In this document: positions 1-64,000 of the stretch, piece by piece | Layout of the letters: each line of letters begins with the position of its first letter | Position numbering within the stretch: the first letter of the stretch is position 1 | Source of the DNA: Methanolobus sp. ZRKC5 | GTDB lineage: Archaea > Halobacteriota > Methanosarcinia > Methanosarcinales > Methanosarcinaceae | NCBI RefSeq assembly: GCF_038446525.1 | Contig: NZ_CP151792.1 | Location: 1,984,001-2,048,000, forward strand | Direction of reading: 5' to 3' | Length of the DNA: 64,000 nucleotides | Notes under the pieces: model-generated | What the model saw: the letters and a program-made list of their open reading frames with translations, nothing else | Told to the model about the DNA's origin: nothing | The model's database searches: none | Translations under genes and position numbers: made by a program

Positions 1-121
1 TTTCTCTAACTGTGGATTGATTGGTTCTTCGAATATTTACTATTCAAACGTCTGAACCTACTCCCATTTATTCATGAGCGGCCTGATTACTTATATCTGC
101 CGAGACTTGTCAAAAAAGATA

Positions 122-1210
122 TTACAAAAAATCACTCAGAAATGTCTGTCTTTCATCAAGTTTCTCAAGTTTTGTGACTCCCACGCCAAGTAATCTGAAT
201 CTTCCTTTTCCAAGAAACTCTTCCATGAGGCTAATGGCTGTCTTTCTGATAGCATCTTTATCAGTAGTAGCCGCATTCAATGTCTTTGCCCTTGTATATG
301 TCCTGAAATCTTCAAACCGTACTTTGATGGTTACTGTTCTGAATCTGAAATGCTTTTTGATAAGTGATACATGCACCTTCTCTGAAAGCTCGCTAAAGGA
401 TCTCTCAATTTCCAGAGGGTCATATATGTCTTCGTCAAAAGTATCCTCGGTACTTATTGATTTGACTACATCGCGTTCCTTCACTTCGCGCGTGTCTATA
501 CCGTTTGCAAGCTGGTGCATAACCAACCCAAACTTTCCAAACCGTGCAATCAAAAGCTGTACGTCGCATGATGCAAGCTGTCCCACTTTTTCGATTCCCA
601 TTTCCTGAAGTATGGGCTGTGTCTTTTTTCCAATGCCCGGTATCTTCGATACGTGCAGTGGAAAGAGGAAATTCTGCACATCTTCAGGTCTCACAACTGT
701 AAGTCTATCGGGTTTATTGAAATCAGATGCTATTTTTGCAATGACCTTGTTAGGTGCAACTCCGATGGAACATGTGAGTCTCTGCAAGCGCTTGACTTCA
801 CTTTTTATCTTTTCTGCAAGCAGTATTGCAGACTCGTAATCACTTATTGAATCTCCGATATCTATGTAAGCCTCATCCACACTTACCTGCTGGAACCTGT
901 CTGCGAAAATGCGTATGGTGTCCATGATGTTTTCCGAAGCATCCTTGTAAAGCTTCATATTCACCTTGAGGTAAGTAGCATCAGAGCACAGCCTGTATGC
1001 TTTTGATATGGGCATTCCCGAATGTATCCCAAATTCCCTTGCCTCGTAGGAGCATGTGCTTACAACTCCTCTTCCACTGCCGCCTTTTGGGTCTGAACCC
1101 ACAACTACCGGCAACCCTCTAAGCTCGGGTCTTTCTCTGACTTCCACGGATGAGAAGAAACTGTCCATGTCCAGATGCAGTGTTATTCGTTCTCTGGATG
1201 AGTTTTCCAT
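122..1210 (-). CDS. dinB: DNA polymerase IV (Y-family translesion polymerase)
   Basis: A 362-residue Y-family polymerase of the DinB/Dpo4 type, which copies damaged templates with low fidelity. The catalytic palm is visible: the metal-binding motif HLDMDSFFSSVEVRE near residue 12 and the second acidic motif SVDEAYID near residue 110. These are followed by the helix-hairpin-helix of the thumb (KIPGIGKK, about residue 190) and a little-finger region with the family pattern after residue 245. Length matches archaeal Dpo4 (about 350 residues). The C-terminus ends shortly after a QTFLSDFL-type tail that resembles a PCNA-interacting peptide. It is a single gene, divergent from the small membrane protein at 1332. 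Function is inferred from family membership. Confidence 0.95.
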   Translation of the reverse strand: MENSSRERITLHLDMDSFFSSVEVRERPELRGLPVVVGSDPKGGSGRGVVSTCSYEAREFGIHSGMPISKAYRLCSDATYLKVNMKLYKDASENIMDTIRIFADRFQQVSVDEAYIDIGDSISDYESAILLAEKIKSEVKRLQRLTCSIGVAPNKVIAKIASDFNKPDRLTVVRPEDVQNFLFPLHVSKIPGIGKKTQPILQEMGIEKVGQLASCDVQLLIARFGKFGLVMHQLANGIDTREVKERDVVKSISTEDTFDEDIYDPLEIERSFSELSEKVHVSLIKKHFRFRTVTIKVRFEDFRTYTRAKTLNAATTDKDAIRKTAISLMEEFLGKGRFRLLGVGVTKLEKLDERQTFLSDFL

Positions 1211-1331
1211 TCAACACCTATTATATTCAGGGATTTAATTAAATTATGCATCTATTTTCTTCCTGCAAGATTCATTGCTGACGGAATCCTGATATAATAT
1301 CACAGACCTTGAACAGATAACAGGTGCAAAC

Positions 1332-1619
1332 ATGTATACATATATAGCAATTCTGGCTTATGTTGTGGTTCTCTTCCTTACTTTGCGGGATGTTCGCATA
1401 TATAAAAGAACCCGACTAGACTCTTATCGTAAGGGTGCTATGAAAGGTATATTTGCATCAGCTCTCGTTATGCTCGGTGTACTGTTCTCTTTCTCTAATC
1501 CTAATCTCGGGCTTTTGGTGGTACTCGTTGCTCTTTTTTTCAATCAAAAAGGCACAAGAGAACCTGTTTTTAAAAATGCAAAAGCAATTGACCGCCTTCT
1601 GGGAAAGACAGATATATAA
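1332..1619 (+). CDS. small membrane protein, unknown function
   Basis: A 95-residue protein preceded by a good ribosome binding site (AGGTG, 7 bases before the ATG). It has an N-terminal hydrophobic segment (residues 3-19), a basic stretch around RIYKRTRLDSYRK, then two further hydrophobic segments (about 40-58 and 61-72) and a charged C-terminus. I do not recognise the family. The basic loop after the first helix suggests that loop is cytoplasmic (positive-inside rule). It lies alone between dinB and the ribosomal operon, with its own spacing on both sides, so a regulon cannot be inferred. Confidence 0.7.
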   Translation: MYTYIAILAYVVVLFLTLRDVRIYKRTRLDSYRKGAMKGIFASALVMLGVLFSFSNPNLGLLVVLVALFFNQKGTREPVFKNAKAIDRLLGKTDI

Positions 1620-1749
1620 TAAAGTTCTCTGGTGCAGTTCCAGTATTCCAAAAGGTATAAATGTAAGGGTATTTATTATAACCCGATACACGTTACTATT
1701 ATAGAGTTTCATCTTAAATAGGATTTCATATTAATAATGGAGAATTATC

Positions 1750-1944
1750 ATGGGAAATATTAGACAGACTAACATTAAGAGAATTGCAATTCGTTTAGCT
1801 ACAAACCACAACGATGTATTTACAACTGACTTCGATCAAAACAAGCTCCTTGTTACAAAGTACACAACTATTGAGAGCAAGGTTATCAGAAACCGTGTAG
1901 CTGGATATGTAACAAGAAAGATGACATACAAGCCATTACAGTAA
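1750..1944 (+). CDS. rps17e: 30S ribosomal protein S17e
   Basis: A 64-residue archaeal/eukaryotic-type small-subunit protein. The start [16 protein letters not shown] and the pattern [14 protein letters not shown]...[15 protein letters not shown] are characteristic of S17e, and the length is typical of the short archaeal form. An upstream AT-rich promoter region contains TATA-like stretches (about 1655-1700). The dapA gene begins 25 bases downstream on the same strand, so S17e is probably the first gene of an operon with dapA and dapB, an arrangement known in methanogens. Confidence 0.95.
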
Positions 1945-1968
1945 CGTTTCTGGTGAAGGGATATTCCC

Positions 1969-2844
1969 ATGTTCGAAGGAGTTTTGCCTGCTCTTGTAAC
2001 GCCATTCACAAGTGACAATAATATTGATGCTGAAAGCTTCAGAAATATTGTCAATCATGTTGAAGAAGGCGGCGTTTCCGGAGTTGTTGTCAGCGGCACG
2101 ACTGGTGAATCTGCTACCCTGTCAACCGGGGAGCATAAAGAACTGATCAACCTTTGTGTTGATTGTTCAAAGGTTCCTGTGGTGGCCGGTACCGGTTCTA
2201 ACAACACCCTTGAAGCAGTCGAACTTACTAAACACGCGGCAGATGCAGGAGCAGATGGCGCTCTTATCATATCCCCATATTACGTTAAGCCTAATAATGC
2301 CGGGCTTATCGCTCATTTTAAGAAAATAGCGGAATCTGCTGATCTCCCTATTGTATTATATAACGTACCTTCTAGAACAGGACAGGACATACCTTTGGAA
2401 GTCATTGTTGAGCTTTCAAAAGTAGAGAACATTGTCGCTGTAAAAGAGGCAAGTGGCAACCTTGTAAAAGTATCTGAGATACTTGAACAGACCGTGGATG
2501 AAGATTTTGCCGTTCTTTCTGGAGAGGACGGACTTACATTTCCAATACTTGCCATGGGCGGAGCAGGTGTAATATCTGTTGTTGCCAACATCGTTCCTGA
2601 ACTGATGGTCAAGCTTTACGATGCCGTAAACGCCGGTGACCTTGAAACAGCAAGAAAGCTTCACTTTGAAATGGCACCCTTGATCCGTGAATTATTCACA
2701 GAGACCAATCCTATTCCTGTGAAGCGTGCCGTAGAACTTCTCGGTCTGTCAAGCGGGACAATGAGACTTCCTCTTGCACCTCTTAGTGAAGAGAACAGTG
2801 TTGAACTTGAAAATGTTCTCCGCAGCATGGGGTGTATTGCATGA
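1969..2844 (+). CDS. dapA: 4-hydroxy-tetrahydrodipicolinate synthase
   Basis: A 291-residue class I aldolase-type TIM barrel that condenses pyruvate with aspartate semialdehyde in the diaminopimelate/lysine pathway. The pyruvate-binding GTTGE motif is at about residue 43, the proton-relay tyrosine in YNVPSRTG at Tyr131 and the Schiff-base lysine in AVKEASGN at Lys159. The full family length is present. The stop overlaps the ATG of dapB by 4 bases (ATGA), which supports translational coupling of consecutive pathway steps. Confidence 0.97.
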   Translation: MFEGVLPALVTPFTSDNNIDAESFRNIVNHVEEGGVSGVVVSGTTGESATLSTGEHKELINLCVDCSKVPVVAGTGSNNTLEAVELTKHAADAGADGALIISPYYVKPNNAGLIAHFKKIAESADLPIVLYNVPSRTGQDIPLEVIVELSKVENIVAVKEASGNLVKVSEILEQTVDEDFAVLSGEDGLTFPILAMGGAGVISVVANIVPELMVKLYDAVNAGDLETARKLHFEMAPLIRELFTETNPIPVKRAVELLGLSSGTMRLPLAPLSEENSVELENVLRSMGCIA

Positions 2845-3632
2845 TAAATGTTGGAGTCACAGGTGCTTCAGGACGGATGGGTAGGCTCATCATTGACAAT
2901 ATACTCAGGTCTGAAGATGTCTGCTTAACGGCCGCATTTGATCTTATGAACATTGGTAAGGACGTTGGTGAGGTGGCCCAGATCGGAACTTTGAGTGTGC
3001 CGATATCTGATGTAAGTGACATGGAATCCGTTCTAAAGGAAACCGGCACAAAGGTACTTATTGATTTTACAATTGCAAATGCTACAGTTGTCAATGCCCC
3101 AAGGGCGGCAGCAGCCGGTGTGAACCTTGTCATAGGTACGACCGGTTTTACTCCTGAACAGAAAAAAACAATTGAGGACTCAATTGTAGATAATAACGTT
3201 GCAGGAATAATCTCACCTAATTACTCAGTTGGTGTAAATGTGTTCTTCAGGATTCTCCATGAAGCTGCAAAATATCTTCCTGATACAGACATTGAGATAA
3301 TAGAAGCCCACCATAACCAGAAGAAAGATGCTCCAAGTGGTACTGCAAAAGGTGCTGCTGAAGTTATCAGTGAAGCACTGGGTGGTAAGGACTATGTCTA
3401 TGGTCGTGAAGGTCTTGCTCCCCGTGGAAAAGAAATAGGTATACATGCTGTTCGAGGTGGGGATATTGCAGGTGACCACACAGTTCTCTTTGCCGGTGAC
3501 GGTGAAAGAATTGAGATAAAACACCAAGCCCACTCAAGGCAATCATTTGCAGGCGGTGCAGTAAAAGCAGCTGCATGGATTGGCAATGCTGAACCTGGGC
3601 TTTATACTATGCGGGATATTCTTGGCCTTTAA
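2841..3632 (+). CDS. dapB: 4-hydroxy-tetrahydrodipicolinate reductase
   Basis: A 263-residue dihydrodipicolinate reductase, the step after DapA. The Rossmann nucleotide-binding motif VGVTGASGRMG sits right at the N-terminus. The substrate and catalytic segment EAHHNQKKDAPSGTA is at about residues 153-167 and the C-terminal signature HQAHSRQSFAGGAVKAA is intact. I chose ATG 2841 over an in-frame GTG at 2832: ATG overlaps the dapA stop in the usual ATGA and leaves the standard short lead-in to the glycine-rich motif. Confidence 0.96.
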   Translation: MINVGVTGASGRMGRLIIDNILRSEDVCLTAAFDLMNIGKDVGEVAQIGTLSVPISDVSDMESVLKETGTKVLIDFTIANATVVNAPRAAAAGVNLVIGTTGFTPEQKKTIEDSIVDNNVAGIISPNYSVGVNVFFRILHEAAKYLPDTDIEIIEAHHNQKKDAPSGTAKGAAEVISEALGGKDYVYGREGLAPRGKEIGIHAVRGGDIAGDHTVLFAGDGERIEIKHQAHSRQSFAGGAVKAAAWIGNAEPGLYTMRDILGL

Positions 3633-3765
3633 TGGCAAAACCTTTTTTTTGGCTTGTTCATGTGTGGCACATTTCTCTTTCTCTGTGGGCACAAAACATA
3701 ACAATAAATCATGAACAATGGCCAATCATATTATATATGTGCTAATATATAATTGAAGGTGTAAC

Positions 3766-3825
3766 ATGCGTATTTTAATGCCATGGTTACTACCTCCAAA
3801 CGTTTCTTCTTTTTTATTTTTTTAA
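3766..3825 (+). other. possible 19-codon micro-ORF with TATA box and ribosome site
   Basis: ATG at 3766 opens a 19-codon frame (MRILMPWLLPPNVSSFLFF) preceded by GAAGGTG at ideal spacing and by AT-rich TATA-like sequence (TTATATATG near 3731). The frame ends in a T-rich run that may also act as a terminator facing the convergent pyrI. It could be a gene remnant, a leader or chance. There is no homology argument, so it is recorded as a possible small ORF only. Confidence 0.3.
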
Positions 3826-3831
3826 CTTGCC

Positions 3832-4302
3832 CTAGAGTAGATTCTCTGCAATATTTTCTGATATAACCCTGGCACAATAAAAGCATCTGAGTTTCAGGCC
3901 TGTGTCTTCAGTAGTTACTTTGAATTTTGAAGTGATTGGTTCGTTGCTGTTGGAAATACAATTGGGGTTTATGCACCCTACAACACCTTCTACAAAAGAT
4001 GGGATATGTACTTTGTTCTTGCGTGTTACATTGAAGTTACGTATGATGTTGATCGTTGCATTGGGTGCAATAAGTGCTATCCTGTCGACCTCTTCAGCCT
4101 TAAGTTCACGGTTCTCGATTTTGACAACATCTTTTTTCCCATATATTCCATGGGAATTTATCAGGACACTTACAACTCCATGGGATGAATCCGGCAGTCC
4201 GAGTATTTTCAGCACAATTAACGCTTTACCTGAAGTTATGTGGTCGATCACAGTCCCATTCTCTATTCTGCGCACTCTCAGTTCTGTTTCAATTTCAGTC
4301 AT
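3832..4302 (-). CDS. pyrI: aspartate carbamoyltransferase regulatory subunit
   Basis: A 156-residue regulatory chain of aspartate transcarbamoylase. The N-terminal allosteric nucleotide-binding domain carries the family pattern ELRVRRIENGTVIDHI at residues 5-20. The C-terminal zinc domain has the expected cysteines, CINPNC around residue 110 and CFYC around residue 138. A longer reading frame reaches 4377, but the upstream part is the pyrB C-terminus in another frame. The ATG at 4302 overlaps the pyrB stop by 4 bases and gives the standard N-terminus. It assembles with PyrB to give CTP/ATP-responsive control of pyrimidine synthesis. Confidence 0.96.
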   Translation of the reverse strand: MTEIETELRVRRIENGTVIDHITSGKALIVLKILGLPDSSHGVVSVLINSHGIYGKKDVVKIENRELKAEEVDRIALIAPNATINIIRNFNVTRKNKVHIPSFVEGVVGCINPNCISNSNEPITSKFKVTTEDTGLKLRCFYCARVISENIAENLL

Positions 4303-5225
4303 TCTATTGCCCCCAGAACCAGCCCTAAAAGCGCCATCCTCACAGGCACTCCGTAGAATGCCTGCTTGAAGTAACAAGCGTGGGGTGTATCGTCAATTCT
4401 GGTATCTATCTCATTAACTCTTGGAAGGGGGTGCATGATCTTCAATTCCGGTTTCACCCCTTTCAATGTTTCCATTGTGACCTTCAGTCTGTTGGCAACC
4501 TTTTGGTATTCAGCCGGGTCCGGGAACCTTTCCTTCTGTATGCGTGTCATGTAAAGCACATCAACATCATTGATGGCATCCTCAATAGAATCCGTTTCAA
4601 CGATTTTTGCACCTCGCGCTACGATGTCACTGATTATTTCTTCTGGCATGCTCAGTTCTTTTGGTGATATCAGTGTTATATGGGCACCGTAATGGGATAA
4701 TGCATAGCAGAGGGAGTGAACTGTCCTTCCATATTTCAAATCCCCGGCCAGTGCAATTTTAATTCCTTCAAGGTGGCTTTCACGTTTTATGGTATAAAGG
4801 TCAAGCAATGTTTGTGTTGGATGATGGCCTGCACCGTCTCCTGCATTAAGAATAGGCACTCTTGAAAACTCAGATGCAAGTTGTGCTGCCCCTTCTTTTG
4901 GGTGACGCAACACAATAGCATCGACGTACCCATCAACAACTCTCACGGTATCTGCTAGTGTTTCTCCTTTGGCTATGGAACTTGCATCCACGGAACCCAA
5001 ATTCAGTACGTCTCCTCCCAGTCTTATCATTGCAGTTTCAAAGGACATCCTGGTCCTTGTACTTGGTTCAAAAAAGAGGACTGCAAGAACTTTTCCGGCA
5101 AGAAGATCTGATTTATGTTTCCCATGTGCAATGGGCTCCATTTTTTCAGCAGCATTGAGGATATGATCGATCATTTCTCTTGAGAATTCCCTCATGGAAA
5201 TGATATGTTGGTCCTTGAATTTCAT
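4299..5225 (-). CDS. pyrB: aspartate carbamoyltransferase catalytic subunit
   Basis: A 308-residue catalytic chain that forms N-carbamoyl-aspartate from carbamoyl phosphate and aspartate. The carbamoyl-phosphate loop EPSTRTRMSFE lies at about residues 53-63, HPTQTLLD at about 136 and the C-terminal HPLPRVNEID motif at about 266. The length is normal for the family. The gene is first in a pyrB-pyrI pair with a 4-base overlap, the usual archaeal arrangement. Confidence 0.97.
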   Translation of the reverse strand: MKFKDQHIISMREFSREMIDHILNAAEKMEPIAHGKHKSDLLAGKVLAVLFFEPSTRTRMSFETAMIRLGGDVLNLGSVDASSIAKGETLADTVRVVDGYVDAIVLRHPKEGAAQLASEFSRVPILNAGDGAGHHPTQTLLDLYTIKRESHLEGIKIALAGDLKYGRTVHSLCYALSHYGAHITLISPKELSMPEEIISDIVARGAKIVETDSIEDAINDVDVLYMTRIQKERFPDPAEYQKVANRLKVTMETLKGVKPELKIMHPLPRVNEIDTRIDDTPHACYFKQAFYGVPVRMALLGLVLGAIE

Positions 5226-5276
5226 TTACTACTAAAGGCATTACATGGGATATAATAGTTGCCTGATATCCAGCTT

Positions 5277-5717
5277 TCATTTTTCTATTATATCTTCTGT
5301 CAATGAATTCCAATCATCTGTATTCACATCGTTGCATATATGCCTGTTTTTGAAAATGACTTTTCTCTTAGAGGATATTGTCAGTTCCTTGAGGTCCATG
5401 ACAGCCCGCATAACACCTGCAGCCCTATCAAAGGTTTCTTTTGCCTCCTCGCGGCTCAGATGCTCATGTTCAAGACATTCCTCATATTCTTTTTCTTTGT
5501 CACTTAAAAGTTCCAGAAAGCGCTCTATGTTTCCCAGGTCAGCCTCTTCAAGTTTGGCTTTATTGACGATTTCCCAGACAACTTCATGAAGATTTACATT
5601 TTTTCCTTCGATACATACTTTATTTGGTATCTGTTCTCCTACCCAGAAAAGACATTTATGAAGTCTGTTAAGCAATTTTTGTCGTTCCTTATCAGATAAT
5701 TCTTCGCTTTCAGTCAT
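5277..5717 (-). CDS. DUF5788 family protein
   Basis: A 146-residue protein that I recognise as the DUF5788 family of methanogens and relatives; its function is unknown. It is rich in charged residues and largely helical by eye, beginning MTESEELSDKERQKLLNRLHK. A conserved stretch, HKCLFWVGEQIPNKV, is followed by acidic helices and a C-terminal part with NRHICNDVNTDDW. The frame could extend to a TTG at 5804. The ATG at 5717 has a strong GGGGG ribosome site six bases upstream and gives the conserved start. It lies tail-to-head upstream of pyrB on the same strand and is divergent from the hexulose-phosphate synthase gene. Confidence 0.8.
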   Translation of the reverse strand: MTESEELSDKERQKLLNRLHKCLFWVGEQIPNKVCIEGKNVNLHEVVWEIVNKAKLEEADLGNIERFLELLSDKEKEYEECLEHEHLSREEAKETFDRAAGVMRAVMDLKELTISSKRKVIFKNRHICNDVNTDDWNSLTEDIIEK

Positions 5718-5814
5718 TTTTCCCCCAATTATTTCATAATATACCATTTTTGCGTGATTAAATTTATAGGTTTTCAAGTATTTTGGTAGTGTAAGTATTT
5801 CCAAAGGTGATCAT

Positions 5815-7095
5815 ATCAAACCAATCATTCAGGTAGCTCTTGACCTTTTAGAAACGGACAGAGCAATACAGATAGCAAAAGAATCCCTTGAGGGAGGTGC
5901 TGACTGGATAGAAGTCGGAACGCCCCTCATAAAAAGCGAGGGAATGGATGCCATAAGGGAAATCAGGAAAAACTTTCCCGACAGGACAATCATCGCAGAT
6001 ATGAAAATAGCAGACACCGGTTCAATAGAAGTTGAAATGGGTGCTAAAGCCGGTGCGGATATTATAGTTGTACTTGCCAGTTCTGACGATTCCACCATTC
6101 AGGAAGCGATACGTGCCGCAAAGAAATATGGTGTGAGGATAATGGCAGATCTGATATCTGCCAATGACCCTGTTTCCCGCAGCATCGAAATGGAAAAGCT
6201 GGGTGTCGATTACATTAATGTGCATGCCGGCATAGACCAGCAGATGAAAGGTCAGGATTCACTTGCCATAATGAAAGAAGTTGTGGCGCAGGTAAGTATC
6301 CCCGTTGCAATAGCAGGTGGACTTGATGCGGCATCGTGCTCTGAAGCCGTTTTTGCTGGTGCGAACATTGTAATAGTTGGCGGGAATATTGTTCGCTCAT
6401 CCAATGTAACTGAATCATCAAAGGCTATTCGGCAAAGTGTTGACTCTCCTTGCGCAGCACCTATATTGAAAAGCTCTCCCGACGAAGAGATTCGAAAGAT
6501 ACTGGAAGGTGTTTCCACTCCTAATATTTCCGATGCCATGCACCGTAAAGGTGCTATGCAGGATATCTTTTCTATGTTGCCCGGAAAAAAAATGATCGGT
6601 ACTGCGGTAACAGTACAGACTTTCAAAGGTGACTGGGCCAAGGCAGTGGAGGCCATAGATGAGGCAAAGGAGGGGGATGTAATTGTCATTTACAATGGTA
6701 GCAGGAATGTTGCGCCCTGGGGCGGCCTTGCAACCCTGAGTTGTCTTAATAAGAGCATAGCAGGTGTTGTCGTTGATGGAGCGGTCAGGGATATAGATGA
6801 GATTCGCAAAATAGGGCTGCCTGTCTTTGCAACCAGCAATGTTCCCAATGCAGGTGAGCCGAAAGGATTTGGTGAGATCAATTCTGAGATAGTCTGTGGA
6901 AACCAGTCCGTAAGCCCTGGTGATTATATCATCGGAGACGATAATGGGGTAGTGGTAATTCCAAAGGAACGTGCTTATGAGATTGCCAGACGTGCCAAAG
7001 AAGTCGAGAAGACTGAACAGCGTCTTTCTGAGGAGATTCGCAGGGGTTCAACTCTGTCAGAGGTCATGAAACTTAAGAAATGGGAGAAACACTGA
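5815..7095 (+). CDS. bifunctional 3-hexulose-6-phosphate synthase / RraA-like protein
   Basis: A fusion of about 426 residues. The N-terminal TIM barrel (about 1-205) is a 3-hexulose-6-phosphate synthase of the OMP decarboxylase superfamily, with [18 protein letters not shown] and the ADMKIADTG metal/phosphate motif. In archaea this enzyme supplies ribulose-5-phosphate or fixes formaldehyde. The C-terminal domain (about 225-420) is RraA/demethylmenaquinone-methyltransferase-like, with PWGGLATLS and [10 protein letters not shown]. The first ATG (5944) would cut off the first strands of the barrel. In-frame codons continue upstream to a stop at 5767 with no ATG, GTG or TTG. AGGTGATC at 5805-5812 is a near-perfect ribosome site placed for ATC at 5815, which gives the family-like start [12 protein letters not shown] take the AUC start as most likely; the prepilin peptidase gene follows directly. 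Confidence 0.85.
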
Positions 7096-7096
7096 A

Positions 7097-7855
7097 ATGA
7101 TCGAAATACTTAAAGTTCTTGCATGCATGCCTTTTTTGCTGTATGCCTGTTACGCTGATATAAAAACTCGTCGTGTAGCCAATGAAGTATGGGTCATGAT
7201 GTTCGGTGTTGGATTCATCTTCATAATGTATGATCTTATGACATATGGTTTTCCATATCTCATACGCAACATCCTTTCTTTCATATTCATCTTTGCCTTC
7301 GTATACATGCTTTTCCAGTTTGGTGCTTTTGGGGGAGCGGATGCAAAGGTGTTGATGGTAATTTCGCTGATAATCCCCACGTTCCCGGTAATTACGATAG
7401 GTTCGACTTCACTTCCGCTTGATGGAATTCCGCTTATCAATTTGTTTGCCTTTAGTGTATTTGGCAACTCTATAATACTTACAATAATAGTTCCAATTGG
7501 GCTGTTCCTGTACAATCTGATAAAAAGTCCATCGGAATCTCTAAGGCGTCCCTTCTACATGTTCATTGGTTACATCATGCCGATATCAAAGCTGGAAAAA
7601 GGACACTTCCGTATGATCGAGTCATATGGCAAGACAAAGGAAGGAATTGAATTCAAATTCTCCAGATCAGGTACTGAACTTAGTTCTGATGTTATATCCG
7701 AACTGAAAGGTTACCGCAAGGAAGGCAAAGTAAAGGAGGGTGTGTGGATAACCCCTGGGCTCCCATTCATGATTCCGATAACTGCAGGTTTTATCACTGC
7801 AGTGGTTTTTGGAGATCTTATATTTTATCTTACAATGCAGTTCATGATGATGTGA
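7097..7855 (+). CDS. archaeal A24 family prepilin peptidase
   Basis: A 252-residue multi-pass membrane aspartyl protease of the A24 (PibD/FlaK/EppA) family, which cleaves class III signal peptides of archaellins and pilins. The two catalytic aspartates are visible: Asp21 in YADIKTRRV and Asp82 in the GGADAK motif. There are about six hydrophobic segments, with the last close to the C-terminus. A soluble cytoplasmic insert (about residues 160-220) is characteristic of archaeal members. The ATG follows the preceding stop by one base, so it is probably co-transcribed with the hexulose-phosphate synthase gene. Confidence 0.88.
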   Translation: MIEILKVLACMPFLLYACYADIKTRRVANEVWVMMFGVGFIFIMYDLMTYGFPYLIRNILSFIFIFAFVYMLFQFGAFGGADAKVLMVISLIIPTFPVITIGSTSLPLDGIPLINLFAFSVFGNSIILTIIVPIGLFLYNLIKSPSESLRRPFYMFIGYIMPISKLEKGHFRMIESYGKTKEGIEFKFSRSGTELSSDVISELKGYRKEGKVKEGVWITPGLPFMIPITAGFITAVVFGDLIFYLTMQFMMM

Positions 7856-7913
7856 ACTGTTTTTTTCTTTTTCATTAACTTTTAATATTCCAAACTCTAA
7901 TCTATAATTGGAG

Positions 7914-8051
7914 GTGGGTTATATAGAAGAAAAAACCCCTGAAGATAAAAAGCAGAAAAAGGAAGATGTAAAAGAGGCAAAAATCAGTCCAATTCATCCT
8001 GGCGATTCCAGGGTTCGCCCAAAAAGACATTTGTTGGATACCTGCGAATAA
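7914..8051 (+). CDS. small highly charged protein, unknown function
   Basis: A short frame of 45 codons if GTG 7914 is used, or 42 if the ATA at 7923 is used. It has a lysine/glutamate-rich first half (EEKTPEDKKQKKEDVKEAK) and a basic tail containing HPGDSRVRPKRHLLDTCE. A TATA-like TTTTAATATT lies about 7879-7888. GGAGGTG at 7910-7916 overlaps the GTG, so as a ribosome site it would better serve ATA at 7923, six bases downstream. I do not recognise the family. The composition and promoter argue for a real gene, though the frame is short. Confidence 0.45.
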   Translation: MGYIEEKTPEDKKQKKEDVKEAKISPIHPGDSRVRPKRHLLDTCE

Positions 8052-8074
8052 TTGGACGTGAGCATTGGTTTGTA

Positions 8075-10189
8075 TCATTTTCCCATTATAAGGGATTGAT
8101 ACACGTTTTTTATTTCATCATCAGAAAAAACGCCGCCTAGTTTGTCTTTTATCATTTTGACAACATCTTCTTCCAGGGCATCCATTGTCCTTACCAGTAG
8201 TTCCTTTTCAAGCTTCGGTTTTGAACTTGCCAGAGGCGCAGATGCAACAGGTTTTACAGTTTTCTTTTGCACTTCATTATCCGAAATTTTCAGTTCATGT
8301 TCTGCCTGCTTATTTCCTTCCAGTTCATCACGATGTTTTGCAATCTCTTTCAGGAAGAATTTGCCGTATTTCTTGAGTTTGTACTCGCCGACACCTGTGA
8401 TCTTCAACAGCTCTTCATTATTTTCAGGTTTTTTAGTGGCCATTTGGCGAAGACTTGTATCAGCAAATATGATATATGGTGGCACATCCTGCATCTGGGC
8501 CATGGATATACGCAATTCTTTGAGTTTCTCAAAAAGGTCTTTGTCGGGATCATTACTTACCTTCCTGTGTATCACAGAAGGTGACTGTTCAGATATTTCA
8601 TCTCTTTCAGGAGATTGTGTCACTGGTTCATAATCGGCCTGATTCTCTTCGTCTACTTTTCGCGTAAAGGTCACCATTCTTTTGCCGGACAGGACTTCCT
8701 CACTCTTCCTGTTGAGTTTGAGGAGTGGGTAACGTGCGCCTTCCACTTTGATGACATCCTGACGTACCATATCCCGGGCCATGTCCATCCAGTCAGCTTT
8801 AGGATACATATCGCCCTGACCAAAATTCTTGAGAAGCTGGTGTTTCTTATCTGTGATCTTTTTTGCCCTGCTACCTGTAAGCACATCAATGACATGGTTC
8901 ATGCCAAATCTCTGGTCAAGTTCCTTTATACAATTTATAAGCAGCTTTGCATCATTTGTTCCGTCAACCTCTATGCGTGGTTGCAGGCATACGTCGCATT
9001 TCCCACAATTGTCTTCTGCAGTCTCTTCCCCGAAATACCTGAGCAACACTTTTCTGCGGCAGATGTTGCTTTCACAGTAGTCCACCATTTCGTTGAGTTG
9101 CTTAAGGGCAATGTCTCTCTCTTCCTTCTTGTCCTTCTGTTTGATGAAATATTCGATCTTGAACCTGTCACCCCTGCTGAAAAAAAGCACGCACTCGCAT
9201 TCAAGTCCGTCTCTCCCTCCCCTTCCGGTTTCCTGGTAATAGCTTTCGAGATTCTTTGGAAGGTCATAGTGAATAACAAAACGGACATTGGGCTTGTCGA
9301 TTCCCATGCCAAAGGCAATGGTAGCAACGATGATACTGACCCTGTCCTTTATGAACATCTCTTGATTCTTTTCTCGCTGGCTGTCTTTAAGCCCTGCATG
9401 GTATGAGAGGGCATTGAAACCGTCTTTCCTGAGTTTCTTCGTAAGGGTGTCAACTGTCTTTCGGCTCTGGCAGTAGATTATACCGCTTTCTCCTCTCTTC
9501 TTTCTCAGGTATTTGAGTAAATTATCATAAGTGTCCTTCTTTGCTCTGACCCGATAGAAAAGGTTTGCACGGTCAAAACTTGCAATGTATGTTTTGCCGT
9601 GGCTGATGCCAAGTTGATTAATTGTATCTTCCCTAACCTTAGGGGTGGCTGTTGCGGTAAGTGCAATGATGGGTACTTCGGGGAACTTTTTCTTCAGAAA
9701 ATTGAGTTTGCGGTATTCCGGCCTGAAATCATGTCCCCATTCGGAGATACAATGACTTTCATCAATTGCAAAAAGACTTACATCCAGGCTCTTTAGAAGC
9801 GTGATGGTACTGGACATGGTCAGCCTTTCGGGTGCCACATACAGTATCTTTATCTCTCCACTTTTCAGTTCCTCGTATATTCTCCTGGATTCTGCAGGTT
9901 TCAGAGTACTGTTTAGGTATGCTGCATCGACTCCGCTTTCCGTGAGGCTGTCTACCTGATCCTTCATGAGGGAAATAAGGGGTGAAACAACTACTGTAAT
10001 GCCATCTTTGAGCAGAGCCGGAAGCTGGTAGCAAAGTGACTTGCCTCCGCCTGTTGGCATAAGCACAAAAGTGTCCTTGTCATCGAGGACATCGTTAATT
10101 ATGTCTTCCTGAAGGGGACGAAAATCAGAATATCCAAAGTACTTCTGGAGAGTCTTATGCATTTTTAGACCATACTTGTTTTCCTGCAT
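8075..10189 (-). CDS. recQ: ATP-dependent DNA helicase RecQ
   Basis: A 704-residue superfamily 2 helicase acting 3'-5' in recombination and repair. Walker A is MPTGGGKS (about residue 43), the DExH box is [18 protein letters not shown] (about 137), and the motif IV-VI region includes [24 protein letters not shown] (about 302). A zinc-binding RecQ-Ct region has CxxxxxCRRKVLL and CGKCDVC (about 375-400). A winged-helix region follows and then an HRDC-like domain (about 545-625), so the architecture is complete. The C-terminal 70 residues are an additional charged tail. The gene is divergent from guaAb. Confidence 0.96.
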
Positions 10190-10343
10190 ATATGTAACCG
10201 CTGTATTTAATTGTCTGCTAAGCAGGGTGAAAGTATTCTGTGGATTTTTGTTTTTTCTCTCTGGTAAGTCTCTTATGTTCGGGAGAGCATTAATATGTAC
10301 GAAATACTATTTCAGGGTAAATCCCATTTTGGAGTTCTCATTC

Positions 10344-11258
10344 ATGGTAAAAGTAGACAAATTCATTCCTAAGGCAATAGAAAAGATTCAGCAGCAGATC
10401 AATGGCCCTGCCATCATAGCACTTTCAGGCGGCGTGGACAGTTCCGTTTGTGCTATCCTTGCACACCGTGCAATTGGCGATAAGCTGACACCTATATACA
10501 TAGACACAGGCCTGATGCGCAAAGGTGAAACTGAGAGGATCAAGGAAATATTCTCTGACATGAACCTTCAGGTAGTGGATGCAAAAGACCGTTTCCTCTC
10601 AGCTCTTGCAGGTATCGAGGATCCTGAAGATAAGCGCAAGGCAGTCGGTGAGGCTTTTATACGTGTTTTTGAAGACGAAGCAAAGTTACTGAATGCTGAG
10701 TATCTTATACAGGGAACCATCTATCCTGACAGGATCGAATCAGAGGGTGGCATAAAATCACACCATAACGTAGGTGGTCTTCCTTCAGTTATGGATTTTA
10801 AGGCAATTGTGGAACCAATAGATGACCTATACAAGGATGAGGTTCGTGAGGTTGCCCGTGCACTGGAACTCCCTGATGAGGTATCCGAGAGGATGCCTTT
10901 CCCGGGCCCTGGTCTTTCAGTAAGGATCGTGGGCAAGGTCACAGAGGAACTCGTAGAGGCTGTAAGAGAAGCCAACGCAATTGTTGAGGAAGAACTTGTA
11001 GAGCAGTTCCGACCATGGCAGACCTTTGCCGCAATTGTTGGCAAGGGCACAGGTGTCAAGGGTGATGTGAGAGTTCACGGATGGATCGTTGCTGTAAGGG
11101 CAGTAGGTTCAAGAGATGGCATGACCGCAGAAGCAATGGAGCTTCCATGGGATGTTCTCAGGAAGATAGAATCAAGGATAACTGCACAGATACCCTCTGT
11201 TGCCAGGGTCCTGTATGATATTACTCCAAAGCCACCTGCTACAATAGAGTTCGAGTGA
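10344..11258 (+). CDS. guaAb: GMP synthase subunit B (ATP pyrophosphatase domain)
   Basis: A 304-residue synthetase subunit that aminates XMP to GMP, using ammonia from a separate glutaminase subunit that is not in this window. The PP-loop [11 protein letters not shown] lies at about residue 27, and the dimerisation/substrate region ends in the signature [20 protein letters not shown]. An upstream extension to 10176 is open, but ATG 10344 has GGAG ten bases before it and gives the conserved N-terminus [13 protein letters not shown]. Separation of glutaminase and synthetase subunits is usual in archaea. Confidence 0.95.
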
Positions 11259-11269
11259 ATAATTGATTT

Positions 11270-12328
11270 ATGGAAGAGTTCAGGCAAATGTCACTTAATA
11301 AAGCAGTTCTTGATATTCGTAACCGTCAGAGGATAAAACCCTCTTCTACCCGTGATCCTGCCGCAGCGTGGACTGGGAAGGATGTTCTTGGCACCGGGCA
11401 GATAGACACTATCACTATAATTTTCAAGACATCAGGGTGCTGGTGGGGCAAGGCAGGAGGATGCACCATGTGCGGCTATGTCTATGACAGTGCGCAGACC
11501 GTTCCTTCTGATGATGACTTGATGGCTCAGCTTTCCCGGGCAATGAGGAAAGCTTCGGATTTTGATAAGTTCATGGTCAAGATATTCACTTCAGGCAGTT
11601 TCCTCGATACAAAAGAGATACCTCTTGAGGTACGGCACAAGATGCTGGCTGAGCTTGATGTGGATGAAAGGGTCGTAAAAGTGCTGGCTGAAACACGCCC
11701 TGAGTTTATAACTGAGGAAAGTGTAAAAGATTGTGTAAGCATTCTCAAAAACACGGATTTTGAAGTTGCAACGGGTCTTGAAACAAGTTCGGATGCCATT
11801 CGCAAACAATCTATCAACAAAGGTTTTACTTTTAAGAATTTCACCGATGCCGCCACTGCGGCAAGAGCAAATGGTGCAACAGTAAAAACCTATCTAATGC
11901 TAAAACCGCTGTTCCTGTCGGAGAAAGAGGCATTGGAGGATATTGTAAAGACCGTACGTGATGCGGCACAGTATTCTGATACATATTCTATCAATCTCTG
12001 CAATGTCCAGCGTGGCACATATGTGGAGTATCTCTGGGAAAGGAAGCAGTATCGTCCTCCCTGGTTATGGAGTATTGTCGAGATATTGAAAAGGACAAAG
12101 GCAGAGTTCCCGGATATGATTATCACATCCGATCCAGTAGGTGCAGGTTCAAAAAGAGGCCCTCGTAACTGCAGGGAATGCAGTCATACCGTTGCAGATG
12201 CAATCAGGTTGTTCTCACTCACACAGGATCTTTCATGCTTTGAGCATCTTTCCTGTGATTGCAAAGATCTATGGGAGCAGGTCTTAGAACTCGATGATCA
12301 CACATTTGGCAGTCCGATAACGGATTAA
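11270..12328 (+). CDS. raSEA: archaeosine biosynthesis radical SAM protein RaSEA
   Basis: A 352-residue radical SAM protein. The cluster-binding motif is atypically arranged, CWWGKAGGCTMCGY near residues 50-64, the pattern known for RaSEA. Together with a lysine transferase, RaSEA converts preQ0-derived base 15 of archaeal tRNA to archaeosine. A C-terminal cysteine set (NCRECS at about 303; FEHLSCDCKDLW at about 325) is also present. Either ATG 11270 or ATG 11288 (MSLNKAVLDIR) could be the start; the second looks more like the family N-terminus. It begins 12-30 bases after guaAb, so the two are probably co-transcribed. Confidence 0.88.
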   Translation: MEEFRQMSLNKAVLDIRNRQRIKPSSTRDPAAAWTGKDVLGTGQIDTITIIFKTSGCWWGKAGGCTMCGYVYDSAQTVPSDDDLMAQLSRAMRKASDFDKFMVKIFTSGSFLDTKEIPLEVRHKMLAELDVDERVVKVLAETRPEFITEESVKDCVSILKNTDFEVATGLETSSDAIRKQSINKGFTFKNFTDAATAARANGATVKTYLMLKPLFLSEKEALEDIVKTVRDAAQYSDTYSINLCNVQRGTYVEYLWERKQYRPPWLWSIVEILKRTKAEFPDMIITSDPVGAGSKRGPRNCRECSHTVADAIRLFSLTQDLSCFEHLSCDCKDLWEQVLELDDHTFGSPITD

Positions 12329-12336
12329 AATGAATT

Positions 12337-12365
12337 AAGATGAGTTCTTACTCATCTTCTTTTTT
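12337..12365 (+). terminator. hairpin plus T-run after raSEA
   Basis: AAGATGAGT and ACTCATCTT form a perfect 9-bp stem around a TCTT loop, followed by CTTTTTTT. It ends the raSEA transcript and overlaps the last codons of the convergent argB, so it may serve both directions. Confidence 0.7.
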
Positions 12366-13241
12366 GTAGACCATTGTACCTATTCCGGTGTCTGTGAACA
12401 GTTCAAGCAGTACTGAGTGGGAAATACTTCCGTCTATTATATGGATTTTCTCAACTCCACTTGTTACTGAACCTGCGGCACTTCTTATCTTAGGTATCAT
12501 CCCACCTGAGATTAGCCCGCTGTCGACCATGTCATCAATTTCATCAATGGCAACCCTTGATATGCGTGAGCTTCTGTCATTGATATCTCTCAATAGTCCT
12601 GGGACATCGGTCATCAGGATGAGTTTCTTAGCCTTCAGAGCGGCTGCAATGTCACCGGCAACGGTATCTGCATTTATGTTAAGTGCTTTGCCGCTGACAT
12701 CCATGGCAATCGGCGATATAACGGGTATATAACCTTCGCGAATAAGTATGTTAAGCAGTTCCGGGTTAATTATTTCCGTATCTCCTACCCACCCGAGGTC
12801 AACTTCATGTTCAACGTTCTCGATCATGATCTTCTGGAATGGTTTTTTCTTTGCTATGATCATCTTCCCATCTTTTCCGGAAAGTCCGATTCCCTTGGCA
12901 CCGTGTTTTCCGATGAGTGCTACGATCTCTGTGTTGATATTGCCCACAAGGACCATGCGTGCGATCTCAAGTGTTTCATCGTCTGTGACTCGCAGGCCGC
13001 CTACAAACTGGGATTCTTTGCCCATGCGTTTCATCTTTTCAGAGATTTCCGGTCCGCCACCGTGGACTATGATGGGGTGTATCCCTACGTATCTTAGAAG
13101 GACGACATCCTGTATGATGTCACTCATTACCTCGGGATTGACCATTGCATGGCCACCGACTTTGATTACCATTATCGAATCATGGAAGTCCCTTATGTAT
13201 GGCAATGCTTCGATCAGTACATTCTCTCGATTAAGTGTCAT
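12348..13241 (-). CDS. argB: acetylglutamate kinase
   Basis: A 297-residue amino acid kinase phosphorylating N-acetylglutamate in arginine synthesis. The N-terminal phosphate loop VIKVGGHAM is at about residue 25, substrate-binding HGGGPEIS at about 60, and LMTDVPGLL at about 210 with GGMIPKI near 243. The length matches bacterial and archaeal ArgB. It stands alone, convergent with raSEA. An ArgA-like acetyltransferase that could provide its substrate is at 18250. Confidence 0.96.
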   Translation of the reverse strand: MTLNRENVLIEALPYIRDFHDSIMVIKVGGHAMVNPEVMSDIIQDVVLLRYVGIHPIIVHGGGPEISEKMKRMGKESQFVGGLRVTDDETLEIARMVLVGNINTEIVALIGKHGAKGIGLSGKDGKMIIAKKKPFQKIMIENVEHEVDLGWVGDTEIINPELLNILIREGYIPVISPIAMDVSGKALNINADTVAGDIAAALKAKKLILMTDVPGLLRDINDRSSRISRVAIDEIDDMVDSGLISGGMIPKIRSAAGSVTSGVEKIHIIDGSISHSVLLELFTDTGIGTMVYKKEDE

Positions 13242-13375
13242 GATATTTCACCTGCTATCATTTATTATAAGCCCGGTATCTGCATGGCTATAACTTCGGA
13301 GCTTACTATTAATAGGGTTAAATGATTTAAAAGTTATTTCTGCTACAGGCAGCAGATATGTAAAAAAAGATGTTT

Positions 13376-13402
13376 AAAACAAAAAGACCCATGAAATGGG
13401 TC
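13376..13402 (-). terminator. hairpin plus T-run after MC1 gene
   Basis: On the minus strand GACCCAT and ATGGGTC pair across a three-base loop and are followed by TTTTTGTTTT, just beyond the MC1 stop codon. This is intrinsic-type terminator structure for a gene expected to be highly expressed. Confidence 0.7.
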
Positions 13403-13413
13403 CCTCATGAAAT

Positions 13414-13704
13414 TCAGACTTTCTCAAGCTTTTCGATACCGACTTTCTTAACAAATGGCTTGTTGATCTTGTCAGGCATCCAGTCTGGCTTGTTCTTTGG
13501 TGCGTCGACCATTTCTTTCCAGCCTTTGAACACATGGACTTTCTTTGTTCCGCGCTCACGAAGCCTGATGTCATCTGGCTTCTTTTTAGTTCCTTTTCCT
13601 CTGTTTGCAACCTTCAAAGCAGCCTGTCTTGGCTGTTTTCCAGTGAATACCCCATGTTCATTTCCTTTCTTGTCTCTTAACACAAAATTTCTTGTTTCAG
13701 ACAT
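13414..13704 (-). CDS. chromosomal protein MC1
   Basis: A 96-residue DNA-bending chromatin protein that is characteristic of Methanosarcinales and haloarchaea. It is small and very basic, and contains the MC1 pattern: NFVLRDKKGNEHGVFTGKQPRQAALKVANR at the N-terminus (split here by charge pattern), then IRLRERGTKKVHVFKGW and a C-terminal PFVKKVGIEKLEKV. The start has GAGGTGACATC before ATG, an excellent ribosome site. MC1 compacts DNA as a monomer and sharply bends it. Its presence is one of the best taxonomic markers in the window. Confidence 0.95.
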   Translation of the reverse strand: MSETRNFVLRDKKGNEHGVFTGKQPRQAALKVANRGKGTKKKPDDIRLRERGTKKVHVFKGWKEMVDAPKNKPDWMPDKINKPFVKKVGIEKLEKV

Positions 13705-13754
13705 GATGTCACCTCGTAATCATTATGCGATTACCACTGCTAACCGTATTTGGT

Positions 13755-13780
13755 ATATGCAGTATATATATTTTTCTTTT
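13755..13780 (-). promoter_or_regulatory. putative TATA box of the MC1 gene
   Basis: On the minus strand AAAAATATATATACTG (13761-13776) sits about 60 bases before the MC1 ATG. That places initiation around 13740 and leaves a short leader with a strong ribosome site. Confidence 0.55.
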
Positions 13781-14130
13781 AATGTTGTCTTTTGTTCTTG
13801 TTTTAACACATCTACCACAATTTTGACCATTTATTACCTGTCACTATGGCCTGATTTTTATAATATTTGTGCTGGGTTATCGTTCATTAGAGAGCGGCAT
13901 GCCGCAACATGTCAAGTATACTTGATTTATTAATTGGCTATTTATCTCATATGTATCAGGTCGCAGTTACTTGTTTTGTATCTTGTATCTTCTTCTGTAT
14001 CCATTTTGTTTTCTTTTAGTCGTGGGCTCTTAACACAACCTTTACATGCAATGAGTCCCTTGAGCATGATATAATTTCTATCCATCATTATAAGGTGGTT
14101 TGCCATCTTTTGATTTCAGAGGTCATAATA
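13781..14130. other. non-coding interval between MC1 and mptA
   Basis: About 350 bases without a credible gene. It contains T-rich sequence, a perfect 12-base palindrome GCGGCATGCCGC near 13893, and an AT-rich stretch before mptA. A frame antisense to MC1 extends into this region but has no coding character. Confidence 0.5.
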
Positions 14131-15087
14131 ATGGAAATTCCGGTTGTAAAACTCCCCGATATACAGGCTGACAAGCCGCAGATACCTATTAACCTGACTC
14201 GTGTCGGTGTTACTAATGTTAAAAAACTAGTTCAGATCAAGAGAAGGGACAAGCGTCCTGTTATCCTGATATGTACTTTTGACATCTTCGTAGATCTTCC
14301 TTCTCACTTGAAGGGAGCCAATCTGTCTCGTAATTTTGAGGCAGTTGACGAAGTACTCCAAAAAGCAGTCAACATGCCTGTTTATGAGATTGAACAGCTG
14401 TGCAGTGATGTTGCTCAAAGTCTCCTGACCCGGCATGAATATGCTACTCGTGCTGAAGTTATTTTGAAAAGTGAGTACGTGGTTAAGCGAGAGTCTCCTG
14501 CTACCAAAATGGAATGCCAGGAAGTTGTAGAAATATTTGCTGAAGCAATTGCCATGCGTGAGGATGTCACTCAGATGGCGGTCAAGAAGCTCATTGGTGC
14601 AGAGGTTGTTGGAATGACTGCATGCCCATGTGCTCAGGAGATCATGAGAGATAACGCCAGGAAGGAACTGGAAAACATTGGTGTGGACGAGCAGCATATT
14701 GCAGAATTCCTTCACAGGGTTCCAATGGCTACTCACAACCAGCGTGGTCGTGGTATAATCTCCATAGAAGTAGAGGGCGATGTTTATGTGTCGCTTGAAC
14801 ATATCATTGAGATTATCGAAGGTTCTATGAGTTCCAGTGTATTCGAACTTCTGAAGCGCTCTGATGAAGCAATGGTTGTGCAGACAGCTCACAATAATCC
14901 TAAATTTGTGGAAGACTGCGTAAGGACTATGGCAAAGAATGTTGTCAAGGCCTTTGGACATTTGCCAAATGAGGCAATTGTAACGATCAAGCAGATCAAT
15001 GAAGAAAGCATACACAGACACAATGCTTTTGCCGAAAGAGTTGCAAAGATTGGTGACCTGCGTCTTGAAATCTCTCAGGATGCTTAA
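14131..15087 (+). CDS. mptA: GTP cyclohydrolase MptA
   Basis: A 318-residue archaeal-type GTP cyclohydrolase (COG1469/FolE2 family) that makes 7,8-dihydro-D-neopterin 2',3'-cyclic phosphate, the first step to tetrahydromethanopterin. Family features are the N-terminal [13 protein letters not shown], the metal-site region [10 protein letters not shown] at about residue 165 and the C-terminal [17 protein letters not shown] 14131 is preceded by GAGGT and is preferred to an upstream in-frame start at 14095. The product is needed for the C1 carrier of methanogenesis. Confidence 0.94.
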
Positions 15088-15141
15088 ACTTTTAAACTGC
15101 CCATGTTCATTGTACACTAAGTGAATTACAGGAGTTGCGCT

Positions 15142-15459
15142 ATGACAGATTCTGAAATGATCGAAGCTCTGGACGTTGATGGAAATCCAATTGTAATTGA
15201 CTCTGTGGTAAGGTACCTAAATACTGGTACCGTAGGCAGGGTTCTCGAGCTTAAGGAAGATGAAGACGGTGTCTGGGTATTGATGGATACCACAGGTCTT
15301 TACTATAAGCCGGAAACACTTGTTCTTGCAGATGCAAGCGAGATCATCAAAGAAAAAATAGAACGTAGTTCTGTTAAAGATGCTGAATCCTATCTAGACG
15401 ATTATTCTAGTGTAGATGACATTGGCGCTGACATTGAACAGGTAACTGGCGGAGGTTAA
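15142..15459 (+). CDS. DUF2098 family protein
   Basis: A 105-residue acidic protein of the methanogen-specific DUF2098 family; its function is unknown. The core VRYLNTGTVGRVLELKEDEDGVWVLMDTTGLYYKPETL looks like a small beta-barrel (KOW/SH3-like) segment, followed by an acidic helical tail. ATG 15142 has AGGAG at good spacing; an in-frame GTG at 15121 is rejected. It follows mptA by 54 bases and may share its transcript. Confidence 0.8.
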   Translation: MTDSEMIEALDVDGNPIVIDSVVRYLNTGTVGRVLELKEDEDGVWVLMDTTGLYYKPETLVLADASEIIKEKIERSSVKDAESYLDDYSSVDDIGADIEQVTGGG

Positions 15460-15480
15460 TCCGCCAAATGAATTTTTTTT
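15447..15480 (+). terminator. hairpin plus T-run after the DUF2098 gene
   Basis: TGGCGGA and TCCGCCA form a 7-bp GC-rich stem around GGTTAA, overlapping the stop codon, and are followed within six bases by eight T residues. Confidence 0.75.
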
Positions 15481-15487
15481 AAATATG

Positions 15488-16429
15488 TTAAATAAGACCT
15501 TCTTTTTTAAGTAATGTGAGTGAGCGTATCCATTCACCTTTTGGTTCTCTGGAAGTTCCCACAACCAGTCTTTTAATGTTGCCGACCTGCTCTACAACAC
15601 CCTGTGCTTCAATTATTTCTCCTTCAAGAGCCTGTCCTGCATAGGTGTGCGTGTATGAAAGCACATGGTCTATCTCATCATGTTCCACTTTGTAGACTGA
15701 AGGACTGTCAAAGGCAAGGTCTGCATTTGTGACCTTTGCTTCTATTTTAATGGTGCCGATATCCTCTCCTCTTAGTGTCGGCTCTTTAATCTGTTCCCAG
15801 TCACGAACAAAAAGAAGGTCGAAATATGTACCGTCAACCATTCCACGGTTGCCCTTTCTCTTTTCATGGGCAATGAATTCCTTAAATGAAATCTCAGGGA
15901 TGCGTTTGTTGTATATTTTCTTCCACATCGTTTCGTCAATATCTTCAATAGGCCCGCTTTCTGACTTTGCTTTTGCTATTGCGTCCCTTGCAATGAACCA
16001 CTGTGCACCATAGACTACAAAATCTATATCTGAGCCTTCATTCTGAAGCCCCGGTAAAAGTGAACCGGTAACGCCCATCATTTCTCTGCTGATGCCTGCT
16101 TCTTCAAGGGTGTCAACAACCACGGCAACTCTTTTGTCAGAATCATACAGTTTTTCAATGACACTGTTTGGGGGAAGCACTTTTTTTATCTGGTCTTCAG
16201 GTACTACATGAACATCCTCTACCCATTCAGGACGGTTCTGACGCATGAAATCAAAAGCCACGTCAAAATCATATTTTTTGTAGCGTTTCCCGTCGAGTTC
16301 GCGCTCACCGTTCTCATCAGGTACGTATCGCATTGTTGACCTGACTCCATGCGGGTGAAAATAATCGGAAACTGCAAAGATCCAATTATCTTTTGTAACA
16401 AGGAAATCTCTGAGTCTTGTTTTTATCAT
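15488..16429 (-). CDS. nucleotidyltransferase domain protein
   Basis: A 313-residue protein with a Pol-beta-type nucleotidyltransferase signature: GVTGSLLPG...SDIDFVVYG at about residues 106-125, giving the GS loop and the DxD metal pair. An N-terminal region (about 1-80) has conserved-looking HPHGVRSTMRYVPDENG. The C-terminal region (about 215-300) looks like an OB-fold/beta-rich domain ending with a SREPKGEWIRSLTLLK tail. The substrate cannot be deduced. ATG 16429 has an AGGAAGG-type site upstream; a longer frame to 16531 lacks such support. It is convergent with the mptA operon and divergent from the M20 gene. Confidence 0.75.
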   Translation of the reverse strand: MIKTRLRDFLVTKDNWIFAVSDYFHPHGVRSTMRYVPDENGERELDGKRYKKYDFDVAFDFMRQNRPEWVEDVHVVPEDQIKKVLPPNSVIEKLYDSDKRVAVVVDTLEEAGISREMMGVTGSLLPGLQNEGSDIDFVVYGAQWFIARDAIAKAKSESGPIEDIDETMWKKIYNKRIPEISFKEFIAHEKRKGNRGMVDGTYFDLLFVRDWEQIKEPTLRGEDIGTIKIEAKVTNADLAFDSPSVYKVEHDEIDHVLSYTHTYAGQALEGEIIEAQGVVEQVGNIKRLVVGTSREPKGEWIRSLTLLKKEGLI

Positions 16430-16605
16430 CTTTAGCCTTCCTGGTAATTTTCCGGTGTTTTTCCGGCAGTTATTTGTACAGGTAAAATGCCTCTTAACAT
16501 AAAAATAGTGCTGACATAATTCTTGTATCAAATACGATACATACTTTTGATTACATAGTTTGTTTTGTATAATTTATGTTAATAGTCTGTGTGAGGTGAA
16601 ATAAT

Positions 16606-17796
16606 TTGCAATCCTTTGAAAAATGGGTACAGCATACTCGCCGTGAGTTTCACAGGAATCCAGAACTAAGTTTTCATGAATACGAAACACAGTCCCGGAT
16701 AATGTCAATTCTGGAAGAGCTTGGAATTGATTACAGAAAGATTGCTGATACAGGTGTGCTTGCAGAGGTCCGCGGCAAGGGTCTTGGTCCATGTATAGTC
16801 ATCCGTTCGGACATTGACGCACTTGCAGCACATGAGTCTCTTACTAAGTTAAATGAAGACTATATATCGCAGAATCCCGGAGTAATGCATGCGTGTGGTC
16901 ATGACGGACATATGGCTATTGTCCTGGGTGTTGCCAGACTCATTAAAGAGAACTGTGACAATATTTCCGGAACTGTTAGGTTCATCTTCCAGCCTGCTGA
17001 GGAAATCCCTCCGGGTGGTGCAGTGAGGGTCATAGAAGAAGGTGGCCTTGAAGGGGTAGATGCGGTCATTGGTCTTCATATATTTGGAGATGTTGATGTA
17101 GGTGACATTCACATACGTGCAGGTCCTTTCATGGCAAGTTCCAACCGCTTCACTGTGAATCTATTCGGAAAAGGTGGGCACCATTCAACACCTGATCTAT
17201 GCATAGATCCGATACAGATCGCTTCAGAATTCATATCTTCACTGAATCCTTCGATATCTCAGAAGTTATCTCCTTTGGATTATGTACTTGGGTTTGGTAC
17301 TATCCATAGTGGCAACCAATTCAACAGGTCACCTGATGAACTTGAACTTGTAGGTAGTTTCAGGACATTCGATGATGGGGATACTGATGTCATAGAACAA
17401 ACGATGTCTTATATTCTTGATTCCTTAATGGTTTCCTATTCACGAGAAGACTTTGATGGAGTTCCTTCTTATGAACTTGAAGTTTATCGTGGTTATCCTG
17501 TACTTTTCAATGATCCTCTTTTTACAGAAGCAGCTTCAAAATTATTAAAAATGAAGTTCCCCATTGTTAACACTCATGTAAATGCGATATTTGGTGCAGA
17601 GGATTTTGCTTATTACCTGAAGAAAGTCCCGGGTATGTATGCCATAATAGGCACAAGAAATATGGAAAAAGGAATTGTGGAAGGGAATCATTCGGCCAGT
17701 TTTGATATAGATGAGGATGTATTGATCACTGGAGTTGAGTTGCTATCTTCAATAGCACTCGATTTTTTGAAAAATTCCGGAGCATATCTGGAATGA
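16606..17796 (+). CDS. M20 family amidohydrolase
   Basis: A 396-residue zinc metallopeptidase-like hydrolase of the M20D group (hippurate/IAA-amino acid hydrolases, N-acetyl-diaminopimelate deacetylases). Visible motifs are RREFHRNPELSFHEYET near the N-terminus, IRSDIDAL (about 72), the metal-binding MHACGHDGHMA (about 97) and FIFQPAEE (about 127). NAIFGAEDFAYY is near residue 327. The start is TTG at 16606, supported by GAGGTGA six bases upstream; no in-frame ATG precedes the conserved N-terminus. The substrate is unknown. It overlaps the following GNAT gene by 4 bases. Confidence 0.88.
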   Translation: MQSFEKWVQHTRREFHRNPELSFHEYETQSRIMSILEELGIDYRKIADTGVLAEVRGKGLGPCIVIRSDIDALAAHESLTKLNEDYISQNPGVMHACGHDGHMAIVLGVARLIKENCDNISGTVRFIFQPAEEIPPGGAVRVIEEGGLEGVDAVIGLHIFGDVDVGDIHIRAGPFMASSNRFTVNLFGKGGHHSTPDLCIDPIQIASEFISSLNPSISQKLSPLDYVLGFGTIHSGNQFNRSPDELELVGSFRTFDDGDTDVIEQTMSYILDSLMVSYSREDFDGVPSYELEVYRGYPVLFNDPLFTEAASKLLKMKFPIVNTHVNAIFGAEDFAYYLKKVPGMYAIIGTRNMEKGIVEGNHSASFDIDEDVLITGVELLSSIALDFLKNSGAYLE

Positions 17797-18230
17797 ACAT
17801 AATCTCATTTTCATCAGACCTTTCTTCAAAAACAAAAGCATTTGTTCTTGACGTACTCTCTGAAGAGGGATTTGAATATGATGCACTAAAAGATATTGAC
17901 CTTGACGATATAGAAGGCAATTACATCTGCAAAGGTGGTGCTTTTTTCATATCTTTACACAATGGCGAGGTGGTCGGAACATCTGCTGTCAGGAACCTGG
18001 GTTCTGATACTTGTGAAATAAAGAGATTCTATGTAAAGAAGGAATGTCGTGGAAAAGGACTTGGTCTGGATTTATTCATGGTTGCAATGGATTTTGCAAA
18101 ACGGAATTATTCCTATGTAAAATTGAAAACCGATTCTTCTCTTGAGCGGGCTATATCGATCTATCTAAGGCACGGTTTTATTGTAGTAAAAGAAGAAAAT
18201 GGGATTGTGTATTTTGAAAAGTCCCTGTGA
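17793..18230 (+). CDS. GNAT family N-acetyltransferase
   Basis: A 145-residue acetyltransferase with the acetyl-CoA loop visible as CRGKGLGLDLFM at about residues 86-97 and a C-terminal RHGFIVVKEENGIVYFEK ending typical of GNATs. The start overlaps the M20 hydrolase stop (ATGA), so the pair is translationally coupled. A joint acetylation/deacetylation role is possible but is inference only. Confidence 0.85.
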   Translation: MNIISFSSDLSSKTKAFVLDVLSEEGFEYDALKDIDLDDIEGNYICKGGAFFISLHNGEVVGTSAVRNLGSDTCEIKRFYVKKECRGKGLGLDLFMVAMDFAKRNYSYVKLKTDSSLERAISIYLRHGFIVVKEENGIVYFEKSL

Positions 18231-18249
18231 TTGCAATTATCCGTGATAT

Positions 18250-18702
18250 TCAGACATCTTTAAGCATTGCGACTTCATCACAATTGGGGAATTTGGGACA
18301 TTTTATACATCCACTCCATATTTTGTGTGGGAGCAGTTGTTTGTCTATCGTCTTAAATCCCTGTTTTTCAAAAAAAGGAACTGCATAGGTCAATGTAAAT
18401 ACACTGTTGATACCAAGTGCTTTCGCTTCTTCAAGGCTGGTACTAACCAATTTTGTACCAATTCCCTGGTCTCTGTATTCTGATCTGACTGCAAAGGACA
18501 TTACTTCCGCCATGTCTTCCCAGCTTACCTGAAGGGCGCAGCAACCTATTATTTCATTATCTATTTCACAAACGCAGAAACTACGGGTGAATTCATACAG
18601 TTCACTCAATGAACGGGGAAGCATCATTTCCTGTTTTGCATAAATATCTATGATGCTCTTAATGCCAGGTATATCATTGACAGTAGCCTTTCTTATTATC
18701 AA
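18250..18702 (-). CDS. ArgA-like GNAT N-acetyltransferase
   Basis: A 150-residue GNAT with the CoA loop SEYRDQGIGTKLV at about residues 74-86. A C-terminal cysteine cluster, CIKCPKFPNCDE, is typical of a short archaeal acetyltransferase group annotated as amino-acid (glutamate) N-acetyltransferases. Such a protein could start the acetylated arginine pathway that ArgB (12348) continues. That assignment is inference, since related GNATs have other substrates. It is convergent with the preceding gene, with only 19 bases between them. Confidence 0.8.
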   Translation of the reverse strand: MIIRKATVNDIPGIKSIIDIYAKQEMMLPRSLSELYEFTRSFCVCEIDNEIIGCCALQVSWEDMAEVMSFAVRSEYRDQGIGTKLVSTSLEEAKALGINSVFTLTYAVPFFEKQGFKTIDKQLLPHKIWSGCIKCPKFPNCDEVAMLKDV

Positions 18703-18738
18703 TTGTCAATCTCCGGTAATTATTAAAAAGAGAAATAA

Positions 18739-18813
18739 CGAGCGTGAAGGGATTTGAACCCCCGGCTTGCAGCTTAGGAGGCTGCCGCCATATCCTGACT
18801 AGGCCACACGCTC
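18739..18813 (-). tRNA. tRNA-Arg (anticodon CCU)
   Basis: The minus strand folds as a full cloverleaf. The acceptor stem pairs GAGCGTG with CACGCTC, the D-arm is GCCTAGTCAGGATATGGC, and the anticodon stem GCAGC/GCTGC encloses loop CTCCTAA with anticodon CCU. The T-arm contains GGTTCAAATCC. The discriminator is G, CCA is not encoded and no intron is seen. It reads AGG codons. Confidence 0.95.
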
Positions 18814-18911
18814 ATGTTGTGCTACTCACGTAATAACATCCAATATCTTAAAGTTATTGGTGAAATACATTTCCGATCTATATATTTCTACAACATGTGA
18901 GGAATGTATTT

Positions 18912-19808
18912 TTAAGATTCCATTCCTGCGTCCAGTAAATTCATAAACTTCTTGTTCTTCTCGATGTCTGTATCAATTCCAAGCATTTCCGCAGGGAATC
19001 CCAACGCAAGTCCGAGCAGTTGCGTATAGTGCAGCACAGGGATTTCGTACTCAATTTCCATTTGCTCTTTGATATCAGATTGTCCTTCATCAAGTTGCAT
19101 ATGGCAGAACGGACACGAGTTGACTATGCAATCAACTTCTGCTTCTTTTATCCTGGAAAGTTTGGCTTCTGTCATCTTCAGTGACCTGTCTTTCATTGAG
19201 GAACGCACTCCACCTCCTGCTCCGCAGCATGCCATCTTATCCGGGTATTCGACACTTGTTGCACCAAGTGCAGTGACCAGCTCGTCAAAGAATGTTGGTC
19301 TTTCAAAATTACCCAGTCCTCTGTCCTTTGTGGGTTTGATGAGGTGGCATCCATAGTGTACTGCGACCCGGATGTCCAGTTGTCTTTCAACATAAGAAGC
19401 AATCTTTTCAGGTCCGTATTCTTCATACAGGAATTCTATAATGTGCCGGACGTCAATGTTGCCTTTTACTTCCTTTCCGATTTTTTCCAGATGCTCGTTA
19501 ACCTTTTCTTTTGCAGAGTCATCTTCTTTTATACTGTGGTTTGCATCTGCAAGAGTACTGAAGCATCCGTTGCAGATGGTGAGCATGTCTCTTTCCATTT
19601 GTTCTGACAGTACTATATTGCGGCTTGCAAGCGTCAGCCATGTTGTTCTGTCAAATGATCGGAACACCCCGGGAGCCGGACAGCAGGATGCACCGGGCAG
19701 ATCTGTACAGTCAATGTCAAGCTTTGCAAGACATAGTTTTGTTGCCAGTTCGATTCCTGGGTAGCGGTTGGGTACAAGACATCCTAAAAAGAGTGATAGT
19801 CCTTTCAT
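18912..19808 (-). CDS. hdrB: CoB-CoM heterodisulfide reductase subunit B
   Basis: A 298-residue protein with two CCG domains that hold the noncubane 4Fe-4S clusters where heterodisulfide is reduced. Cys10, CysCys42-43 and CNGC (79-82) form the first set. YGCHLIKP, MACCGAGGG and NSCPFC (about 155, 190 and 228) form the second. It overlaps hdrC by 4 bases. HdrA and the membrane HdrDE are not in the window. It therefore resembles the stand-alone hdrC-hdrB pairs of Methanosarcina, whose HdrA partner is encoded elsewhere. Confidence 0.93.
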   Translation of the reverse strand: MKGLSLFLGCLVPNRYPGIELATKLCLAKLDIDCTDLPGASCCPAPGVFRSFDRTTWLTLASRNIVLSEQMERDMLTICNGCFSTLADANHSIKEDDSAKEKVNEHLEKIGKEVKGNIDVRHIIEFLYEEYGPEKIASYVERQLDIRVAVHYGCHLIKPTKDRGLGNFERPTFFDELVTALGATSVEYPDKMACCGAGGGVRSSMKDRSLKMTEAKLSRIKEAEVDCIVNSCPFCHMQLDEGQSDIKEQMEIEYEIPVLHYTQLLGLALGFPAEMLGIDTDIEKNKKFMNLLDAGMES

Positions 19809-20332
19809 GTTTTATCTTCCGTTACTCCACTTTCAGTATGTTCTATGAGTTTTCCAAAACCACAGGATGCAAGCAGTGACTTCACTTCTTCAAGCCCGTC
19901 CACGTACTTGTGTACGGTCTCGGGAAGCTCTTCCAGTCCGAGATTCACCCTTTTTTTCCTGTTCTTTTCATTAATGGGTACTGCATGTCCATATTCGAGC
20001 AACATTTCGCAGACCGCCCTATGTTCGGGATGTATGAATCCCTGATGCACGGAAATAGCCCTGATGTCCAGTAGTATATCTACAATATTTATATTCCTTG
20101 GACATCTTTCCTGGCAATTGTAACATGTGGTGCACATCCAGAGTTCTTCACTGCTGAGAATGTCGGTCGTCTTGCCTGCAATCCTTACAAGTTTCCTTAT
20201 ATTCAGGGTTGTATGTCTTCCAGAGGGGCAGCTGGCACTGCAGACTCCACATTGCATGCATTTGGATGCATCAATGGATGTATTTTTCAGTTCATCCAAA
20301 ATTCCAGTTTCAACCTCTTTTATGTCTTTCAT
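19805..20332 (-). CDS. hdrC: CoB-CoM heterodisulfide reductase subunit C
   Basis: A 175-residue iron-sulfur protein with two 4Fe-4S motifs, CMQCGVCSASCPSG (about residues 24-37) and CTTCYNCQERCPRN (about 67-80), the electron wire between HdrA and HdrB. The C-terminal helical part (about 90-175) is typical. It is the first gene of the hdrCB pair, with a 4-base overlap. Its 5' region faces glnA divergently over 365 bases. Confidence 0.93.
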   Translation of the reverse strand: MKDIKEVETGILDELKNTSIDASKCMQCGVCSASCPSGRHTTLNIRKLVRIAGKTTDILSSEELWMCTTCYNCQERCPRNINIVDILLDIRAISVHQGFIHPEHRAVCEMLLEYGHAVPINEKNRKKRVNLGLEELPETVHKYVDGLEEVKSLLASCGFGKLIEHTESGVTEDKT

Positions 20333-20628
20333 ATCCCATCTCGCTTATCTTAAAATCAATATTTTTGCAAGAATAATAAACCTTCCGTAAGTATCCCTGT
20401 AAGGTTGCGGCAACCTCAGACATAGACATCCTTTTTCCTTTGTTTTAACTTTTTGCAGAGAATGGAATTTTGATATGAAACTGGTTTTGTACTATCTCTA
20501 AAAATGTTGATTTATTTTTCAGAATCCTGTTTTTTGTTATTTTGTATCATTTTAGAGGCAAGTTTTAATTATTGTAAGGTTTTGTTTTTATTTAGTAAGT
20601 GGTCAGTTTTATTCTTCCAATTATGCAA
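20333..20628. other. non-coding interval upstream of hdrC and glnA
   Basis: About 300 T-rich bases carrying the divergent promoters of hdrCB and glnA. A small inverted repeat, GGTTGC-G-GCAACC, lies near 20403. I see no coding frame or RNA gene. Confidence 0.5.
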
Positions 20629-20697
20629 AGATATATATAGGTGGGGATAGGTAATGGGTTACTTACACCCCTTAGTGAATAGAGAGGAGTAGTCAAA
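20629..20697 (+). promoter_or_regulatory. glnA promoter with palindrome at the start site
   Basis: A clear TATA box, AGATATATATAG (20629-20640), is followed 11 bases later by the palindrome GTAA-TGGG-TTAC (20651-20662), about where transcription should start. GAGAGGAG lies before the ATG. A palindrome at this position is where archaeal nitrogen repressors such as NrpR bind; that the site is an NrpR operator is inference. Confidence 0.5.
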
Positions 20698-22038
20698 ATG
20701 GTAAATGGAAATCCAGTAACGAAGGAAGACGTGTTACAGGCTGTAACCGAGAACGATGTTAAATTTATAAGAACCCAATTCACCGATACCCTCGGTATGA
20801 TCAAAAGCTGGGCAATCCCTGCAGAAGATCTTGAAGGTGCATTTGAGAACGGTGTAATGTTCGATGGTTCATCAATAGAAGGATTTACAAGGATCGAAGA
20901 ATCCGATATGGTCCTTATGCCAGATCCAACCACCTTTAGATTGCTCCCATGGAGACCAAAGGAAGGTGCAGTTGCCCGTATCATTGGCGATGTATACAGA
21001 CCAAACGGAAAGCCTTTCGAGGGTGATCCAAGATATGTACTGAAGCAGGCTGTTGCAAAAGCAGAGGAAATGGGTTTCACAATGAACACCGGTCCTGAAC
21101 TTGAGTTCTTCCTCTTTGAACTCGATGAGAAAGGTCACCCAACAACAAACCTCACAGACAAGGGGGGATACTTCGACTTTGCTCCTCTTGACAAGGCACA
21201 GGATGTAAGAAGAGCTATTGATTTCGCTCTTGAGGACATGGGCTTTAAAATTGAAGCATCTCACCACGAGGTAGCTCCATCACAGCACGAGATCAATTTC
21301 AGATTTGGTGATGTACTGAACACATGTGACAACATTGTGACATTCAAGTATGTCGTAAAATCCATTGCATATCATATGGGATACTATGCAACCTTCATGC
21401 CAAAACCACTCTATGGCGTGAATGGTTCAGGTATGCACTCCAACCAGTCCCTCATGAAGGACGGAAAGAATGCATTCTACGATCCAGAAACACCTGACCA
21501 GCTCTCAACAACTGCAAAGCAGTACATTGCCGGTCTGTTGAAGCACGTCCGTGACTTTGCTGCAATTACAAATTCAACTGTAAACTCATATAAGAGACTC
21601 GTTCCAGGGTATGAGGCACCTATCTACTGCACATGGTCTGCATCAAACCGCAGTTCCCTTATCAGGATTCCATCATCAAGGGGTATTGGTACAAGGGTAG
21701 AACTGAGAAGTCCTGACCCTGCATGTAATCCATACCTTGCATTTGCAGCAATGCTTCTTGCAGGTCTTGATGGTATAAAGAACGAACTTGAAGCACCAGC
21801 ATCAACCGATGTCAACATCTTCAAGCTCACAGAAGAGGATAGAAAGGTAAGAGGTATTGATTCATTACCAGCAGACCTTAAAGAGGCAATTGACTGCATG
21901 TCTGGCAGTTCATTTGTCAAAGAAGCAATGGGCGAACATGTGTTCGAAAACTATCTCACAGCAGTAAATGCTCAGTGGGATGACTACAAGGCTCAGGTTA
22001 GCCAGTGGGAAATCGACACCTACCTTAGCATACTGTAA
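20698..22038 (+). CDS. glnA: glutamine synthetase, type I
   Basis: A 446-residue class I glutamine synthetase that makes glutamine from glutamate, ammonia and ATP. Motifs include FDGSSIEGFTRIEESDM (about residue 60), the Glu/metal segment NTGPELEFFLFE (about 125), the ATP-binding region KPLYGVNGSGMHSNQSL (about 235) and NRSSLIRIPSS (about 318). The length and lack of the C-terminal adenylylation context fit the GSI-alpha form common in archaea. It is preceded by a strong promoter and followed by a hairpin. A second, divergent copy is at 27311. Confidence 0.96.
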   Translation: MVNGNPVTKEDVLQAVTENDVKFIRTQFTDTLGMIKSWAIPAEDLEGAFENGVMFDGSSIEGFTRIEESDMVLMPDPTTFRLLPWRPKEGAVARIIGDVYRPNGKPFEGDPRYVLKQAVAKAEEMGFTMNTGPELEFFLFELDEKGHPTTNLTDKGGYFDFAPLDKAQDVRRAIDFALEDMGFKIEASHHEVAPSQHEINFRFGDVLNTCDNIVTFKYVVKSIAYHMGYYATFMPKPLYGVNGSGMHSNQSLMKDGKNAFYDPETPDQLSTTAKQYIAGLLKHVRDFAAITNSTVNSYKRLVPGYEAPIYCTWSASNRSSLIRIPSSRGIGTRVELRSPDPACNPYLAFAAMLLAGLDGIKNELEAPASTDVNIFKLTEEDRKVRGIDSLPADLKEAIDCMSGSSFVKEAMGEHVFENYLTAVNAQWDDYKAQVSQWEIDTYLSIL

Positions 22039-22054
22039 GGGAATTTCCCCTTAC
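22035..22054 (+). terminator. hairpin after glnA
   Basis: GTAAGGG and CCCTTAC form a perfect 7-bp stem around AATTTC overlapping the glnA stop, followed by T-rich sequence. It is probably the glnA transcript end. Confidence 0.55.
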
Positions 22055-22246
22055 TTTCACTTAATATTTCAAGATCATAATTTACAATTTATCTTAAGTC
22101 AGCAGCGTTTCTTGTTGTTGCTAAAACGTGAATAGAAGTTGTTCACACAACCCCGGGCTTTCCCTTTATGGATTTTTGCATGGTTAAATTCATATCCGGT
22201 GAATGCTCTTTAATAGCCCTTATATTAAATACTCATAGTGATCAAC

Positions 22247-23299
22247 ATGTGTGGAATTATAGGCGTAATCGATCGGACTATGTCCAGAATGGACGGCTCC
22301 AGTATAAAGGAAGCACTTAGTCTGATGGATGAAAGAGGAAGTGGAGAAGGCGCAGGATACGTAGCTTATGGTATATACCCTGACTATGCGGATTGCTACG
22401 CCATCCACGTATTTTTTGATAATTTGTTAGAACCAAAAACCGAGGTGGACTGTATACTGCAAAAATGGGGCAGGATAGTCCATCAGGAAGAGATCCCTAC
22501 ATATGAACAACCGGGTCTCAAAAAGGAACACATCCCATGGAGATATTTCTTCAAACCTTATACTGATCTGATGGTGGGTACTACAAACCCCGACGACGAT
22601 AATGTCAAGCATCTTGTGATGACTGTCAATTCAACCGTTGAAGGTGCTTTGATCTTTTCATCAGGAATTAATCTGGGAGTTTTCAAAGCTTCCGGATGGC
22701 CTGAAGATGTAGCCAACTTCTACAGGATAGAAGACTACAAAGGTTACATCTGGCTGGCACACAACCGTTATCCTACCAATACTTCCGGATGGTGGGGAGG
22801 GGCTCATCCCTTCAACCTGCTTGACTGGTCAGTTGTTCACAATGGTGAGATAACTTCTTACGGTACTAACCGTCGTTATGTGGAAAGCAATGGCTATGAT
22901 TGTACAATGTCCACTGATACGGAAGTTGTGGCTTATCTCTTTGATCTTCTTGGAAGAAGGCACGGACTTCCGTCCGAAACAGTTGTTACGGCACTTGCTC
23001 CGCCTTTCTGGGATGTTATTGACGAGATGCCGGAAAAGAAGGAAGAATTCCTGCGTACATTGCGACTTACATACGGACCCGCATTGATGAACGGTCCCTT
23101 TGCTATCGTTGTTGCTACAAAGGATGGAATCGTGGGTTTCACTGACAGGATTAAGCTTCGTCCTCTTGTTGTAGGAGAGAACGGATCCCGTCTTTACATA
23201 TCAAGCGAAGAAGCTGCTATACGCACAATGGACCCGGAAGTAGAGACAATATACATGCCAAGAGCAGGCGAGCCAGTCATTGGGAGGGTTACAGAATGA
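22247..23299 (+). CDS. archaeal glutamate synthase, glutamine amidotransferase (class II) subunit
   Basis: A 350-residue class II (Ntn) glutaminase domain that releases ammonia from glutamine. The start is set by the catalytic cysteine: MCGIIGVID puts Cys first after Met removal. The upstream GTGATC is a ribosome site rather than the start. Other motifs are LAHNRYPTNT (about 166) and HNGEITSYG (about 203). It is the first of four tightly packed genes making a split archaeal glutamate synthase and its electron donor module, and overlaps the next gene by 4 bases. Confidence 0.9.
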   Translation: MCGIIGVIDRTMSRMDGSSIKEALSLMDERGSGEGAGYVAYGIYPDYADCYAIHVFFDNLLEPKTEVDCILQKWGRIVHQEEIPTYEQPGLKKEHIPWRYFFKPYTDLMVGTTNPDDDNVKHLVMTVNSTVEGALIFSSGINLGVFKASGWPEDVANFYRIEDYKGYIWLAHNRYPTNTSGWWGGAHPFNLLDWSVVHNGEITSYGTNRRYVESNGYDCTMSTDTEVVAYLFDLLGRRHGLPSETVVTALAPPFWDVIDEMPEKKEEFLRTLRLTYGPALMNGPFAIVVATKDGIVGFTDRIKLRPLVVGENGSRLYISSEEAAIRTMDPEVETIYMPRAGEPVIGRVTE

Positions 23300-24804
23300 G
23301 CCTTGGAAGTGTTCCCCTAAAGTACAAGATAAGTATTGACCGCGACCAGTGCATGAAATGTATGCGTTGCGTTGATAACTGTTCTTATGGTGTTTACAGG
23401 ATAGAGGATGACAAGATCCTCATAGATTCCCGTAAGTGTACTGCATGCCACCGTTGTATCTCCATGTGTCCAAGAGATGCTATCAATCTCCAGGAAAAGC
23501 CTGTGGACTACCGCAGTCATCCTCTGTGGACCGCAGAAGCACGTGAAGACGTGATCAATCAGGCACGTACAGGAAAGATAATCCTGGCTGGAATGGGCAA
23601 TGCACGCGATTACCCTATTATCTTTGACAGGCTGGTACTGGATGCTTGCCAGGTCACAAATCCAAGTATCGATCCTCTAAGAGAGCCAATGGAGCTGAGG
23701 ACGTATATCGGTAAGAAGCCTGCAAAACTTGAATTTACAAAGAACAATGGTGATGTGGAGCTCAAAACAAAGCTTGCTCCAAACCTTAAACTCGATACTC
23801 CTATAATGATAGGTCACATGAGTTACGGTGCCATCAGCCTGAATGCACAGCTCAGTCTTGCAAAGGCAGTGGCAAAGACCGGAACTTTCATGGGTACTGG
23901 TGAAGGAGGAATGCATGAGTCCATCTATCCATACCAGAATCATACCATCGTCCAGATAGCATCAGGACGTTTCGGTGTTGACATCAATTATCTGGAGCGT
24001 GGTGCAGCGATTGAGATTAAGGTTGGACAGGGTGCAAAACCTGGTATTGGTGGTCACCTTCCCGGAGAGAAAGTATGCTCTGATGTTTCCTGTACCCGTA
24101 TGATACCATTGGGTTCAGATGCAATTAGCCCGGCTCCTCATCATGATATTTATAGTATAGAAGATCTTGCTCAGCTTGTACGCAGTCTCAAAGAGGCTAC
24201 TAACTGGGAAAAGCCGGTTTTCGTAAAGATAGCTGCAGTACATAACGTGGCAGCAATTGCAGCAGGAATCGCAAGATCTGATGCAGATGCCGTAGTAGTT
24301 GATGGTTTCAAAGGCGGTACAGGTGCAGCACCAAAGGTATTCAGGGACAATGTCGGTATTCCTATTGAAGCTGCTATTGCTGCAGTGGATGAGAAACTGA
24401 ATGAGCAGGGAATAAGGAATAAAGTTTCATTGATCGCAAGTGGTGGTATCCGCAATAGTGCTGATATTACGAAGTCTATAGCACTCGGTGCTGATGCAGT
24501 TTACATTGGAACGGCCTCACTCATAGCACTAGGATGTCGTGTATGTGGGAACTGCTATCGTGGACTCTGTCCATGGGGTATCGCAACTCAAAAGCAGGAA
24601 TTGGTTGACCGTATAGACCCTGAGATCGGTTCAGAAAATGTTGCAAACCTTATCAATGCCTGGACACTTGAAATAAGTGAACTCATGGGTGCTGCAGGTC
24701 TTAACAGCATTGAGAGTCTTCGTGGAAACCGCGAGCGTCTACGTGGTTACATGCTTGACCAGGGTCTGCTTGACGTACTCAAAATAGAATCTGTAGGGGC
24801 CTGA
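23296..24804 (+). CDS. archaeal glutamate synthase, FMN-binding synthase subunit with ferredoxin domain
   Basis: A 502-residue protein. The N-terminal ferredoxin-type domain has CMKCMRCVDNC (about 15-25) and CTACHRCISMCP (about 48-59). It is followed by the GOGAT central FMN barrel with PIMIGHMSYGAISLNAQ (about 165), TGTGEGGMHES (about 200) and DGFKGGTGAAP (about 336). A 3Fe-4S cysteine set, CRVCGNCYRGLCPWG, is near residue 415. It transfers the amide-derived ammonia to 2-oxoglutarate. Fused ferredoxin cores of this type are known in archaeal glutamate synthases. Confidence 0.93.
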   Translation: MSLGSVPLKYKISIDRDQCMKCMRCVDNCSYGVYRIEDDKILIDSRKCTACHRCISMCPRDAINLQEKPVDYRSHPLWTAEAREDVINQARTGKIILAGMGNARDYPIIFDRLVLDACQVTNPSIDPLREPMELRTYIGKKPAKLEFTKNNGDVELKTKLAPNLKLDTPIMIGHMSYGAISLNAQLSLAKAVAKTGTFMGTGEGGMHESIYPYQNHTIVQIASGRFGVDINYLERGAAIEIKVGQGAKPGIGGHLPGEKVCSDVSCTRMIPLGSDAISPAPHHDIYSIEDLAQLVRSLKEATNWEKPVFVKIAAVHNVAAIAAGIARSDADAVVVDGFKGGTGAAPKVFRDNVGIPIEAAIAAVDEKLNEQGIRNKVSLIASGGIRNSADITKSIALGADAVYIGTASLIALGCRVCGNCYRGLCPWGIATQKQELVDRIDPEIGSENVANLINAWTLEISELMGAAGLNSIESLRGNRERLRGYMLDQGLLDVLKIESVGA

Positions 24805-24809
24805 TTGAA

Positions 24810-25550
24810 GTGGAACCTTTAGTAATAGATGTAAAGGGTATGCATTACACTCCATTGAATAAAATTATCCGTGAAGCAGTAGCTTCCGGAATAAAGGAAA
24901 TCGTCCTCAATAATGTTCTTGGACAGCGTTTCATCGGGAATGGAGTAAGGGGCGACGCAAAGATTACCATAAATGGCGTTCCCGGTGGAGACCTTGGGAT
25001 GTTCATGAGTGGTCCTGAATGTGAGATTTTCGGTAACGCAGAACATGCTCCTGGAAATACAATGGATTACGGGTCATTGATAATTCACGGAAGTGCCGGA
25101 GATGCAGTAGCACACAGCATGCGTGGCGGTAAGGTCTTCGTAAAAGGCAACATCGGTTACCGTGGTGGCATTCACATGAAGGAGTATGAGGGTAAACGTC
25201 CCATCCTTGTAGTAGGTGGTACATCCCACGCATTCCTCGGAGAATACATGGCCGGTGGTCTCATCCTTGTTCTTGGAATTGGACAGGAACCAACTATACA
25301 GGACCGTGGAATTGGCAGTGGAATACACGGCGGAGAGATCGTTATAAGGGGCGATGTCAATGAAAAGTTGCTTGGTGTCGGAGCCAAGAAAGTTGAATTT
25401 AATGAAGACGACCTGGCAAGATTAACTCCTGTGATAAAAGATTTCTGTGAACGGTTTGACATAGATTCGTCCCAGTTCCTGGATACGAACTATTCGAGAA
25501 TAATTCCTGCAAGCAGCAGACCATTTGCAGGTAAATACACATGGGAGTGA
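24810..25550 (+). CDS. archaeal glutamate synthase, GXGXG-motif subunit
   Basis: A 246-residue right-handed beta-helix domain equivalent to the C-terminal GXGXG region of bacterial GltB. Repeating turns with GNGVRGDAK, GNAEHAPGNTMDYG, HSMRGGKVFVKGNIGYRGG and GLILVLGIGQ are visible. It starts with GTG 24810, five bases after the synthase subunit. It provides structural coupling between the glutaminase and the FMN site in the complex. Confidence 0.9.
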   Translation: MEPLVIDVKGMHYTPLNKIIREAVASGIKEIVLNNVLGQRFIGNGVRGDAKITINGVPGGDLGMFMSGPECEIFGNAEHAPGNTMDYGSLIIHGSAGDAVAHSMRGGKVFVKGNIGYRGGIHMKEYEGKRPILVVGGTSHAFLGEYMAGGLILVLGIGQEPTIQDRGIGSGIHGGEIVIRGDVNEKLLGVGAKKVEFNEDDLARLTPVIKDFCERFDIDSSQFLDTNYSRIIPASSRPFAGKYTWE

Positions 25551-25555
25551 TTATA

Positions 25556-26578
25556 ATGGCAGGTAAAAATTATCTAGATCTTAAGGCAGAAATCTGGGAT
25601 ACAGGTAAATGCGCAGCATGTGGTGCCTGTGTAGCTGTATGCCCGGCAGATGCTATTTACTTTGAAATTGGCAGTGATTCCACTCATCCTCTCAACAGTG
25701 GCTACTGTAAGGATGTCGATGACGGAGTTCCATGTGGTGCATGCTATGAAGTGTGTCCCAGAATTGACAAACCATCATCTGAGGTTCTTGGTGAATACAT
25801 AGACATCGTGTCTGCAAAAGCAGATGTCGATATTCCAAGAAAACAAAGCGGTGGAGCTGTAACAGCAATACTTACTAATGCCCTTGAACAGGGAATGATC
25901 GATGCAATAGTTACTGTTGTTGAAGATCCCTGGACACTAAGGCCTTCATCCTCTGTAATTACATCATCAGAAGTGCTTGTTCACCATGCAGGAAGCCGTT
26001 ACAACTGGTGGGTTCCTCTGGTAGCTTCTCTTAAAGAAGCGGTCATCGCTCGTAAGTACACTAACATAGCAGTTGTTGGTGTTCCATGTGTCATGCAGGC
26101 TGTAAGTAAGATGAGAAGCAGTGAAATGGATCTTTTACGTCCATTCAGGAAAAACATTCGTCTTGAAATGGGACTTTTCTGCACGGAAACTTTCGACTAC
26201 GAAAAACTTGTACAGGACAAACTTATTGCAGAGCGCCAGATAGATCCTCTGGACATCATACACTTTGATGTAAAGGGCAAGCTTGAGATCACACTGAAGG
26301 ACGGAAGCATGACGGTCATCTCACTGAAAGATGTTGAGGATTGTGTGCGTCCCGGATGCCATATATGCACAGATCTCACAGCACTGGCTGCTGACATATC
26401 AGCAGGTTCCATTGGCAGTGCCAAAGGTTACACAACCCTGATAATACGCAATCCGGTTGGCAAGCAATTTGTTGACAATGCAGTAAGAAAGGGTAAACTT
26501 TCACTTGCAAATGATGTAAATCTGGAATTGGTTGAAAAGCTCTCTGCAAAGAAGCTTGAACGAATGCCAGAGGAGTAA
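25556..26578 (+). CDS. F420-dependent oxidoreductase (FrhB/FpoF-like) with ferredoxin domain
   Basis: A 340-residue protein. The N-terminal ferredoxin domain has CAACGACVAVCP (about 16-27) and CGACYEVCPR (about 59-68). It is followed by the F420-hydrogenase/dehydrogenase beta subunit core with QSGGAVTAIL (about 97), VGVPCVMQA (about 174), and a cysteine set CRPGCHICTD-like at about 263. FrhB-type proteins oxidise F420H2 at an FAD and pass electrons through iron-sulfur clusters. Its position as last gene of the glutamate synthase operon argues that it feeds F420H2 electrons to GOGAT. ATG 25556 has GGAGTGAT just upstream; an in-frame ATG at 25541 lies inside the preceding gene. Confidence 0.88.
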   Translation: MAGKNYLDLKAEIWDTGKCAACGACVAVCPADAIYFEIGSDSTHPLNSGYCKDVDDGVPCGACYEVCPRIDKPSSEVLGEYIDIVSAKADVDIPRKQSGGAVTAILTNALEQGMIDAIVTVVEDPWTLRPSSSVITSSEVLVHHAGSRYNWWVPLVASLKEAVIARKYTNIAVVGVPCVMQAVSKMRSSEMDLLRPFRKNIRLEMGLFCTETFDYEKLVQDKLIAERQIDPLDIIHFDVKGKLEITLKDGSMTVISLKDVEDCVRPGCHICTDLTALAADISAGSIGSAKGYTTLIIRNPVGKQFVDNAVRKGKLSLANDVNLELVEKLSAKKLERMPEE

Positions 26579-26605
26579 CTAAAAACAGAAAAATATCACG
26601 TTTAT

Positions 26606-26675
26606 GGACACGGTGCCTACCACTTCCTCTATTCTTCCTAACCATGCAATAGGCACTCGTGTCCTGTCTTTTTTC
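26606..26675 (+). terminator. long hairpin plus T-run after the glutamate synthase operon
   Basis: GGACACG-GTGCCTA (26606-26619) pairs with TAGGCAC-T-CGTGTCC (26650-26664), leaving one bulged T. The loop is about 30 bases and the stem is followed by TGTCTTTTTTC. It lies 28 bases after the operon's last stop. The stem is unusually long for an archaeal terminator and could also protect the 3' end. Confidence 0.65.
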
Positions 26676-26803
26676 AACCAATGCGATCAAAATCTTTGAG
26701 GATGAAATATCCTGCAAAGCTTCACGCAATGATAGTAATTTTTCAGGAAAAGACAATGTTATCGAGAATCTTATCGTATATTATTGTTTTGGATAATGTG
26801 ATC

Positions 26804-27307
26804 CTATATTTTCTTCTTGTAATATATTGTATCTATTCCTTTTCCCCTGTCATTGAGAATGACTGAATATGCACAATATCCAATATTTTCATAGAATTTC
26901 ATCGCAGCTGGATTACTTGACCAGGTGCAAAGATATATCTTTTTGATACCCTGTTTCGTCAGAATCTCTTCCAGTCTCAGGCAGAGAGCTTTGCTAATTC
27001 CATAGTTTCTGTGGTCTGGATGTGTTGCAAGAAAATTGATGTAAGCACTGTCGTTACCTTTCCAGTTCCTTGTGCAACCCAGCATCCCTACAAATCCGTT
27101 AAGAGTGTCATATGGATCTCTTTCTTCTAATCTGGCAACAAGGAAATTTGCTTCAGGCGTGTCCAGATTTCCATCTACTCTTTCAGGAATACCACCTCCC
27201 CTTTTACTCAGGGGAGGGTAAAAATCATTATCTACAAGTTCAATGAACCTTTTGACCTGCAGATAATCCGCTTTTCTTGATTCCTTAATAGAATATGCCC
27301 GATTCAT
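26804..27307 (-). CDS. GNAT family N-acetyltransferase
   Basis: A 167-residue acetyltransferase. The CoA-binding segment HPDHRNYGISKALCLRLEE is at about residue 92 and the NPAAMKFYENIGYCAYS motif at about 134. The N-terminal half carries an unusual acidic/proline segment (DNDFYPPLSKRGGGIPERV). It lies three bases downstream of glnA2 on the same strand and is probably co-transcribed with it. Its substrate is unknown. Confidence 0.8.
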   Translation of the reverse strand: MNRAYSIKESRKADYLQVKRFIELVDNDFYPPLSKRGGGIPERVDGNLDTPEANFLVARLEERDPYDTLNGFVGMLGCTRNWKGNDSAYINFLATHPDHRNYGISKALCLRLEEILTKQGIKKIYLCTWSSNPAAMKFYENIGYCAYSVILNDRGKGIDTIYYKKKI

Positions 27308-27310
27308 GCT

Positions 27311-28639
27311 TCAGATAGTATTCAGGTAACGCTGTACTTCCCAGTCGTGGACCTGTGTTCTGTATGCATCCCATTCTGCTCTTGCAATTCTCAGTATATT
27401 ATTGTGGACGTGTTCTCCAAGAGCGTCTTTAAGGACTTCATCATTTTCAAGATGATTGACACTTTCATTAATGGTTGATGGCAGTGTTTCAATTCCTCTC
27501 TCGGCAAGTTCCTTTACTGTAAGGTCAAAGACATTGTTTTCCATCATTCTTCCCGGGTCCATCTGATTCTTTATCCCGTCCAGGCCGGCAGCAAGGATAG
27601 CTGCAAACGTCAGGTATGGGTTACATGATGGGTCCGGACTTCTGAGCTCTACCCTTGTGCTCTTTCCTCTGGCAGAAGGTATGCGTATGAGTGAGCTTCG
27701 GTTTGCACCTGACCATGTGATATATACAGGTGCCTCATATCCGGGGATGAGTCTCTTGTATGAGTTTACAAGTGGGTTTGCAATGCAGGTTATGGCTTTG
27801 ACGTGTTTCAGGACACCTGCGATGAAATATTTTGAGGCGTCACTGATCTCCATTTCACCTTTAGGGTCATAAAATGCATTTTCGTCTCCCTTGGATAGTG
27901 AAAGATTCACATGCATACCTGATCCATTCTCAACAGCAATGGGCTTTGGCATGAAAGTTGCATGCAGTCCGTGCAGTTTTGCAATGGTTCTTGTAACATA
28001 CTTGAATGTCATTACATTGTCAGCTGTTGTCAGTGCATTACCGTATTTAAAATCTATTTCATGCTGTCCAAAAGCGACCTCGTGATGTGATGCCTCTATA
28101 TCGAAGTTAAGTTCAGTGAGGGTCAGGACTATATCTCTTCTGATATCCTCGCCAATGTCAGTAGGTGCAAACTCAAAATATCTTCCATAATCATGGGGTA
28201 TTGTAGTTGCCTTTCCTTCTTTCTTTTCGAAAAGGAAAAACTCAAGTTCAGGGCCTACATTCAGGGTATATCCCATATCTCCAGCTTCTTTCATGACCTT
28301 TTTAAGGACATAACGAGGGTCAGCTTCGAACTCTTCTCCGTTTGGCAGGTGAATATCGCATATAATTCTTGCAACCACACCTTTATCCTTGTTCCATGGA
28401 AGGATAGCAAAGGTCTTGATATCCGGTTTTAGCACCATGTCCGATTCATCGATCCTTACAAAACCTTCTATAGATGATCCATCAAAGGATATTCCTATGG
28501 TCAAAGCCTTTTCGATCTGCGTCACAGGGATCTCAACATCCTTAACTACTCCCTGAATATCCGTAAACTGCAAACGTATGAACTTTACGTTGTTCGTCTC
28601 GATGGCTTTGATAACGTCTTCCTTATTTTCAATTATCAT
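27311..28639 (-). CDS. glnA: glutamine synthetase, second copy
   Basis: A 442-residue class I glutamine synthetase with all main motifs: FDGSSIEGFVRIDESDM (about 60), NVGPELEFFLFEKK (about 118), MPKPIAVENGSGMHVNLSL (about 225) and NRSSLIRIPSARGKSTRVE (about 310). It is clearly paralogous to the copy at 20698 but divergent along its length, and its N-terminus MIIENKEDVIKAIETNNVK differs. Two GSI genes bracketing the glutamate synthase operon suggest different regulation or roles, for example assimilation against regulatory sensing. The active-site residues look intact. Confidence 0.95.
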   Translation of the reverse strand: MIIENKEDVIKAIETNNVKFIRLQFTDIQGVVKDVEIPVTQIEKALTIGISFDGSSIEGFVRIDESDMVLKPDIKTFAILPWNKDKGVVARIICDIHLPNGEEFEADPRYVLKKVMKEAGDMGYTLNVGPELEFFLFEKKEGKATTIPHDYGRYFEFAPTDIGEDIRRDIVLTLTELNFDIEASHHEVAFGQHEIDFKYGNALTTADNVMTFKYVTRTIAKLHGLHATFMPKPIAVENGSGMHVNLSLSKGDENAFYDPKGEMEISDASKYFIAGVLKHVKAITCIANPLVNSYKRLIPGYEAPVYITWSGANRSSLIRIPSARGKSTRVELRSPDPSCNPYLTFAAILAAGLDGIKNQMDPGRMMENNVFDLTVKELAERGIETLPSTINESVNHLENDEVLKDALGEHVHNNILRIARAEWDAYRTQVHDWEVQRYLNTI

Positions 28640-28796
28640 TAAATCGCCTGCTATTCTTCCTCTATATTCTGCACATGCAATGCAAAATTATTTCTGGTTA
28701 TCTAACTCCATGCAATTATAGATTGCCATGAAAGTGACATTTAAAGTTCAAAAATAATAAGATAAATAAAAAAAAGTAAGAAAGCAGGTGCAAAAT

Positions 28797-29516
28797 TCAA
28801 ACGAATTTCAGACTGATATCCTTCATTTCATTCCTTGCTGCAACATTGATCAACAAAGGTGTTAGGGATTCGATCATTCCTGCAGTTTCAAGTGGTCCAA
28901 TGTCAAGAGGTCTCATGTTGGATATATCCCTTACAAGATCGAATACTATATTTTTTGAATGCATGGAATTTCCGCAAACACCGATGTCATAGTCAAGTTC
29001 CATCTCAAGGTTTGCCAGTTTCTTTGCAGGTACAGTATGGAATGCAGCTACAAGTTCTGTATTATCGGGTAGCATCATTTGTATTTCCTGGGCAGCGCTT
29101 CCAGCTTCAGGCATTGAAAAACAGAAGTATTCTGTATTGAAATCATCACTATTTATTGGAACTGTCAGGTGTTCAGCACCGGAATCTATGTAGCACATGT
29201 TCTTTTCCATTGGAACGACTACACTGACAATTATCTTGTTCTCTATGACCGGGTGTATCAGTTCCATTACAGGCTTAAGCTGATTGTATCTGATGGCAAC
29301 GACGATTATCTCTGCATTTTCGGCAGCTGTTTTGTTATCAGTACCTGTTATGTGTGCAGTGTGGCCGAACTTGCCAAGTACTTCATTATATTCTGCAGCG
29401 ACTGCTTCGGCTTTTTCTATTTCCCTGGAGCCTATGATTATTTCGTGTTTCTGGCCCCAACGAAGCGCAAAGCCCTTGCCTATTTTGCCTGTGCCTCCAA
29501 GTATTGCGATCTTCAT
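28797..29516 (-). CDS. npdG: F420H2:NADP oxidoreductase
   Basis: A 239-residue Rossmann protein of the NADPH-dependent F420 reductase family. The dinucleotide motif ILGGTGKIGKGFA opens the protein, GSREIEKAEAVAAEY gives NADP preference, and a VVVPMEK segment lies near residue 100. The C-terminal part with GPLETAGMIESLTPLL is typical. It interconverts NADPH and F420H2 and so links the F420 pool used by methanogenesis to biosynthesis. It lies just upstream of glnA2 on the same strand, with 157 bases between. Confidence 0.93.
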   Translation of the reverse strand: MKIAILGGTGKIGKGFALRWGQKHEIIIGSREIEKAEAVAAEYNEVLGKFGHTAHITGTDNKTAAENAEIIVVAIRYNQLKPVMELIHPVIENKIIVSVVVPMEKNMCYIDSGAEHLTVPINSDDFNTEYFCFSMPEAGSAAQEIQMMLPDNTELVAAFHTVPAKKLANLEMELDYDIGVCGNSMHSKNIVFDLVRDISNMRPLDIGPLETAGMIESLTPLLINVAARNEMKDISLKFV

Positions 29517-29777
29517 GAAGTTTCTCCTGCTTTGGTCGGAAATGTAATCATATTTTATTATTTGTTAACGTTTTTAGTATCCTCATAAAGGGATTATTTG
29601 ACTGTGTTAATCATTGTCATGGTATATATATTAATTCCTCATTTACTATAATCACCGACAGTATTTATCTGCTACTAATGCCGACAGTAAAAATAAGCAA
29701 AAAAAGAGTGACCTGATATTGGATAATCCATTGTTCCATTCAGGTAAATATAGGGGGATAATGCAAGAATAAATAGC

Positions 29778-30380
29778 TTAAAAGAATCCTTTGATCATAT
29801 TGATAAGACTGCTTAGCAACCCGGTGCTTTCTTTTGATACTCCTTCGTTGCTGACTTCATCAGTTGGGGCATTACCATTATCTGTTTTATCTATTGTTTT
29901 TTCCTCACCCATACTTCCATTTCCTGGGAAGTCACCCTCGAAAGATTCTGTATTCGCAGTGTCTCTCTCTGGTCTTTCACCATCCATGGCGACCTGACCT
30001 TCTCTTTCCATCGGGTTGTTTTGCATCAATGTCTCACGCAGTTCTTCAGGTGCTTCTTCAATTGAGCTCCTGAGTTCATTCATAATCTCCACAATTGCCG
30101 CTTGATCATCAGTAGTCTCAAGTTCCGTTTTCAGTGATTCCATCTGCTCGAGCAGACTAGCAACAGAATCCAGAAGTTCTTCATCGTCACTCTCTGACTG
30201 GAGGCTGGTAAGTGAATCAATGTTACTATCTATCATTTCCATATTCATTTCTTTCATCTGTTCAGCATTTATCTCTGGCATTCCCATGCTTTCCTCATCT
30301 TGCATGGCATATACTCCTGGTATTGAAGTGCTGAAGAGTATCATCATTAAAGCAAATGTAATCGTGATCTTTCTCATCAT
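29778..30380 (-). CDS. secreted acidic methionine-rich protein
   Basis: A 200-residue protein of unknown function. A signal peptide covers about residues 1-25 (hydrophobic stretch ending SIPGVYA). The mature part is acidic, with a helical, probably coiled-coil, segment (about 50-120: LLEQMESLKTELETTDDQ), then a low-complexity Gly/Asn/Glu linker. A short hydrophobic C-terminus, LLSSLINMIKGFF, could associate with membrane. It is similar in style to the neighbour at 30484 and transcribed in the same direction. Confidence 0.7.
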   Translation of the reverse strand: MMRKITITFALMMILFSTSIPGVYAMQDEESMGMPEINAEQMKEMNMEMIDSNIDSLTSLQSESDDEELLDSVASLLEQMESLKTELETTDDQAAIVEIMNELRSSIEEAPEELRETLMQNNPMEREGQVAMDGERPERDTANTESFEGDFPGNGSMGEEKTIDKTDNGNAPTDEVSNEGVSKESTGLLSSLINMIKGFF

Positions 30381-30418
30381 AATAAAACTCCTTATAAGTT
30401 GGTAAATTAAATTTTTGT

Positions 30419-30440
30419 GAGATAGGAGATGTCCTATCTC
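30419..30440 (-). terminator. perfect hairpin between two secreted-protein genes
   Basis: GAGATAGGA and TCCTATCTC form a 9-bp stem with a GATG loop, 44 bases downstream of the 267-residue gene's stop and about 40 bases upstream of the next gene's start. It may end the first transcript or act as a leader hairpin of the second; the sequence does not distinguish these. Confidence 0.45.
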
Positions 30441-30483
30441 ATAGTTGGTGGTACTAATTATTTCACGGTCGATCGATTTGGTC

Positions 30484-31287
30484 CTATTCTGCGGTTACTT
30501 TTTCCTTAAAACCAGGGTTCATAGGTCCGTATTCTCTTCCGTGTCCACATGCTTGTGGATTGTTATCTCTTGCTTCTTCCATTATCTCCTTTAGTTCATC
30601 CAGTGTTGTTGCACTTTCGATGTCTTCCAGGAGTGCTTCCATTTCAGTTATGTGCTCTTCAATTGACTCTTCAGTGATGTTTTCATTGTCTATTTCATCA
30701 ATGTTTTCGAGCATTTCGTTCAATCTTTCAATTCTATCGTTGATTGATTCTGTCTGCTTCTCTACATGGAATTCTATCTCTTCTTCTTCGGTTTCAAACT
30801 CCATTTCTTCGATTTGTGTTTTTTCACCCATCATTCCATGCTTTTCCATCATCATGGTTTTTCTTGCTTCTTCCATGGTCTCTTTGAGTTCGTCCAGTGT
30901 TGTTGCACTTTCGATGTCTTCAAGAAGTGCTTCCAGTTCAGCGATTTGCTCTTCAATTGATTCCTCAGTGATGTCCTCGTTATCTATCTCATCAATGTTT
31001 TCGAGCATTTCGTTCAATCTTTCAATTCTGTTATTGATCGATTCTGTCTGCTTTTCTACATGGAATTCCAATTCTTCTTCTTCAGTATCAAAGACGAGTG
31101 CTTCCATGGGTTCCTCTTCATTCATCTCAGGATTTCCACGTGGTGAGTGCATCATCTTATGATCTTTCAATTCTTTTGTTTCTTCAGCGGTTCCTGTTTC
31201 ATCAGCAAAGGCGCCTGGTGCCATAGCACTAAACACCATAAGTACTAATGAAAGACAGGCAATTGCTTTTATGAATCTGTGTTTCAT
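30484..31287 (-). CDS. secreted acidic protein with internal tandem duplication
   Basis: A 267-residue secreted protein with a signal peptide (about 1-28, ending PGAFA). Two nearly identical coiled-coil-like units of about 98 residues follow. Each contains EFHVEKQTESIN, RIERLNEMLENIDEID, an EESIEE segment and LEDIESATTLDELKE. The units are strongly acidic and rich in Glu, Met and Ile. A strong ribosome site, GGAGGAAAAAA, precedes the ATG. The function is unknown; the near identity of the repeats suggests recent duplication. Confidence 0.75.
   Translation of the reverse strand: MKHRFIKAIACLSLVLMVFSAMAPGAFADETGTAEETKELKDHKMMHSPRGNPEMNEEEPMEALVFDTEEEELEFHVEKQTESINNRIERLNEMLENIDEIDNEDITEESIEEQIAELEALLEDIESATTLDELKETMEEARKTMMMEKHGMMGEKTQIEEMEFETEEEEIEFHVEKQTESINDRIERLNEMLENIDEIDNENITEESIEEHITEMEALLEDIESATTLDELKEIMEEARDNNPQACGHGREYGPMNPGFKEKVTAE
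30568..31094. repeat. direct repeat inside the secreted protein gene (period 294 bp)
   Basis: Copies at about 30568-30800 and 30862-31094 align with an offset of exactly 294 bases (98 codons), sharing long identical runs such as TCAATGTTTTCGAGCATTTC. The in-frame period keeps the protein intact. Such a repeat could expand or collapse by recombination. Confidence 0.85.
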
Positions 31288-31871
31288 TTTTTTCCTCCTT
31301 TATTATGTCTGTCAGATTCAGTGCCGGATAATTAGCAGTGCTTTTCTGACATTCCCATGATTAGCAGACTTGAATATAAGTATACTTAGCGAAAAAACGT
31401 GTAATTAGGCCTTTAAATTCAAAAATAAAGCTTTAATAAAGGTTTAGGGTCATGCACAAACTTTAAAAAACTCTAATGAACAATTATGCTTCTTCAGAAT
31501 TATTCCATGCCATGAAATTCTCAGGTATTTGTGAATCAAGGTTCAATTCCAATTCTATTATGGCATTATTCTTACATATTCATAATTATACAGTTAAATC
31601 AGCAAAAAACTCTTATGGTGAGCAATTTGCCTGTTTATACCAAAAATATGTTATTATTTAACAATCCATGCTGTGAAAAAGCTTCATAAAGAGTAAGATA
31701 CTAATAAATTACTTTGTTTTTTTCAAAACATATCTTCCAGCTAAAGTATGTTTATATTTAAATCTTTCTTTTTTGTGTAATATGAGAAAAACGTTAAGAT
31801 TTATTGCAATCTGTTTATTCATATTGATAAATAGAATTATATGGAAGCGTTTGAGTAAGGTGTAATATCCA
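31288..31871. other. non-coding interval between divergent secreted-protein genes
   Basis: About 580 AT-rich bases. The minus-strand gene has a TATA-like CTTATATTC near 31365. The plus-strand gene has TTTATATTTAA near 31749 within a segment (TTCCAG...GTATG..TTATATTTAA) resembling the promoter of the duplicated leader elements further right. A 61-codon open frame at 31476 has no ribosome site or coding signature and is not called. No RNA gene is recognised. Confidence 0.5.
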
Positions 31872-32777
31872 ATGAAAAAGCTGCCACTTACAATGATAAT
31901 ATTCCTTATATCTATCGTATTGATATCTGGTTTTATTGAATCAGAACGTTTCTCTGATATTCGTGAGGATCACCGTGGTTTATCGTCCTCACATCCTGCT
32001 TTTATCAACGAAGAACTCTTAGATGAAAGATTTCTTATCGAGTCTGATAATCGCAAACCTCCAAGAGATGAAGGTATTATTTTTGCAGATAATATTAAAA
32101 AATCAGATGGAATGGTAGAACGTCTCGAGGGTGCAATTCTTGATTTGAAAGAAAAAGGGAATGATGTTCGGGAACTTGAACAAATGGTTGAGAATTACTC
32201 TTTTCTAGTGTCCGAGGCAAAAAACAATCTTTCAAAGGCTGATGCTTCTTCCTCACTTTTAGATAAGCAAACATATCTCGCTTTGTCAAAAGATAATATA
32301 ATTCTTGCAAATTCGGAGCTAAAGGACATTTTCGATAAGATGCAAACATATTTTCCCAAACCTGTCAGTATAGCCGGGAATGATAGTCTGACTGCTCAGG
32401 GAAGTGGTATCATCATTTTGTCAGGTGACCTTAACATTGAACTTAGTCTGTATATGGGTAAGTTTTCAGTAGTTGATTTTGCAGGAGACCTGAATATTGA
32501 TACAGAAGGCATGTACAGCCCTGAAATAATCACAGAGAAAGTAATTCCATCCAATGATTCCAAATTTCCACAAACGATGCTTTCCTATAGGGATATAGAA
32601 GGCAATGTAAATCTGTCCGGTTCAGTGCTTACTGTGGTTATTATGGGTGATAATGCAAGTCTTTTTGTAAAAGGAAATGGAGAAGCTGAATTATACGGTA
32701 ACGGAACCTATTATCTTAGCAATGGAAACGTGGAGCGGGAAGGTACCTGGTCCTCCTCGATATTTGATATTGACTAA
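31872..32777 (+). CDS. secreted protein, paralog of the 33610 gene
   Basis: A 301-residue protein of unknown function. An N-terminal hydrophobic signal/anchor spans about residues 5-22 and a variable region about 25-70. A helical region (about 75-155) contains MVERLEGAILDLKEKGNDVRELEQMV, split by charge into coiled-coil-like heptads. A beta-rich C-terminal domain has GSGIIILSGDLNIELSLYMG, KFSVVDFAGDLNI and a final GEAELYGNGTYYLSNG; it looks like a bactofilin- or polymer-like beta-helix. An AAGGTG ribosome site precedes the ATG. A close relative lies 1.7 kb downstream on the same strand, with a MITE between them. Confidence 0.75.
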   Translation: MKKLPLTMIIFLISIVLISGFIESERFSDIREDHRGLSSSHPAFINEELLDERFLIESDNRKPPRDEGIIFADNIKKSDGMVERLEGAILDLKEKGNDVRELEQMVENYSFLVSEAKNNLSKADASSSLLDKQTYLALSKDNIILANSELKDIFDKMQTYFPKPVSIAGNDSLTAQGSGIIILSGDLNIELSLYMGKFSVVDFAGDLNIDTEGMYSPEIITEKVIPSNDSKFPQTMLSYRDIEGNVNLSGSVLTVVIMGDNASLFVKGNGEAELYGNGTYYLSNGNVEREGTWSSSIFDID

Positions 32778-32830
32778 AACAATACTGTTAACGTCTTAAT
32801 GTGGTATGAGGAGTTATTTCAAAATAAATC

Positions 32831-33024
32831 GTAACTATTCAGCCTGGCACGATTTGCCTATTGGTACTGATTTCATCGAAATAGAGATGTCTGCTCACTA
32901 ACAATCTAACAATCAAAAAAGCAATCAATAGCAACAATCAAAATAAATGATCCTAATGAAATTTACGTTTCAACTTTTTGTCAAGATTGTTATTGATAGC
33001 GTTTTTATCAGGCTGAATAGTTAC
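32831..33024. mobile_element. 194-bp MITE with 16-bp terminal inverted repeats and 8-bp target duplication
   Basis: The ends are perfect inverted repeats, GTAACTATTCAGCCTG (32831-32846) and CAGGCTGAATAGTTAC (33009-33024). Both are flanked by the same 8 bases, AATAAATC (32823-32830 and 33025-33032). The interior has no coding frame. The same 16-base end occurs at 63720 next to an IS66-like transposase gene, and 8-bp duplications are usual for IS66. This is therefore a non-autonomous derivative that the element at the right edge could mobilise. Confidence 0.93.
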
Positions 33025-33032
33025 AATAAATC

Positions 33033-33128
33033 AATCTATATATGCTGTTTTTTCCGGTTAGAAAGTTATATTTGTTCCTGATACTTATTAGATTCTGTTT
33101 TGGTATTTATTATCTGAATCAAAGGTCT
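33033..33128. other. AT-rich spacer between MITE and leader element A
   Basis: A short AT-rich stretch without coding potential that links the MITE's target duplication to the upstream boundary of the repeated leader element. Nothing else is seen in it. Confidence 0.4.
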
Positions 33129-33360
33129 TATAAAGGTTTATTATCTGTTTTTGATGTGTATTCTTTCTTTTCCAGTAAGTATCCTTTTATTTAAGAATGC
33201 TAATGGGGGAATTGTCTGTCAGTAATAATATAATGGCAGACACCACCCCTACTTGGTGGCACCTTATCCCCCCAACCCCCTAATTACATCCAACCAAGGT
33301 GCCACCATCGTACCACCAACCCTTCTCGTTTAAGGGATGCCTGCAATAAGTGCATCTCTT
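33129..33360 (+). ncRNA. structured leader element, copy A (unknown class)
   Basis: This block matches the one at 35609-35841 from a TATAAAG motif through to a terminal hairpin, with nearly the same length. It includes GTAAGTAT-CTTTTATT (promoter-like). CCACC and GGTGGCACCTT (33255-33265) can pair with each other, or the latter can pair with AAGGTGCCACC (33296-33306, a perfect 11-bp match). A final hairpin, AAGGGATGC/GCATCTCTT (33332-33360), follows CGTTT. The stems are kept between copies by different bases, which supports a functional RNA. It lies 250 bases upstream of the 33610 gene. Confidence 0.6.
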
Positions 33361-33609
33361 GATCGATACAGGTGATCAAATTAAGTATTTTCATATGGAC
33401 TCATTCTACTTTTAAGCGGTTGGCAATTTAAGCGTATTCAATTTGCAAGTAGTAATCATTAAGTTCATTACCTGCAACAAGAGCATGCATTTAAATATAT
33501 GTGGAATATATTAAATGAAAGTAGTGCTTAAGATGCTTTGATCTCTGTTTACTGTCCTTGAATAGGATCTGGTAATTTGTTGCTTGTATTCCCAAAGGTG
33601 TGATCATCA

Positions 33610-34524
33610 ATGAAAAAGATGCCTCTGATAATATTGATATTCCTCATGCTGCTAGTTGTTATTTCAGGCATGGTGAATTTTGGTGATGTGCAACAATATC
33701 CTGATGAAAGACATGAACGGTATTCTCAATTGTTTCCTCCTCCTTTTGATATAAAAGAGCCACAAAAAGGAGAAATGGTCCTTATCTACATGTTTCCGTA
33801 TTCTTTTAATGCGGATGAAAAAAGTATACTCGAAGACAATATTGAGAAGGCAGAGGCGATGGTGGAACGTCTTGATATTGTAATCATACGTCTGAATGAG
33901 AAAGGTAATGATGTTCAGGATCTCGACCAGATGGTGGATGAGTATGATGTTCTTGTGTCTGAGTCCAGGGGTTATCTTGTACAGGCTGAAACCTCCTCCG
34001 TAAATTCAGATAAAGAGAAATATATAAAATTATCAAAGGAGAGTATCGTTCGTGCAAATTCAGAACTTAAACACATATTCGACAAGATAAAAACATATCT
34101 TCCTGGTCCCGTGATATTATCTGGTAATAGTAGTCTGGTAGCTGAAGGTAGCGGTGTTGTAATATTGTCCGGTGACCTTGATACAAGTTTCTTCTTGTCC
34201 GAAGGTAAGTTCTCAGTAGTTGATTTTGCAGGAGATATATCAATTGATATGGAAAAAGACTACAAGCAGGAAGTTCTCCAAGAAAAGGACGGAACACCTG
34301 ATCACAATAAACCATATATTATGATTTCATATGTAGAGGTAGAAGGGAATACATCCTTGTCTGGTTCTGATTTTTCCGTTGCGATAATGGCTGATAGAAT
34401 GAGTCTTCTTGTAATTGGTACAGGTGAAGTCGAGCTGATTGGCAACGGAACCTATTATTTTGATGATGGTACATCCAGTAGAATAGGAACTGTCTGGGCA
34501 AAACCAATATTTGAGAGTGACTGA
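33610..34524 (+). CDS. secreted protein, paralog of the 31872 gene
   Basis: A 304-residue protein paralogous to 31872 along its length. It has a signal/anchor (residues 5-22), then a helical MVERLDIVIIRLNEKGNDVQDLDQMV-type region at about 85-110 (split heptads). The C-terminal beta-rich domain shares GSGVVILSGDLDT, KFSVVDFAGDISI and EVELIGNGTYYFDDG. An AAAGGTGTGATC ribosome site precedes the ATG. The membrane-anchored winged-helix gene follows almost immediately, so they are probably co-transcribed under leader element A. No known function is recognised. Confidence 0.75.
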   Translation: MKKMPLIILIFLMLLVVISGMVNFGDVQQYPDERHERYSQLFPPPFDIKEPQKGEMVLIYMFPYSFNADEKSILEDNIEKAEAMVERLDIVIIRLNEKGNDVQDLDQMVDEYDVLVSESRGYLVQAETSSVNSDKEKYIKLSKESIVRANSELKHIFDKIKTYLPGPVILSGNSSLVAEGSGVVILSGDLDTSFFLSEGKFSVVDFAGDISIDMEKDYKQEVLQEKDGTPDHNKPYIMISYVEVEGNTSLSGSDFSVAIMADRMSLLVIGTGEVELIGNGTYYFDDGTSSRIGTVWAKPIFESD

Positions 34525-34546
34525 CATAAAAACCAGGTTGTATGAC

Positions 34547-35425
34547 ATGAGAGTATTATCCTGCATAGTTTGTATTGCCATGATTTTGCTGTTATCAGGC
34601 GTTACTGCAGCTTCAAGTATTGCAACTGTACATGGTGTGGCTTATGAATGGAGCACATTCGAACCTCTTGACAATGCAATAATAGAGGTAAATTCAACTC
34701 CTTCGCAGTCGATGGTGGCTAAGTATGGTGTTTACTCCTTTGAATTACCAAACGGTAGTTATCACATCACTGCAAGTTATTACGAAGATGATCAACTTAC
34801 CTACTCTGCTGAAGATACGATCGTAGTTTCAGACGAGGGGAGTTATGTTTTAGATCTTCTGCTTTTGCCATCATATTCCAGCACTGGTGAGGAAACTGTA
34901 AGTAGTGCAGAAACGACATTACGAAACAATTCTATTCTTATTGGGGCTATATTTGTTGTAGTTATTCTTATGTTTATTCTGGTAGTCCAGATCAAACGGA
35001 AACCACAAAAGTCTCTTCCATCAAAGAAAGTAAAAATTGAAGAATTTTTACATGTATCGCCAGTGCTTATAGAAACAGCAACTGATAAAAGTGTAGAAGA
35101 AGAGCAGGAAGTGGTGCCGGAAGAAGACACTTCCACAACAGCAAGTGAAACAATTGATGAAGTTGTGAATATCCCCTTAGCAGAATCAAAAAAAGAACCT
35201 TTTCCCATTCATTCTGATGAACCGGTGCCTGCCGATCTTCAGGAAATCCTTGACATACTCAAGTCCCAGGGTGGCAGGATGACCCAGAAAGATATGCGTA
35301 AGCGTTTGAAATATTCAGAAGGCAAGGTCAGTCTCATGCTCCTTGACCTTGAAAAGAGGGGAAAGATACAGAAGTTCAAGAAAGGGCGTGGAAATGTACT
35401 TTTCCTGGTAGAATCTGAAGAGTAA
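34547..35425 (+). CDS. membrane-anchored winged-helix DNA-binding protein
   Basis: A 292-residue protein. It has a signal peptide (about 1-22), an extracellular carboxypeptidase-regulatory-like beta domain (about 25-110: VHGVAYEWSTFEPLDNAIIEV, GSYHITASYYEDD, split here) and one transmembrane helix (about 130-153). An acidic linker leads to a cytoplasmic winged helix at about 235-285 (ILKSQGGRMTQKDMRKRLKY...KFKKGRGNVLFL). This domain order is typical of methanosarcinal membrane-bound regulators that may sense the envelope. TTG 34511 is an alternative start overlapping the upstream gene; ATG 34547 gives a proper signal peptide. Confidence 0.8.
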   Translation: MRVLSCIVCIAMILLLSGVTAASSIATVHGVAYEWSTFEPLDNAIIEVNSTPSQSMVAKYGVYSFELPNGSYHITASYYEDDQLTYSAEDTIVVSDEGSYVLDLLLLPSYSSTGEETVSSAETTLRNNSILIGAIFVVVILMFILVVQIKRKPQKSLPSKKVKIEEFLHVSPVLIETATDKSVEEEQEVVPEEDTSTTASETIDEVVNIPLAESKKEPFPIHSDEPVPADLQEILDILKSQGGRMTQKDMRKRLKYSEGKVSLMLLDLEKRGKIQKFKKGRGNVLFLVESEE

Positions 35426-35608
35426 TTGTCTCTCTGCAAATTACAATATGATTTTTTCATGGTACAGATATTCTATATCAAAATGTCATTATTTAATCTT
35501 TTATGTGTTATTATGTATATTACCCGTTCGAATCAATATCAAAATTCTTAATAATTCTTAATAAGCTTTTTATTGTTTTATATGTTCTATAATTTCTATT
35601 GTAATCTC
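35426..35608. other. AT-rich interval upstream of leader element B
   Basis: A very AT-rich non-coding stretch with repeated short motifs (TTCTTAATAA). It may hold promoter or terminator activity; no defined structure is seen. Confidence 0.4.
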
Positions 35609-35841
35609 TATAAAGCTTTATTTTTTAAATATTGTTCTTTTTTTGCCTTTTTGAAGTAAGTATGCTTTTATTCAAAACTGGTTAATTGATGATTGCCTAC
35701 CGATTAAAAATCCTGGTGGGTACCACCAAAACTAGGTGCCACCAAACCCCCAACCACATCTGGTCCGGTGTCACCGACATACCAACAACCAACCATCCCT
35801 TCGTTTAAGGGATGTCTGCCCCTATCCGGCAGATGTCTCTT
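35609..35841 (+). ncRNA. structured leader element, copy B (unknown class)
   Basis: This is the second copy of the element at 33129. TATAAAG (35609), GTAAGTATGCTTTTATT (35656) and CGTTTAAGGGATG (35802) are shared in order and spacing. A local hairpin TGGTGG-GTA-CCACCA (35714-35728) is present, as is a GGTGCCACC/GGTGTCACC pair (35735/35767). The terminal hairpin here is longer, about 14 bp (AAGGGATGTCTGCC with GGCAGATGTCTCTT), with several G-U pairs replacing bases of copy A. It ends 20 bases before a 55-codon ORF. Confidence 0.6.
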
Positions 35842-35860
35842 ATCCGAAATTGGAGGATGA

Positions 35861-36028
35861 ATGAAGAACAATAATAATACACAGCAAAAATTCAATGGAT
35901 GGAACGCTGATCGTTCAAGCCAGAATTGGACAAATGTTTCTGAACATGTCATTTCCTCTCTGTACAGGAAACTGGATATTGGGCAAATTGATCGTTTGCT
36001 GCAAATATCTCCGATAAGGGAAGATTGA
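35861..36028 (+). CDS. small protein downstream of leader element B, unknown function
   Basis: A 55-codon frame beginning ATGAAGAACAATAATAATAC with GGAGG four bases upstream. The protein is Asn/Gln/Ser-rich at the N-terminus, then amphipathic (VSEHVISSLYRKLDIGQIDRL). I do not recognise it. Its placement directly after a conserved leader suggests it is the regulated gene, possibly with the ABC transporter operon 99 bases further on. Confidence 0.55.
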   Translation: MKNNNNTQQKFNGWNADRSSQNWTNVSEHVISSLYRKLDIGQIDRLLQISPIRED

Positions 36029-36126
36029 TTAATATATTCTCTGTGTATTAGTTGCACAGGTATATGTATTAAATACTAATTATATATTTTATATTTAAAT
36101 TAAAGTGCCACGCATTGAGGTAAATT

Positions 36127-37002
36127 ATGGACGGGAATTTTACGAATGTGAAAAACAAGTCTTCAGACGATTATATTGAGACTGCTAAGAATCTCATTGA
36201 TAGAGCTAATTTGGAAAACAGGTTTTATGGTGATTATACTGAGACTGTTAAGAATGTCATCGATGAAACGAATGTGGTAAACAAGTCTTCAGGCAACAAT
36301 CCCGATACTCTCATGCGTCTTACTGATGTGTGGAAGATATACAAGATGGGAGAGGTAGAATTTGCAGCATTGAAGAGTGTCGATCTGGAGATCCTGCATG
36401 GCGAGTTTGTTGTCATACTGGGACCCAGTGGAAGCGGGAAAAGTACAATGATGAATCTTCTGGGATGTCTGGATATTCCAAGTAAGGGAACTGTAGAGCT
36501 AAATAATAAGGATATTTCAAAAATGCCAGAATCCGAGCTTGCCCAGATAAGAGGGCAGCTCATCGGTTTCATTTTCCAGCAATTTAATTTGATACCAACG
36601 TTAAACACAATCGAAAATGTAATGCTTCCTCTTGACTTCCAGGAAGCAGATTCTGATTTTTCATGGAAGAGAGCTGAAGAACTTCTTGAGATAGTTACTC
36701 TTTCTGATAAAAAGTACAATCTCCCCTCCCAATTATCAGGTGGCCAGAGACAAAGAGTTGCGATTGCAAGGTCACTGGCAGTTGATCCCAAAGTAATCCT
36801 TGCAGATGAACCAACCGGAAATCTGGACAGCGAAACAGGAAATTATATTCTTGAATTTTTAAGCAACCTTCACAAAAACGAAGGCAAGACGATTATAATG
36901 ATAACTCACGATCCGGAACTTACAAAATATGCAGATCGTGTGGTCCATATCAAAGATGGAATGGTGGACAGTATAGAAATAAAAAACAGTGAAGCTATGT
37001 GA
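36127..37002 (+). CDS. ABC transporter ATP-binding protein (MacB/LolD-like)
   Basis: A 291-residue ATPase with Walker A GPSGSGKST (about 99), Q-loop FQQFNLIPTL (about 151), signature LSGGQRQRVAIARS (about 203), Walker B VILADEPTGNLDS (about 223) and switch His in ITHDPEL (about 261). The first 60 residues are an unusual Asn-rich extension made of imperfect repeats of about 22 residues (DYIETAKNLIDRAN; DYTETVKNVIDETN) before the normal ABC start at LTDVWKIYKMG. It overlaps the S-layer-type partner gene. It probably energises an efflux or lipoprotein-handling permease (38381). Confidence 0.92.
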   Translation: MDGNFTNVKNKSSDDYIETAKNLIDRANLENRFYGDYTETVKNVIDETNVVNKSSGNNPDTLMRLTDVWKIYKMGEVEFAALKSVDLEILHGEFVVILGPSGSGKSTMMNLLGCLDIPSKGTVELNNKDISKMPESELAQIRGQLIGFIFQQFNLIPTLNTIENVMLPLDFQEADSDFSWKRAEELLEIVTLSDKKYNLPSQLSGGQRQRVAIARSLAVDPKVILADEPTGNLDSETGNYILEFLSNLHKNEGKTIIMITHDPELTKYADRVVHIKDGMVDSIEIKNSEAM

Positions 37003-38384
37003 TGAATATGAAAAAAATATTATTATTGATGTTAATACTGATATTGTCAATTACCAGTGCTTCGGCAGCTATTAGTGCCGGTGTATCGGGAATAGAGGCA
37101 GATCTAATGACTCAGAGTCCAAACCCTGCAAGACCCGGTGAAACAGTAGAACTCACTTTCAGTATCCAGAACGTAGGAAATAATGATCTTACAGGTATAG
37201 TAGTTGAGATAGAGCCGGAATATCCTTTTTCTCAGGTATCCGGAGAGTCCTTAACTAAAACAATATCATTCCTTGAAGCCCGTCAGGATGAGGAAGATGC
37301 AACTCTTGTTAAATTCAAATTAAAGGTTGATGCAGATGTTGCAGAGGATATCTATGAAATAGACGTAGTTGTCAGTGACAGTGATACAGATTCAAGTGTC
37401 TCTACAACAGTTGATGTGGATATACAGGGAAAGGAATACGCACAGGTTGTCACAATAAGTGAGTCCAATATTGATGTTGCAACTGTGGAACCCATAGAAT
37501 TCGTAATCACAAATACTGGAAGTTCTCCACTCAAGAACATGGCTGTTTCATGGGACGAAACAACAGGTATTATCTTGCCTGTATATTCATCTAATACCAA
37601 GTACATAAGCTATCTTGATGTAGGTGAATCAGCAACAGTAGCATACTCTGTAATGGCAGATGTAAATGCAGATCCGGGATTATATCAGCTTGATATCACC
37701 CTTGAGTTTGAGGATTATGACTCAAATACCAATACCATCGAAACCAAGGCAGGTCTGTTTGTGGGAGGTACCACTGACTTCGATCTGAGTTACTCTGAGA
37801 GCGATGAAGGTGAAGTATCTTTATCACTTGCAAACGTGGGTAACAATGAAGCTTACTCTGTCAAGGTTTCAATACCGGAACAGGATAATTTCCAGGCTAC
37901 AGGAAGTACATCCACAATCGTCGGTAACCTTGAGAAGGGAGATTATACTATCACTTCATTCTCCATATCACAGGTTGGTTCGATGACTTCCACAGATGAG
38001 GATTCATCCGGTACCGCCCAGGCACGTCCTGACCTTTCAGAGATGACAGATGAGCAGATAGTAGCAAAGCAAGAACAGATGGAATCAAAGAATGAGCTTC
38101 TGGTTCTAATTGAGTATACAGATTCAGCAGGTCAGAGGAACTCAGTTGAGAAAACGGTTCAGATAGAAGAACTGACCGGCGGAACCATGGCAGCAGGCAT
38201 GGGCCCGGGGCAAAGACAATCAAGCAGTAACAATTACTACCTGTACGGCGCTGCCCTCCTTGTAATCGTGGCTGTAGGATTCAATTACAGGAAAAAAAAG
38301 ATGCAAAAGGAAGGTACTTATAAGCCTCTGAGTGTTGAACTTAAAAATCTCAAAGGTAGTATCTTGAAGAAGGAAAAGAAATGA
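36999..38384 (+). CDS. COG1361-type envelope protein, ABC transporter partner
   Basis: A 461-residue protein. After a signal peptide (about 1-24, ending ITSASA) come three or four beta-sandwich repeats of the COG1361/NEW3/CARDB type, with phrases like PARPGETVELTFSIQNVGNNDL and SLANVGNNEAYSVKVS. A transmembrane helix (about 408-425) and a basic cytoplasmic tail end the protein. Located between the ATPase and permease, it may replace the periplasmic adaptor of bacterial MacAB systems. GTG 36999, ATG 37002 and ATG 37008 are all possible starts. Confidence 0.85.
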   Translation: MMNMKKILLLMLILILSITSASAAISAGVSGIEADLMTQSPNPARPGETVELTFSIQNVGNNDLTGIVVEIEPEYPFSQVSGESLTKTISFLEARQDEEDATLVKFKLKVDADVAEDIYEIDVVVSDSDTDSSVSTTVDVDIQGKEYAQVVTISESNIDVATVEPIEFVITNTGSSPLKNMAVSWDETTGIILPVYSSNTKYISYLDVGESATVAYSVMADVNADPGLYQLDITLEFEDYDSNTNTIETKAGLFVGGTTDFDLSYSESDEGEVSLSLANVGNNEAYSVKVSIPEQDNFQATGSTSTIVGNLEKGDYTITSFSISQVGSMTSTDEDSSGTAQARPDLSEMTDEQIVAKQEQMESKNELLVLIEYTDSAGQRNSVEKTVQIEELTGGTMAAGMGPGQRQSSSNNYYLYGAALLVIVAVGFNYRKKKMQKEGTYKPLSVELKNLKGSILKKEKK

Positions 38385-39616
38385 GGCGAAGTACCTATCT
38401 AAAGCTTGCTATGAACATTCTGATCCACAGTAAGATCAGAAGCTGGCTCACTATAATAGGTATTGTTATTGGTGTTGGTTCAGTTGTCACTATTATGGCA
38501 CTCAGTGACAGTATGACCGCAGATATGGAGGACAGATTTGCTGATATGGACCTAACCTCAATAACGGTCACTCCGGGATATACCAAGGCTCAGTCAGGTT
38601 TCGGTCCTGGTAGGGGAGGTGATTCCTCTTCTTCTTCATCTGACGCAGAGCTGACAGATAAGGATATTATGGCCATAAAACTGGTTGAAAATATCGATTA
38701 CATCTATGGGCAGATATCTGACAGTGGTATGGAAGTGTATTTCATGGGTGAGGCTGCCGATCTTTCTGTGAAAGGCGTTGATCCGCAGGTCTGGCAGTAC
38801 ACTGTGACGTATAATCTTGAATCCGGCAGACTGCTGGATGCCACTGACAACAATGCTGTGGTCATAGGTTACAGGATAGCCCATGAAATGTTCGATGATG
38901 AAGTAGGTCTAAATCGTGTACTTACTATCGAAGGTAAATCTTTCAGGGTTGTAGGTATACTGGAGGATGGTGAAAGTGATAGTTCTATCATCATGCCAAT
39001 AGATGCAGCAGTTGATATAATTGATGATGCAGAGCGTGATGTCTTTGACTCTATAGTAGTAAAGGCAGATGATGTTGATAATGTAGAGACAGTAGTTGAT
39101 GCTGTCGAAGAGAAACTTATGATATCCAGACACATCGTCAATGATGATGACAGGGATTTCACGGTATCTGACTCATTGTCACAGGCAGAATCTGCCAGTG
39201 AGATGATGGATTCAATGACATTGTTCCTGGGAGCTATAGCAGGTGTATCACTTGTTGTGGGTTCGGTGGGAATTGCAAACACCATGTTCACATCTGTGCT
39301 GGAAAAGACCAAGGAGATCGGTACTATGAAAGCCATAGGAGCTAAGAATCGGGATATTCTCATGATATTCCTCGTGAACTCTGCACTTGTGGGCTTTGTA
39401 GGAGGTGTGCTTGGCATATTGTTGAGTCTTGTGCTGACGTCTCTTATGCCATATCTTGGCATCTCCATAATGCGTTCATCCATGGGTTCGACCATTGCTC
39501 CTGACCTCATGTTAATGGGCATATCCATAGCTGTTGGCATAGGTATCCTTTCGGGTGTGATTCCAGCCTATAATGCGTCGAAGATGAAACCTGTGGATGC
39601 ACTGAGATACGAGTGA
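38381..39616 (+). CDS. ABC transporter permease (MacB/FtsX family)
   Basis: A 411-residue permease with the MacB architecture. An N-terminal transmembrane helix (about 22-42) is followed by a large extracytoplasmic MacB-PCD domain (about 45-275, with an acidic/serine loop near residue 85). Three C-terminal helices belong to the FtsX domain, with GTMKAIGAKNRDIL before the third helix and PVDALRYE at the end. It overlaps the preceding gene by 4 bases, completing a three-gene operon. Confidence 0.93.
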   Translation: MRRSTYLKLAMNILIHSKIRSWLTIIGIVIGVGSVVTIMALSDSMTADMEDRFADMDLTSITVTPGYTKAQSGFGPGRGGDSSSSSSDAELTDKDIMAIKLVENIDYIYGQISDSGMEVYFMGEAADLSVKGVDPQVWQYTVTYNLESGRLLDATDNNAVVIGYRIAHEMFDDEVGLNRVLTIEGKSFRVVGILEDGESDSSIIMPIDAAVDIIDDAERDVFDSIVVKADDVDNVETVVDAVEEKLMISRHIVNDDDRDFTVSDSLSQAESASEMMDSMTLFLGAIAGVSLVVGSVGIANTMFTSVLEKTKEIGTMKAIGAKNRDILMIFLVNSALVGFVGGVLGILLSLVLTSLMPYLGISIMRSSMGSTIAPDLMLMGISIAVGIGILSGVIPAYNASKMKPVDALRYE

Positions 39617-39795
39617 AGTTCCTCTCCACAAAAGAGGATATTGGTTTGGTCTATGTGAGGCTACAACGCTTCATATAGCCAAATTTCATCATAAAATCAG
39701 AATTTATTATGGTTTCAGATAAAATTAAATGAAATGAAGTAACATACAGGTAGTATATCATACAGAAATAATGTGATAAAATAGGGCGAAATACT

Positions 39796-40806
39796 ATGGA
39801 AAAATCGATACTTTCTATTTTTCTAGTAATGATATTGATGTTTTCGGCCTATACTGTGTCTGATGAGAACGATGATGCAACTACATCTTCTTCTTCTGTT
39901 TCTTTTGAAGAAAATGTTTCAGATAATATAAGGTCTGAAGTTCAGAAAATAACCTTTATGAGTAGTTGTCAGTTCCCAGGATTCAACATGCTTCAACTTC
40001 TTGGATCTGACTCAAATTCGATGGGTGAGTCAAAAAACATACAAAGTATGCAGAATAGTTCACAAGACCCTAAAAATATTGATTCTTCAACCATTCCTTC
40101 TCAAAATATCCGCATAGCTCCGGTTCCATGGATGCTGCCAGAGATGGTTGACAAAGAGGAACTCAGCTCTTTCCTTCAGGCTAATACTCCTGAAACGAGA
40201 GGTGTTTCACAGGTCCAGGAATATGTAACTCCATATGCTGATGCTGTTCAAGATTATCTTGGGGATGAGAACCTTGATGATGCAGAGGATATATACGAGG
40301 CTGCAGTTTCATGGATATGGGTGTCTGACACTATATTGAATGGACAGCAGGATGCATGGTTGCCTCCTGCAGAGTTTCTGGAAGATACTCCATATTTCGA
40401 TTCGAATCCCATGCCAGGCGAGATTGTCAGTGACTGTTCAGAACAGGCCAATACTCTGGCATCTTTGCTTATAGGCTCTGGTAAGTATGATGAAAGCACT
40501 GTGAGGGTTGCCATAGGTGAAAGGGAGTTCAGTACCAGTACCGGTGGCCATGCATGGGTGGAGGTCTATGAGGATGGGGGATGGTTTCCAGTAGATGCTG
40601 TTGTGGGTCCATACTATGATGATGATACTTCAGAAATAGTGTATCCTGATAATTATGAAGATATCGACTTCTATTATTATCTGGATGAAAACTATTCTGC
40701 GATAGAGGTATGGTACTATTACAACAATGAATACTTCATTGATGTAGATTCAGGAACGGTAGATGCACCAGACAACTGGAATTCCATTCCTTCCAGTTAT
40801 TCTTGA
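39796..40806 (+). CDS. secreted transglutaminase-like protein
   Basis: A 336-residue protein. The N-terminal hydrophobic signal (about 5-20) is followed by a Ser/Asn-rich low-complexity region to about residue 100. A transglutaminase-like domain then begins with the catalytic triad Cys in VSDCSEQANTLASLL (about 215), His in GGHAWVEVY (about 254) and Asp in FPVDAVVG (about 269). The acidic C-terminus is rich in Tyr and Asp (DDDTSEIVYPDNYEDIDFYYY). Archaeal members are usually cysteine-protease- or cross-link-like; the real activity is unknown. It stands as a single gene downstream of the ABC operon. Confidence 0.85.
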   Translation: MEKSILSIFLVMILMFSAYTVSDENDDATTSSSSVSFEENVSDNIRSEVQKITFMSSCQFPGFNMLQLLGSDSNSMGESKNIQSMQNSSQDPKNIDSSTIPSQNIRIAPVPWMLPEMVDKEELSSFLQANTPETRGVSQVQEYVTPYADAVQDYLGDENLDDAEDIYEAAVSWIWVSDTILNGQQDAWLPPAEFLEDTPYFDSNPMPGEIVSDCSEQANTLASLLIGSGKYDESTVRVAIGEREFSTSTGGHAWVEVYEDGGWFPVDAVVGPYYDDDTSEIVYPDNYEDIDFYYYLDENYSAIEVWYYYNNEYFIDVDSGTVDAPDNWNSIPSSYS

Positions 40807-40961
40807 TTTTTACTGTTGATGTCCTTTTAGTTTCAACGTTACACAATAGTGTTGTTGTTACTTACAATCAAAAGTAGACAATACCTCGTCTTGATATGTT
40901 TATTATTGTTTCACGACAACTATTTATATTTTTGAATCCCTGATATTTATGGGAGATACGC

Positions 40962-41276
40962 ATGTCGGAAAAATCCTGGTTTTTTGCACTTAATGATAGT
41001 GATTTGAATGAGGGCAATATGGAGTTTGTCAGGGTAAAAGGAACACCTTTGCTTCTTATAAGGAAAAATGGAGTTATCTATTCACTTTTCGGTAAGTGTA
41101 AACATATGGGATGTCGTCTTTCTAAAGGAACTTTCAGCGATGAGTTTATTCTGAAGTGCCCGTGCCATGGCTGGGAATATGACATAAGGTCTGGCAAATA
41201 TCTTGGAGACAAGGACGAAGCTCTTGAATTCTACGAGAACAAGGTAGAAGATGGAGAAATACTTGTCCTTCTTTGA
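40962..41276 (+). CDS. Rieske [2Fe-2S] protein 1
   Basis: A 104-residue Rieske ferredoxin. The ligands are Cys46 and His48 (CKHMGC) and Cys66 and His69 (CPCH), the Cys-X-His...Cys-X2-His pattern. Two additional cysteines (Cys51 and Cys68) are conserved in all three tandem copies and may form a disulfide as in cytochrome bc1-type Rieske proteins. No signal peptide is present, so it is cytoplasmic. It is the first gene of a six-gene redox cluster. Confidence 0.9.
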   Translation: MSEKSWFFALNDSDLNEGNMEFVRVKGTPLLLIRKNGVIYSLFGKCKHMGCRLSKGTFSDEFILKCPCHGWEYDIRSGKYLGDKDEALEFYENKVEDGEILVLL

Positions 41277-41303
41277 ACTGTTCGTTACATAAGGAGGTCT
41301 GAA

Positions 41304-41609
41304 ATGACTTCGTGGGTAATAGTCGCAAATGATGTTGAAGTGAAAGAAGGTGAAATGAAACCCATGGATGTTGGGGACAAACAATTACTCCTTATCCGTA
41401 AAGGTGGGGAAGTGTTTGCTCTTGAGAACCGATGTCCACATATGAACTGTCATCTTGAGGGTGGTACCCTGCAGGACTATTCCCTAAAATGTCCGTGTCA
41501 CAGTTGGATATTTGATATTCGCACCGGGGCATACGTAGCATCCGATAAGATAAAAGTGAACGTGTACGATACACAGGTGAAGGATGGCAAGATAGCCGTT
41601 CTAACATGA
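41304..41609 (+). CDS. Rieske [2Fe-2S] protein 2
   Basis: A 101-residue Rieske ferredoxin and second member of the tandem trio. The ligands are Cys44/His46 and Cys63/His66, with the extra pair Cys49 and Cys65. It differs from copy 1 in most other positions, so the duplication is old. A strong AGGAGGTCTGAA ribosome site precedes the ATG. The stop overlaps the next frame. Confidence 0.9.
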   Translation: MTSWVIVANDVEVKEGEMKPMDVGDKQLLLIRKGGEVFALENRCPHMNCHLEGGTLQDYSLKCPCHSWIFDIRTGAYVASDKIKVNVYDTQVKDGKIAVLT

Positions 41610-41629
41610 TATGCAACAGGAATGTATCT

Positions 41630-41959
41630 ATGAATCAGGAAAGTAAATGGATATTTGCAATAAAGGAAGATGAACTTGCTGATGATGAAAAAAAGGCATT
41701 ATTACTTGAAGATGATAAAGTGCTCCTTATCAGAAAAGATGGTCTGTTTTTTGCAATATCCAATAAGTGTCCTCATATGGAATGTCCACTGTCAAAAGGT
41801 ACTCTGGAACAGTATATATTAAAATGTCCCTGCCATGACTGGAGATTTGATATTCGAAGTGGTGAGTTCCTTGATGCAAAAGAGATCAGGGTATCTGTCT
41901 ATGAAACAAAGCTCATGGATGGCGGTGTTTTTGTAAATATGGGAGGTGCAAGCAAGTGA
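41630..41959 (+). CDS. Rieske [2Fe-2S] protein 3
   Basis: A 109-residue Rieske ferredoxin with ligands Cys47/His49 and Cys66/His69 and the extra cysteines Cys52 and Cys68. ATG 41630 aligns its N-terminus with the other two copies; an ATG at 41606 overlapping the upstream stop is an alternative. The 3' end overlaps the glutaredoxin gene by 4 bases. Confidence 0.88.
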   Translation: MNQESKWIFAIKEDELADDEKKALLLEDDKVLLIRKDGLFFAISNKCPHMECPLSKGTLEQYILKCPCHDWRFDIRSGEFLDAKEIRVSVYETKLMDGGVFVNMGGASK

Positions 41960-42204
41960 AGAAAGTAGTTATGTACACACTCAGTACCTGCCCCTGGTGT
42001 ATGAGGGCAAAGAAATTCTTCAGGGAACAGGATATTCCCTTTGAGTATATTGATTATGACAAGGCAGATGACGATACAAAAAAGGCTATCAAGGATGATT
42101 GTCTTGCCCATGGTTCTGAAATGTCTTTTCCATTTGTGAAGGTCGATGAGGATGTCGTAGTGGGATACAATCCGGCCAAGTACTCAAAATTACTCAAGTT
42201 GTGA
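41956..42204 (+). CDS. glutaredoxin-like protein
   Basis: An 82-residue thioredoxin-fold protein with the redox motif CPWC at Cys12-Cys15, FEYIDYDKADDDTKKAI after it, and FPFVKVDED near residue 58 in place of the usual TVP loop. It starts with GTG overlapping the Rieske 3 stop. In the cluster it is the likely dithiol partner of the adjacent ferredoxin:thioredoxin reductase catalytic subunit. Confidence 0.88.
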   Translation: MKKVVMYTLSTCPWCMRAKKFFREQDIPFEYIDYDKADDDTKKAIKDDCLAHGSEMSFPFVKVDEDVVVGYNPAKYSKLLKL

Positions 42205-42210
42205 TCAAAG

Positions 42211-42552
42211 ATGGATAACGAAAAGCGTAAGGAGAAACTCAGGGCAATGTTCTCAAAGGTTGTAGATCCTCTGGGATACAAAATCAGTCCTGACACTGAA
42301 CTGGTTGATTTCTTACTTGAGCAGGAAGTTAACATCGAAAAAGAAAAAGGCAGTCCTTTTTGTCCCTGTCAGGGTCTTACAGGTGAAAGAGAGCATGATA
42401 TGAAGCTCGTCTGTCCATGTATACCTTTTCACAGGGAACACTATGATGCGATGAAGCGCTGCTGGTGTGGTCTTTATGTACACAAGGATATTGAAGACCC
42501 GGACAGTCTTATGCAGATATCTCTGCAAGAGTTCCTTGAATCAAAAAAATAG
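42211..42552 (+). CDS. ferredoxin:thioredoxin reductase catalytic subunit-like protein
   Basis: A 113-residue protein with the three dicysteine motifs of FTR catalytic chains: CPC (51-53), CPC (68-70) and CWC (84-86, in place of the usual CHC). These hold a 4Fe-4S cluster beside the active disulfide that reduces thioredoxin-like partners with ferredoxin electrons. Methanosarcina has a characterised homolog reducing a thioredoxin-fold protein; here the glutaredoxin lies immediately upstream. GTGATC precedes the ATG. Confidence 0.9.
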   Translation: MDNEKRKEKLRAMFSKVVDPLGYKISPDTELVDFLLEQEVNIEKEKGSPFCPCQGLTGEREHDMKLVCPCIPFHREHYDAMKRCWCGLYVHKDIEDPDSLMQISLQEFLESKK

Positions 42553-42563
42553 GAGTTGTTCTA

Positions 42564-43145
42564 ATGGGTGTGGAGAAAAATAGCGTAATTGAAAATATAA
42601 AGACACGAAGGAGTATCAGTGAATATACTGATAAGGAGGTAAGTGACGAAGACATCAAGAAGATAATTGATGCCGGTGTTCATGCACCTTCCGGTTTCGA
42701 CAGCCAGCCATGGTTCTTTGTTGTGATTAAGAATCGTGAAATGATGATGAGAATGTCAGATCATTGTAAACCGCGCCTTCTTACTCAATTAGGCGAGGCT
42801 ACAAATGATGCAGCTATAGCGTTCAAGAAAGAACTTGCAAAAGAAGATTTTAACATCTTCTACGATGCTCCTGTCCTTGTAATTGTTCTTGGAAACAATG
42901 CAGGTTTCACTACGGATTACGATTGTTCTCTGTGTGCTGAGAACATGATGCTTGCAGCTCATTCTATGGGCATTGGTAGTTGTTGGATAGGAACCGGGTG
43001 TTTCATTCAGGATAATCTTGAATTACTCGAAGAACTGGGGATTACACCTGATTACAGAGTAATTGCACCAATCGTATTTGGTTATCCTCTAGCAGAACCT
43101 GGAGAGATCCCTAAAAAAGAACCTGAAATTGTGTGGGTGAACTAA
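42564..43145 (+). CDS. nitroreductase family protein
   Basis: A 193-residue FMN flavoprotein of the nitroreductase family. The FMN-binding RRSISEYTDKEVS (about 13-25) and GVHAPSGFDSQPWFFVVI (about 37) are at the N-terminus, and the ENMMLAAHSMGIGSCWIG motif is near residue 126. The substrate is unknown. As last gene of the redox cluster it could be the terminal reductase that draws electrons through the Rieske or FTR proteins; this is inference from gene order. Confidence 0.9.
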   Translation: MGVEKNSVIENIKTRRSISEYTDKEVSDEDIKKIIDAGVHAPSGFDSQPWFFVVIKNREMMMRMSDHCKPRLLTQLGEATNDAAIAFKKELAKEDFNIFYDAPVLVIVLGNNAGFTTDYDCSLCAENMMLAAHSMGIGSCWIGTGCFIQDNLELLEELGITPDYRVIAPIVFGYPLAEPGEIPKKEPEIVWVN

Positions 43146-43239
43146 GTATTTTATCTTTTAATTAACCTTTTCATTCATTTTATTTTGAGCCAACAGCAAC
43201 TATATATTGCATCTGCCACCAACATTATATGGTGATACG

Positions 43240-46200
43240 GTGGGCATTAATCAATCTATTTTATGCAAGTTACTTATTGTTATCATATTATTAGGAGCTC
43301 AGTTTTATCCGGCAGTAGCTGCAAGTAATGAAGATCTGTTTTACAATGAAGATGATTCCTATATTCCTCAGGATACCCTTATGAGCTTATCGATGGTGTC
43401 CCAGATAAAAACCCAGACTCCATCTGATAATGGACTGGATGTTTTGGAACTCATAAATCTTACAACTGATCCCAGTGACAGTGATGGAGACGGCTTACCT
43501 GATTCCGTAGAACTTGTTCTTGGAACTGATTTTAATAATACCGATTCTGATTTTGACCAGCTTGATGATTATAACGAAACAGTGATTTACCTCTCTGATC
43601 CTCTGGAAATTGATTCTAACTACGACGGTTTTCCTGATAATCTTGAAGTTACGGATGTATCTTCCCTTGATGTTGATTCGGATGGTGTTCCCAATGTGTG
43701 GGATTTTGATAATGACGACGATGGTGTAGAAGACAATGTCGATCCTTCACCTTTTGCATCGTCTATCAGTTATGACACTTTTAATTTTGACCTTACGACA
43801 AACGGTAATCCCGTTTACATAGACTTCCAGCTTCTTCCAGAAGTACCTGGTCATGTAAGACTTGCCTACAAGGAATGGGACTGGCCTTATGATAACAAGA
43901 GTACAATGCAGGATCTTGATAATTCCCGGGATGACCTGAAACTCATACCACTTCTCGAACTGACCATGGATTCCGTTCCGCAGCAGTCGGATGTTGAAGA
44001 TTATGGTATCGGTATTTCCAGGGACCGGGCATATGTTCCGCTTTTCCAGGTCAATGGAATAGGAGGGGAGACTGCCCTTGCAGGAAAGATGTTCTATCCA
44101 CAATCCAGTACCACTGACATTCATATAAATGCAAGCCTCATGTGGCTTGTACAGGCAAACACCGACAGCCTGGATGAGACCAACGATACAATAATCACAG
44201 ACACCACCACTATTGTATCGTACAGGGAAAATTTTACCCTAACCGGTTTCAGTGTTGAGGAAAGTTATGGTAGCGATGTTGGAGTTTTCTACACCGATGA
44301 TTTTAATCAGAGCATAGCCAGCAATTTTATGCTCACATATTCATTTTTGAGAAACAACCAGTCTATCGTTCAGGAGATGTCCCAGAAGCTTTCCAGTCAC
44401 AATATTAGCATTTCATCTGACATAGAGGGTTTTGCACACCGTGATCTCGGATTAAAAGGTCTTACAACCAGAATGACACCCGATGCTCTGGATTCTCTTC
44501 CTGATAATCGTGTTCTTCCGGTTATAACTGCGTTGCAGAATGATTTTTCAAAAAAGGATCTCTATGAACTTGGATCAGGCTCTGCCACAATTGGCAATGA
44601 TATTTCTATAGATATGCGCAGTGAACCGGTCATTTCTTTAAAGACCATGAAGACCAACTGGTTCAATACAACAGATAACACCCCAGCAGATTCTGATTCC
44701 ATATTAAGTGAATTACAGGATTGGGGTAATGTGGTTAATGTAGATGAGGATGCACTGTCATCTTTAATGACTCTGGCAGTCGTCTGGAGTGCAGGTGAGT
44801 CAAAGGTTACAAAGATTGGTGATTCACTGATTAGTTTCAATGACCAGCACGCAATAGACGTTGTCAGTGATGTCCAGTTATGGACCAGTACTGCTTTCCT
44901 TGCTACTACTACTTTAATAGATATAATTGCCAATACGGCGGAAGTAACATACAGGGTGTATGTCCTTGCGAATATTATCAGTAAAGGCTGGGATGGAGCT
45001 ATGAAAATAGCTAATGGTATTACAAAGGGTGCATCCAGTCTGGGTAAAGTATTTGCTGTAATTGGTGGAATTACATTGGTGATCGGGTTTGTACTTGATG
45101 CCACTTTTGCGATATGGGGTTTCTTTAAGATAGCAATGGAAACAGGATGGTCAAATACTGGTACTTTGCAGGGGGCGGTCTATGCTACCATTATGCTGGG
45201 ATACGCCGCTGTGATGTTTGCCATTGGCGCCGTTATTCTGGCGTGCGGATTCATACCTTATGTGGGATGGATAATCGCACTTGTAGGCGGCATAGTTCTT
45301 GGACTTGTAGCTCTTGCTGATTTCATACTTAGTTTCTTCGGAATAAGTTTCGCTGATTTTGCCGCATGGGTTGTAAGCCTTTTCCATCAAACATATCCGA
45401 ATACGGAACATTCTCTGGATATAATTAATACATCACTTGATATGGAAGACCACGACAGTAACGGCTTGAGTGCGAAAGACAGGATAATTTTTAAGAGTTA
45501 TATAAACGGAACGATTACAAGTACGTCGTCTGGTACCTGGCAGGATGTTCAGGATAGTTACATTGTTCCGCATTACAAAGTCAGGCGGTGGATGTGGGCG
45601 AATGAAAGTACTCCGTACTTCTACTGGAGCTCGGCTTATGGTGATTTCAGCAATTTAGTGTCTACCGTTGAATCAAATCCGGATTACAGGAACACCACCT
45701 ATGAGGTTGGTGCATGGATCGAACCTGCATCGGGTGCAGGTAACTTCCCACTCCCGATTGTGTTTGAAGCGGATTACAAAGTGATATATACGGAACGTAA
45801 AATTGAATGGGACTTCTGGAACGGTTACAAATACAGCCTTGTTGATGAAACAGGTACTGTCAAAAGTGAAGTGGATGTACTTTACTTTGATGTCCTTCCC
45901 GGAAGTGTAGGTGATCTTGCAGACTGGTATTATATCTCCTCATTAGACAATGACTTTGACGGTCTTGGTAACGATGATGACCCGTATCCATGGGCATGGG
46001 ATACCGATGGTGACGGACTAAGCGATGCCTTTGAGATCAACTCGGCAGGTTCCGATCCTTCCAACCCCGATAAGGATGGAGATGGTCTGAATGACAGAAT
46101 GGAGATCCTCTACGGTACAGACCTCACAGACTTTGATTCTGACAACGATAACATGTCGGATTACAAGGAGATCACCGGCTGGGAGATTAGCTTCAACTAC

Positions 46201-49200
46201 AGTAATCAGACCTTCAACATGACCGTTCACTCCGATCCTCTTGATATGGACAGCGATGACGATGGTATTGATGACCAGATGGAATATTGGAGTTCTCTGA
46301 ATCCGATGTCAGCAGATACGAATGGTGATGGTGTTGCCGATGTAGCTGATCCTCAACATATAACATATGTGAATTTCGAGACGAAATGGGGCAGTGAAGG
46401 TTCCGATGATGGGGAATTCAACAGTCCTGTGGCAGTGACAGTGGATTCTGAAAGATATGTCTACGTTGCAGATTCAGGTAATCATCGCATTCAGAAATTT
46501 GATTCCAGCGGCAATTTCATCAGCAAATGGACACCAATAACTGGTGAAAATTCCAGTCTGCATATGATTGATATTGCTGTGGATCAGGATGATAATATCT
46601 ATGCATTTGGAAGTATGTCCGTAGAGAACAACTTTTATTCAGAAATCATACAGAAATTCGATTCAAATGGTAGTTTCCTCTCTTCATGGAATGTAAGCTC
46701 GGATCGTGGCTTTGGAATTACCAGTGACGGACACATCTACATCTATAATGGTGTACCATATGTTGGACTCCGTAGCGGATTATTTGATATTTTCAATTCA
46801 AGCGGAACATTAGTCGGGAACATGACATTTACAGGTGGAAACAAGGTATTTGAAAGCTTTTCAACAATGGCCGTTTCTCAGGATGGTTATTTCTATCTGA
46901 CGGACGGGTATGACTGGCATAACAACGGTATATTCAAGTTCGATCCTAACGGAACGTTTGTTAAGAGATGGGGAAGCGAAGGAGGTTCGGATCACAATTT
47001 CTCATGGCCTGAAGCACTTGCAGTTGATGAAAAGGGATATGTTTACATTGCTGACACAGGTAATCATCACATTCAGAAATTCAGCTCGGATGGATTTTTC
47101 GTTACCAGATGGGGCCAGTTCGGTGTAAACGATAGTGAATTCACTAATCCCACAGGTATCGCAATTGATGCTGATGAGAATGTCTATATCAGCGAAGGAT
47201 CTCGTTATTGGGGAACTGCTGGAAACCGCATACAGAAATTCTCTCAAATAACGGATATTCCACCACGCAACGTATCCGACACTATAGATACCGACGGTGA
47301 TGGTCTCTTTGACAATAATGAAACCGCAGGATGGGATGTGACTTTCACCAGTTCAAAAGGTACGTACACTGTTCATGTTGAAAGTGAGCCTCTTGTAAAG
47401 GATACGGACTTCGAAGGTCTGAACGATCTGCAGGAATTCAACAGTTCTTCCAACCCGAATGACGTTGATACCGATGATGATGGTCTGAGTGACTATGTAG
47501 AATTCACCATTGGAACAAATATTACTCACTACGATACCGATGGTGATGGCCTTAATGACATGACCGAGATTATTTTTGGAAGTGATCCGAAAGTGGTTGA
47601 TACTGATGGTGATGGTCTCTTTGATGATGAAGAGTTTGACTTTGGCTCCGACCCTACAAAAGAGGATACCGATGAAGATGACCTTACGGATAAGGAAGAA
47701 AAAGACTTCGGTTCCAATCCGCGCAATCCTGATACAGATGGAGATTTGATGTTTGATAAGACAGAGGTCAATGAAACTGGCTCTGCTAACAATTCCGACA
47801 CCGATGGCGACGGCCTACTTGACGGTCTTGAACTGCTGTACAATACCAGTGCAAGGAACAATGACACTGATAAGGATGGCATACCTGATGGTAAGGAAGT
47901 CGACAACAGGATGAATCCGAAGAGTAATGATACCGATGGTGACGGACTAACGGATCTGTTCGAGTTCAACAACGGTACCGATCCTACTAACAGGGATACT
48001 GACGGAAACGGCCTGAACGATTCCGAAGATCCGTACTCATTCGCGACCAATGCCGAAAGAATATGGGTCAGTTACGATGAGACTGATAATTCTCTGCAGT
48101 TGGTCGATGACCTTGAAAGGTACACCAATGTGACAGTTTTCCAGCCTGAAGATATCGGCAATTATAGCGATAAAGAAAATATCCTGTTTGTCGGAAGGCT
48201 GGGAACGGACAGCAGCACGGCAGGCAATATCACTATGAACATACTTGCATCCGTTACGCCGGAGAAACTCCTTGAAATGCAGGAATCGGATTACAACAGG
48301 TTTGCTGTGGAGTACGATGTGTGGTCTGATAATCAGACAGTTGTTATGCTATCTCATCCGTATCCTAATGACCATTACAGAGTGCTTGAATTGTTCAAGA
48401 CGAGTCCCCAGGAAATGGAATATCAGGATACTGTAAAAGAGTTCAGGGTAGATTCCATTGATAAAATGGGACTTTACGTGATGGTTGAACTTAAAAACCC
48501 TGTAAAGCCTTCTATAAAACTGAGCCAGTACGACGAAGATGAACTTGCTCACAACCTGAGTTACGGACTGGCATCAGGAGACCTTGGTGTTAAATTCCTG
48601 AATATCAATGTAAGCGAGAATGTCATGAACGGAACTGTCAACAACATCGATCGTGCTCTCATAGTCATTTACTATACCGCACGCGACCTTGACAGGACCG
48701 GTGATCTTGACGGTAACGATGTCGATGATATCGATGAATCCACACTTTCGATGGTCTGGTACAATGAGGACAGCGGACAGTGGGAAAAGATGAGCACTGG
48801 TATGGATTGGGTGCATAATATCGGGGTAAACACCGATAATGACATCATTGGCGGCAAGGAATACGAGGGTTACATGTGGGCTAATGTATCTCATTTTAGC
48901 ACTTATGGTCTTTCCGGAGGAGCAAGAACTGAAAATGTTGAGCAAACAGATGACGATGACAGTCCTCTGGATTCCGACCGTGATGGTTTGTATGACTTCA
49001 TAGAACGAAGAATGGGTACGGATCCTTTCAACCCGGATACTGATGGTGACGGTATCATTGATTCGGAAGATGATGATCCACTAGTTTCTTACATGTCTGT
49101 CGTTGATGAGGATAGAGACCAGTCAGTATCAGATCATATGGAAGACACACAGGATGACACTCAGGCAATGTCAACAGAAGATGGAGGTGCACCTGCTGAA

Positions 49201-49284
49201 AGTACATCTATGCTGTTCTGGATTCTTGCGTTCATAGTTATTGCATTGCTGGCTGGTTTTGTAGCGTTGCGGAAAAAGGAGTAA
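43240..49284 (+). CDS. giant surface protein with TSP3 repeats, internal hydrophobic block and NHL propeller
   Basis: About 2014 residues. The order is signal peptide (to about residue 35), calcium-type thrombospondin-3 repeats (43460-43750), a beta-rich region and a hydrophobic block with glycine-rich helices (44875-45345). Then follow a beta domain, TSP3 repeats, a six-bladed NHL-type propeller (46375-47250: VYVADSGNHRIQKFD units) and a long TSP3 array of DTDGDGL units (47280-48040). A conserved C-terminal domain ends near a HFSTYGLSGG segment, with final TSP3 repeats and one C-terminal membrane anchor with a basic tail. The GTG start at 43240 has GGTG upstream; a TTG at 43207 would break the signal peptide. 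GGTG can pair with CACC at 43217-43220. It is probably an adhesin or S-layer-associated protein. Confidence 0.88.
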   Translation: MGINQSILCKLLIVIILLGAQFYPAVAASNEDLFYNEDDSYIPQDTLMSLSMVSQIKTQTPSDNGLDVLELINLTTDPSDSDGDGLPDSVELVLGTDFNNTDSDFDQLDDYNETVIYLSDPLEIDSNYDGFPDNLEVTDVSSLDVDSDGVPNVWDFDNDDDGVEDNVDPSPFASSISYDTFNFDLTTNGNPVYIDFQLLPEVPGHVRLAYKEWDWPYDNKSTMQDLDNSRDDLKLIPLLELTMDSVPQQSDVEDYGIGISRDRAYVPLFQVNGIGGETALAGKMFYPQSSTTDIHINASLMWLVQANTDSLDETNDTIITDTTTIVSYRENFTLTGFSVEESYGSDVGVFYTDDFNQSIASNFMLTYSFLRNNQSIVQEMSQKLSSHNISISSDIEGFAHRDLGLKGLTTRMTPDALDSLPDNRVLPVITALQNDFSKKDLYELGSGSATIGNDISIDMRSEPVISLKTMKTNWFNTTDNTPADSDSILSELQDWGNVVNVDEDALSSLMTLAVVWSAGESKVTKIGDSLISFNDQHAIDVVSDVQLWTSTAFLATTTLIDIIANTAEVTYRVYVLANIISKGWDGAMKIANGITKGASSLGKVFAVIGGITLVIGFVLDATFAIWGFFKIAMETGWSNTGTLQGAVYATIMLGYAAVMFAIGAVILACGFIPYVGWIIALVGGIVLGLVALADFILSFFGISFADFAAWVVSLFHQTYPNTEHSLDIINTSLDMEDHDSNGLSAKDRIIFKSYINGTITSTSSGTWQDVQDSYIVPHYKVRRWMWANESTPYFYWSSAYGDFSNLVSTVESNPDYRNTTYEVGAWIEPASGAGNFPLPIVFEADYKVIYTERKIEWDFWNGYKYSLVDETGTVKSEVDVLYFDVLPGSVGDLADWYYISSLDNDFDGLGNDDDPYPWAWDTDGDGLSDAFEINSAGSDPSNPDKDGDGLNDRMEILYGTDLTDFDSDNDNMSDYKEITGWEISFNYSNQTFNMTVHSDPLDMDSDDDGIDDQMEYWSSLNPMSADTNGDGVADVADPQHITYVNFETKWGSEGSDDGEFNSPVAVTVDSERYVYVADSGNHRIQKFDSSGNFISKWTPITGENSSLHMIDIAVDQDDNIYAFGSMSVENNFYSEIIQKFDSNGSFLSSWNVSSDRGFGITSDGHIYIYNGVPYVGLRSGLFDIFNSSGTLVGNMTFTGGNKVFESFSTMAVSQDGYFYLTDGYDWHNNGIFKFDPNGTFVKRWGSEGGSDHNFSWPEALAVDEKGYVYIADTGNHHIQKFSSDGFFVTRWGQFGVNDSEFTNPTGIAIDADENVYISEGSRYWGTAGNRIQKFSQITDIPPRNVSDTIDTDGDGLFDNNETAGWDVTFTSSKGTYTVHVESEPLVKDTDFEGLNDLQEFNSSSNPNDVDTDDDGLSDYVEFTIGTNITHYDTDGDGLNDMTEIIFGSDPKVVDTDGDGLFDDEEFDFGSDPTKEDTDEDDLTDKEEKDFGSNPRNPDTDGDLMFDKTEVNETGSANNSDTDGDGLLDGLELLYNTSARNNDTDKDGIPDGKEVDNRMNPKSNDTDGDGLTDLFEFNNGTDPTNRDTDGNGLNDSEDPYSFATNAERIWVSYDETDNSLQLVDDLERYTNVTVFQPEDIGNYSDKENILFVGRLGTDSSTAGNITMNILASVTPEKLLEMQESDYNRFAVEYDVWSDNQTVVMLSHPYPNDHYRVLELFKTSPQEMEYQDTVKEFRVDSIDKMGLYVMVELKNPVKPSIKLSQYDEDELAHNLSYGLASGDLGVKFLNINVSENVMNGTVNNIDRALIVIYYTARDLDRTGDLDGNDVDDIDESTLSMVWYNEDSGQWEKMSTGMDWVHNIGVNTDNDIIGGKEYEGYMWANVSHFSTYGLSGGARTENVEQTDDDDSPLDSDRDGLYDFIERRMGTDPFNPDTDGDGIIDSEDDDPLVSYMSVVDEDRDQSVSDHMEDTQDDTQAMSTEDGGAPAESTSMLFWILAFIVIALLAGFVALRKKE

Positions 49285-49309
49285 GGTAAATTCTTAGAAG
49301 TATCAGGAG

Positions 49310-49345
49310 TAGGCTGATAAATCAGCCTATACTTGTTTATTTTTT
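49310..49345 (+). terminator. hairpin plus T-run after the first giant gene
   Basis: TAGGCTGAT and ATCAGCCTA form a perfect 9-bp stem with an AA loop, then a T-rich tail (TACTTGTTTATTTTTT). It separates the transcript from that of the second giant gene. Confidence 0.75.
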
Positions 49346-49425
49346 CAAAAATACAGCGTGGCATACAGTAACATGCAGCAAATTACTTATACGGGACTTC
49401 CTTTTTATATTGAGAAGGTGGCACC

Positions 49426-52400
49426 ATTACCAAAAATATTCTATTTCAGATACTTATAGTTGTAACGCTGTTAGGAGCTCAATTCTACCCTGCTGTCGCA
49501 GCCAGCAATGAAGATATATTTAGCAATGAAGACAATCCTTATATTCCACAGGACACGGTCACAGCATTATCGATGTTTTCCCAGATAAAAATGCAAACTC
49601 CTGCAGCTAGCGGAGTAAATGTTCTGGAACTTATAGCTGTTACAACCGATCCAACTGATACAGACGGCGATGGATTGCCTGATGCCGTTGAATCGATACT
49701 TGGAACTAATATTAGTAACACTGATTCCGATCTTGACCAACTAGACGACTACAATGAATCCGTACTTTACTTTTCTGATCCTCTTGAGATGGATTCGAAC
49801 TATGACGGTCTTACTGATAACTTCGAAGTAACAGACGTATTATCTCTTGATATTGATTCTGATGGTGTCTCCAACATATGGGATTTTGATAATGACGATG
49901 ATGGTGTAGAGGATAATATAGATCCTTCACCTTTTGCACGTTCAACAAGTTACGATTATTTCAATTTTGATATTTCAACCAATGGAAATCCGGTTTATAT
50001 TGATTTCCAGCTTGTTCCGCAAAGTCCCAGCCATGTCAGACTTGCCTATCAGGAACTGGACTGGCCTTTTGATAATAAAAGCACCATGCAGGACCTTGAC
50101 AGTTCTACAGATGACTTGAAGATCGTACCTCTTCTGGAGCTTACTATGGATCACGTTCCAGAGCAGTCAGACGTTGAAGATTATGGTCTTGGAATTTCCG
50201 GGGACAGAGTATATGTTCCACTATTCCAGGTAAATGGTATAGGTGGAGAAACTGCTCTTGCTGGAAAAATGTTCTACCCGGAGTCCAGTACGACCGACGT
50301 TAGTATAAATGCAAGTCTTCTGTGGCTTGTGCAGGCAAAAACAGATAGTCAGGATGAGAATACTGGAGCAATAAGCACATCCACTACAACCCTTATAACC
50401 TACAGGGAAGATTTCACTCTGACAGGTTTAAGTGTAGAAGAGAATTATGGAGGTGATGTCGGTGTTTTCTATACTGACAACATTAACCAGAGCATTGGCA
50501 CTAATTTCATGATGGCATATTCATTTTTGAGAAATAATCAGTCTACCGTACAGGATATGCCGCTGGAACTTTCCAATCATAGTATTAGCATATCATCTGA
50601 CATAGAAAGTTTTGCACATCGTGATCTGGGATTACAGGGACTAACCACCGAAATGACGCCAAATGCCCTTGATTCTCTTCCAGATGGTCACATACTTCCT
50701 GTTATTTCTGCAATCCAGAATAATTTCACAATATCTGATCTGTCTGATATGGGCTCAGGTTCATACATTGTTGGAAATGATATTTCAGTAGATATGAGCA
50801 GCGAACCTGTTATTTCTTTAAAGACACTGCAGACAAACTGGTACAATACCACAGATAATTCCCGTGTAGATTCTGAATCCATGTTTGGCGAACTCGAGGA
50901 TTGGGGTAATGCAGTAAATATGAATGCAGACTCTCTCCAATCGGTTATGGCTCTGTCACTTGTATGGGCAGTGGGTGAATCAAAGGTCGTAAAGATTGGT
51001 GGAACACTTCTATCCTTTGAATATCCGCTGGAAATGGATATTCTCAATGATATCCAATCATGGGCAGGAAATGTTATTTTTGTAAGCTTTGCATTTATGG
51101 ATCTTGTTTCAAATGCAACGGAAGTGGCTTACAGGGCGTTCTTTGCCACCAAATATGTTCTGGAAACAGTAAAAGGATTCTTAGGGATTCTTCTGACCAC
51201 GAGTCAGTCTCTCAACAAAACCCTCGGGGTGGTTGGTAGTATTGCTAAAGGCCTGAATGGGTTTGGTAAGGTACTAGGTGTTATCGGCATAATCACCATG
51301 ATCGCGGGTTTTGTCTTTGACGTTGGCTTTGCCTTGTGGGGATTCTTTAATATCGCCATGAGCGAGGGCTGGTCAAATACTGGAACTTTCCAGGGTGCTA
51401 TTTATGCTACGCTAATGGTTGCATATGCGGCTGTGATGCTTAGTATTGGTGTTCTCCTTCTGGTATGTGCAGCAATACCTACAGTAGGATGGATAATTGC
51501 GCTTGTGGGTGGTATTATTCTGGGACTTGTTGGTTTGACCGATTTTATCCTGGGAATATTTGGAATAGGTTTCTCAGACTTTGTCTCATGGATTGTTGAT
51601 AAATTCCATCAAACATATCCGAATACGGAGTGTTCACTGGGTATGATCAATACATCACTTGACATGAGGGATAACGAAAGCAATGGACTGGATTATGGGG
51701 ACCGGATAATTTTCAGGAGTTATATTAATGGAACGATCACAAAAACATCAGATGGTACCTGGCAGAATGTCCAGGATAGTTATATAGTTCCTCACTACAA
51801 GAACAGTCGCTGGGGGGATTCACAAACCCCATGGGCTTACTGGCTAGCAGACTATGGTGATTATACCAATACGGTAGCTATACAAAATTTATATCCTAAT
51901 CAGCAGAACACTACCTATGAGACCGTTGCATGGATCGAACCAGACTCTCCTAATATTAATTTCCCTCTTAGACTTGAATTCGAAGCAGATTATAAAATAA
52001 TATATACGGATCGCAAGATCGAATGGGACTTCTGGAATGGTTATAAGTATACTACAGTGGAAGAAATAGATTCAACCCGCAGTTTAATGGACACTCTCTA
52101 CTTTGATATACTTCCTAATAATTTAGATGGTCTTGTGCGATGGAGCGAGCTCTCCTCACTGGACAATGATCACGATGGTCTTGCCAACGGTGATGATCCA
52201 TACCCCTGGTCATGGGATGCAGACGGTGATGGCTTGAGTGACACTTTTGAGTTCAATTCCATAAACTCAGATCCTTCAAATTCCGATAAGGACGGAGATG
52301 GACTTAATGACAGGATGGAATTCATATATGGCACGAACATGTCAAATAATGACACTGACAACGATAACATGTCTGATTATCTGGAGATAAGTGGATGGCA

Positions 52401-54552
52401 GATAAGTTTCAACTATTGCAATGAGACTTTTAATATGACTGTCTATTCCGATCCTTTGTCACCGGATAGTGACAGGGATGGTCTTGGAGATGAGGCGGAA
52501 TATCTGAGTAATCTTAACCCGATGTCACCGACCAACACTACCGATACTGACGGTGAAGGCCTGATGGATGTAATTGAAACTGCCGGATGGGATGTGACGT
52601 TTACTAATGGGACAGGAACACATACTGTTCGTGTTGACAGTGAACCTCTTAACAAAGACACTGACTATGATGGTCTGAGCGATTTTGCAGAGTACAGTAA
52701 TTCATCCAATCCACGGGACACAGATTCGGATGATGACGGCCTGAGTGATCTGATGGAGATCAATCTGGGAACAGATATTCTTGACTGTGATACTGACGGA
52801 GATCGTCTGGATGACAACACTGAGATAATATTTGGCTCTGATCCATTAATGGGAGATACCGATGGTGATTTTTTATCCGATATGGATGAATTTAATTATG
52901 GTACAGACCCAAACAACAACGATACCGATGGTGACGGGCTCACTGATGAGGAGGAAGAGGAAACTTGTACAAGTATGACAGATGCGGATACAGATGACGA
53001 CCTGATACCAGATGGCGAGGAAGATTATTGGGGTGATGGTGAAGATTATTGGAGTTGTGATGCATGTAATCCTGATATTGATGGTGATGGATTGCTTGAT
53101 GGTTATGAAGTGTACTATAATACCAGCATGTACCTCAATGATACTGATGGTGATGGTTTACTCGATGGTCAGGAAATAGATAACATGACCGATCCAAGGA
53201 GTAACGATACTGATGGTGACGGATTATCTGATTTGTTCGAGCTCATGAACGGTACTGATCCTACAAATGGTGATACGGATGGAAATGGTCTGAACGATTC
53301 AGAGGACCCATATTCTTTTGCATCCAATGTTGAACGGATCTGGGCAAGCTATGATGAGGATGAAGATACCCTCGAGCTAATAGAGAACCTTGAAAAGTAC
53401 ACCAATGTGACAGTTTTCCAGCCTGAGGATCTCGGGAACTATTCTGACAAAGAGAACATCCTGATTGTCGGAAGTCCCGGAACGGATAATAGCACAGCAG
53501 GTAATATCACCATGAATATACTTGCTTCTGTAGCTCCCGGTACACTTTCTGATATGCAGGGATCGGTCTATGATCGGTTTGCAGTGGAGTATGGTGTCTG
53601 GTCAGATAACCAGACTGTGGTTATGCTCTCACATCCGTATCCAAGTGACCATTACAAAGTACTTGAGTTGTTCAAGACCGGTTCCGATGGTCTGGAATAT
53701 CTGAATGCAGTAAGTTTGTTCAAAGCAGACTCCATTGACAAGATGGGGCTGTATGTGATGGTCGAGCTTAAAGATCCGGTCAGGCCTTCAATAGAACTGA
53801 ACCAATACGATGAAGATGAACTTCCTCATAATCTGAGTTTCGGATTATCCTCAGATGATCTTGGTGTCAGGTATGTGGATATCAATGTCAGTGAGAATGT
53901 CATGAACGGAACTGTCAACAATATTCAGCGTGCCATGATCGTTATCTACTACACTGGTCGTGATCTTGACAGGACAGGTGACCTTGATGGCAATGATGTT
54001 GGTGATATTGACGAATCCACTCTTTCAATGATCTGGTACAACGAGACTAGCGCTCAGTGGGAAAAGATGAGCACTGAAATGGATTGGGTAAATGGTCTTG
54101 GAGTAAATACGGATAATGATGTCATTGGCGGCAGGGAATACGAAGGTTATATGTGGGCCAATCTCTCTCATTTCAGTACTTACGGACTCTCAGGAGGAGC
54201 AAGAACTGAAGTTGTTGCATCAGCTGATAGCAGTGATGATGACGGTCCACTAGATTCCGACCGTGATGGATTGTTTGATTTTGTAGAACGAAGAATGGGT
54301 ACTGATCCATATGATCAGGACACCGATGATGATGGTATCATTGATTCGGAAGATGACACTCCACTGGGATATATGTCAGATGAAGATGATATTGATATTG
54401 TGTCATCTGAAGACCCGGTAGATACTCCGGCATATCCTGTTGACGATGAAGGTGTACCTGATGATGGTGATACATCCAATACATTCTGGATGCCTGTTAT
54501 TGGAATAGTAGCACTGCTGGCTGGTATTGTAGTTCTGCGGAGAAAGGGATAA
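49426..54552 (+). CDS. giant surface protein, paralog lacking the NHL propeller
   Basis: About 1708 residues and a close paralog of 43240 throughout. It has TSP3 repeats at 49650-49930, a hydrophobic block at 51055-51560, more TSP3 repeats (52155-53310), the same C-terminal domain and a C-terminal anchor (54475-54535). It lacks the NHL propeller. The first ATG (49573) lies after the signal peptide. The sequence upstream continues in frame (LLGAQFYPAVAASNED as in the paralog) to a stop at 49411 without ATG, GTG or TTG. GGTG at 49417 and an ATT at 49426 occupy the same places as GGTG and GTG in the paralog, so I take ATT as start. Confidence 0.85.
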   Translation: MTKNILFQILIVVTLLGAQFYPAVAASNEDIFSNEDNPYIPQDTVTALSMFSQIKMQTPAASGVNVLELIAVTTDPTDTDGDGLPDAVESILGTNISNTDSDLDQLDDYNESVLYFSDPLEMDSNYDGLTDNFEVTDVLSLDIDSDGVSNIWDFDNDDDGVEDNIDPSPFARSTSYDYFNFDISTNGNPVYIDFQLVPQSPSHVRLAYQELDWPFDNKSTMQDLDSSTDDLKIVPLLELTMDHVPEQSDVEDYGLGISGDRVYVPLFQVNGIGGETALAGKMFYPESSTTDVSINASLLWLVQAKTDSQDENTGAISTSTTTLITYREDFTLTGLSVEENYGGDVGVFYTDNINQSIGTNFMMAYSFLRNNQSTVQDMPLELSNHSISISSDIESFAHRDLGLQGLTTEMTPNALDSLPDGHILPVISAIQNNFTISDLSDMGSGSYIVGNDISVDMSSEPVISLKTLQTNWYNTTDNSRVDSESMFGELEDWGNAVNMNADSLQSVMALSLVWAVGESKVVKIGGTLLSFEYPLEMDILNDIQSWAGNVIFVSFAFMDLVSNATEVAYRAFFATKYVLETVKGFLGILLTTSQSLNKTLGVVGSIAKGLNGFGKVLGVIGIITMIAGFVFDVGFALWGFFNIAMSEGWSNTGTFQGAIYATLMVAYAAVMLSIGVLLLVCAAIPTVGWIIALVGGIILGLVGLTDFILGIFGIGFSDFVSWIVDKFHQTYPNTECSLGMINTSLDMRDNESNGLDYGDRIIFRSYINGTITKTSDGTWQNVQDSYIVPHYKNSRWGDSQTPWAYWLADYGDYTNTVAIQNLYPNQQNTTYETVAWIEPDSPNINFPLRLEFEADYKIIYTDRKIEWDFWNGYKYTTVEEIDSTRSLMDTLYFDILPNNLDGLVRWSELSSLDNDHDGLANGDDPYPWSWDADGDGLSDTFEFNSINSDPSNSDKDGDGLNDRMEFIYGTNMSNNDTDNDNMSDYLEISGWQISFNYCNETFNMTVYSDPLSPDSDRDGLGDEAEYLSNLNPMSPTNTTDTDGEGLMDVIETAGWDVTFTNGTGTHTVRVDSEPLNKDTDYDGLSDFAEYSNSSNPRDTDSDDDGLSDLMEINLGTDILDCDTDGDRLDDNTEIIFGSDPLMGDTDGDFLSDMDEFNYGTDPNNNDTDGDGLTDEEEEETCTSMTDADTDDDLIPDGEEDYWGDGEDYWSCDACNPDIDGDGLLDGYEVYYNTSMYLNDTDGDGLLDGQEIDNMTDPRSNDTDGDGLSDLFELMNGTDPTNGDTDGNGLNDSEDPYSFASNVERIWASYDEDEDTLELIENLEKYTNVTVFQPEDLGNYSDKENILIVGSPGTDNSTAGNITMNILASVAPGTLSDMQGSVYDRFAVEYGVWSDNQTVVMLSHPYPSDHYKVLELFKTGSDGLEYLNAVSLFKADSIDKMGLYVMVELKDPVRPSIELNQYDEDELPHNLSFGLSSDDLGVRYVDINVSENVMNGTVNNIQRAMIVIYYTGRDLDRTGDLDGNDVGDIDESTLSMIWYNETSAQWEKMSTEMDWVNGLGVNTDNDVIGGREYEGYMWANLSHFSTYGLSGGARTEVVASADSSDDDGPLDSDRDGLFDFVERRMGTDPYDQDTDDDGIIDSEDDTPLGYMSDEDDIDIVSSEDPVDTPAYPVDDEGVPDDGDTSNTFWMPVIGIVALLAGIVVLRRKG

Positions 54553-54591
54553 AGTGGAAGGTGGTAATTTATGTGCAATAAGGTGATCTGA

Positions 54592-55320
54592 TTGTCAACA
54601 GCAGAAAAAGGAACTGGTAACAAGCAACTATATGTTGTTCTTGTTATTATTTCCATTTTGATTTTGTCCGGTATCTACTATTACGCGGAGTACAGGGAGA
54701 TCAATGATCCATACGATCTTGCAGGAAGAGTTATACATGTATCTGAGGATATCACATCCTATCAATTCAACATGAGCAGTGATATTACAGTTCTTGGGGA
54801 AACAATCTCTCCTTTAAATGGAAGTGGCTATGTTGGTTATGTTGATCGGGAAATGGATATCACTTTTTTCTCACCTGACAGATCCATTGATATGATGGTA
54901 GTTGATGAGAAGGCATACATGAGAGAAAATGCTGGAACGTGGCAATCCAGAAATCTGGATGAGCAAACCTGGGATAGTAATGACCAGTTATCTCAGAACG
55001 AATTCCTTCTGGCAGATTCTACCAATCTCAGTATGGAAAGGATTGATTCAGGCATAGTGCTCACAGCAATTCCCGATCAGGCAACATTGATACAGGAAGC
55101 TGAAAAAGTAGGTCTGGATCTTCAGGGAGATGAGCAATTACGTGATTATTACGTGAGATATCTCATTGATGAAGACACTTACCGTGTACTTTCTATTGAG
55201 ACTTATATTGATATACAGATGAAAGTACAGGGTATGAGATCTCCTGTTATTATACACAACAAGATCAATGTTTACGACTATGATGAAGAAATCGATATTG
55301 AAGCACCGTTCATAATATAA
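54592..55320 (+). CDS. membrane-anchored LolA/LppX-like protein
   Basis: A 242-residue protein starting at TTG 54592 after AAGGTGATC. One N-terminal transmembrane helix (about 12-30) is followed by an extracytoplasmic beta-rich domain resembling the LppX/LolA-like fold (SYQFNMSSDITVLG, VDREMDITFFSPDRSIDMMVVDEKAYMRE, split by function). The end is acidic (YDYDEEIDIEAPFII). Similar archaeal proteins may bind lipid or measure envelope state, but no activity is known. It lies downstream of the giant surface protein and may be co-expressed. Confidence 0.7.
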   Translation: MSTAEKGTGNKQLYVVLVIISILILSGIYYYAEYREINDPYDLAGRVIHVSEDITSYQFNMSSDITVLGETISPLNGSGYVGYVDREMDITFFSPDRSIDMMVVDEKAYMRENAGTWQSRNLDEQTWDSNDQLSQNEFLLADSTNLSMERIDSGIVLTAIPDQATLIQEAEKVGLDLQGDEQLRDYYVRYLIDEDTYRVLSIETYIDIQMKVQGMRSPVIIHNKINVYDYDEEIDIEAPFII

Positions 55321-55341
55321 ATTTGAAATCTAAAAAAAGAA

Positions 55342-55382
55342 TTGAATTTGGCATTTCATAATTAGAAAATTGCCAAATTCAA
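55342..55382. terminator. bidirectional hairpin between the surface and nif regions
   Basis: TTGAATTTGGCA (55342-55353) and TGCCAAATTCAA (55371-55382) are perfectly complementary over 12 bp and lie between the convergent 54592 gene and nifN. It probably ends both transcripts. Confidence 0.75.
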
Positions 55383-55405
55383 ATCATACATTCTTAGTTT
55401 TATCT

Positions 55406-56821
55406 TCACGCTTCCGCGAAGTGAAATGAATTCTCACTGAGCGGAACGTAGCTTTCCGGTTCAGACCATTTCGCAGCCAGTTCAGTGTCCTGAACTTCCA
55501 GAATAGTGTTGGTTATCCTGTCAAGCATGCGCATTGCTCCCTTATATCCAATTGTCAATAATCTCTGGGCACCGACCCTGTCATGTATAGGGAACCCGAA
55601 TCTTATTAATGGGATATTCATATCCTGTGCAATGTACTTTCCATTAGAATTACCAATAAGCATCTGAGGCTTTGCTTTTCTGACAGCGTCATTGAAAGTG
55701 TCAAAGTCCACATCCTCAAGGATAGTGACATCACAATCTGGCTTTACCTGGTCAACTCTTTCCATGGCATGTTCTGCAAATCGTGGTGACTTGCTGGAAG
55801 CAACTACGAGTATAGGATGCATGCCGTTCTCAAGTGCGAGGGATAACATTCCAAGCACGTTGTTTGGGTCTCCATAGATTGCAACCTTGATTCCATACAC
55901 ATACTTGTGAGCATCTACCATAGCATCGATAAGCCTACCTCTTTCCTTCTGAAATTCATCAGGGATTTCCATTCCGGATATATTAGACAATGCATTTAGT
56001 ACCCTGTCCGTGTATTCAAGTCCTATCGGAAGTGGCAGATTTTGTGAGGGGATATCAAATGTATGCTCAAGATAATTGACTGCCCTGTTATCATTGGTAA
56101 TTCCAAGTCCGATGCTTGCTGCACTATTCTTCATATCTGTAATGTCAGAATGTGTTGTTCCTCCAAGGGGTATCTTGTGAAGTTCTCCTGTCATGGGCGC
56201 ATCAAAAGTCTCTGAGATATCAGGCAGGAGTATGAATGAATTCTGTCCTACGATGCTGGTGAAAATGTGCTTCATTTCCCTGGTATCCTCAGGTGAGATA
56301 TTCTCTGAAAGCACAACATTGAGCTTATTATTGAATATTTCCTTCTTAGAGTCTTTCAGTGTGAAGGTCTTGACAATGGCCTCTACAGCCTTGATGTATC
56401 CACTGTTGTGGCTTTCCTCGTAGCTGGGTGTTGGTACGGGGATGATTATTCTTTCATCGCTAATATTTTCCTCTTCCCTGAACTCACTGATTATACGGGA
56501 AATATCGTCCCCAATGGTCTCTGCAAGACACGTGGTTGAAACACCGATGACCTTTGGATCATAGCGTGATATTATGTTCTTAAGTGCCTTCTTCAGGTTC
56601 TCGCTTCCGCCATAAACTGCACCCTTTTCACTAAGTGAGCTTGAACCGATGTCTACTGGTTCCCTGAAGTGGTGTGCAAGGTGCAGTCTCATATATGTGC
56701 TGCAACCCTGTGAGCCGTGTAGCAGAACCATTGAGTCCTCTATTCCCTTAAATGCCATCACACTGCCAATGGGCTGGCACATTATACAGGGGTTGACCGT
56801 CGTGTAGTTACGCTCGCTCAT
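55406..56821 (-). CDS. nifN: nitrogenase cofactor scaffold protein NifN
   Basis: A 471-residue NifK-like scaffold chain that with NifE holds the precursor of the FeMo cofactor. The start is MSERNYTTVNPCIMCQPIGS and the family pattern LHGSQGCSTYMRLHLAHHFREPVDIGSSSLSE follows (about 33-64, split by motif). ISRYDPKVIGVSTTCLAETIGDD lies near residue 88. It overlaps nifE by 4 bases. As last gene of the operon it is followed by a strong bidirectional hairpin. Confidence 0.93.
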   Translation of the reverse strand: MSERNYTTVNPCIMCQPIGSVMAFKGIEDSMVLLHGSQGCSTYMRLHLAHHFREPVDIGSSSLSEKGAVYGGSENLKKALKNIISRYDPKVIGVSTTCLAETIGDDISRIISEFREEENISDERIIIPVPTPSYEESHNSGYIKAVEAIVKTFTLKDSKKEIFNNKLNVVLSENISPEDTREMKHIFTSIVGQNSFILLPDISETFDAPMTGELHKIPLGGTTHSDITDMKNSAASIGLGITNDNRAVNYLEHTFDIPSQNLPLPIGLEYTDRVLNALSNISGMEIPDEFQKERGRLIDAMVDAHKYVYGIKVAIYGDPNNVLGMLSLALENGMHPILVVASSKSPRFAEHAMERVDQVKPDCDVTILEDVDFDTFNDAVRKAKPQMLIGNSNGKYIAQDMNIPLIRFGFPIHDRVGAQRLLTIGYKGAMRMLDRITNTILEVQDTELAAKWSEPESYVPLSENSFHFAEA

Positions 56822-58317
56822 GCCACAGACTCCTGTACTGTGATTAGGTTAATATCATGCATATTGCTTCTCTCCCCTACGTCCTTATTTGATTCTGCTG
56901 TGTTTTGCTCTGCAGACTTGATAGTATTCTTTGTTTCCGTACTTCCTGAACTTGAATCTCCGAGCTTGCTTCCAACATATTTCCATACGGGACTGTTAAT
57001 GGAAATATCCAGTTCTCTTGCAAAGTTCACGAACCCGTCATATCCCTCAAATTCAATGACCCTGTCATGGTTGAAATCACAGAATGATACACCAAGCTTG
57101 TAAGCCAGGAACCTTTCCTTGACACCTGCAACCATGAGGTCAGCCTTCTGGTTCACAAGAAGGTCTGCAAGTTCCAGCGGGTTTGCGTCATCTACAATGA
57201 CTGTTCCATCCTTCACCTGATAGCTGATCTGCTTGTAGTCATCCCGCTTTCCAGTCTGAGTTCCTATTATAACGACTTCCATTCCAAGTTCCCGGAAACC
57301 CTTTATGAGTGTAAGTGCCTTGGCAGCGCCGCCCATGTATATTGCTGCGGTCTTTCCCTGAACCCTTTTTCTGATTGCCTGAATTTCAGGCATTATTCTC
57401 TTCGTTTCCTTTTCGATGATATCTTCAGCGATTCTCATCATTTCTTCGGAACCAAAGAACTCAGCTGTTGTTCTAAGTGCAATTGCAATATCCTCGATTC
57501 CAAAATAACTAACCTTCTTGAAAGGAATCCCATATTCCTTCTTCATCCACTTTGCAAGGTATGTCATGGAACCTGAACACTGCACTAAATTCAAATGGGC
57601 TCCGTGTGACTTTGAGATGGTATCTACTGTTGCATCTCCTGTCATGGAAGTAATGACCTGTATTCCCATCTTTTCAAAGAGGGGCTTTACCAGCCATACA
57701 TCTCCTGCCACATTGTAATCGCCAAAGATGTTGATCCTGTATTCTGAGGTTATTTCAGGTTCCTTTGTTCCGATGATCTGCATAAGTGCATTGCACGCTG
57801 CCTTATATCCATCAGACTTTGTTCCCTTGAAACCTTCTGATTGCACAGGTATTACAGGAATGCCTACTCGCTCGTTTGCTTCCTTGCAAATAGCTTCAAG
57901 GTCATCTCCGATTATACCGACAATACAGGTTGAATAGACAAAGATGACAGGAGGTTTGTATAACTCAACGATCTCATCGATGCTCTTTGAGAGTTTTTTC
58001 TCGCCACCGAATACTACGTCAAGTTCCTTCATATCAGTTGAGAAACTGGTACGGAACGTTTCCTTATCATTTGACAGGCTACCCCTGATATCCCAGGTGT
58101 AACTTGCACATCCTATAGGACCGTGTACGAGGTGTACAGCATCGGTCACAGGATTTAGTGCCACACGAGCTCCTGAATAAACACAGGCTCTCTGACTCAT
58201 AGAACCGGCGATGGACGTATTATCGCATGCTAGTTCTCCAGACTTGTTTGCCTGCTTCAGTTCTATGTATGGTCGTCTTTCATCCAACGTGTTAACCACG
58301 CTTGTAATGTCTGGCAT
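56818..58317 (-). CDS. nifE: nitrogenase cofactor scaffold protein NifE
   Basis: A 499-residue NifD-like scaffold chain. Features are RACVYSGARVALNPVTDAVHLVHGPIGCASYTW (about 44-76; cluster cysteines in the CVYSG and GPIGCA parts), VYSTCIVGIIGDDLEA (about 124) and QCSGSMTYLAKWM (about 244). A C-terminal Ser/Thr/Asn-rich tail of about 45 residues beyond the fold is unusual. Together with NifN it forms the cofactor assembly scaffold. Confidence 0.93.
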   Translation of the reverse strand: MPDITSVVNTLDERRPYIELKQANKSGELACDNTSIAGSMSQRACVYSGARVALNPVTDAVHLVHGPIGCASYTWDIRGSLSNDKETFRTSFSTDMKELDVVFGGEKKLSKSIDEIVELYKPPVIFVYSTCIVGIIGDDLEAICKEANERVGIPVIPVQSEGFKGTKSDGYKAACNALMQIIGTKEPEITSEYRINIFGDYNVAGDVWLVKPLFEKMGIQVITSMTGDATVDTISKSHGAHLNLVQCSGSMTYLAKWMKKEYGIPFKKVSYFGIEDIAIALRTTAEFFGSEEMMRIAEDIIEKETKRIMPEIQAIRKRVQGKTAAIYMGGAAKALTLIKGFRELGMEVVIIGTQTGKRDDYKQISYQVKDGTVIVDDANPLELADLLVNQKADLMVAGVKERFLAYKLGVSFCDFNHDRVIEFEGYDGFVNFARELDISINSPVWKYVGSKLGDSSSGSTETKNTIKSAEQNTAESNKDVGERSNMHDINLITVQESVA

Positions 58318-58350
58318 GTTCTCACTCCATAACTAATAAAAGAGGTCGTT

Positions 58351-59721
58351 TTATTGAACGACCTCAAGTTCTTCTTCAGGAATTGTCTTATCCTTGATGT
58401 CCAGGAATGTGTTTCCGATCCACTCGATCATTCGAGCTGCTCCTGCATATCCCATGACAGGGAAGTAGTGCAGGTTTGCCCTGTCCATAATTGGGAATCC
58501 GACTCTGATCAATGGAATATCTTCAGCAAGTGCTATGTGCTTTCCATAGGTGTTACCGATCAGCATGTCAACAGGTTCGTTCTTGATAATCTGGTGCAGG
58601 GTAAACAGGTCTGTTCCGGTAAGGATATGTGAGTCAGGATACAATGGATGTACCATTTCTGAAACTCTTTCCTCGAACTTCTTGCTTACAGAACCTGAGA
58701 GGATCACAGTTGGTTCCATTCCCATTTCAAGCACCAGGCTTGTCAGACCTTCAATTATGTCGCAGTCACCGAATATGGCTACCTTCTTACCATAGAAGTG
58801 TGCGTGAGCATCTGTCATCATATCAACGACTCTTGCTCTTTCATGTTCCAGTTCCGGTGGGATCGGGACGTTTGCAAGTTCTGCTGCCTTCATGATGAAC
58901 CTGTCAGTGTAACGAACACCTATTGGTACAGGTCCTATCTGTATTGGCATCTTGAACTTGCTCTTGAATGTGTTTGCTGCTGCGCCTCCTGCCATACCAC
59001 AGAGTGCAATGGTTCCCATTGAGTTTGCGCTGTCCTCAACATCTCCTATTGGTGTACCGCCCTTTGCAAAGAGTCCGCCCTCTCCGGTAATTCCGGCATC
59101 GAATACATCTGTCTGGTCAGGGAATACAATAGTTGGGATGTTCATAATGGAGAGTATTCTCTTCATCTCGCGTATGTCTCCGGGGTCCACAAAACCCGGG
59201 ATCATGTTAAGTTTGCCATTTGGCTTTGTCTTTGTGGCAAAAGTTGTAACGAATGACTTTACCATATTGTCATAGCCTGTTACGTGGGAACCAACATAAC
59301 TGGGGGTTGATGCAGCACATAGTTTGATGGATGGGTCGATAAGTTCCTCCATCTGTACATCTTCTATGATCTGGTTAACATCATCACCAATTGTCTCTGA
59401 AAGACATGTTGTGTGAATTGCAACAACTTCTGGTGTGTATACTGCCTCAATGTTGGCAAGTGACTTCTTGAGATTGGATGCACCACCGAAAACGGCAGTT
59501 CCTTCATAGAAACTACTGGTAGTTCCTACTGTTTGTTCCCTGAAGTGTCTTGTAAGACACATTCTCAGGTATGAGAGACATCCCTGTGACCCATGGCTGT
59601 GAGGCATACAGTTGTGTATACCCATTGCAGCATATGATGCGCCAATAGGCTGGCATATTTTGGCAGGATTGACCACCAATGCATCTCTCTTAACTTCTTC
59701 CTTTGGTGTATAATCTAACAT
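58351..59721 (-). CDS. nifK: nitrogenase molybdenum-iron protein beta chain
   Basis: A 456-residue beta chain of the MoFe protein. The P-cluster cysteines are visible in NPAKICQPIGA (about 19-29), GSQGCLSYLRM (about 48) and TTCLSETIGDD (about 107). FREQTVGTTSSFYEGTAVFGGASN lies between. ATG 59721 has a GGGAGGAAG ribosome site. A longer reading from ATG 59766 would overlap nifD and translate the tetranucleotide repeat, and is less likely. The archaeal form lacks the long N-terminal extension of proteobacterial NifK. Confidence 0.94.
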   Translation of the reverse strand: MLDYTPKEEVKRDALVVNPAKICQPIGASYAAMGIHNCMPHSHGSQGCLSYLRMCLTRHFREQTVGTTSSFYEGTAVFGGASNLKKSLANIEAVYTPEVVAIHTTCLSETIGDDVNQIIEDVQMEELIDPSIKLCAASTPSYVGSHVTGYDNMVKSFVTTFATKTKPNGKLNMIPGFVDPGDIREMKRILSIMNIPTIVFPDQTDVFDAGITGEGGLFAKGGTPIGDVEDSANSMGTIALCGMAGGAAANTFKSKFKMPIQIGPVPIGVRYTDRFIMKAAELANVPIPPELEHERARVVDMMTDAHAHFYGKKVAIFGDCDIIEGLTSLVLEMGMEPTVILSGSVSKKFEERVSEMVHPLYPDSHILTGTDLFTLHQIIKNEPVDMLIGNTYGKHIALAEDIPLIRVGFPIMDRANLHYFPVMGYAGAARMIEWIGNTFLDIKDKTIPEEELEVVQ

Positions 59722-59732
59722 TTTTCTTCCTC

Positions 59733-59752
59733 CCTTCCTTCCTTCCTTCCTT
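59733..59752 (-). repeat. tetranucleotide repeat at the nifD-nifK junction
   Basis: Five tandem CCTT units (GGAA-type on the coding strand) overlap the nifD stop codon and run into the ribosome site of nifK. Slippage would change the distance between the two genes. Confidence 0.9.
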
Positions 59753-61331
59753 ACTCTGCCTTCCATGGGGTCTTTAAGAGCTTCCAGCTTGGGTTGTTCA
59801 CTGCCATATCGATATCTCTTGCGAAGTTAAGTACACCTGAGAAACCGGTGTAACGTCCGCTGTAGTCGTAGGAGTGGATCTGCCGGGATGGAATTCCCAT
59901 CTTCTGTGCCATGTACTTGTCCTTGATACCTGAACAGAACAGGTCTGGCTTTAGTTCCTTGATAAGGAATTCAGTTTCGTAGTGGTTGAGGTCATCCACA
60001 GCGATCGTACCATCCTTCATTTCCGGCATCATTCCTTCATAGGACATCAGACCAAGCTTTTCCTTGAGTTCCTTTATGCGTTCTTCACTGATGGCAGGTT
60101 CAAATCCTTCTTCCATTTCAAAGTGTAGATCTTCAAGCATTCCGCTGGATGCTTTTTCCTTCAAACCATCAAGTATCTGTCTTCCTTCGTAGTCATCACG
60201 GTGAGCAAACTGGTATCCTGCAACAAGAACCTTCATACCAAGATCTTCAAAGAGATTCTGATAGTGGTGTGATCTGGATCCACCTGAGTAAATAAATGCT
60301 GTCTTGCCCTGAAGCTTGTTTCTGTACTTCTCAAGTTCAGGCTGGATCTTTGCCATTTCCTCTTCGATAATTTCCTCTGTCTTCTTGGTAAGTTCTGCAT
60401 CATCGAAGAATTGTGCCATCTTTCTGAATGACTTCTTTGTGCCTTCGATACCTATGTAATTGACCTTTAACCATGGTACTCCGTACTTTTCTTCCATCAT
60501 GCGGTTAGTGTAGTTTACTGACCTGTGACAGAGGAGGACACTGAGCTTGGCCTGGTGTGCCTTTGAAAGGTTGTGGTATGAGCCGTCTCCTGTGAAACTT
60601 GAAACTATGCGGTATCCGATTTTTTCAAAGAGTGGCTTGATCTCCCAGAGGTCACCACCAATGTTGTATTCACCAAAGATGTTGATGTCAAATGGTGTTG
60701 GATCTTCTAGTTCCTCGGTACCAACTAGATGTTCCATGATTACATTACTTGCAATGTGATGTCCTGCTGACTGACTTACACCTCTGTACCCTTCACAACG
60801 AAGGGACATTATCTTTACACCATGTTCTGATTCTGCTTCTGCAGCGACTGCTTCGATGTCATCGCCAATAAGTCCTACAGGACATGTTGCACAGATAGAT
60901 ATTGCACCTGGCTTGAAGATCCTCACTGCGTCATCGATAGCTGCCTTGAGTTTCTTCTCACCACCAAATACAATATCTGTTTCTTTCATGTCGGTTGAGA
61001 AACAGTATTGCAGGTAGTTGTCACCGCCATCTTCTGCCTTGCCCATGTTTCTCCTGGTTCCCCATGTGTAATATCCACAGCCAATTGGTCCGTGTGTGAT
61101 GTGAACCATATCCTTGATAGGTCCCATTACTACACCCTTACCACCGGCATAGGCACAACCACGGTTTGTCATTATGCCTGGAATGGTCTTGGCATTAGCT
61201 TCGATATGATTTTCCTCGGAACAGGAATCCTTGACAGTTAAGTGCTTTCTTCTGTCCTTTGCGACCTTCTCGGGGTAGATCTTCATCATCTCATCAATGA
61301 GATTCTGTGACTGTTCAACTTCCGAACTCAT
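59751..61331 (-). CDS. nifD: nitrogenase molybdenum-iron protein alpha chain
   Basis: A 526-residue alpha chain. P-cluster cysteines are in [11 protein letters not shown] (about 58), [11 protein letters not shown] (about 84) and [12 protein letters not shown] (about 150). The FeMo-cofactor environment shows [15 protein letters not shown] (about 188-202, with the Gln and His expected for Mo enzymes). The cofactor cysteine in [15 protein letters not shown] is near residue 270, and the cofactor histidine in [15 protein letters not shown] is near residue 490. These residues indicate Mo- rather than V- or Fe-nitrogenase. A central insertion of about 50 residues (around 360-420) is typical of the methanogen type. 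Confidence 0.95.
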
Positions 61332-61708
61332 TGTTCTTCCCTCTCTACAGTGATATTGCCTTCTTCTCCTGTCCTTATTCTGAAGGATTCAGGAATGTCT
61401 GTTACGAAGATCTTTCCATCTCCTGCGTGGCCTGTCTTGTTGATGTTGATTATTCTCTGAACAACCTTATCTGCTGCTTTATCATCGACAACTATGGTGA
61501 ACAGGCGCTTTGGAATGAAAGGGATGCAGTTCTTTGATGAAACTCCTTCCTGCTCAGGAAGTGGAGGGTCGAATTCATAGCATAATCCTCTTTGCTTTCC
61601 TCTGCCCATTACCTTTTCCACGGTGAAAGAAGGGTATCCGCACTCTGAAAGTGCATCTAGCGTCTTATGCACCTTGTTCATACGAATGATTGCCGTTATT
61701 TCCTTCAT
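61328..61708 (-). CDS. nifI2: nitrogenase PII-like regulator NifI2
   Basis: A 126-residue PII-superfamily protein with the T-loop region [21 protein letters not shown] (split by function), B-loop [14 protein letters not shown] and C-loop RIRTGEEG. The longer T-loop distinguishes NifI2 from NifI1. With NifI1 it switches off nitrogenase in response to ammonium and 2-oxoglutarate, as shown in Methanococcus. It overlaps nifD by 4 bases. Confidence 0.94.
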
Positions 61709-61727
61709 TTAACATTCCCCTTCGGGT

Positions 61728-62045
61728 TTAAAGTCCACTTTCGCCGGTGCGTATTGTGTAAGCGTTTTCAACTGGATTTACGAAGATCTTTCCGTCTCCG
61801 TACTTTCCTGTGTGAGCTGAACTCTTGATTATGTCCAGAACTTTGGACTTCTCCTCATCTTCAACTACTAACATAAGCATGGTTTTTGGAAGTTCGTCAA
61901 ACTGTACTTCAGCTGTGTGTATACCTCTCTGCTTTCCTCTTCCGTATACATCGGTCTTGGTAAGGGAAACATAGCCCCCCTTCTCAAGTTCTTCAACGAT
62001 GTCAGATACCTTGTTTGGTCTGACAATTGCACGAACCATTTGCAT
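61728..62045 (-). CDS. nifI1: nitrogenase PII-like regulator NifI1
   Basis: A 105-residue PII-like protein with DVYGRGKQRGIHTAE, GKYGDGKIFVNPVE and TIRTGESG. The start is ATG 62045, supported by GAGGTG with six-base spacing, although an in-frame start lies upstream in nifH. It lies immediately after nifH, the standard archaeal position, and acts as partner of NifI2. Confidence 0.94.
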   Translation of the reverse strand: MQMVRAIVRPNKVSDIVEELEKGGYVSLTKTDVYGRGKQRGIHTAEVQFDELPKTMLMLVVEDEEKSKVLDIIKSSAHTGKYGDGKIFVNPVENAYTIRTGESGL

Positions 62046-62055
62046 TTTTTTCACC

Positions 62056-62895
<840 letters not shown>

Positions 62896-62974
62896 TTATT
62901 TGATGTGTTTTTTTTATTGAATTTGTTGTATGAATGTGTGTTATTGGAGCTGCTTCATTTCACATCATACAACG

Positions 62975-63010
62975 GAATCCTATGTACTAGGTTACAGTAT
63001 TTAAACATTT
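62975..63010 (-). promoter_or_regulatory. nif operon promoter with palindromic candidate operator
   Basis: On the minus strand GTTTAAATA (62998-63006) is a good TATA box. It is followed within a few bases by CCTA-GTACA-TAGG (62979-62991), a perfect inverted repeat at the expected start region. Repressor binding there, for example by NrpR, is plausible but unproven. Confidence 0.5.
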
Positions 63011-63048
63011 CTATTATTGGATTCTGTTAAGTTAAGGAGTATGAAAAT

Positions 63049-63723
63049 ATGAACGAAAATCAAAATTTTAATATACACCCTGATAATTTAATTAAGTTAA
63101 TGTCAAATGAAAAATATGATAAATCTATTCATGAAAATTTCACACTTAAATATAATGGGGGTGCGGTAGAATCACATGAAATGAATGCAAATGATCTTGC
63201 TAAATCATTAATGGCTTTATCAAATGTACTTGAACGAGTTACATACATTACAAACGGATCAAATTCTAATATATTTGTCAAAGTAAAAGGTTCATTTAAA
63301 CCGGGGTCATTTGATGTTGATCTTGTAACTCTTTTGACGTGTGCTGGTGTACAAACAGTTGTAAATTCGGTTGCTATTATAGGATTTATAAAAGATAATT
63401 TTAAATCATTGATATGGTTTTTCAAAAAAACGAAAGGAGAAAAAATTGAATCAATAAACCATCTTGATAGTAACAATATTGAATTGATTTTGAATAACTG
63501 TGAGAAAATCACAGTTAATAACTATGTGTTAGCCGCATATCAAGATAAAGTTGTAAGAAAGGAAATTGAAAATTTTGTATCTCCATTAGAAGATATGGAC
63601 ATGTCAGATATTACATTATTACATAATGGCATTGAACAAACAAAAATCACACGTGATGAACGAAAATATTTTTACGCACCTGGTGAAGATGTGATTGTTA
63701 ATAAAAGTACTGATTATTTGTAA
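63049..63723 (+). pseudogene. hypothetical protein truncated by IS66-like insertion
   Basis: A 224-codon frame with AAGGAG before the ATG. The protein has a conserved-looking first half (MNANDLAKSLMALSNVLERV...VKGSFKPGSFDVDLV, then a hydrophobic segment VQTVVNSVAIIGFI). It resembles phage/defence-associated DUF families of uncertain role (DUF7946-like by eye). The stop codon TAA is made by the first bases of the insertion element's terminal repeat (GTAAC..., starting at 63720). The original C-terminus is therefore lost or lies beyond the element. Its base composition is more AT-rich than the nif genes. Confidence 0.7.
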
Positions 63724-64000
63724 CTATTCAGCCTGACTGTTTTAATGATGCAAAAAACAATATACTATGGCTTCATTCTATGTGTTAAAAAATATTCAGT
63801 AAAATATCATAAAAAACGTCTATCAATCTGAGGGGATTTGTATAGACCGCGAAGAAATACTTGCAGTTTATGAAGCTGGTCCAGAAGCAGTAGTAGAACT
63901 TGTAACTCGATTACTTGGGATAATTGAACATCAATCTCTCCAAATTGCACAACTTGAAGAGCGTGTCAGGCATTTGGAAGAAATGCTTGAAAAGAATAGT
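63720..64000 (+). mobile_element. IS66-like insertion sequence, left end (continues beyond window)
   Basis: The end GTAACTATTCAGCCTG is identical to the 16-bp terminal repeat of the MITE at 32831. About 120 bases further in begins a transposase frame of IS66 type. The preceding 8 bases (GATTATTT, 63712-63719) should be repeated after the far end if the element is intact. Confidence 0.85.
63842..64000 (+). CDS. IS66 family transposase, N-terminal part
   Basis: The first 53 codons are visible before the window ends: DREEILAVYEAGPEAVVELV followed by a coiled-coil LEERVRHLEEMLEKN, the N-terminal pattern of IS66 transposases in methanosarcinal genomes. Between the upstream stop and the first ATG (inside the coiled coil) there is no ATG, GTG or TTG. 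GAGGGG lies six bases before an ATA that gives the expected start, so an AUA start is suggested. Confidence 0.75.
   Translation, partial: MDREEILAVYEAGPEAVVELVTRLLGIIEHQSLQIAQLEERVRHLEEMLEKNS

Follow-up and report, generated by a model that had tools for sequence, protein, structure and literature searches.

A covarying three-hairpin RNA, probably a cis-acting 5′ leader, associated with envelope genes in Methanolobus

The 64,000-nucleotide stretch of Methanolobus DNA analyzed here (the window, to which all coordinates refer) carries two copies, A and B, of a folded RNA that belongs to a previously uncatalogued family, a covarying leader of methylotrophic methanogens with no match in Rfam 15. 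It is probably a conserved structured 5′ leader that acts in cis on an envelope operon whose first gene encodes a small protein. As judged from sequence, it most likely represents a new family of cis-acting leaders, which would control the translation or the stability of the envelope operon.

Block A (from 33129) and block B (from 35609) share 150 identities in a 230-column alignment; their local alignment score is 129, against a mean of 23.1 and a maximum of 41 in 1000 shuffles. The fold z-scores are −5.0 for copy A and −3.5 for copy B, with none of 200 shuffles as good. The initial annotation had described two related structured blocks, and the alignment score, the fold z-scores and the compensatory changes described below, all above shuffles, bear this out: the likeness of the two copies as folded RNAs is confirmed and is stronger than was claimed. 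It had also taken each whole block as the RNA element; the blocks do contain a three-hairpin RNA, but their first ~75–80 bases are a DNA promoter, so that the RNA proper is confined to the following regions.

33211..33366, + strand: structured RNA, copy A (model R1, 115.6 bits, E 3.7e-27; window-free model R2, 99.7 bits, E 1.4e-24)
35692..35847, + strand: structured RNA, copy B (R1, 126 bits, E 9.8e-30; R2, 84 bits, E 1.7e-20)

The family promoter consists of an AAAGCTTYATT box and, after it, the palindrome TAAGTATNCTT, to which a TATA-like box is fused. In the alignment of 12 A and 14 B copies, TATAAAGYTTYATT represents the first box, and TAAGTATNCTTTTATTTAA, about 45 bases further downstream, the palindrome joined to the TATA-like box. 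The copies in the window are:

33129..33142, + strand: upstream promoter box of copy A, TATAAAGGTTTATT (consensus AAAGYTTYATT), ~45 bp 5′ of the palindrome and conserved across the genus in A and B
33176..33194, + strand: palindrome and TATA-like box of copy A, TAAGTATCCTTTTATTTAA, locus-specific in the genome and at a fixed spacing to the RNA
35609..35622, + strand: upstream promoter box of copy B, TATAAAGCTTTATT, from conservation across the genus and the A/B alignment
35657..35675, + strand: palindrome and TATA-like box of copy B, TAAGTATGCTTTTATTCAA, from the fixed spacing and genome matches
31370..31388, − strand: third perfect palindrome/TATA copy, 5′ of the secreted-protein gene 31287–30484 (−)
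31743..31761, + strand: fourth, imperfect palindrome/TATA copy, 5′ of the first secreted paralogue (31872)

Genome-wide, the palindrome/TATA element has three perfect matches, all within this cluster; the copy preceding ORF 31872, found in the whole-genome search, has two mismatches. The distance from the start of this element to the first RNA base is 34–36 bases in 26 of 26 copies, a fixed spacing that, with the TATA-like box as the only guide, would place the transcription start near the first hairpin. The gene served by the third promoter copy (30484–31287, −) encodes a secreted protein in which the internal repeat EFHVEKQTESIN.RIERLNEMLENIDEIDNE.ITEESIEE occurs twice, and its leader contains a TGTCAG/CTGACA hairpin.

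A search of 84,980 species genomes with the promoter pattern AAAGNTTNATTN{28,42}AAGTATNCTTWTATT returned 32 stretches, mainly from Methanosarcinaceae. Four of them belong to bacterial records that lack related genes, and the remaining 28 come from Methanosarcinaceae or, in one case, carry the label Euryarchaeota only. An ABC ATPase lies downstream in 22 of these 28 loci, the remainder being A copies, truncated, or (L120 and L133) located 5′ of other small genes, and secreted/winged-helix genes lie upstream at most of the 28 that have enough sequence. L120 (8–500) and L133, both from Methanolobus vulcani, combine the promoter pattern with a short hairpin leader and two very small ORFs that seem to encode membrane peptides. 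From its position, one might guess that the winged-helix protein regulates the cluster promoter.

RNAalifold predicts three hairpins, P1, P2 and P3, located as follows.

33214..33241, + strand: P1 of copy A, at the predicted 5′ end of the RNA, with both-side changes in 7 of 10 pairs
33254..33307, + strand: P2 of copy A, GGTGGCACC/GGTGCCACC around a C/A-rich loop (covariation, fold)
33326..33366, + strand: terminal hairpin P3 of copy A, with 97.8% of cells paired and both-side changes in 6 pairs
35695..35721, + strand: P1 of copy B (covariation)
35735..35775, + strand: P2 of copy B (fold, covariation)
35801..35847, + strand: terminal hairpin P3 of copy B, with an extended inner stem (fold, covariation)

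With a structure extended from the RNAalifold prediction and the 26 aligned sequences (12 A and 14 B), standard pairs occupy 93.0% of the pair cells, compared with a mean of 87.7 after shuffling. Changes on both sides of a pair were counted in 75 cells against 28.6 expected, a number reached by none of 500 shuffles, which ignore relatedness; sliding controls fell to 36.7–45.3% paired. Covariation over the 26 sequences is far above chance, and the earlier proposal that the stems are kept by different bases holds, as does the longer terminal stem ascribed to copy B. The most conserved parts of the leader are C/A-rich unpaired segments, and the invariant positions fall in joints and apical loops and form no compact junction. 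The apical CCTATCC of P3 in copy B is located at 35821–35827, and this loop is kept in most copies.

DNA searches of 112 Methanosarcinaceae genomes recovered orthologues of both A and B. The covariance-model search named in the initial annotation as a check also found further copies: model R1 detects two in 13 Methanolobus genomes, 2.6–2.9 kb apart where on one contig, and one in G054, with weaker matches in G040, G044, G047, G056, G068 and Methanosarcina G081. A similar leader in G050 was found by DNA search only. Model R2, built from the A copies of relatives with the window excluded, recovers both window copies at the E values given above. Neither DNA search nor model found a leader in 8 of 27 Methanolobus genomes, and a class-wide run over 238 genomes with stricter filters found nothing outside Methanosarcinaceae. 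At the gathering score, Rfam gives no match to the window element and no related match in nine loci with related leaders; at loose thresholds only implausible eukaryotic families appeared, and these were discarded. The one Rfam match among those nine loci, a HEARO RNA (RF02033, 135.6 bits) at L135:2647–2851, in a Methanosarcina MAG, is unrelated to the leader. The further copies, the strong covariation and the lack of an Rfam match support the earlier claim of a new RNA family tied to envelope genes.

The gene neighborhoods are as initially annotated, with copy A 5′ of secreted-protein and winged-helix genes and copy B 5′ of a 55-codon ORF and an ABC transporter:

33367..33609, + strand: region after copy A, with no ORF; a Shine-Dalgarno-like AGGTGA remains, and most relatives have a small ORF of 65–82 aa here
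33610..34524, + strand: secreted-protein gene 3′ of copy A, no Pfam family, paralogue of 31872–32777
34541..35425, + strand: membrane protein with a C-terminal winged helix (Pfam DUF7343), a candidate local regulator
35852..35856, + strand: Shine-Dalgarno sequence GGAGG of the 55-codon ORF, read from the sequence 5 bases after P3
35861..36028, + strand: small ORF of 55 aa, leader-associated family with the motif KLxPEQMxRLxxISP; dN < dS in sampled pairs of relatives
36127..37002, + strand: ABC transporter ATPase (ABC_tran, synteny), the first large gene 3′ of copy B
36999..38384, + strand: secreted protein of the ABC operon, with weak NEW3/CARDB-type matches
38381..39616, + strand: MacB/FtsX-type permease (Pfam match)

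Further downstream, at 40962–42552, three small ORFs in a row, similar to one another and bearing CPHM/CPCH-type motifs, are followed by a glutaredoxin-like ORF and another small ORF; by eye only, the group resembles Rieske-type ferredoxins accompanied by a redox partner.

Methanolobus genomes with a single copy have one divergent leader directly 5′ of a ~55-aa small ORF and a MacB-like ABC ATPase, the full order being secreted protein, winged-helix membrane protein, leader, small ORF and ABC ATPase. In one of these, G040, the small ORF starts 16 bases past the leader and its stop codon lies ~20 bases from the ATPase start. Two-copy species have the module from secreted protein to small ORF doubled, most with a second winged-helix gene; some relatives (G061, G043 and G042) have a first winged-helix gene at the place of window positions 32778–33128, and others, including the window genome and G058, lack it. 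In an unrooted tree the A leaders and B leaders form separate groups (support 0.96), which is consistent with a single duplication, and we read the module (secreted protein, winged-helix gene, leader and small ORF) as having been duplicated once within Methanolobus. The small ORFs form one homologous family: the single-copy members have MKDxFKQFIExRTQA...YVASALIRKLTPEQMDRLLKISP...DFHW, A forms retain the N-terminal part and DFKW, and B forms retain KLxPEQMxRLxxISP. In all 11 sampled pairs dN is lower than dS, by differences ranging from clear (0.02 and 0.23) to bare (0.18 and 0.21). Structure prediction for the small protein was poor (mean pLDDT 60.8). No ORF of at least 35 aa follows copy A in the window genome, which has lost the copy-A small ORF.

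The cluster promoter also precedes the ABC operon in Methanosarcina and Methanococcoides, and the leaders there (Methanosarcina-type and Methanococcoides) look structured as well. R1 gives no significant match to them, and in those genera it is promoter and position, not demonstrable descent of the RNA itself, that point to kinship. Because the RNA lies directly 5′ of the small ORF and ABC operon, and the same promoter is found in other genera, our reading is that of a 5′ leader acting in cis. Structural and positional attributes of such a leader are present: conserved structure with compensatory changes, a promoter upstream at the 34–36 base spacing, and a conserved same-strand gene downstream (the ABC ATPase in 22/28 loci). 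Several observations argue the other way, among them the 8 Methanolobus genomes with no hit and the lack of R1 matches to the Methanosarcina-type and Methanococcoides leaders. Copy A of the window is kept though its small ORF is gone, which control of that ORF in cis alone would not explain, and two divergent R1 copies in Methanosarcina G081 precede unrelated genes. These copies (L099:7848–10623) are ~2.6 kb apart, 5′ of genes for an Lcl_C-domain protein and a DUF4405/fumarate-reductase-type flavoprotein.

Comparison of the copies supports the following arrangement. The cluster-specific promoter precedes the RNA at its fixed spacing, and the RNA folds into P1 at its predicted 5′ end, P2 enclosing a C/A-rich loop and P3 beside the Shine-Dalgarno sequence. 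A conserved small ORF of ~55–80 aa usually comes next, and 3′ of it lie the secreted/winged-helix genes (copy A) or, for copy B and in single-copy relatives, the MacB-like ABC genes. The leader may set how stable the mRNA is, how readily ribosomes reach the small ORF and operon, or both, and in this way probably controls the making of the small protein and the ABC transporter. In single-copy relatives, the 3′ strand of P3 could leave the hairpin and pair over ~8–11 bp with the Shine-Dalgarno sequence; since this would close that site, formation of P3 would be the ON state there. The pairing was evaluated in groups of unequal size (10 A, 14 B and 5 single-copy). For single-copy relatives it averages −15.3 kcal/mol with z −2.6 versus shuffles, although the idea was drawn from single-copy leaders that the test set itself includes, and this z is therefore no independent confirmation. 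The corresponding values are −7.8 kcal/mol (z −0.7, weak) for copy B and −4.8 kcal/mol (z −0.1, absent) for copy A, so no single switch fits all copies. A Shine-Dalgarno switch in the single-copy relatives is credible; in copies A and B, stabilization or protein binding would be equally likely.

A switch had earlier been proposed in which GGTGG pairs alternatively with two CCACC segments. Both partners are indeed complementary, but only the downstream (P2) one covaries with it (2 both-side cells); pairing with the upstream CCACC shows no both-side changes, and the switch is not retained. A four-strand attenuator, in which a CCCUU/CUC strand competes for the 5′ strand of P3, was likewise rejected: only in window copy B did that pairing outdo shuffled sequence (−12.1 kcal/mol, z −3.4).

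The RNA might instead only stabilize the mRNA, its 5′-terminal hairpin and strong P3 protecting the transcript without any switching. In every copy P1 begins where the RNA is predicted to start, and the mtaA and mtaC mRNAs of a cold-adaptive methanogen are reportedly stabilized by long 5′ UTRs (PMC5378194); loop and joint conservation exceeds the needs of a simple protective hairpin, however, and we regard this as possible but doubtful. It is unlikely that the RNA acts in trans, as a small RNA whose end is formed near P3 by processing or termination and whose C-rich single-stranded segments (ACCACCC, CCAACCACATCC) mask the Shine-Dalgarno sequences of other mRNAs. The C/A-rich unpaired segments are the best-conserved parts, copy A persists without a small ORF, and small RNAs are well documented in Methanosarcina (sRNA162, PMC3510493) and M. 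psychrophilus (195 sRNAs). Since any Shine-Dalgarno sequence will pair with a C-rich stretch, such pairing is weak evidence here. Most copies adjoin their own Shine-Dalgarno sequence and small ORF and the same ABC operon, and inspection of copy B revealed no clear U-run past P3. The earlier choice between a cis-acting RNA and a small RNA is therefore narrowed: genomic position favors the cis leader over a free small RNA.

A ligand-binding riboswitch, with P1–P2 and the conserved joints as aptamer and P3 with the Shine-Dalgarno sequence as expression platform, would suit a long covarying leader of transport genes with invariant joints, as well as the strong alternative pairing in single-copy relatives and reuse before unrelated genes in G081. 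We consider it improbable given that the competitor of the P3 5′ strand fails outside window copy B, that the invariant positions form no compact junction, and that between genera the leader diverges past R1 detection. Its fullest version, to which we attach a low probability, would be a new archaeal riboswitch-type control: P1–P2 would respond to a ligand or to a signal from the envelope, and so hold the P3 3′ strand either in P3 or on the Shine-Dalgarno sequence of the small-protein and ABC operon, the two Methanolobus copies having been tuned after duplication. Repeated DNA lacking RNA function, whether a mobile element or chance similarity, is scarcely credible: the two copies lie near each other and the promoter part is conserved as DNA, but the RNA has compensatory changes, A and B are orthologous across species, and Methanolobus genomes with the leader hold one or two copies in the same cluster (in the window genome R1 finds just the two), not many scattered ones.

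Preferred as a cis-acting leader of its own operon, the RNA differs in placement from sRNA162 of Methanosarcina mazei, likewise a methanoarchaeal regulatory RNA, which is processed and acts on mRNAs, with targets both in trans and in cis (PMC3510493). The mtaA and mtaC mRNAs, also of a Methanolobus-type methanogen, have long 5′ UTRs that are reported to aid transcript stability at low temperature (cited in PMC5378194); those are methanogenesis genes, whereas the present leader is a covarying family 5′ of envelope transport genes. PMC5378194 also describes an alternative 5′ UTR of the Methanolobus Hsp20 gene (Mpsy_0075), in which a stem-loop is predicted to mask the ribosome-binding site; that UTR is 65 nt long and set by start-site choice, and the passages on it describe no covarying three-hairpin RNA. 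Nothing in the passages of literature on the ‘cold box’ sRNAs of M. psychrophilus links them to the leader. Accompanied by a promoter specific to its locus, a small conserved protein and an ABC transporter, the leader offers a compact test of archaeal post-transcriptional control, and relatives with one copy, two copies or a lost small ORF provide natural comparisons. In translational riboswitches, hairpin formation and Shine-Dalgarno pairing are mutually exclusive. The single-copy relatives resemble this arrangement, whereas the leader has only a candidate aptamer, and Shine-Dalgarno pairing is weak in window copy B and absent in copy A. Since complementarity able to sequester the Shine-Dalgarno sequence is present in some relatives and missing in others, the switch idea is directly testable.

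Follow-up and report, generated by a model that had tools for sequence, protein, structure and literature searches.

The genome of Methanolobus sp. ZRKC5 (3.05 Mb, one contig) contains an operon that we propose, at a probability of roughly 0.6, to encode a Rieske-dependent disulfide-reduction chain, in which soluble Rieske proteins serve as the one-electron carriers of a ferredoxin:thioredoxin/disulfide reductase-type catalytic chain (FTR) that reduces a glutaredoxin (Grx). The same genes recur in the same order in many phyla; in one bacterial group FTR and a Rieske domain form a single protein, and a Grx/FDR fusion is known as PDB 7PWE.

Organization of the redox operon

The operon lies within a 64,000-nucleotide stretch (contig NZ_CP151792.1, positions 1,984,001 to 2,048,000), referred to here as the window, in which six consecutive + strand ORFs, R1-R2-R3-GRX-FTR-NTR, occupy 40962-43145. 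The ORFs and a Pfam scan covering nine window proteins confirm the coordinates and gene calls that the first-pass annotation gave for these six redox genes. The features are as follows.

40912-40936, + strand: promoter-like element CACGACAACTATTTATATTTTTGAA, a fixed octamer followed by a TATA box, lying 26-50 bases ahead of R1
40962-41276, + strand: R1, soluble Rieske protein, 104 aa, CKHMGC...CPCHGWEYD (PF00355, 66.7 bits, E 1.8e-18)
41304-41609, + strand: R2, soluble Rieske protein, 101 aa, CPHMNC...CPCHSWIFD (PF00355, 77.2 bits, E 9.1e-22)
41606-41959 (likely start 41630), + strand: R3, soluble Rieske protein adjoining Grx, CPHMEC...CPCHDWRFD (PF00355, 69.4 bits, E 2.5e-19)
41956-42204, + strand: GRX, dithiol glutaredoxin, CPWC, 82 aa, GTG start (PF00462, 43.2 bits, E 4.7e-11)
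42211-42552, + strand: FTR, ferredoxin:thioredoxin/disulfide reductase catalytic chain, 113 aa, CPC-x14-CPC-x13-CWC (PF02943)
42564-43145, + strand: NTR, nitroreductase-family protein, 193 aa, FMN expected (PF00881, 110 bits, E 1.9e-31)

Two 4-base overlaps or near contacts had also been reported; the overlap between R3 and GRX is present (4 bases), but that between R2 and R3 requires R3 to start at 41606. In the relatives L039 and L123, the start aligned with an inner R3 ATG at 41630 comes after an in-frame stop, so the R2/R3 overlap is probably not real and 41630 is probably the true start.

When the upstream regions of 21 operons (the window and 20 Methanolobus/Methanomethylovorans loci) are aligned, the CACGACAACTATTTATATTTTTGAA element is nearly identical throughout, and the sequence further upstream is not kept. 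The leading 17 bases of the element match the genome exactly at one place. A regulon sharing this element was considered and is not claimed: allowing up to 2 mismatches gives three genome matches only, against 17 for a reversed control. One match lies ~100 bp upstream of the genome's fourth Rieske gene, and of 20 lone-Rieske regions fetched (the Rieske gene being read in 19) two contain a match (L207 and L219) and one a weaker look-alike (L222).

The Rieske proteins

R1, R2 and R3 each have the CxH and CxxH ligands together with two added cysteines (CxHxxC ... CPCH), and the extra conserved cysteine pair of the first-pass annotation is thus present in all three, although as a Rieske feature it is already known: we take it to be the disulfide pair of the respiratory (bc1/b6f) Rieske proteins. 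Among Rieske proteins encoded upstream of FTR in the loci of the FTR search described below, both extra cysteines are kept in 87/88, a count made by position over full-motif sequences, with three further rows lacking the full motif excluded. The position of the bc1 serine is tryptophan in 88/88 of these, and that of the tyrosine is Phe in 60 and Tyr in 28. Alignment of 38 Grx-adjacent Rieske proteins shows invariance at the four ligands, both extra cysteines, two tryptophans (including Trp79) and one glycine. In other phyla, Rieske proteins are also encoded after FTR (R′), and the cysteine pair is present in 0/28 of them.

The AlphaFold model of R3 (pLDDT 90.9) is nearly all strand, and its nearest PDB fold is the naphthalene dioxygenase ferredoxin (TM 0.80/0.90); R3 is thus predicted to fold like the soluble electron-donating ferredoxins of aromatic dioxygenases. 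No oxygenase subunit is present among the nine window proteins scanned or among 20 proteins scanned from other loci, and no cytochrome b among the window proteins scanned.

A Rieske tree was built from 134 sequences, with a selection of the Methanosarcinaceae loci, the fusions capped at ten and rows without the full motif excluded; it has few columns and many open forks, and its 'up' and 'dn' labels follow cysteine pattern and not position. Disulfide-type Rieske proteins including R1-R3 form one clade (SH-aLRT 95), as do R′ (96) and the fused Rieske domains (98). Within Methanosarcinaceae, the position-1 (R1-type) genes of Methanolobus (g1) and Methanomethylovorans (g11) form one clade (99) and ten position-2 (R2-type) genes another (98), and the triplet is therefore old within this family. 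A recent local triplication was rejected on the same grounds, since position-1 and position-2 genes group by position across species, and those of position 1 across two genera. The three Methanolobus copies are old paralogues and probably serve different donors or conditions, and R3, next to Grx, takes the place held by the single Rieske gene in other phyla. Long open frames in G051 and G058 suggested a Rieske-Rieske fusion, which was discarded when a stop was found between the genes.

Glutaredoxin, FTR and nitroreductase

The CPWC motif is present in 40/40 aligned module Grx sequences. FTR matches PF02943 (FeThRed_B) at 91.5 bits (E 4.1e-26; curated cut-off 22), and its six cysteines (CPC, CPC and CxC, for a [4Fe-4S] cluster and an active-site disulfide) are invariant in alignments of 22 and 25 rows (A2 and A4). 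CWC replaces CHC in every row of both, the plant-type histidine being absent, so this is not a plant-type FTR. The ORF ends at 113 aa with FeThRed_B as its sole domain and without a C-terminal rubredoxin domain, and GRX and FTR are separate ORFs in the window. The FTR model (pLDDT 89.1) has 7pwe as its best PDB match and 4tpu as the next.

The window genome has three FTR places and four Rieske places, which are co-located only at this operon. Of the two other FTR places, one is beside a hybrid-cluster-like protein and one follows a rubrerythrin-like ORF and a flavodiiron-like protein (all read by eye), both without a Rieske gene.

NTR keeps its position after the module in Methanolobus and Methanomethylovorans and is a lineage add-on. 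Its five invariant cysteines were considered as a metal site and set aside, since at least two align with cysteines of the nearest PDB nitroreductase.

Conservation of the gene cluster

The FTR alignment was searched against one genome per species, yielding 67 loci, 66 of them with an FTR match (L131, without one, was excluded). R-GRX-FTR is complete on one strand in 59/66, a fraction that describes the FTR subfamily and not all FTRs because the search patterns favoured the subfamily, and a Rieske gene is beside FTR in 64/66. The complete loci are R-GRX-FTR-R′ (19), R-GRX-FTR (17), three Rieskes-GRX-FTR-NTR (9), two Rieskes-GRX-FTR-NTR (8), NTR-R-GRX-FTR-R′ (3) and single variants containing R-GRX-FTR (3); the seven partial ones, some at contig ends, are GRX-FTR-R′ (2), R-FTR-R′ (2), FTR-R′ (1), GRX-FTR (1) and FTR alone (1). 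Two Methanoperedens loci have R-FTR-R′ with no adjacent Grx. Gaps of 30 bp or less separate R from GRX in 55/59 loci and GRX from FTR in 61/63. The R, GRX and FTR distances correlate (r 0.64-0.70, 58 loci, 0/2000 permutations), as is expected for any linked genes.

By record title, the archaeal holders are Methanosarcinaceae, Methanoperedens and Bathyarchaeota, and the bacterial holders are Fibrobacteres, Treponema, Actinomycetota, several Clostridia/Bacillota, Chloroflexi, Ignavibacteriae, Prolixibacteraceae and Myxococcales/Deltaproteobacteria, the loci outside Methanolobus coming mostly from metagenome bins. The first-pass reading, against which a neighbourhood not conserved in relatives would have counted, thus survives the gene neighbourhood survey, with the order recurring across phyla. 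The core unit is one Rieske protein with Grx and FTR, the triple Rieske array and NTR being lineage elaborations. No functional outer neighbour is common to all lineages, the outer neighbours varying among the loci read.

Within the family, PF00355 is matched in 75/111 genomes and PF02943 in 108/111, and 40 stretches were fetched around chosen Rieske places. Rieske, GRX and FTR occur together in 24 of the 25 same-genus stretches with Rieske arrays, the remaining one (L036) having R, GRX and NTR and no FTR match; NTR is likewise present in 24/25 (L033 is without it). In Methanomethylovorans all three are together in 6/6 stretches, with NTR in five (L049 ends too early to tell), and in four other genera (g2, g9, g10 and g12) all five stretches read have one Rieske gene with GRX and FTR and are without NTR. 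The rest are lone Rieske genes (L057 and L060 of genus g13, and L058, a second place in the window's own genus) and a second module copy (L059). In an own-phylum sample of 294 genomes there are 26 FTR-subfamily matches, 25 of them at E <= 1e-53; GRX and Rieske genes are beside FTR in 25/25 of these strong matches, and the weak 26th (G019, 1e-20) has neither.

Outside Methanosarcinaceae the module is rare and patchy. It was found in 1/280, 1/281 and 1/277 sampled genomes, each time in the centre genome itself, and in an Actinomycetota sample 5/346 genomes matched, two with the module and three with a fusion form. All 16 genomes checked from other groups hold a single FTR at E <= 1e-6, which is that of the module. 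Because presence is patchy but order is fixed, the distribution suggests horizontal spread as a unit.

FTR-Rieske and Grx-FTR fusions

In one Actinomycetota class (57/246 genomes matched) the FTR domain runs into a Rieske domain within one ORF, mostly of ~217-235 aa. This is so in 30/30 loci read, representing 30 of the 57 matching genomes; for the other 27 the evidence is open frames of fitting length only. Pfam finds both domains in the three fusions scanned, and a Grx gene lies directly beside in 29/30, the other locus (L179) being cut off. The FTR part has CWC in 30/30, and the fused Rieske domain has CPWH and the cysteine pair in 0/30. By its position in the chain, the Rieske domain sits where archaeal FDR has a small electron carrier, the C-terminal part of FDR (PDB 4TPU) holding a rubredoxin-like CPxC stretch. 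At the other contact, the two halves of a glutaredoxin/FDR fusion (PDB 7PWE) match window GRX and the FTR family.

Rieske is therefore linked to FTR, and FTR to Grx, through natural fusions. For R1-R3 the FTR-Rieske fusion is evidence by analogy, because neither fused Rieske domains nor R′ have the cysteine pair and both fall into clades separate from that of R1-R3.

A proposed Rieske-driven disulfide reductase and its alternatives

Gene order, tight spacing, the residues for cofactors and active sites, and fusions of two kinds that cover both proposed contacts are observed; for the direction of flow, the electron source and the clients we infer the following. Small cytosolic Rieske [2Fe-2S] proteins would supply electrons one at a time to a stand-alone FTR-type [4Fe-4S] disulfide reductase, which would gather two electrons on its active-site disulfide and then reduce the CPWC glutaredoxin, whose dithiol would in turn reduce disulfides of client proteins. 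The electrons may come from reduced ferredoxin or, where present, from the flavoprotein NTR. The first-pass suggestion that the module feeds a flavoenzyme is possible.

Energetics are the weak point of donation from Rieske to FTR. Rieske proteins with the disulfide pair usually have a high potential, and if the pair means that here, donation to a low-potential FTR would be uphill. In bc1 Rieske proteins the serine raises the potential, and its replacement by tryptophan should lower it, by an amount that we leave free; the cysteine pair thus argues for a high potential and the missing serine for a lower one. Electrons could also flow in reverse, from Grx dithiols through FTR to a higher-potential Rieske acceptor, such that the operon is a thiol oxidation route. 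The bc1-type pair in R1-R3, generally regarded as typical of high-potential Rieske proteins, is in its favour, but we judge it very unlikely given the tryptophan in 88/88, the similarity of the R3 fold to donor ferredoxins, and the origin of most holders from groups usually taken as anaerobic.

Two stress outputs running in parallel from the operon are an unlikely alternative, in which FTR and Grx act as an ordinary ferredoxin-driven thiol reductase and the Rieske proteins serve NTR or another detoxification partner, without direct contact between Rieske and FTR. This would fit the adjoining NTR in Methanolobus and Methanomethylovorans, the distant member of that family in three Actinomycetota loci, and the absence of Rieske genes at the other FTRs of the window genome; it fits poorly with a Rieske-Grx-FTR core kept without NTR in many loci, and with a Rieske domain fused to FTR in all 30 loci read. 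The Rieske proteins might also be clients, Grx and FTR reducing or repairing their cysteine pair or rebuilding the cluster after oxidant damage. Retention of both extra cysteines in 87/88 upstream Rieske proteins from many phyla is consistent with this, as are superoxide dismutase (SOD) neighbours, but R′ and the fused Rieske domains remain FTR-linked without the pair, and fusion of a client to its own reductase is not expected, making this quite improbable. A related and rather improbable role for the upstream Rieske is that of a disulfide-switch protein, its pair opened and closed by Grx and FTR so as to couple the one-electron cluster to two-electron thiol chemistry; were it true, R1-R3 would act as carriers and as sensors alike in a thiol-Rieske stress circuit that is widespread among anaerobes. 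That unrelated small redox genes have come together by chance, for which only the variable outer neighbours speak, is hardly credible: it is refuted by the same order in many phyla, the tight spacing and the fusions, and since the operon is the sole co-location of FTR and Rieske genes in its genome and the order is kept across phyla, the cluster is far beyond chance.

As to the setting of the proposed Rieske-to-FTR chain, of the five loci whose titles name Actinomycetota, Actinomycetes or Thermoleophilia, four (L094, L115, L116 and L124; not L092) have an Fe/Mn SOD gene directly after the module in the same orientation, hinting at a role in oxidant protection, and oxidative stress is the likeliest setting. 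A nitroreductase gene precedes the module in three of these SOD loci (L094, L115 and L124; not L116). The Actinomycetota nitroreductases score 62-76 bits and the methanogen ones 330-375, and because these scores are far apart the two nitroreductase associations look independent. A Grx/FDR reductant system for class III RNR reportedly has a precedent in M. barkeri. The Grx and FTR genes of Archaeoglobus fulgidus (AF1534-AF1536) are reported (PMC4543118) to be induced >2-fold in thiosulfate growth.

Comparison with known systems

The first-pass annotation had proposed an undescribed electron-transfer or disulfide module of methanogens; it is conserved, and undescribed in the literature searched, but is no methanogen speciality. 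No description of a Rieske-Grx-FTR cluster was found in the open-access literature searched, whose scope leaves the main FDR papers outside, and earlier surveys of FTR may have touched on this gene neighbourhood. The component families and the Grx/FTR pairing are known, and the Rieske linkage, its breadth and the FTR-Rieske fusion were not found described. A. fulgidus AF1534-AF1536 similarly include neighbouring Grx and FTR genes; the word 'Rieske' is absent from the main text of PMC4543118.

FDR of Methanosarcina acetivorans (4TPU) resembles the window FTR as an archaeal single chain with the FTR-type catalytic fold and CPC/CPC/CxC, and its CYC is likewise without the plant-type CHC histidine, but it carries a C-terminal rubredoxin-like part, whereas the window FTR is a bare 113-aa chain with CWC and has Rieske genes instead. 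The Desulfotalea psychrophila Grx/FDR fusion (7PWE) also has Grx and FTR as one unit, but is fused and has no Rieske in the chain, whereas the window has separate genes and three Rieske genes. Plant and cyanobacterial ferredoxin:thioredoxin reductases (1DJ7, 2PU9 and 7C3F) share the catalytic chain fold and cysteine scheme; the window has CWC for CHC, Grx for thioredoxin and Rieske for plant-type ferredoxin.

The Rieske ferredoxins of aromatic dioxygenases (2QPZ, 1VCK and BphA3) have the same ~100-aa soluble Rieske fold (TM ~0.8-0.9), but the module Rieske proteins carry the extra cysteine pair and have no oxygenase partner among the proteins scanned. If they drive FTR, soluble Rieske proteins from operons that show no Rieske oxygenase would have a function. 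Rieske subunits of bc1/b6f, as generally known, and sulredoxin share CxHxxC...CPCH with its disulfide pair, but R1-R3 are only ~100 aa, have Trp for the bc1 Ser, and match NCBIfam models far below cut-off. Known FTR and FDR systems either depend on ferredoxin for electrons or have a rubredoxin-like domain; an FTR driven by Rieske proteins, if real, would be a new electron entry into thiol redox control, shared by methanogens, anaerobic oxidisers of methane and several phyla of bacteria.

Further Rieske, FTR and glutaredoxin-type genes

The Methanolobus sp. ZRKC5 genome contains a fourth Rieske gene, which stands alone and encodes the same pair of extra cysteines beside the Rieske ligands. Comparable lone Rieske genes are present in 18 further Methanosarcinaceae genomes among those read, and in genomes G000 and G042 the promoter element before the lone gene resembles that of the operon. 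ZRKC5 also has two non-module genes for FTR, the disulfide reductase catalytic chain (L-numbers denote stretches fetched around matches).

L196 3165–3488 (−), C1:86664–86987 of the ZRKC5 genome: fourth, lone Rieske gene
L197 3067–3351: non-module FTR, third Cys motif CHC
L195 1462–1737: non-module FTR, first Cys motif CFC and third CKC

The L197 FTR adjoins a hybrid-cluster-like protein and the L195 FTR a rubrerythrin/flavodiiron-like pair, all named by eye.

Some Methanolobus loci include a glutaredoxin (Grx)-type ORF with an N-terminal extension, located within the operon and adjoining the normal glutaredoxin gene (GRX) in L026 and L030. The L152 copy reaches 30 bits against the FTR profile, so this extension may have originated in the FTR N-terminus.

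L026 5274–5837 (−): N-terminally extended Grx-type ORF
L030 1000–1407 (−): N-terminally extended Grx-type ORF
L059 5458–5850: N-terminally extended Grx-type ORF

In genome G055 the operon in L036 has matches to the Rieske genes R1 and R3, to GRX and to the nitroreductase-family gene NTR, with no FTR match there; a second Rieske-GRX-FTR module (L059) lies on a different contig.

Downstream neighbours and NTR cysteines

Two arrangements of genes were noted downstream.

Window 43207–49284: 2025-aa ORF with repeats, after the operon
L088 4756–6309: post-module neighbour genes of the Methanoperedens type, similar in L103, L111 and L126

The repeats of the 2025-aa ORF resemble, by eye, calcium-binding thrombospondin-type and NHL-like motifs, and a similar ORF (a 65% identity match) comes after it. 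Downstream of the module, Methanoperedens-type loci encode first a small protein, whose scanned L088 copy has no Pfam match, and next a glucose/sorbosone dehydrogenase-like protein.

Within NTR itself (window 42564–43145) five cysteines (C68, C121, C124, C140 and C146) are invariant in all 30 aligned relatives, and at least two of these align with cysteines of its nearest PDB nitroreductase, 3ek3.
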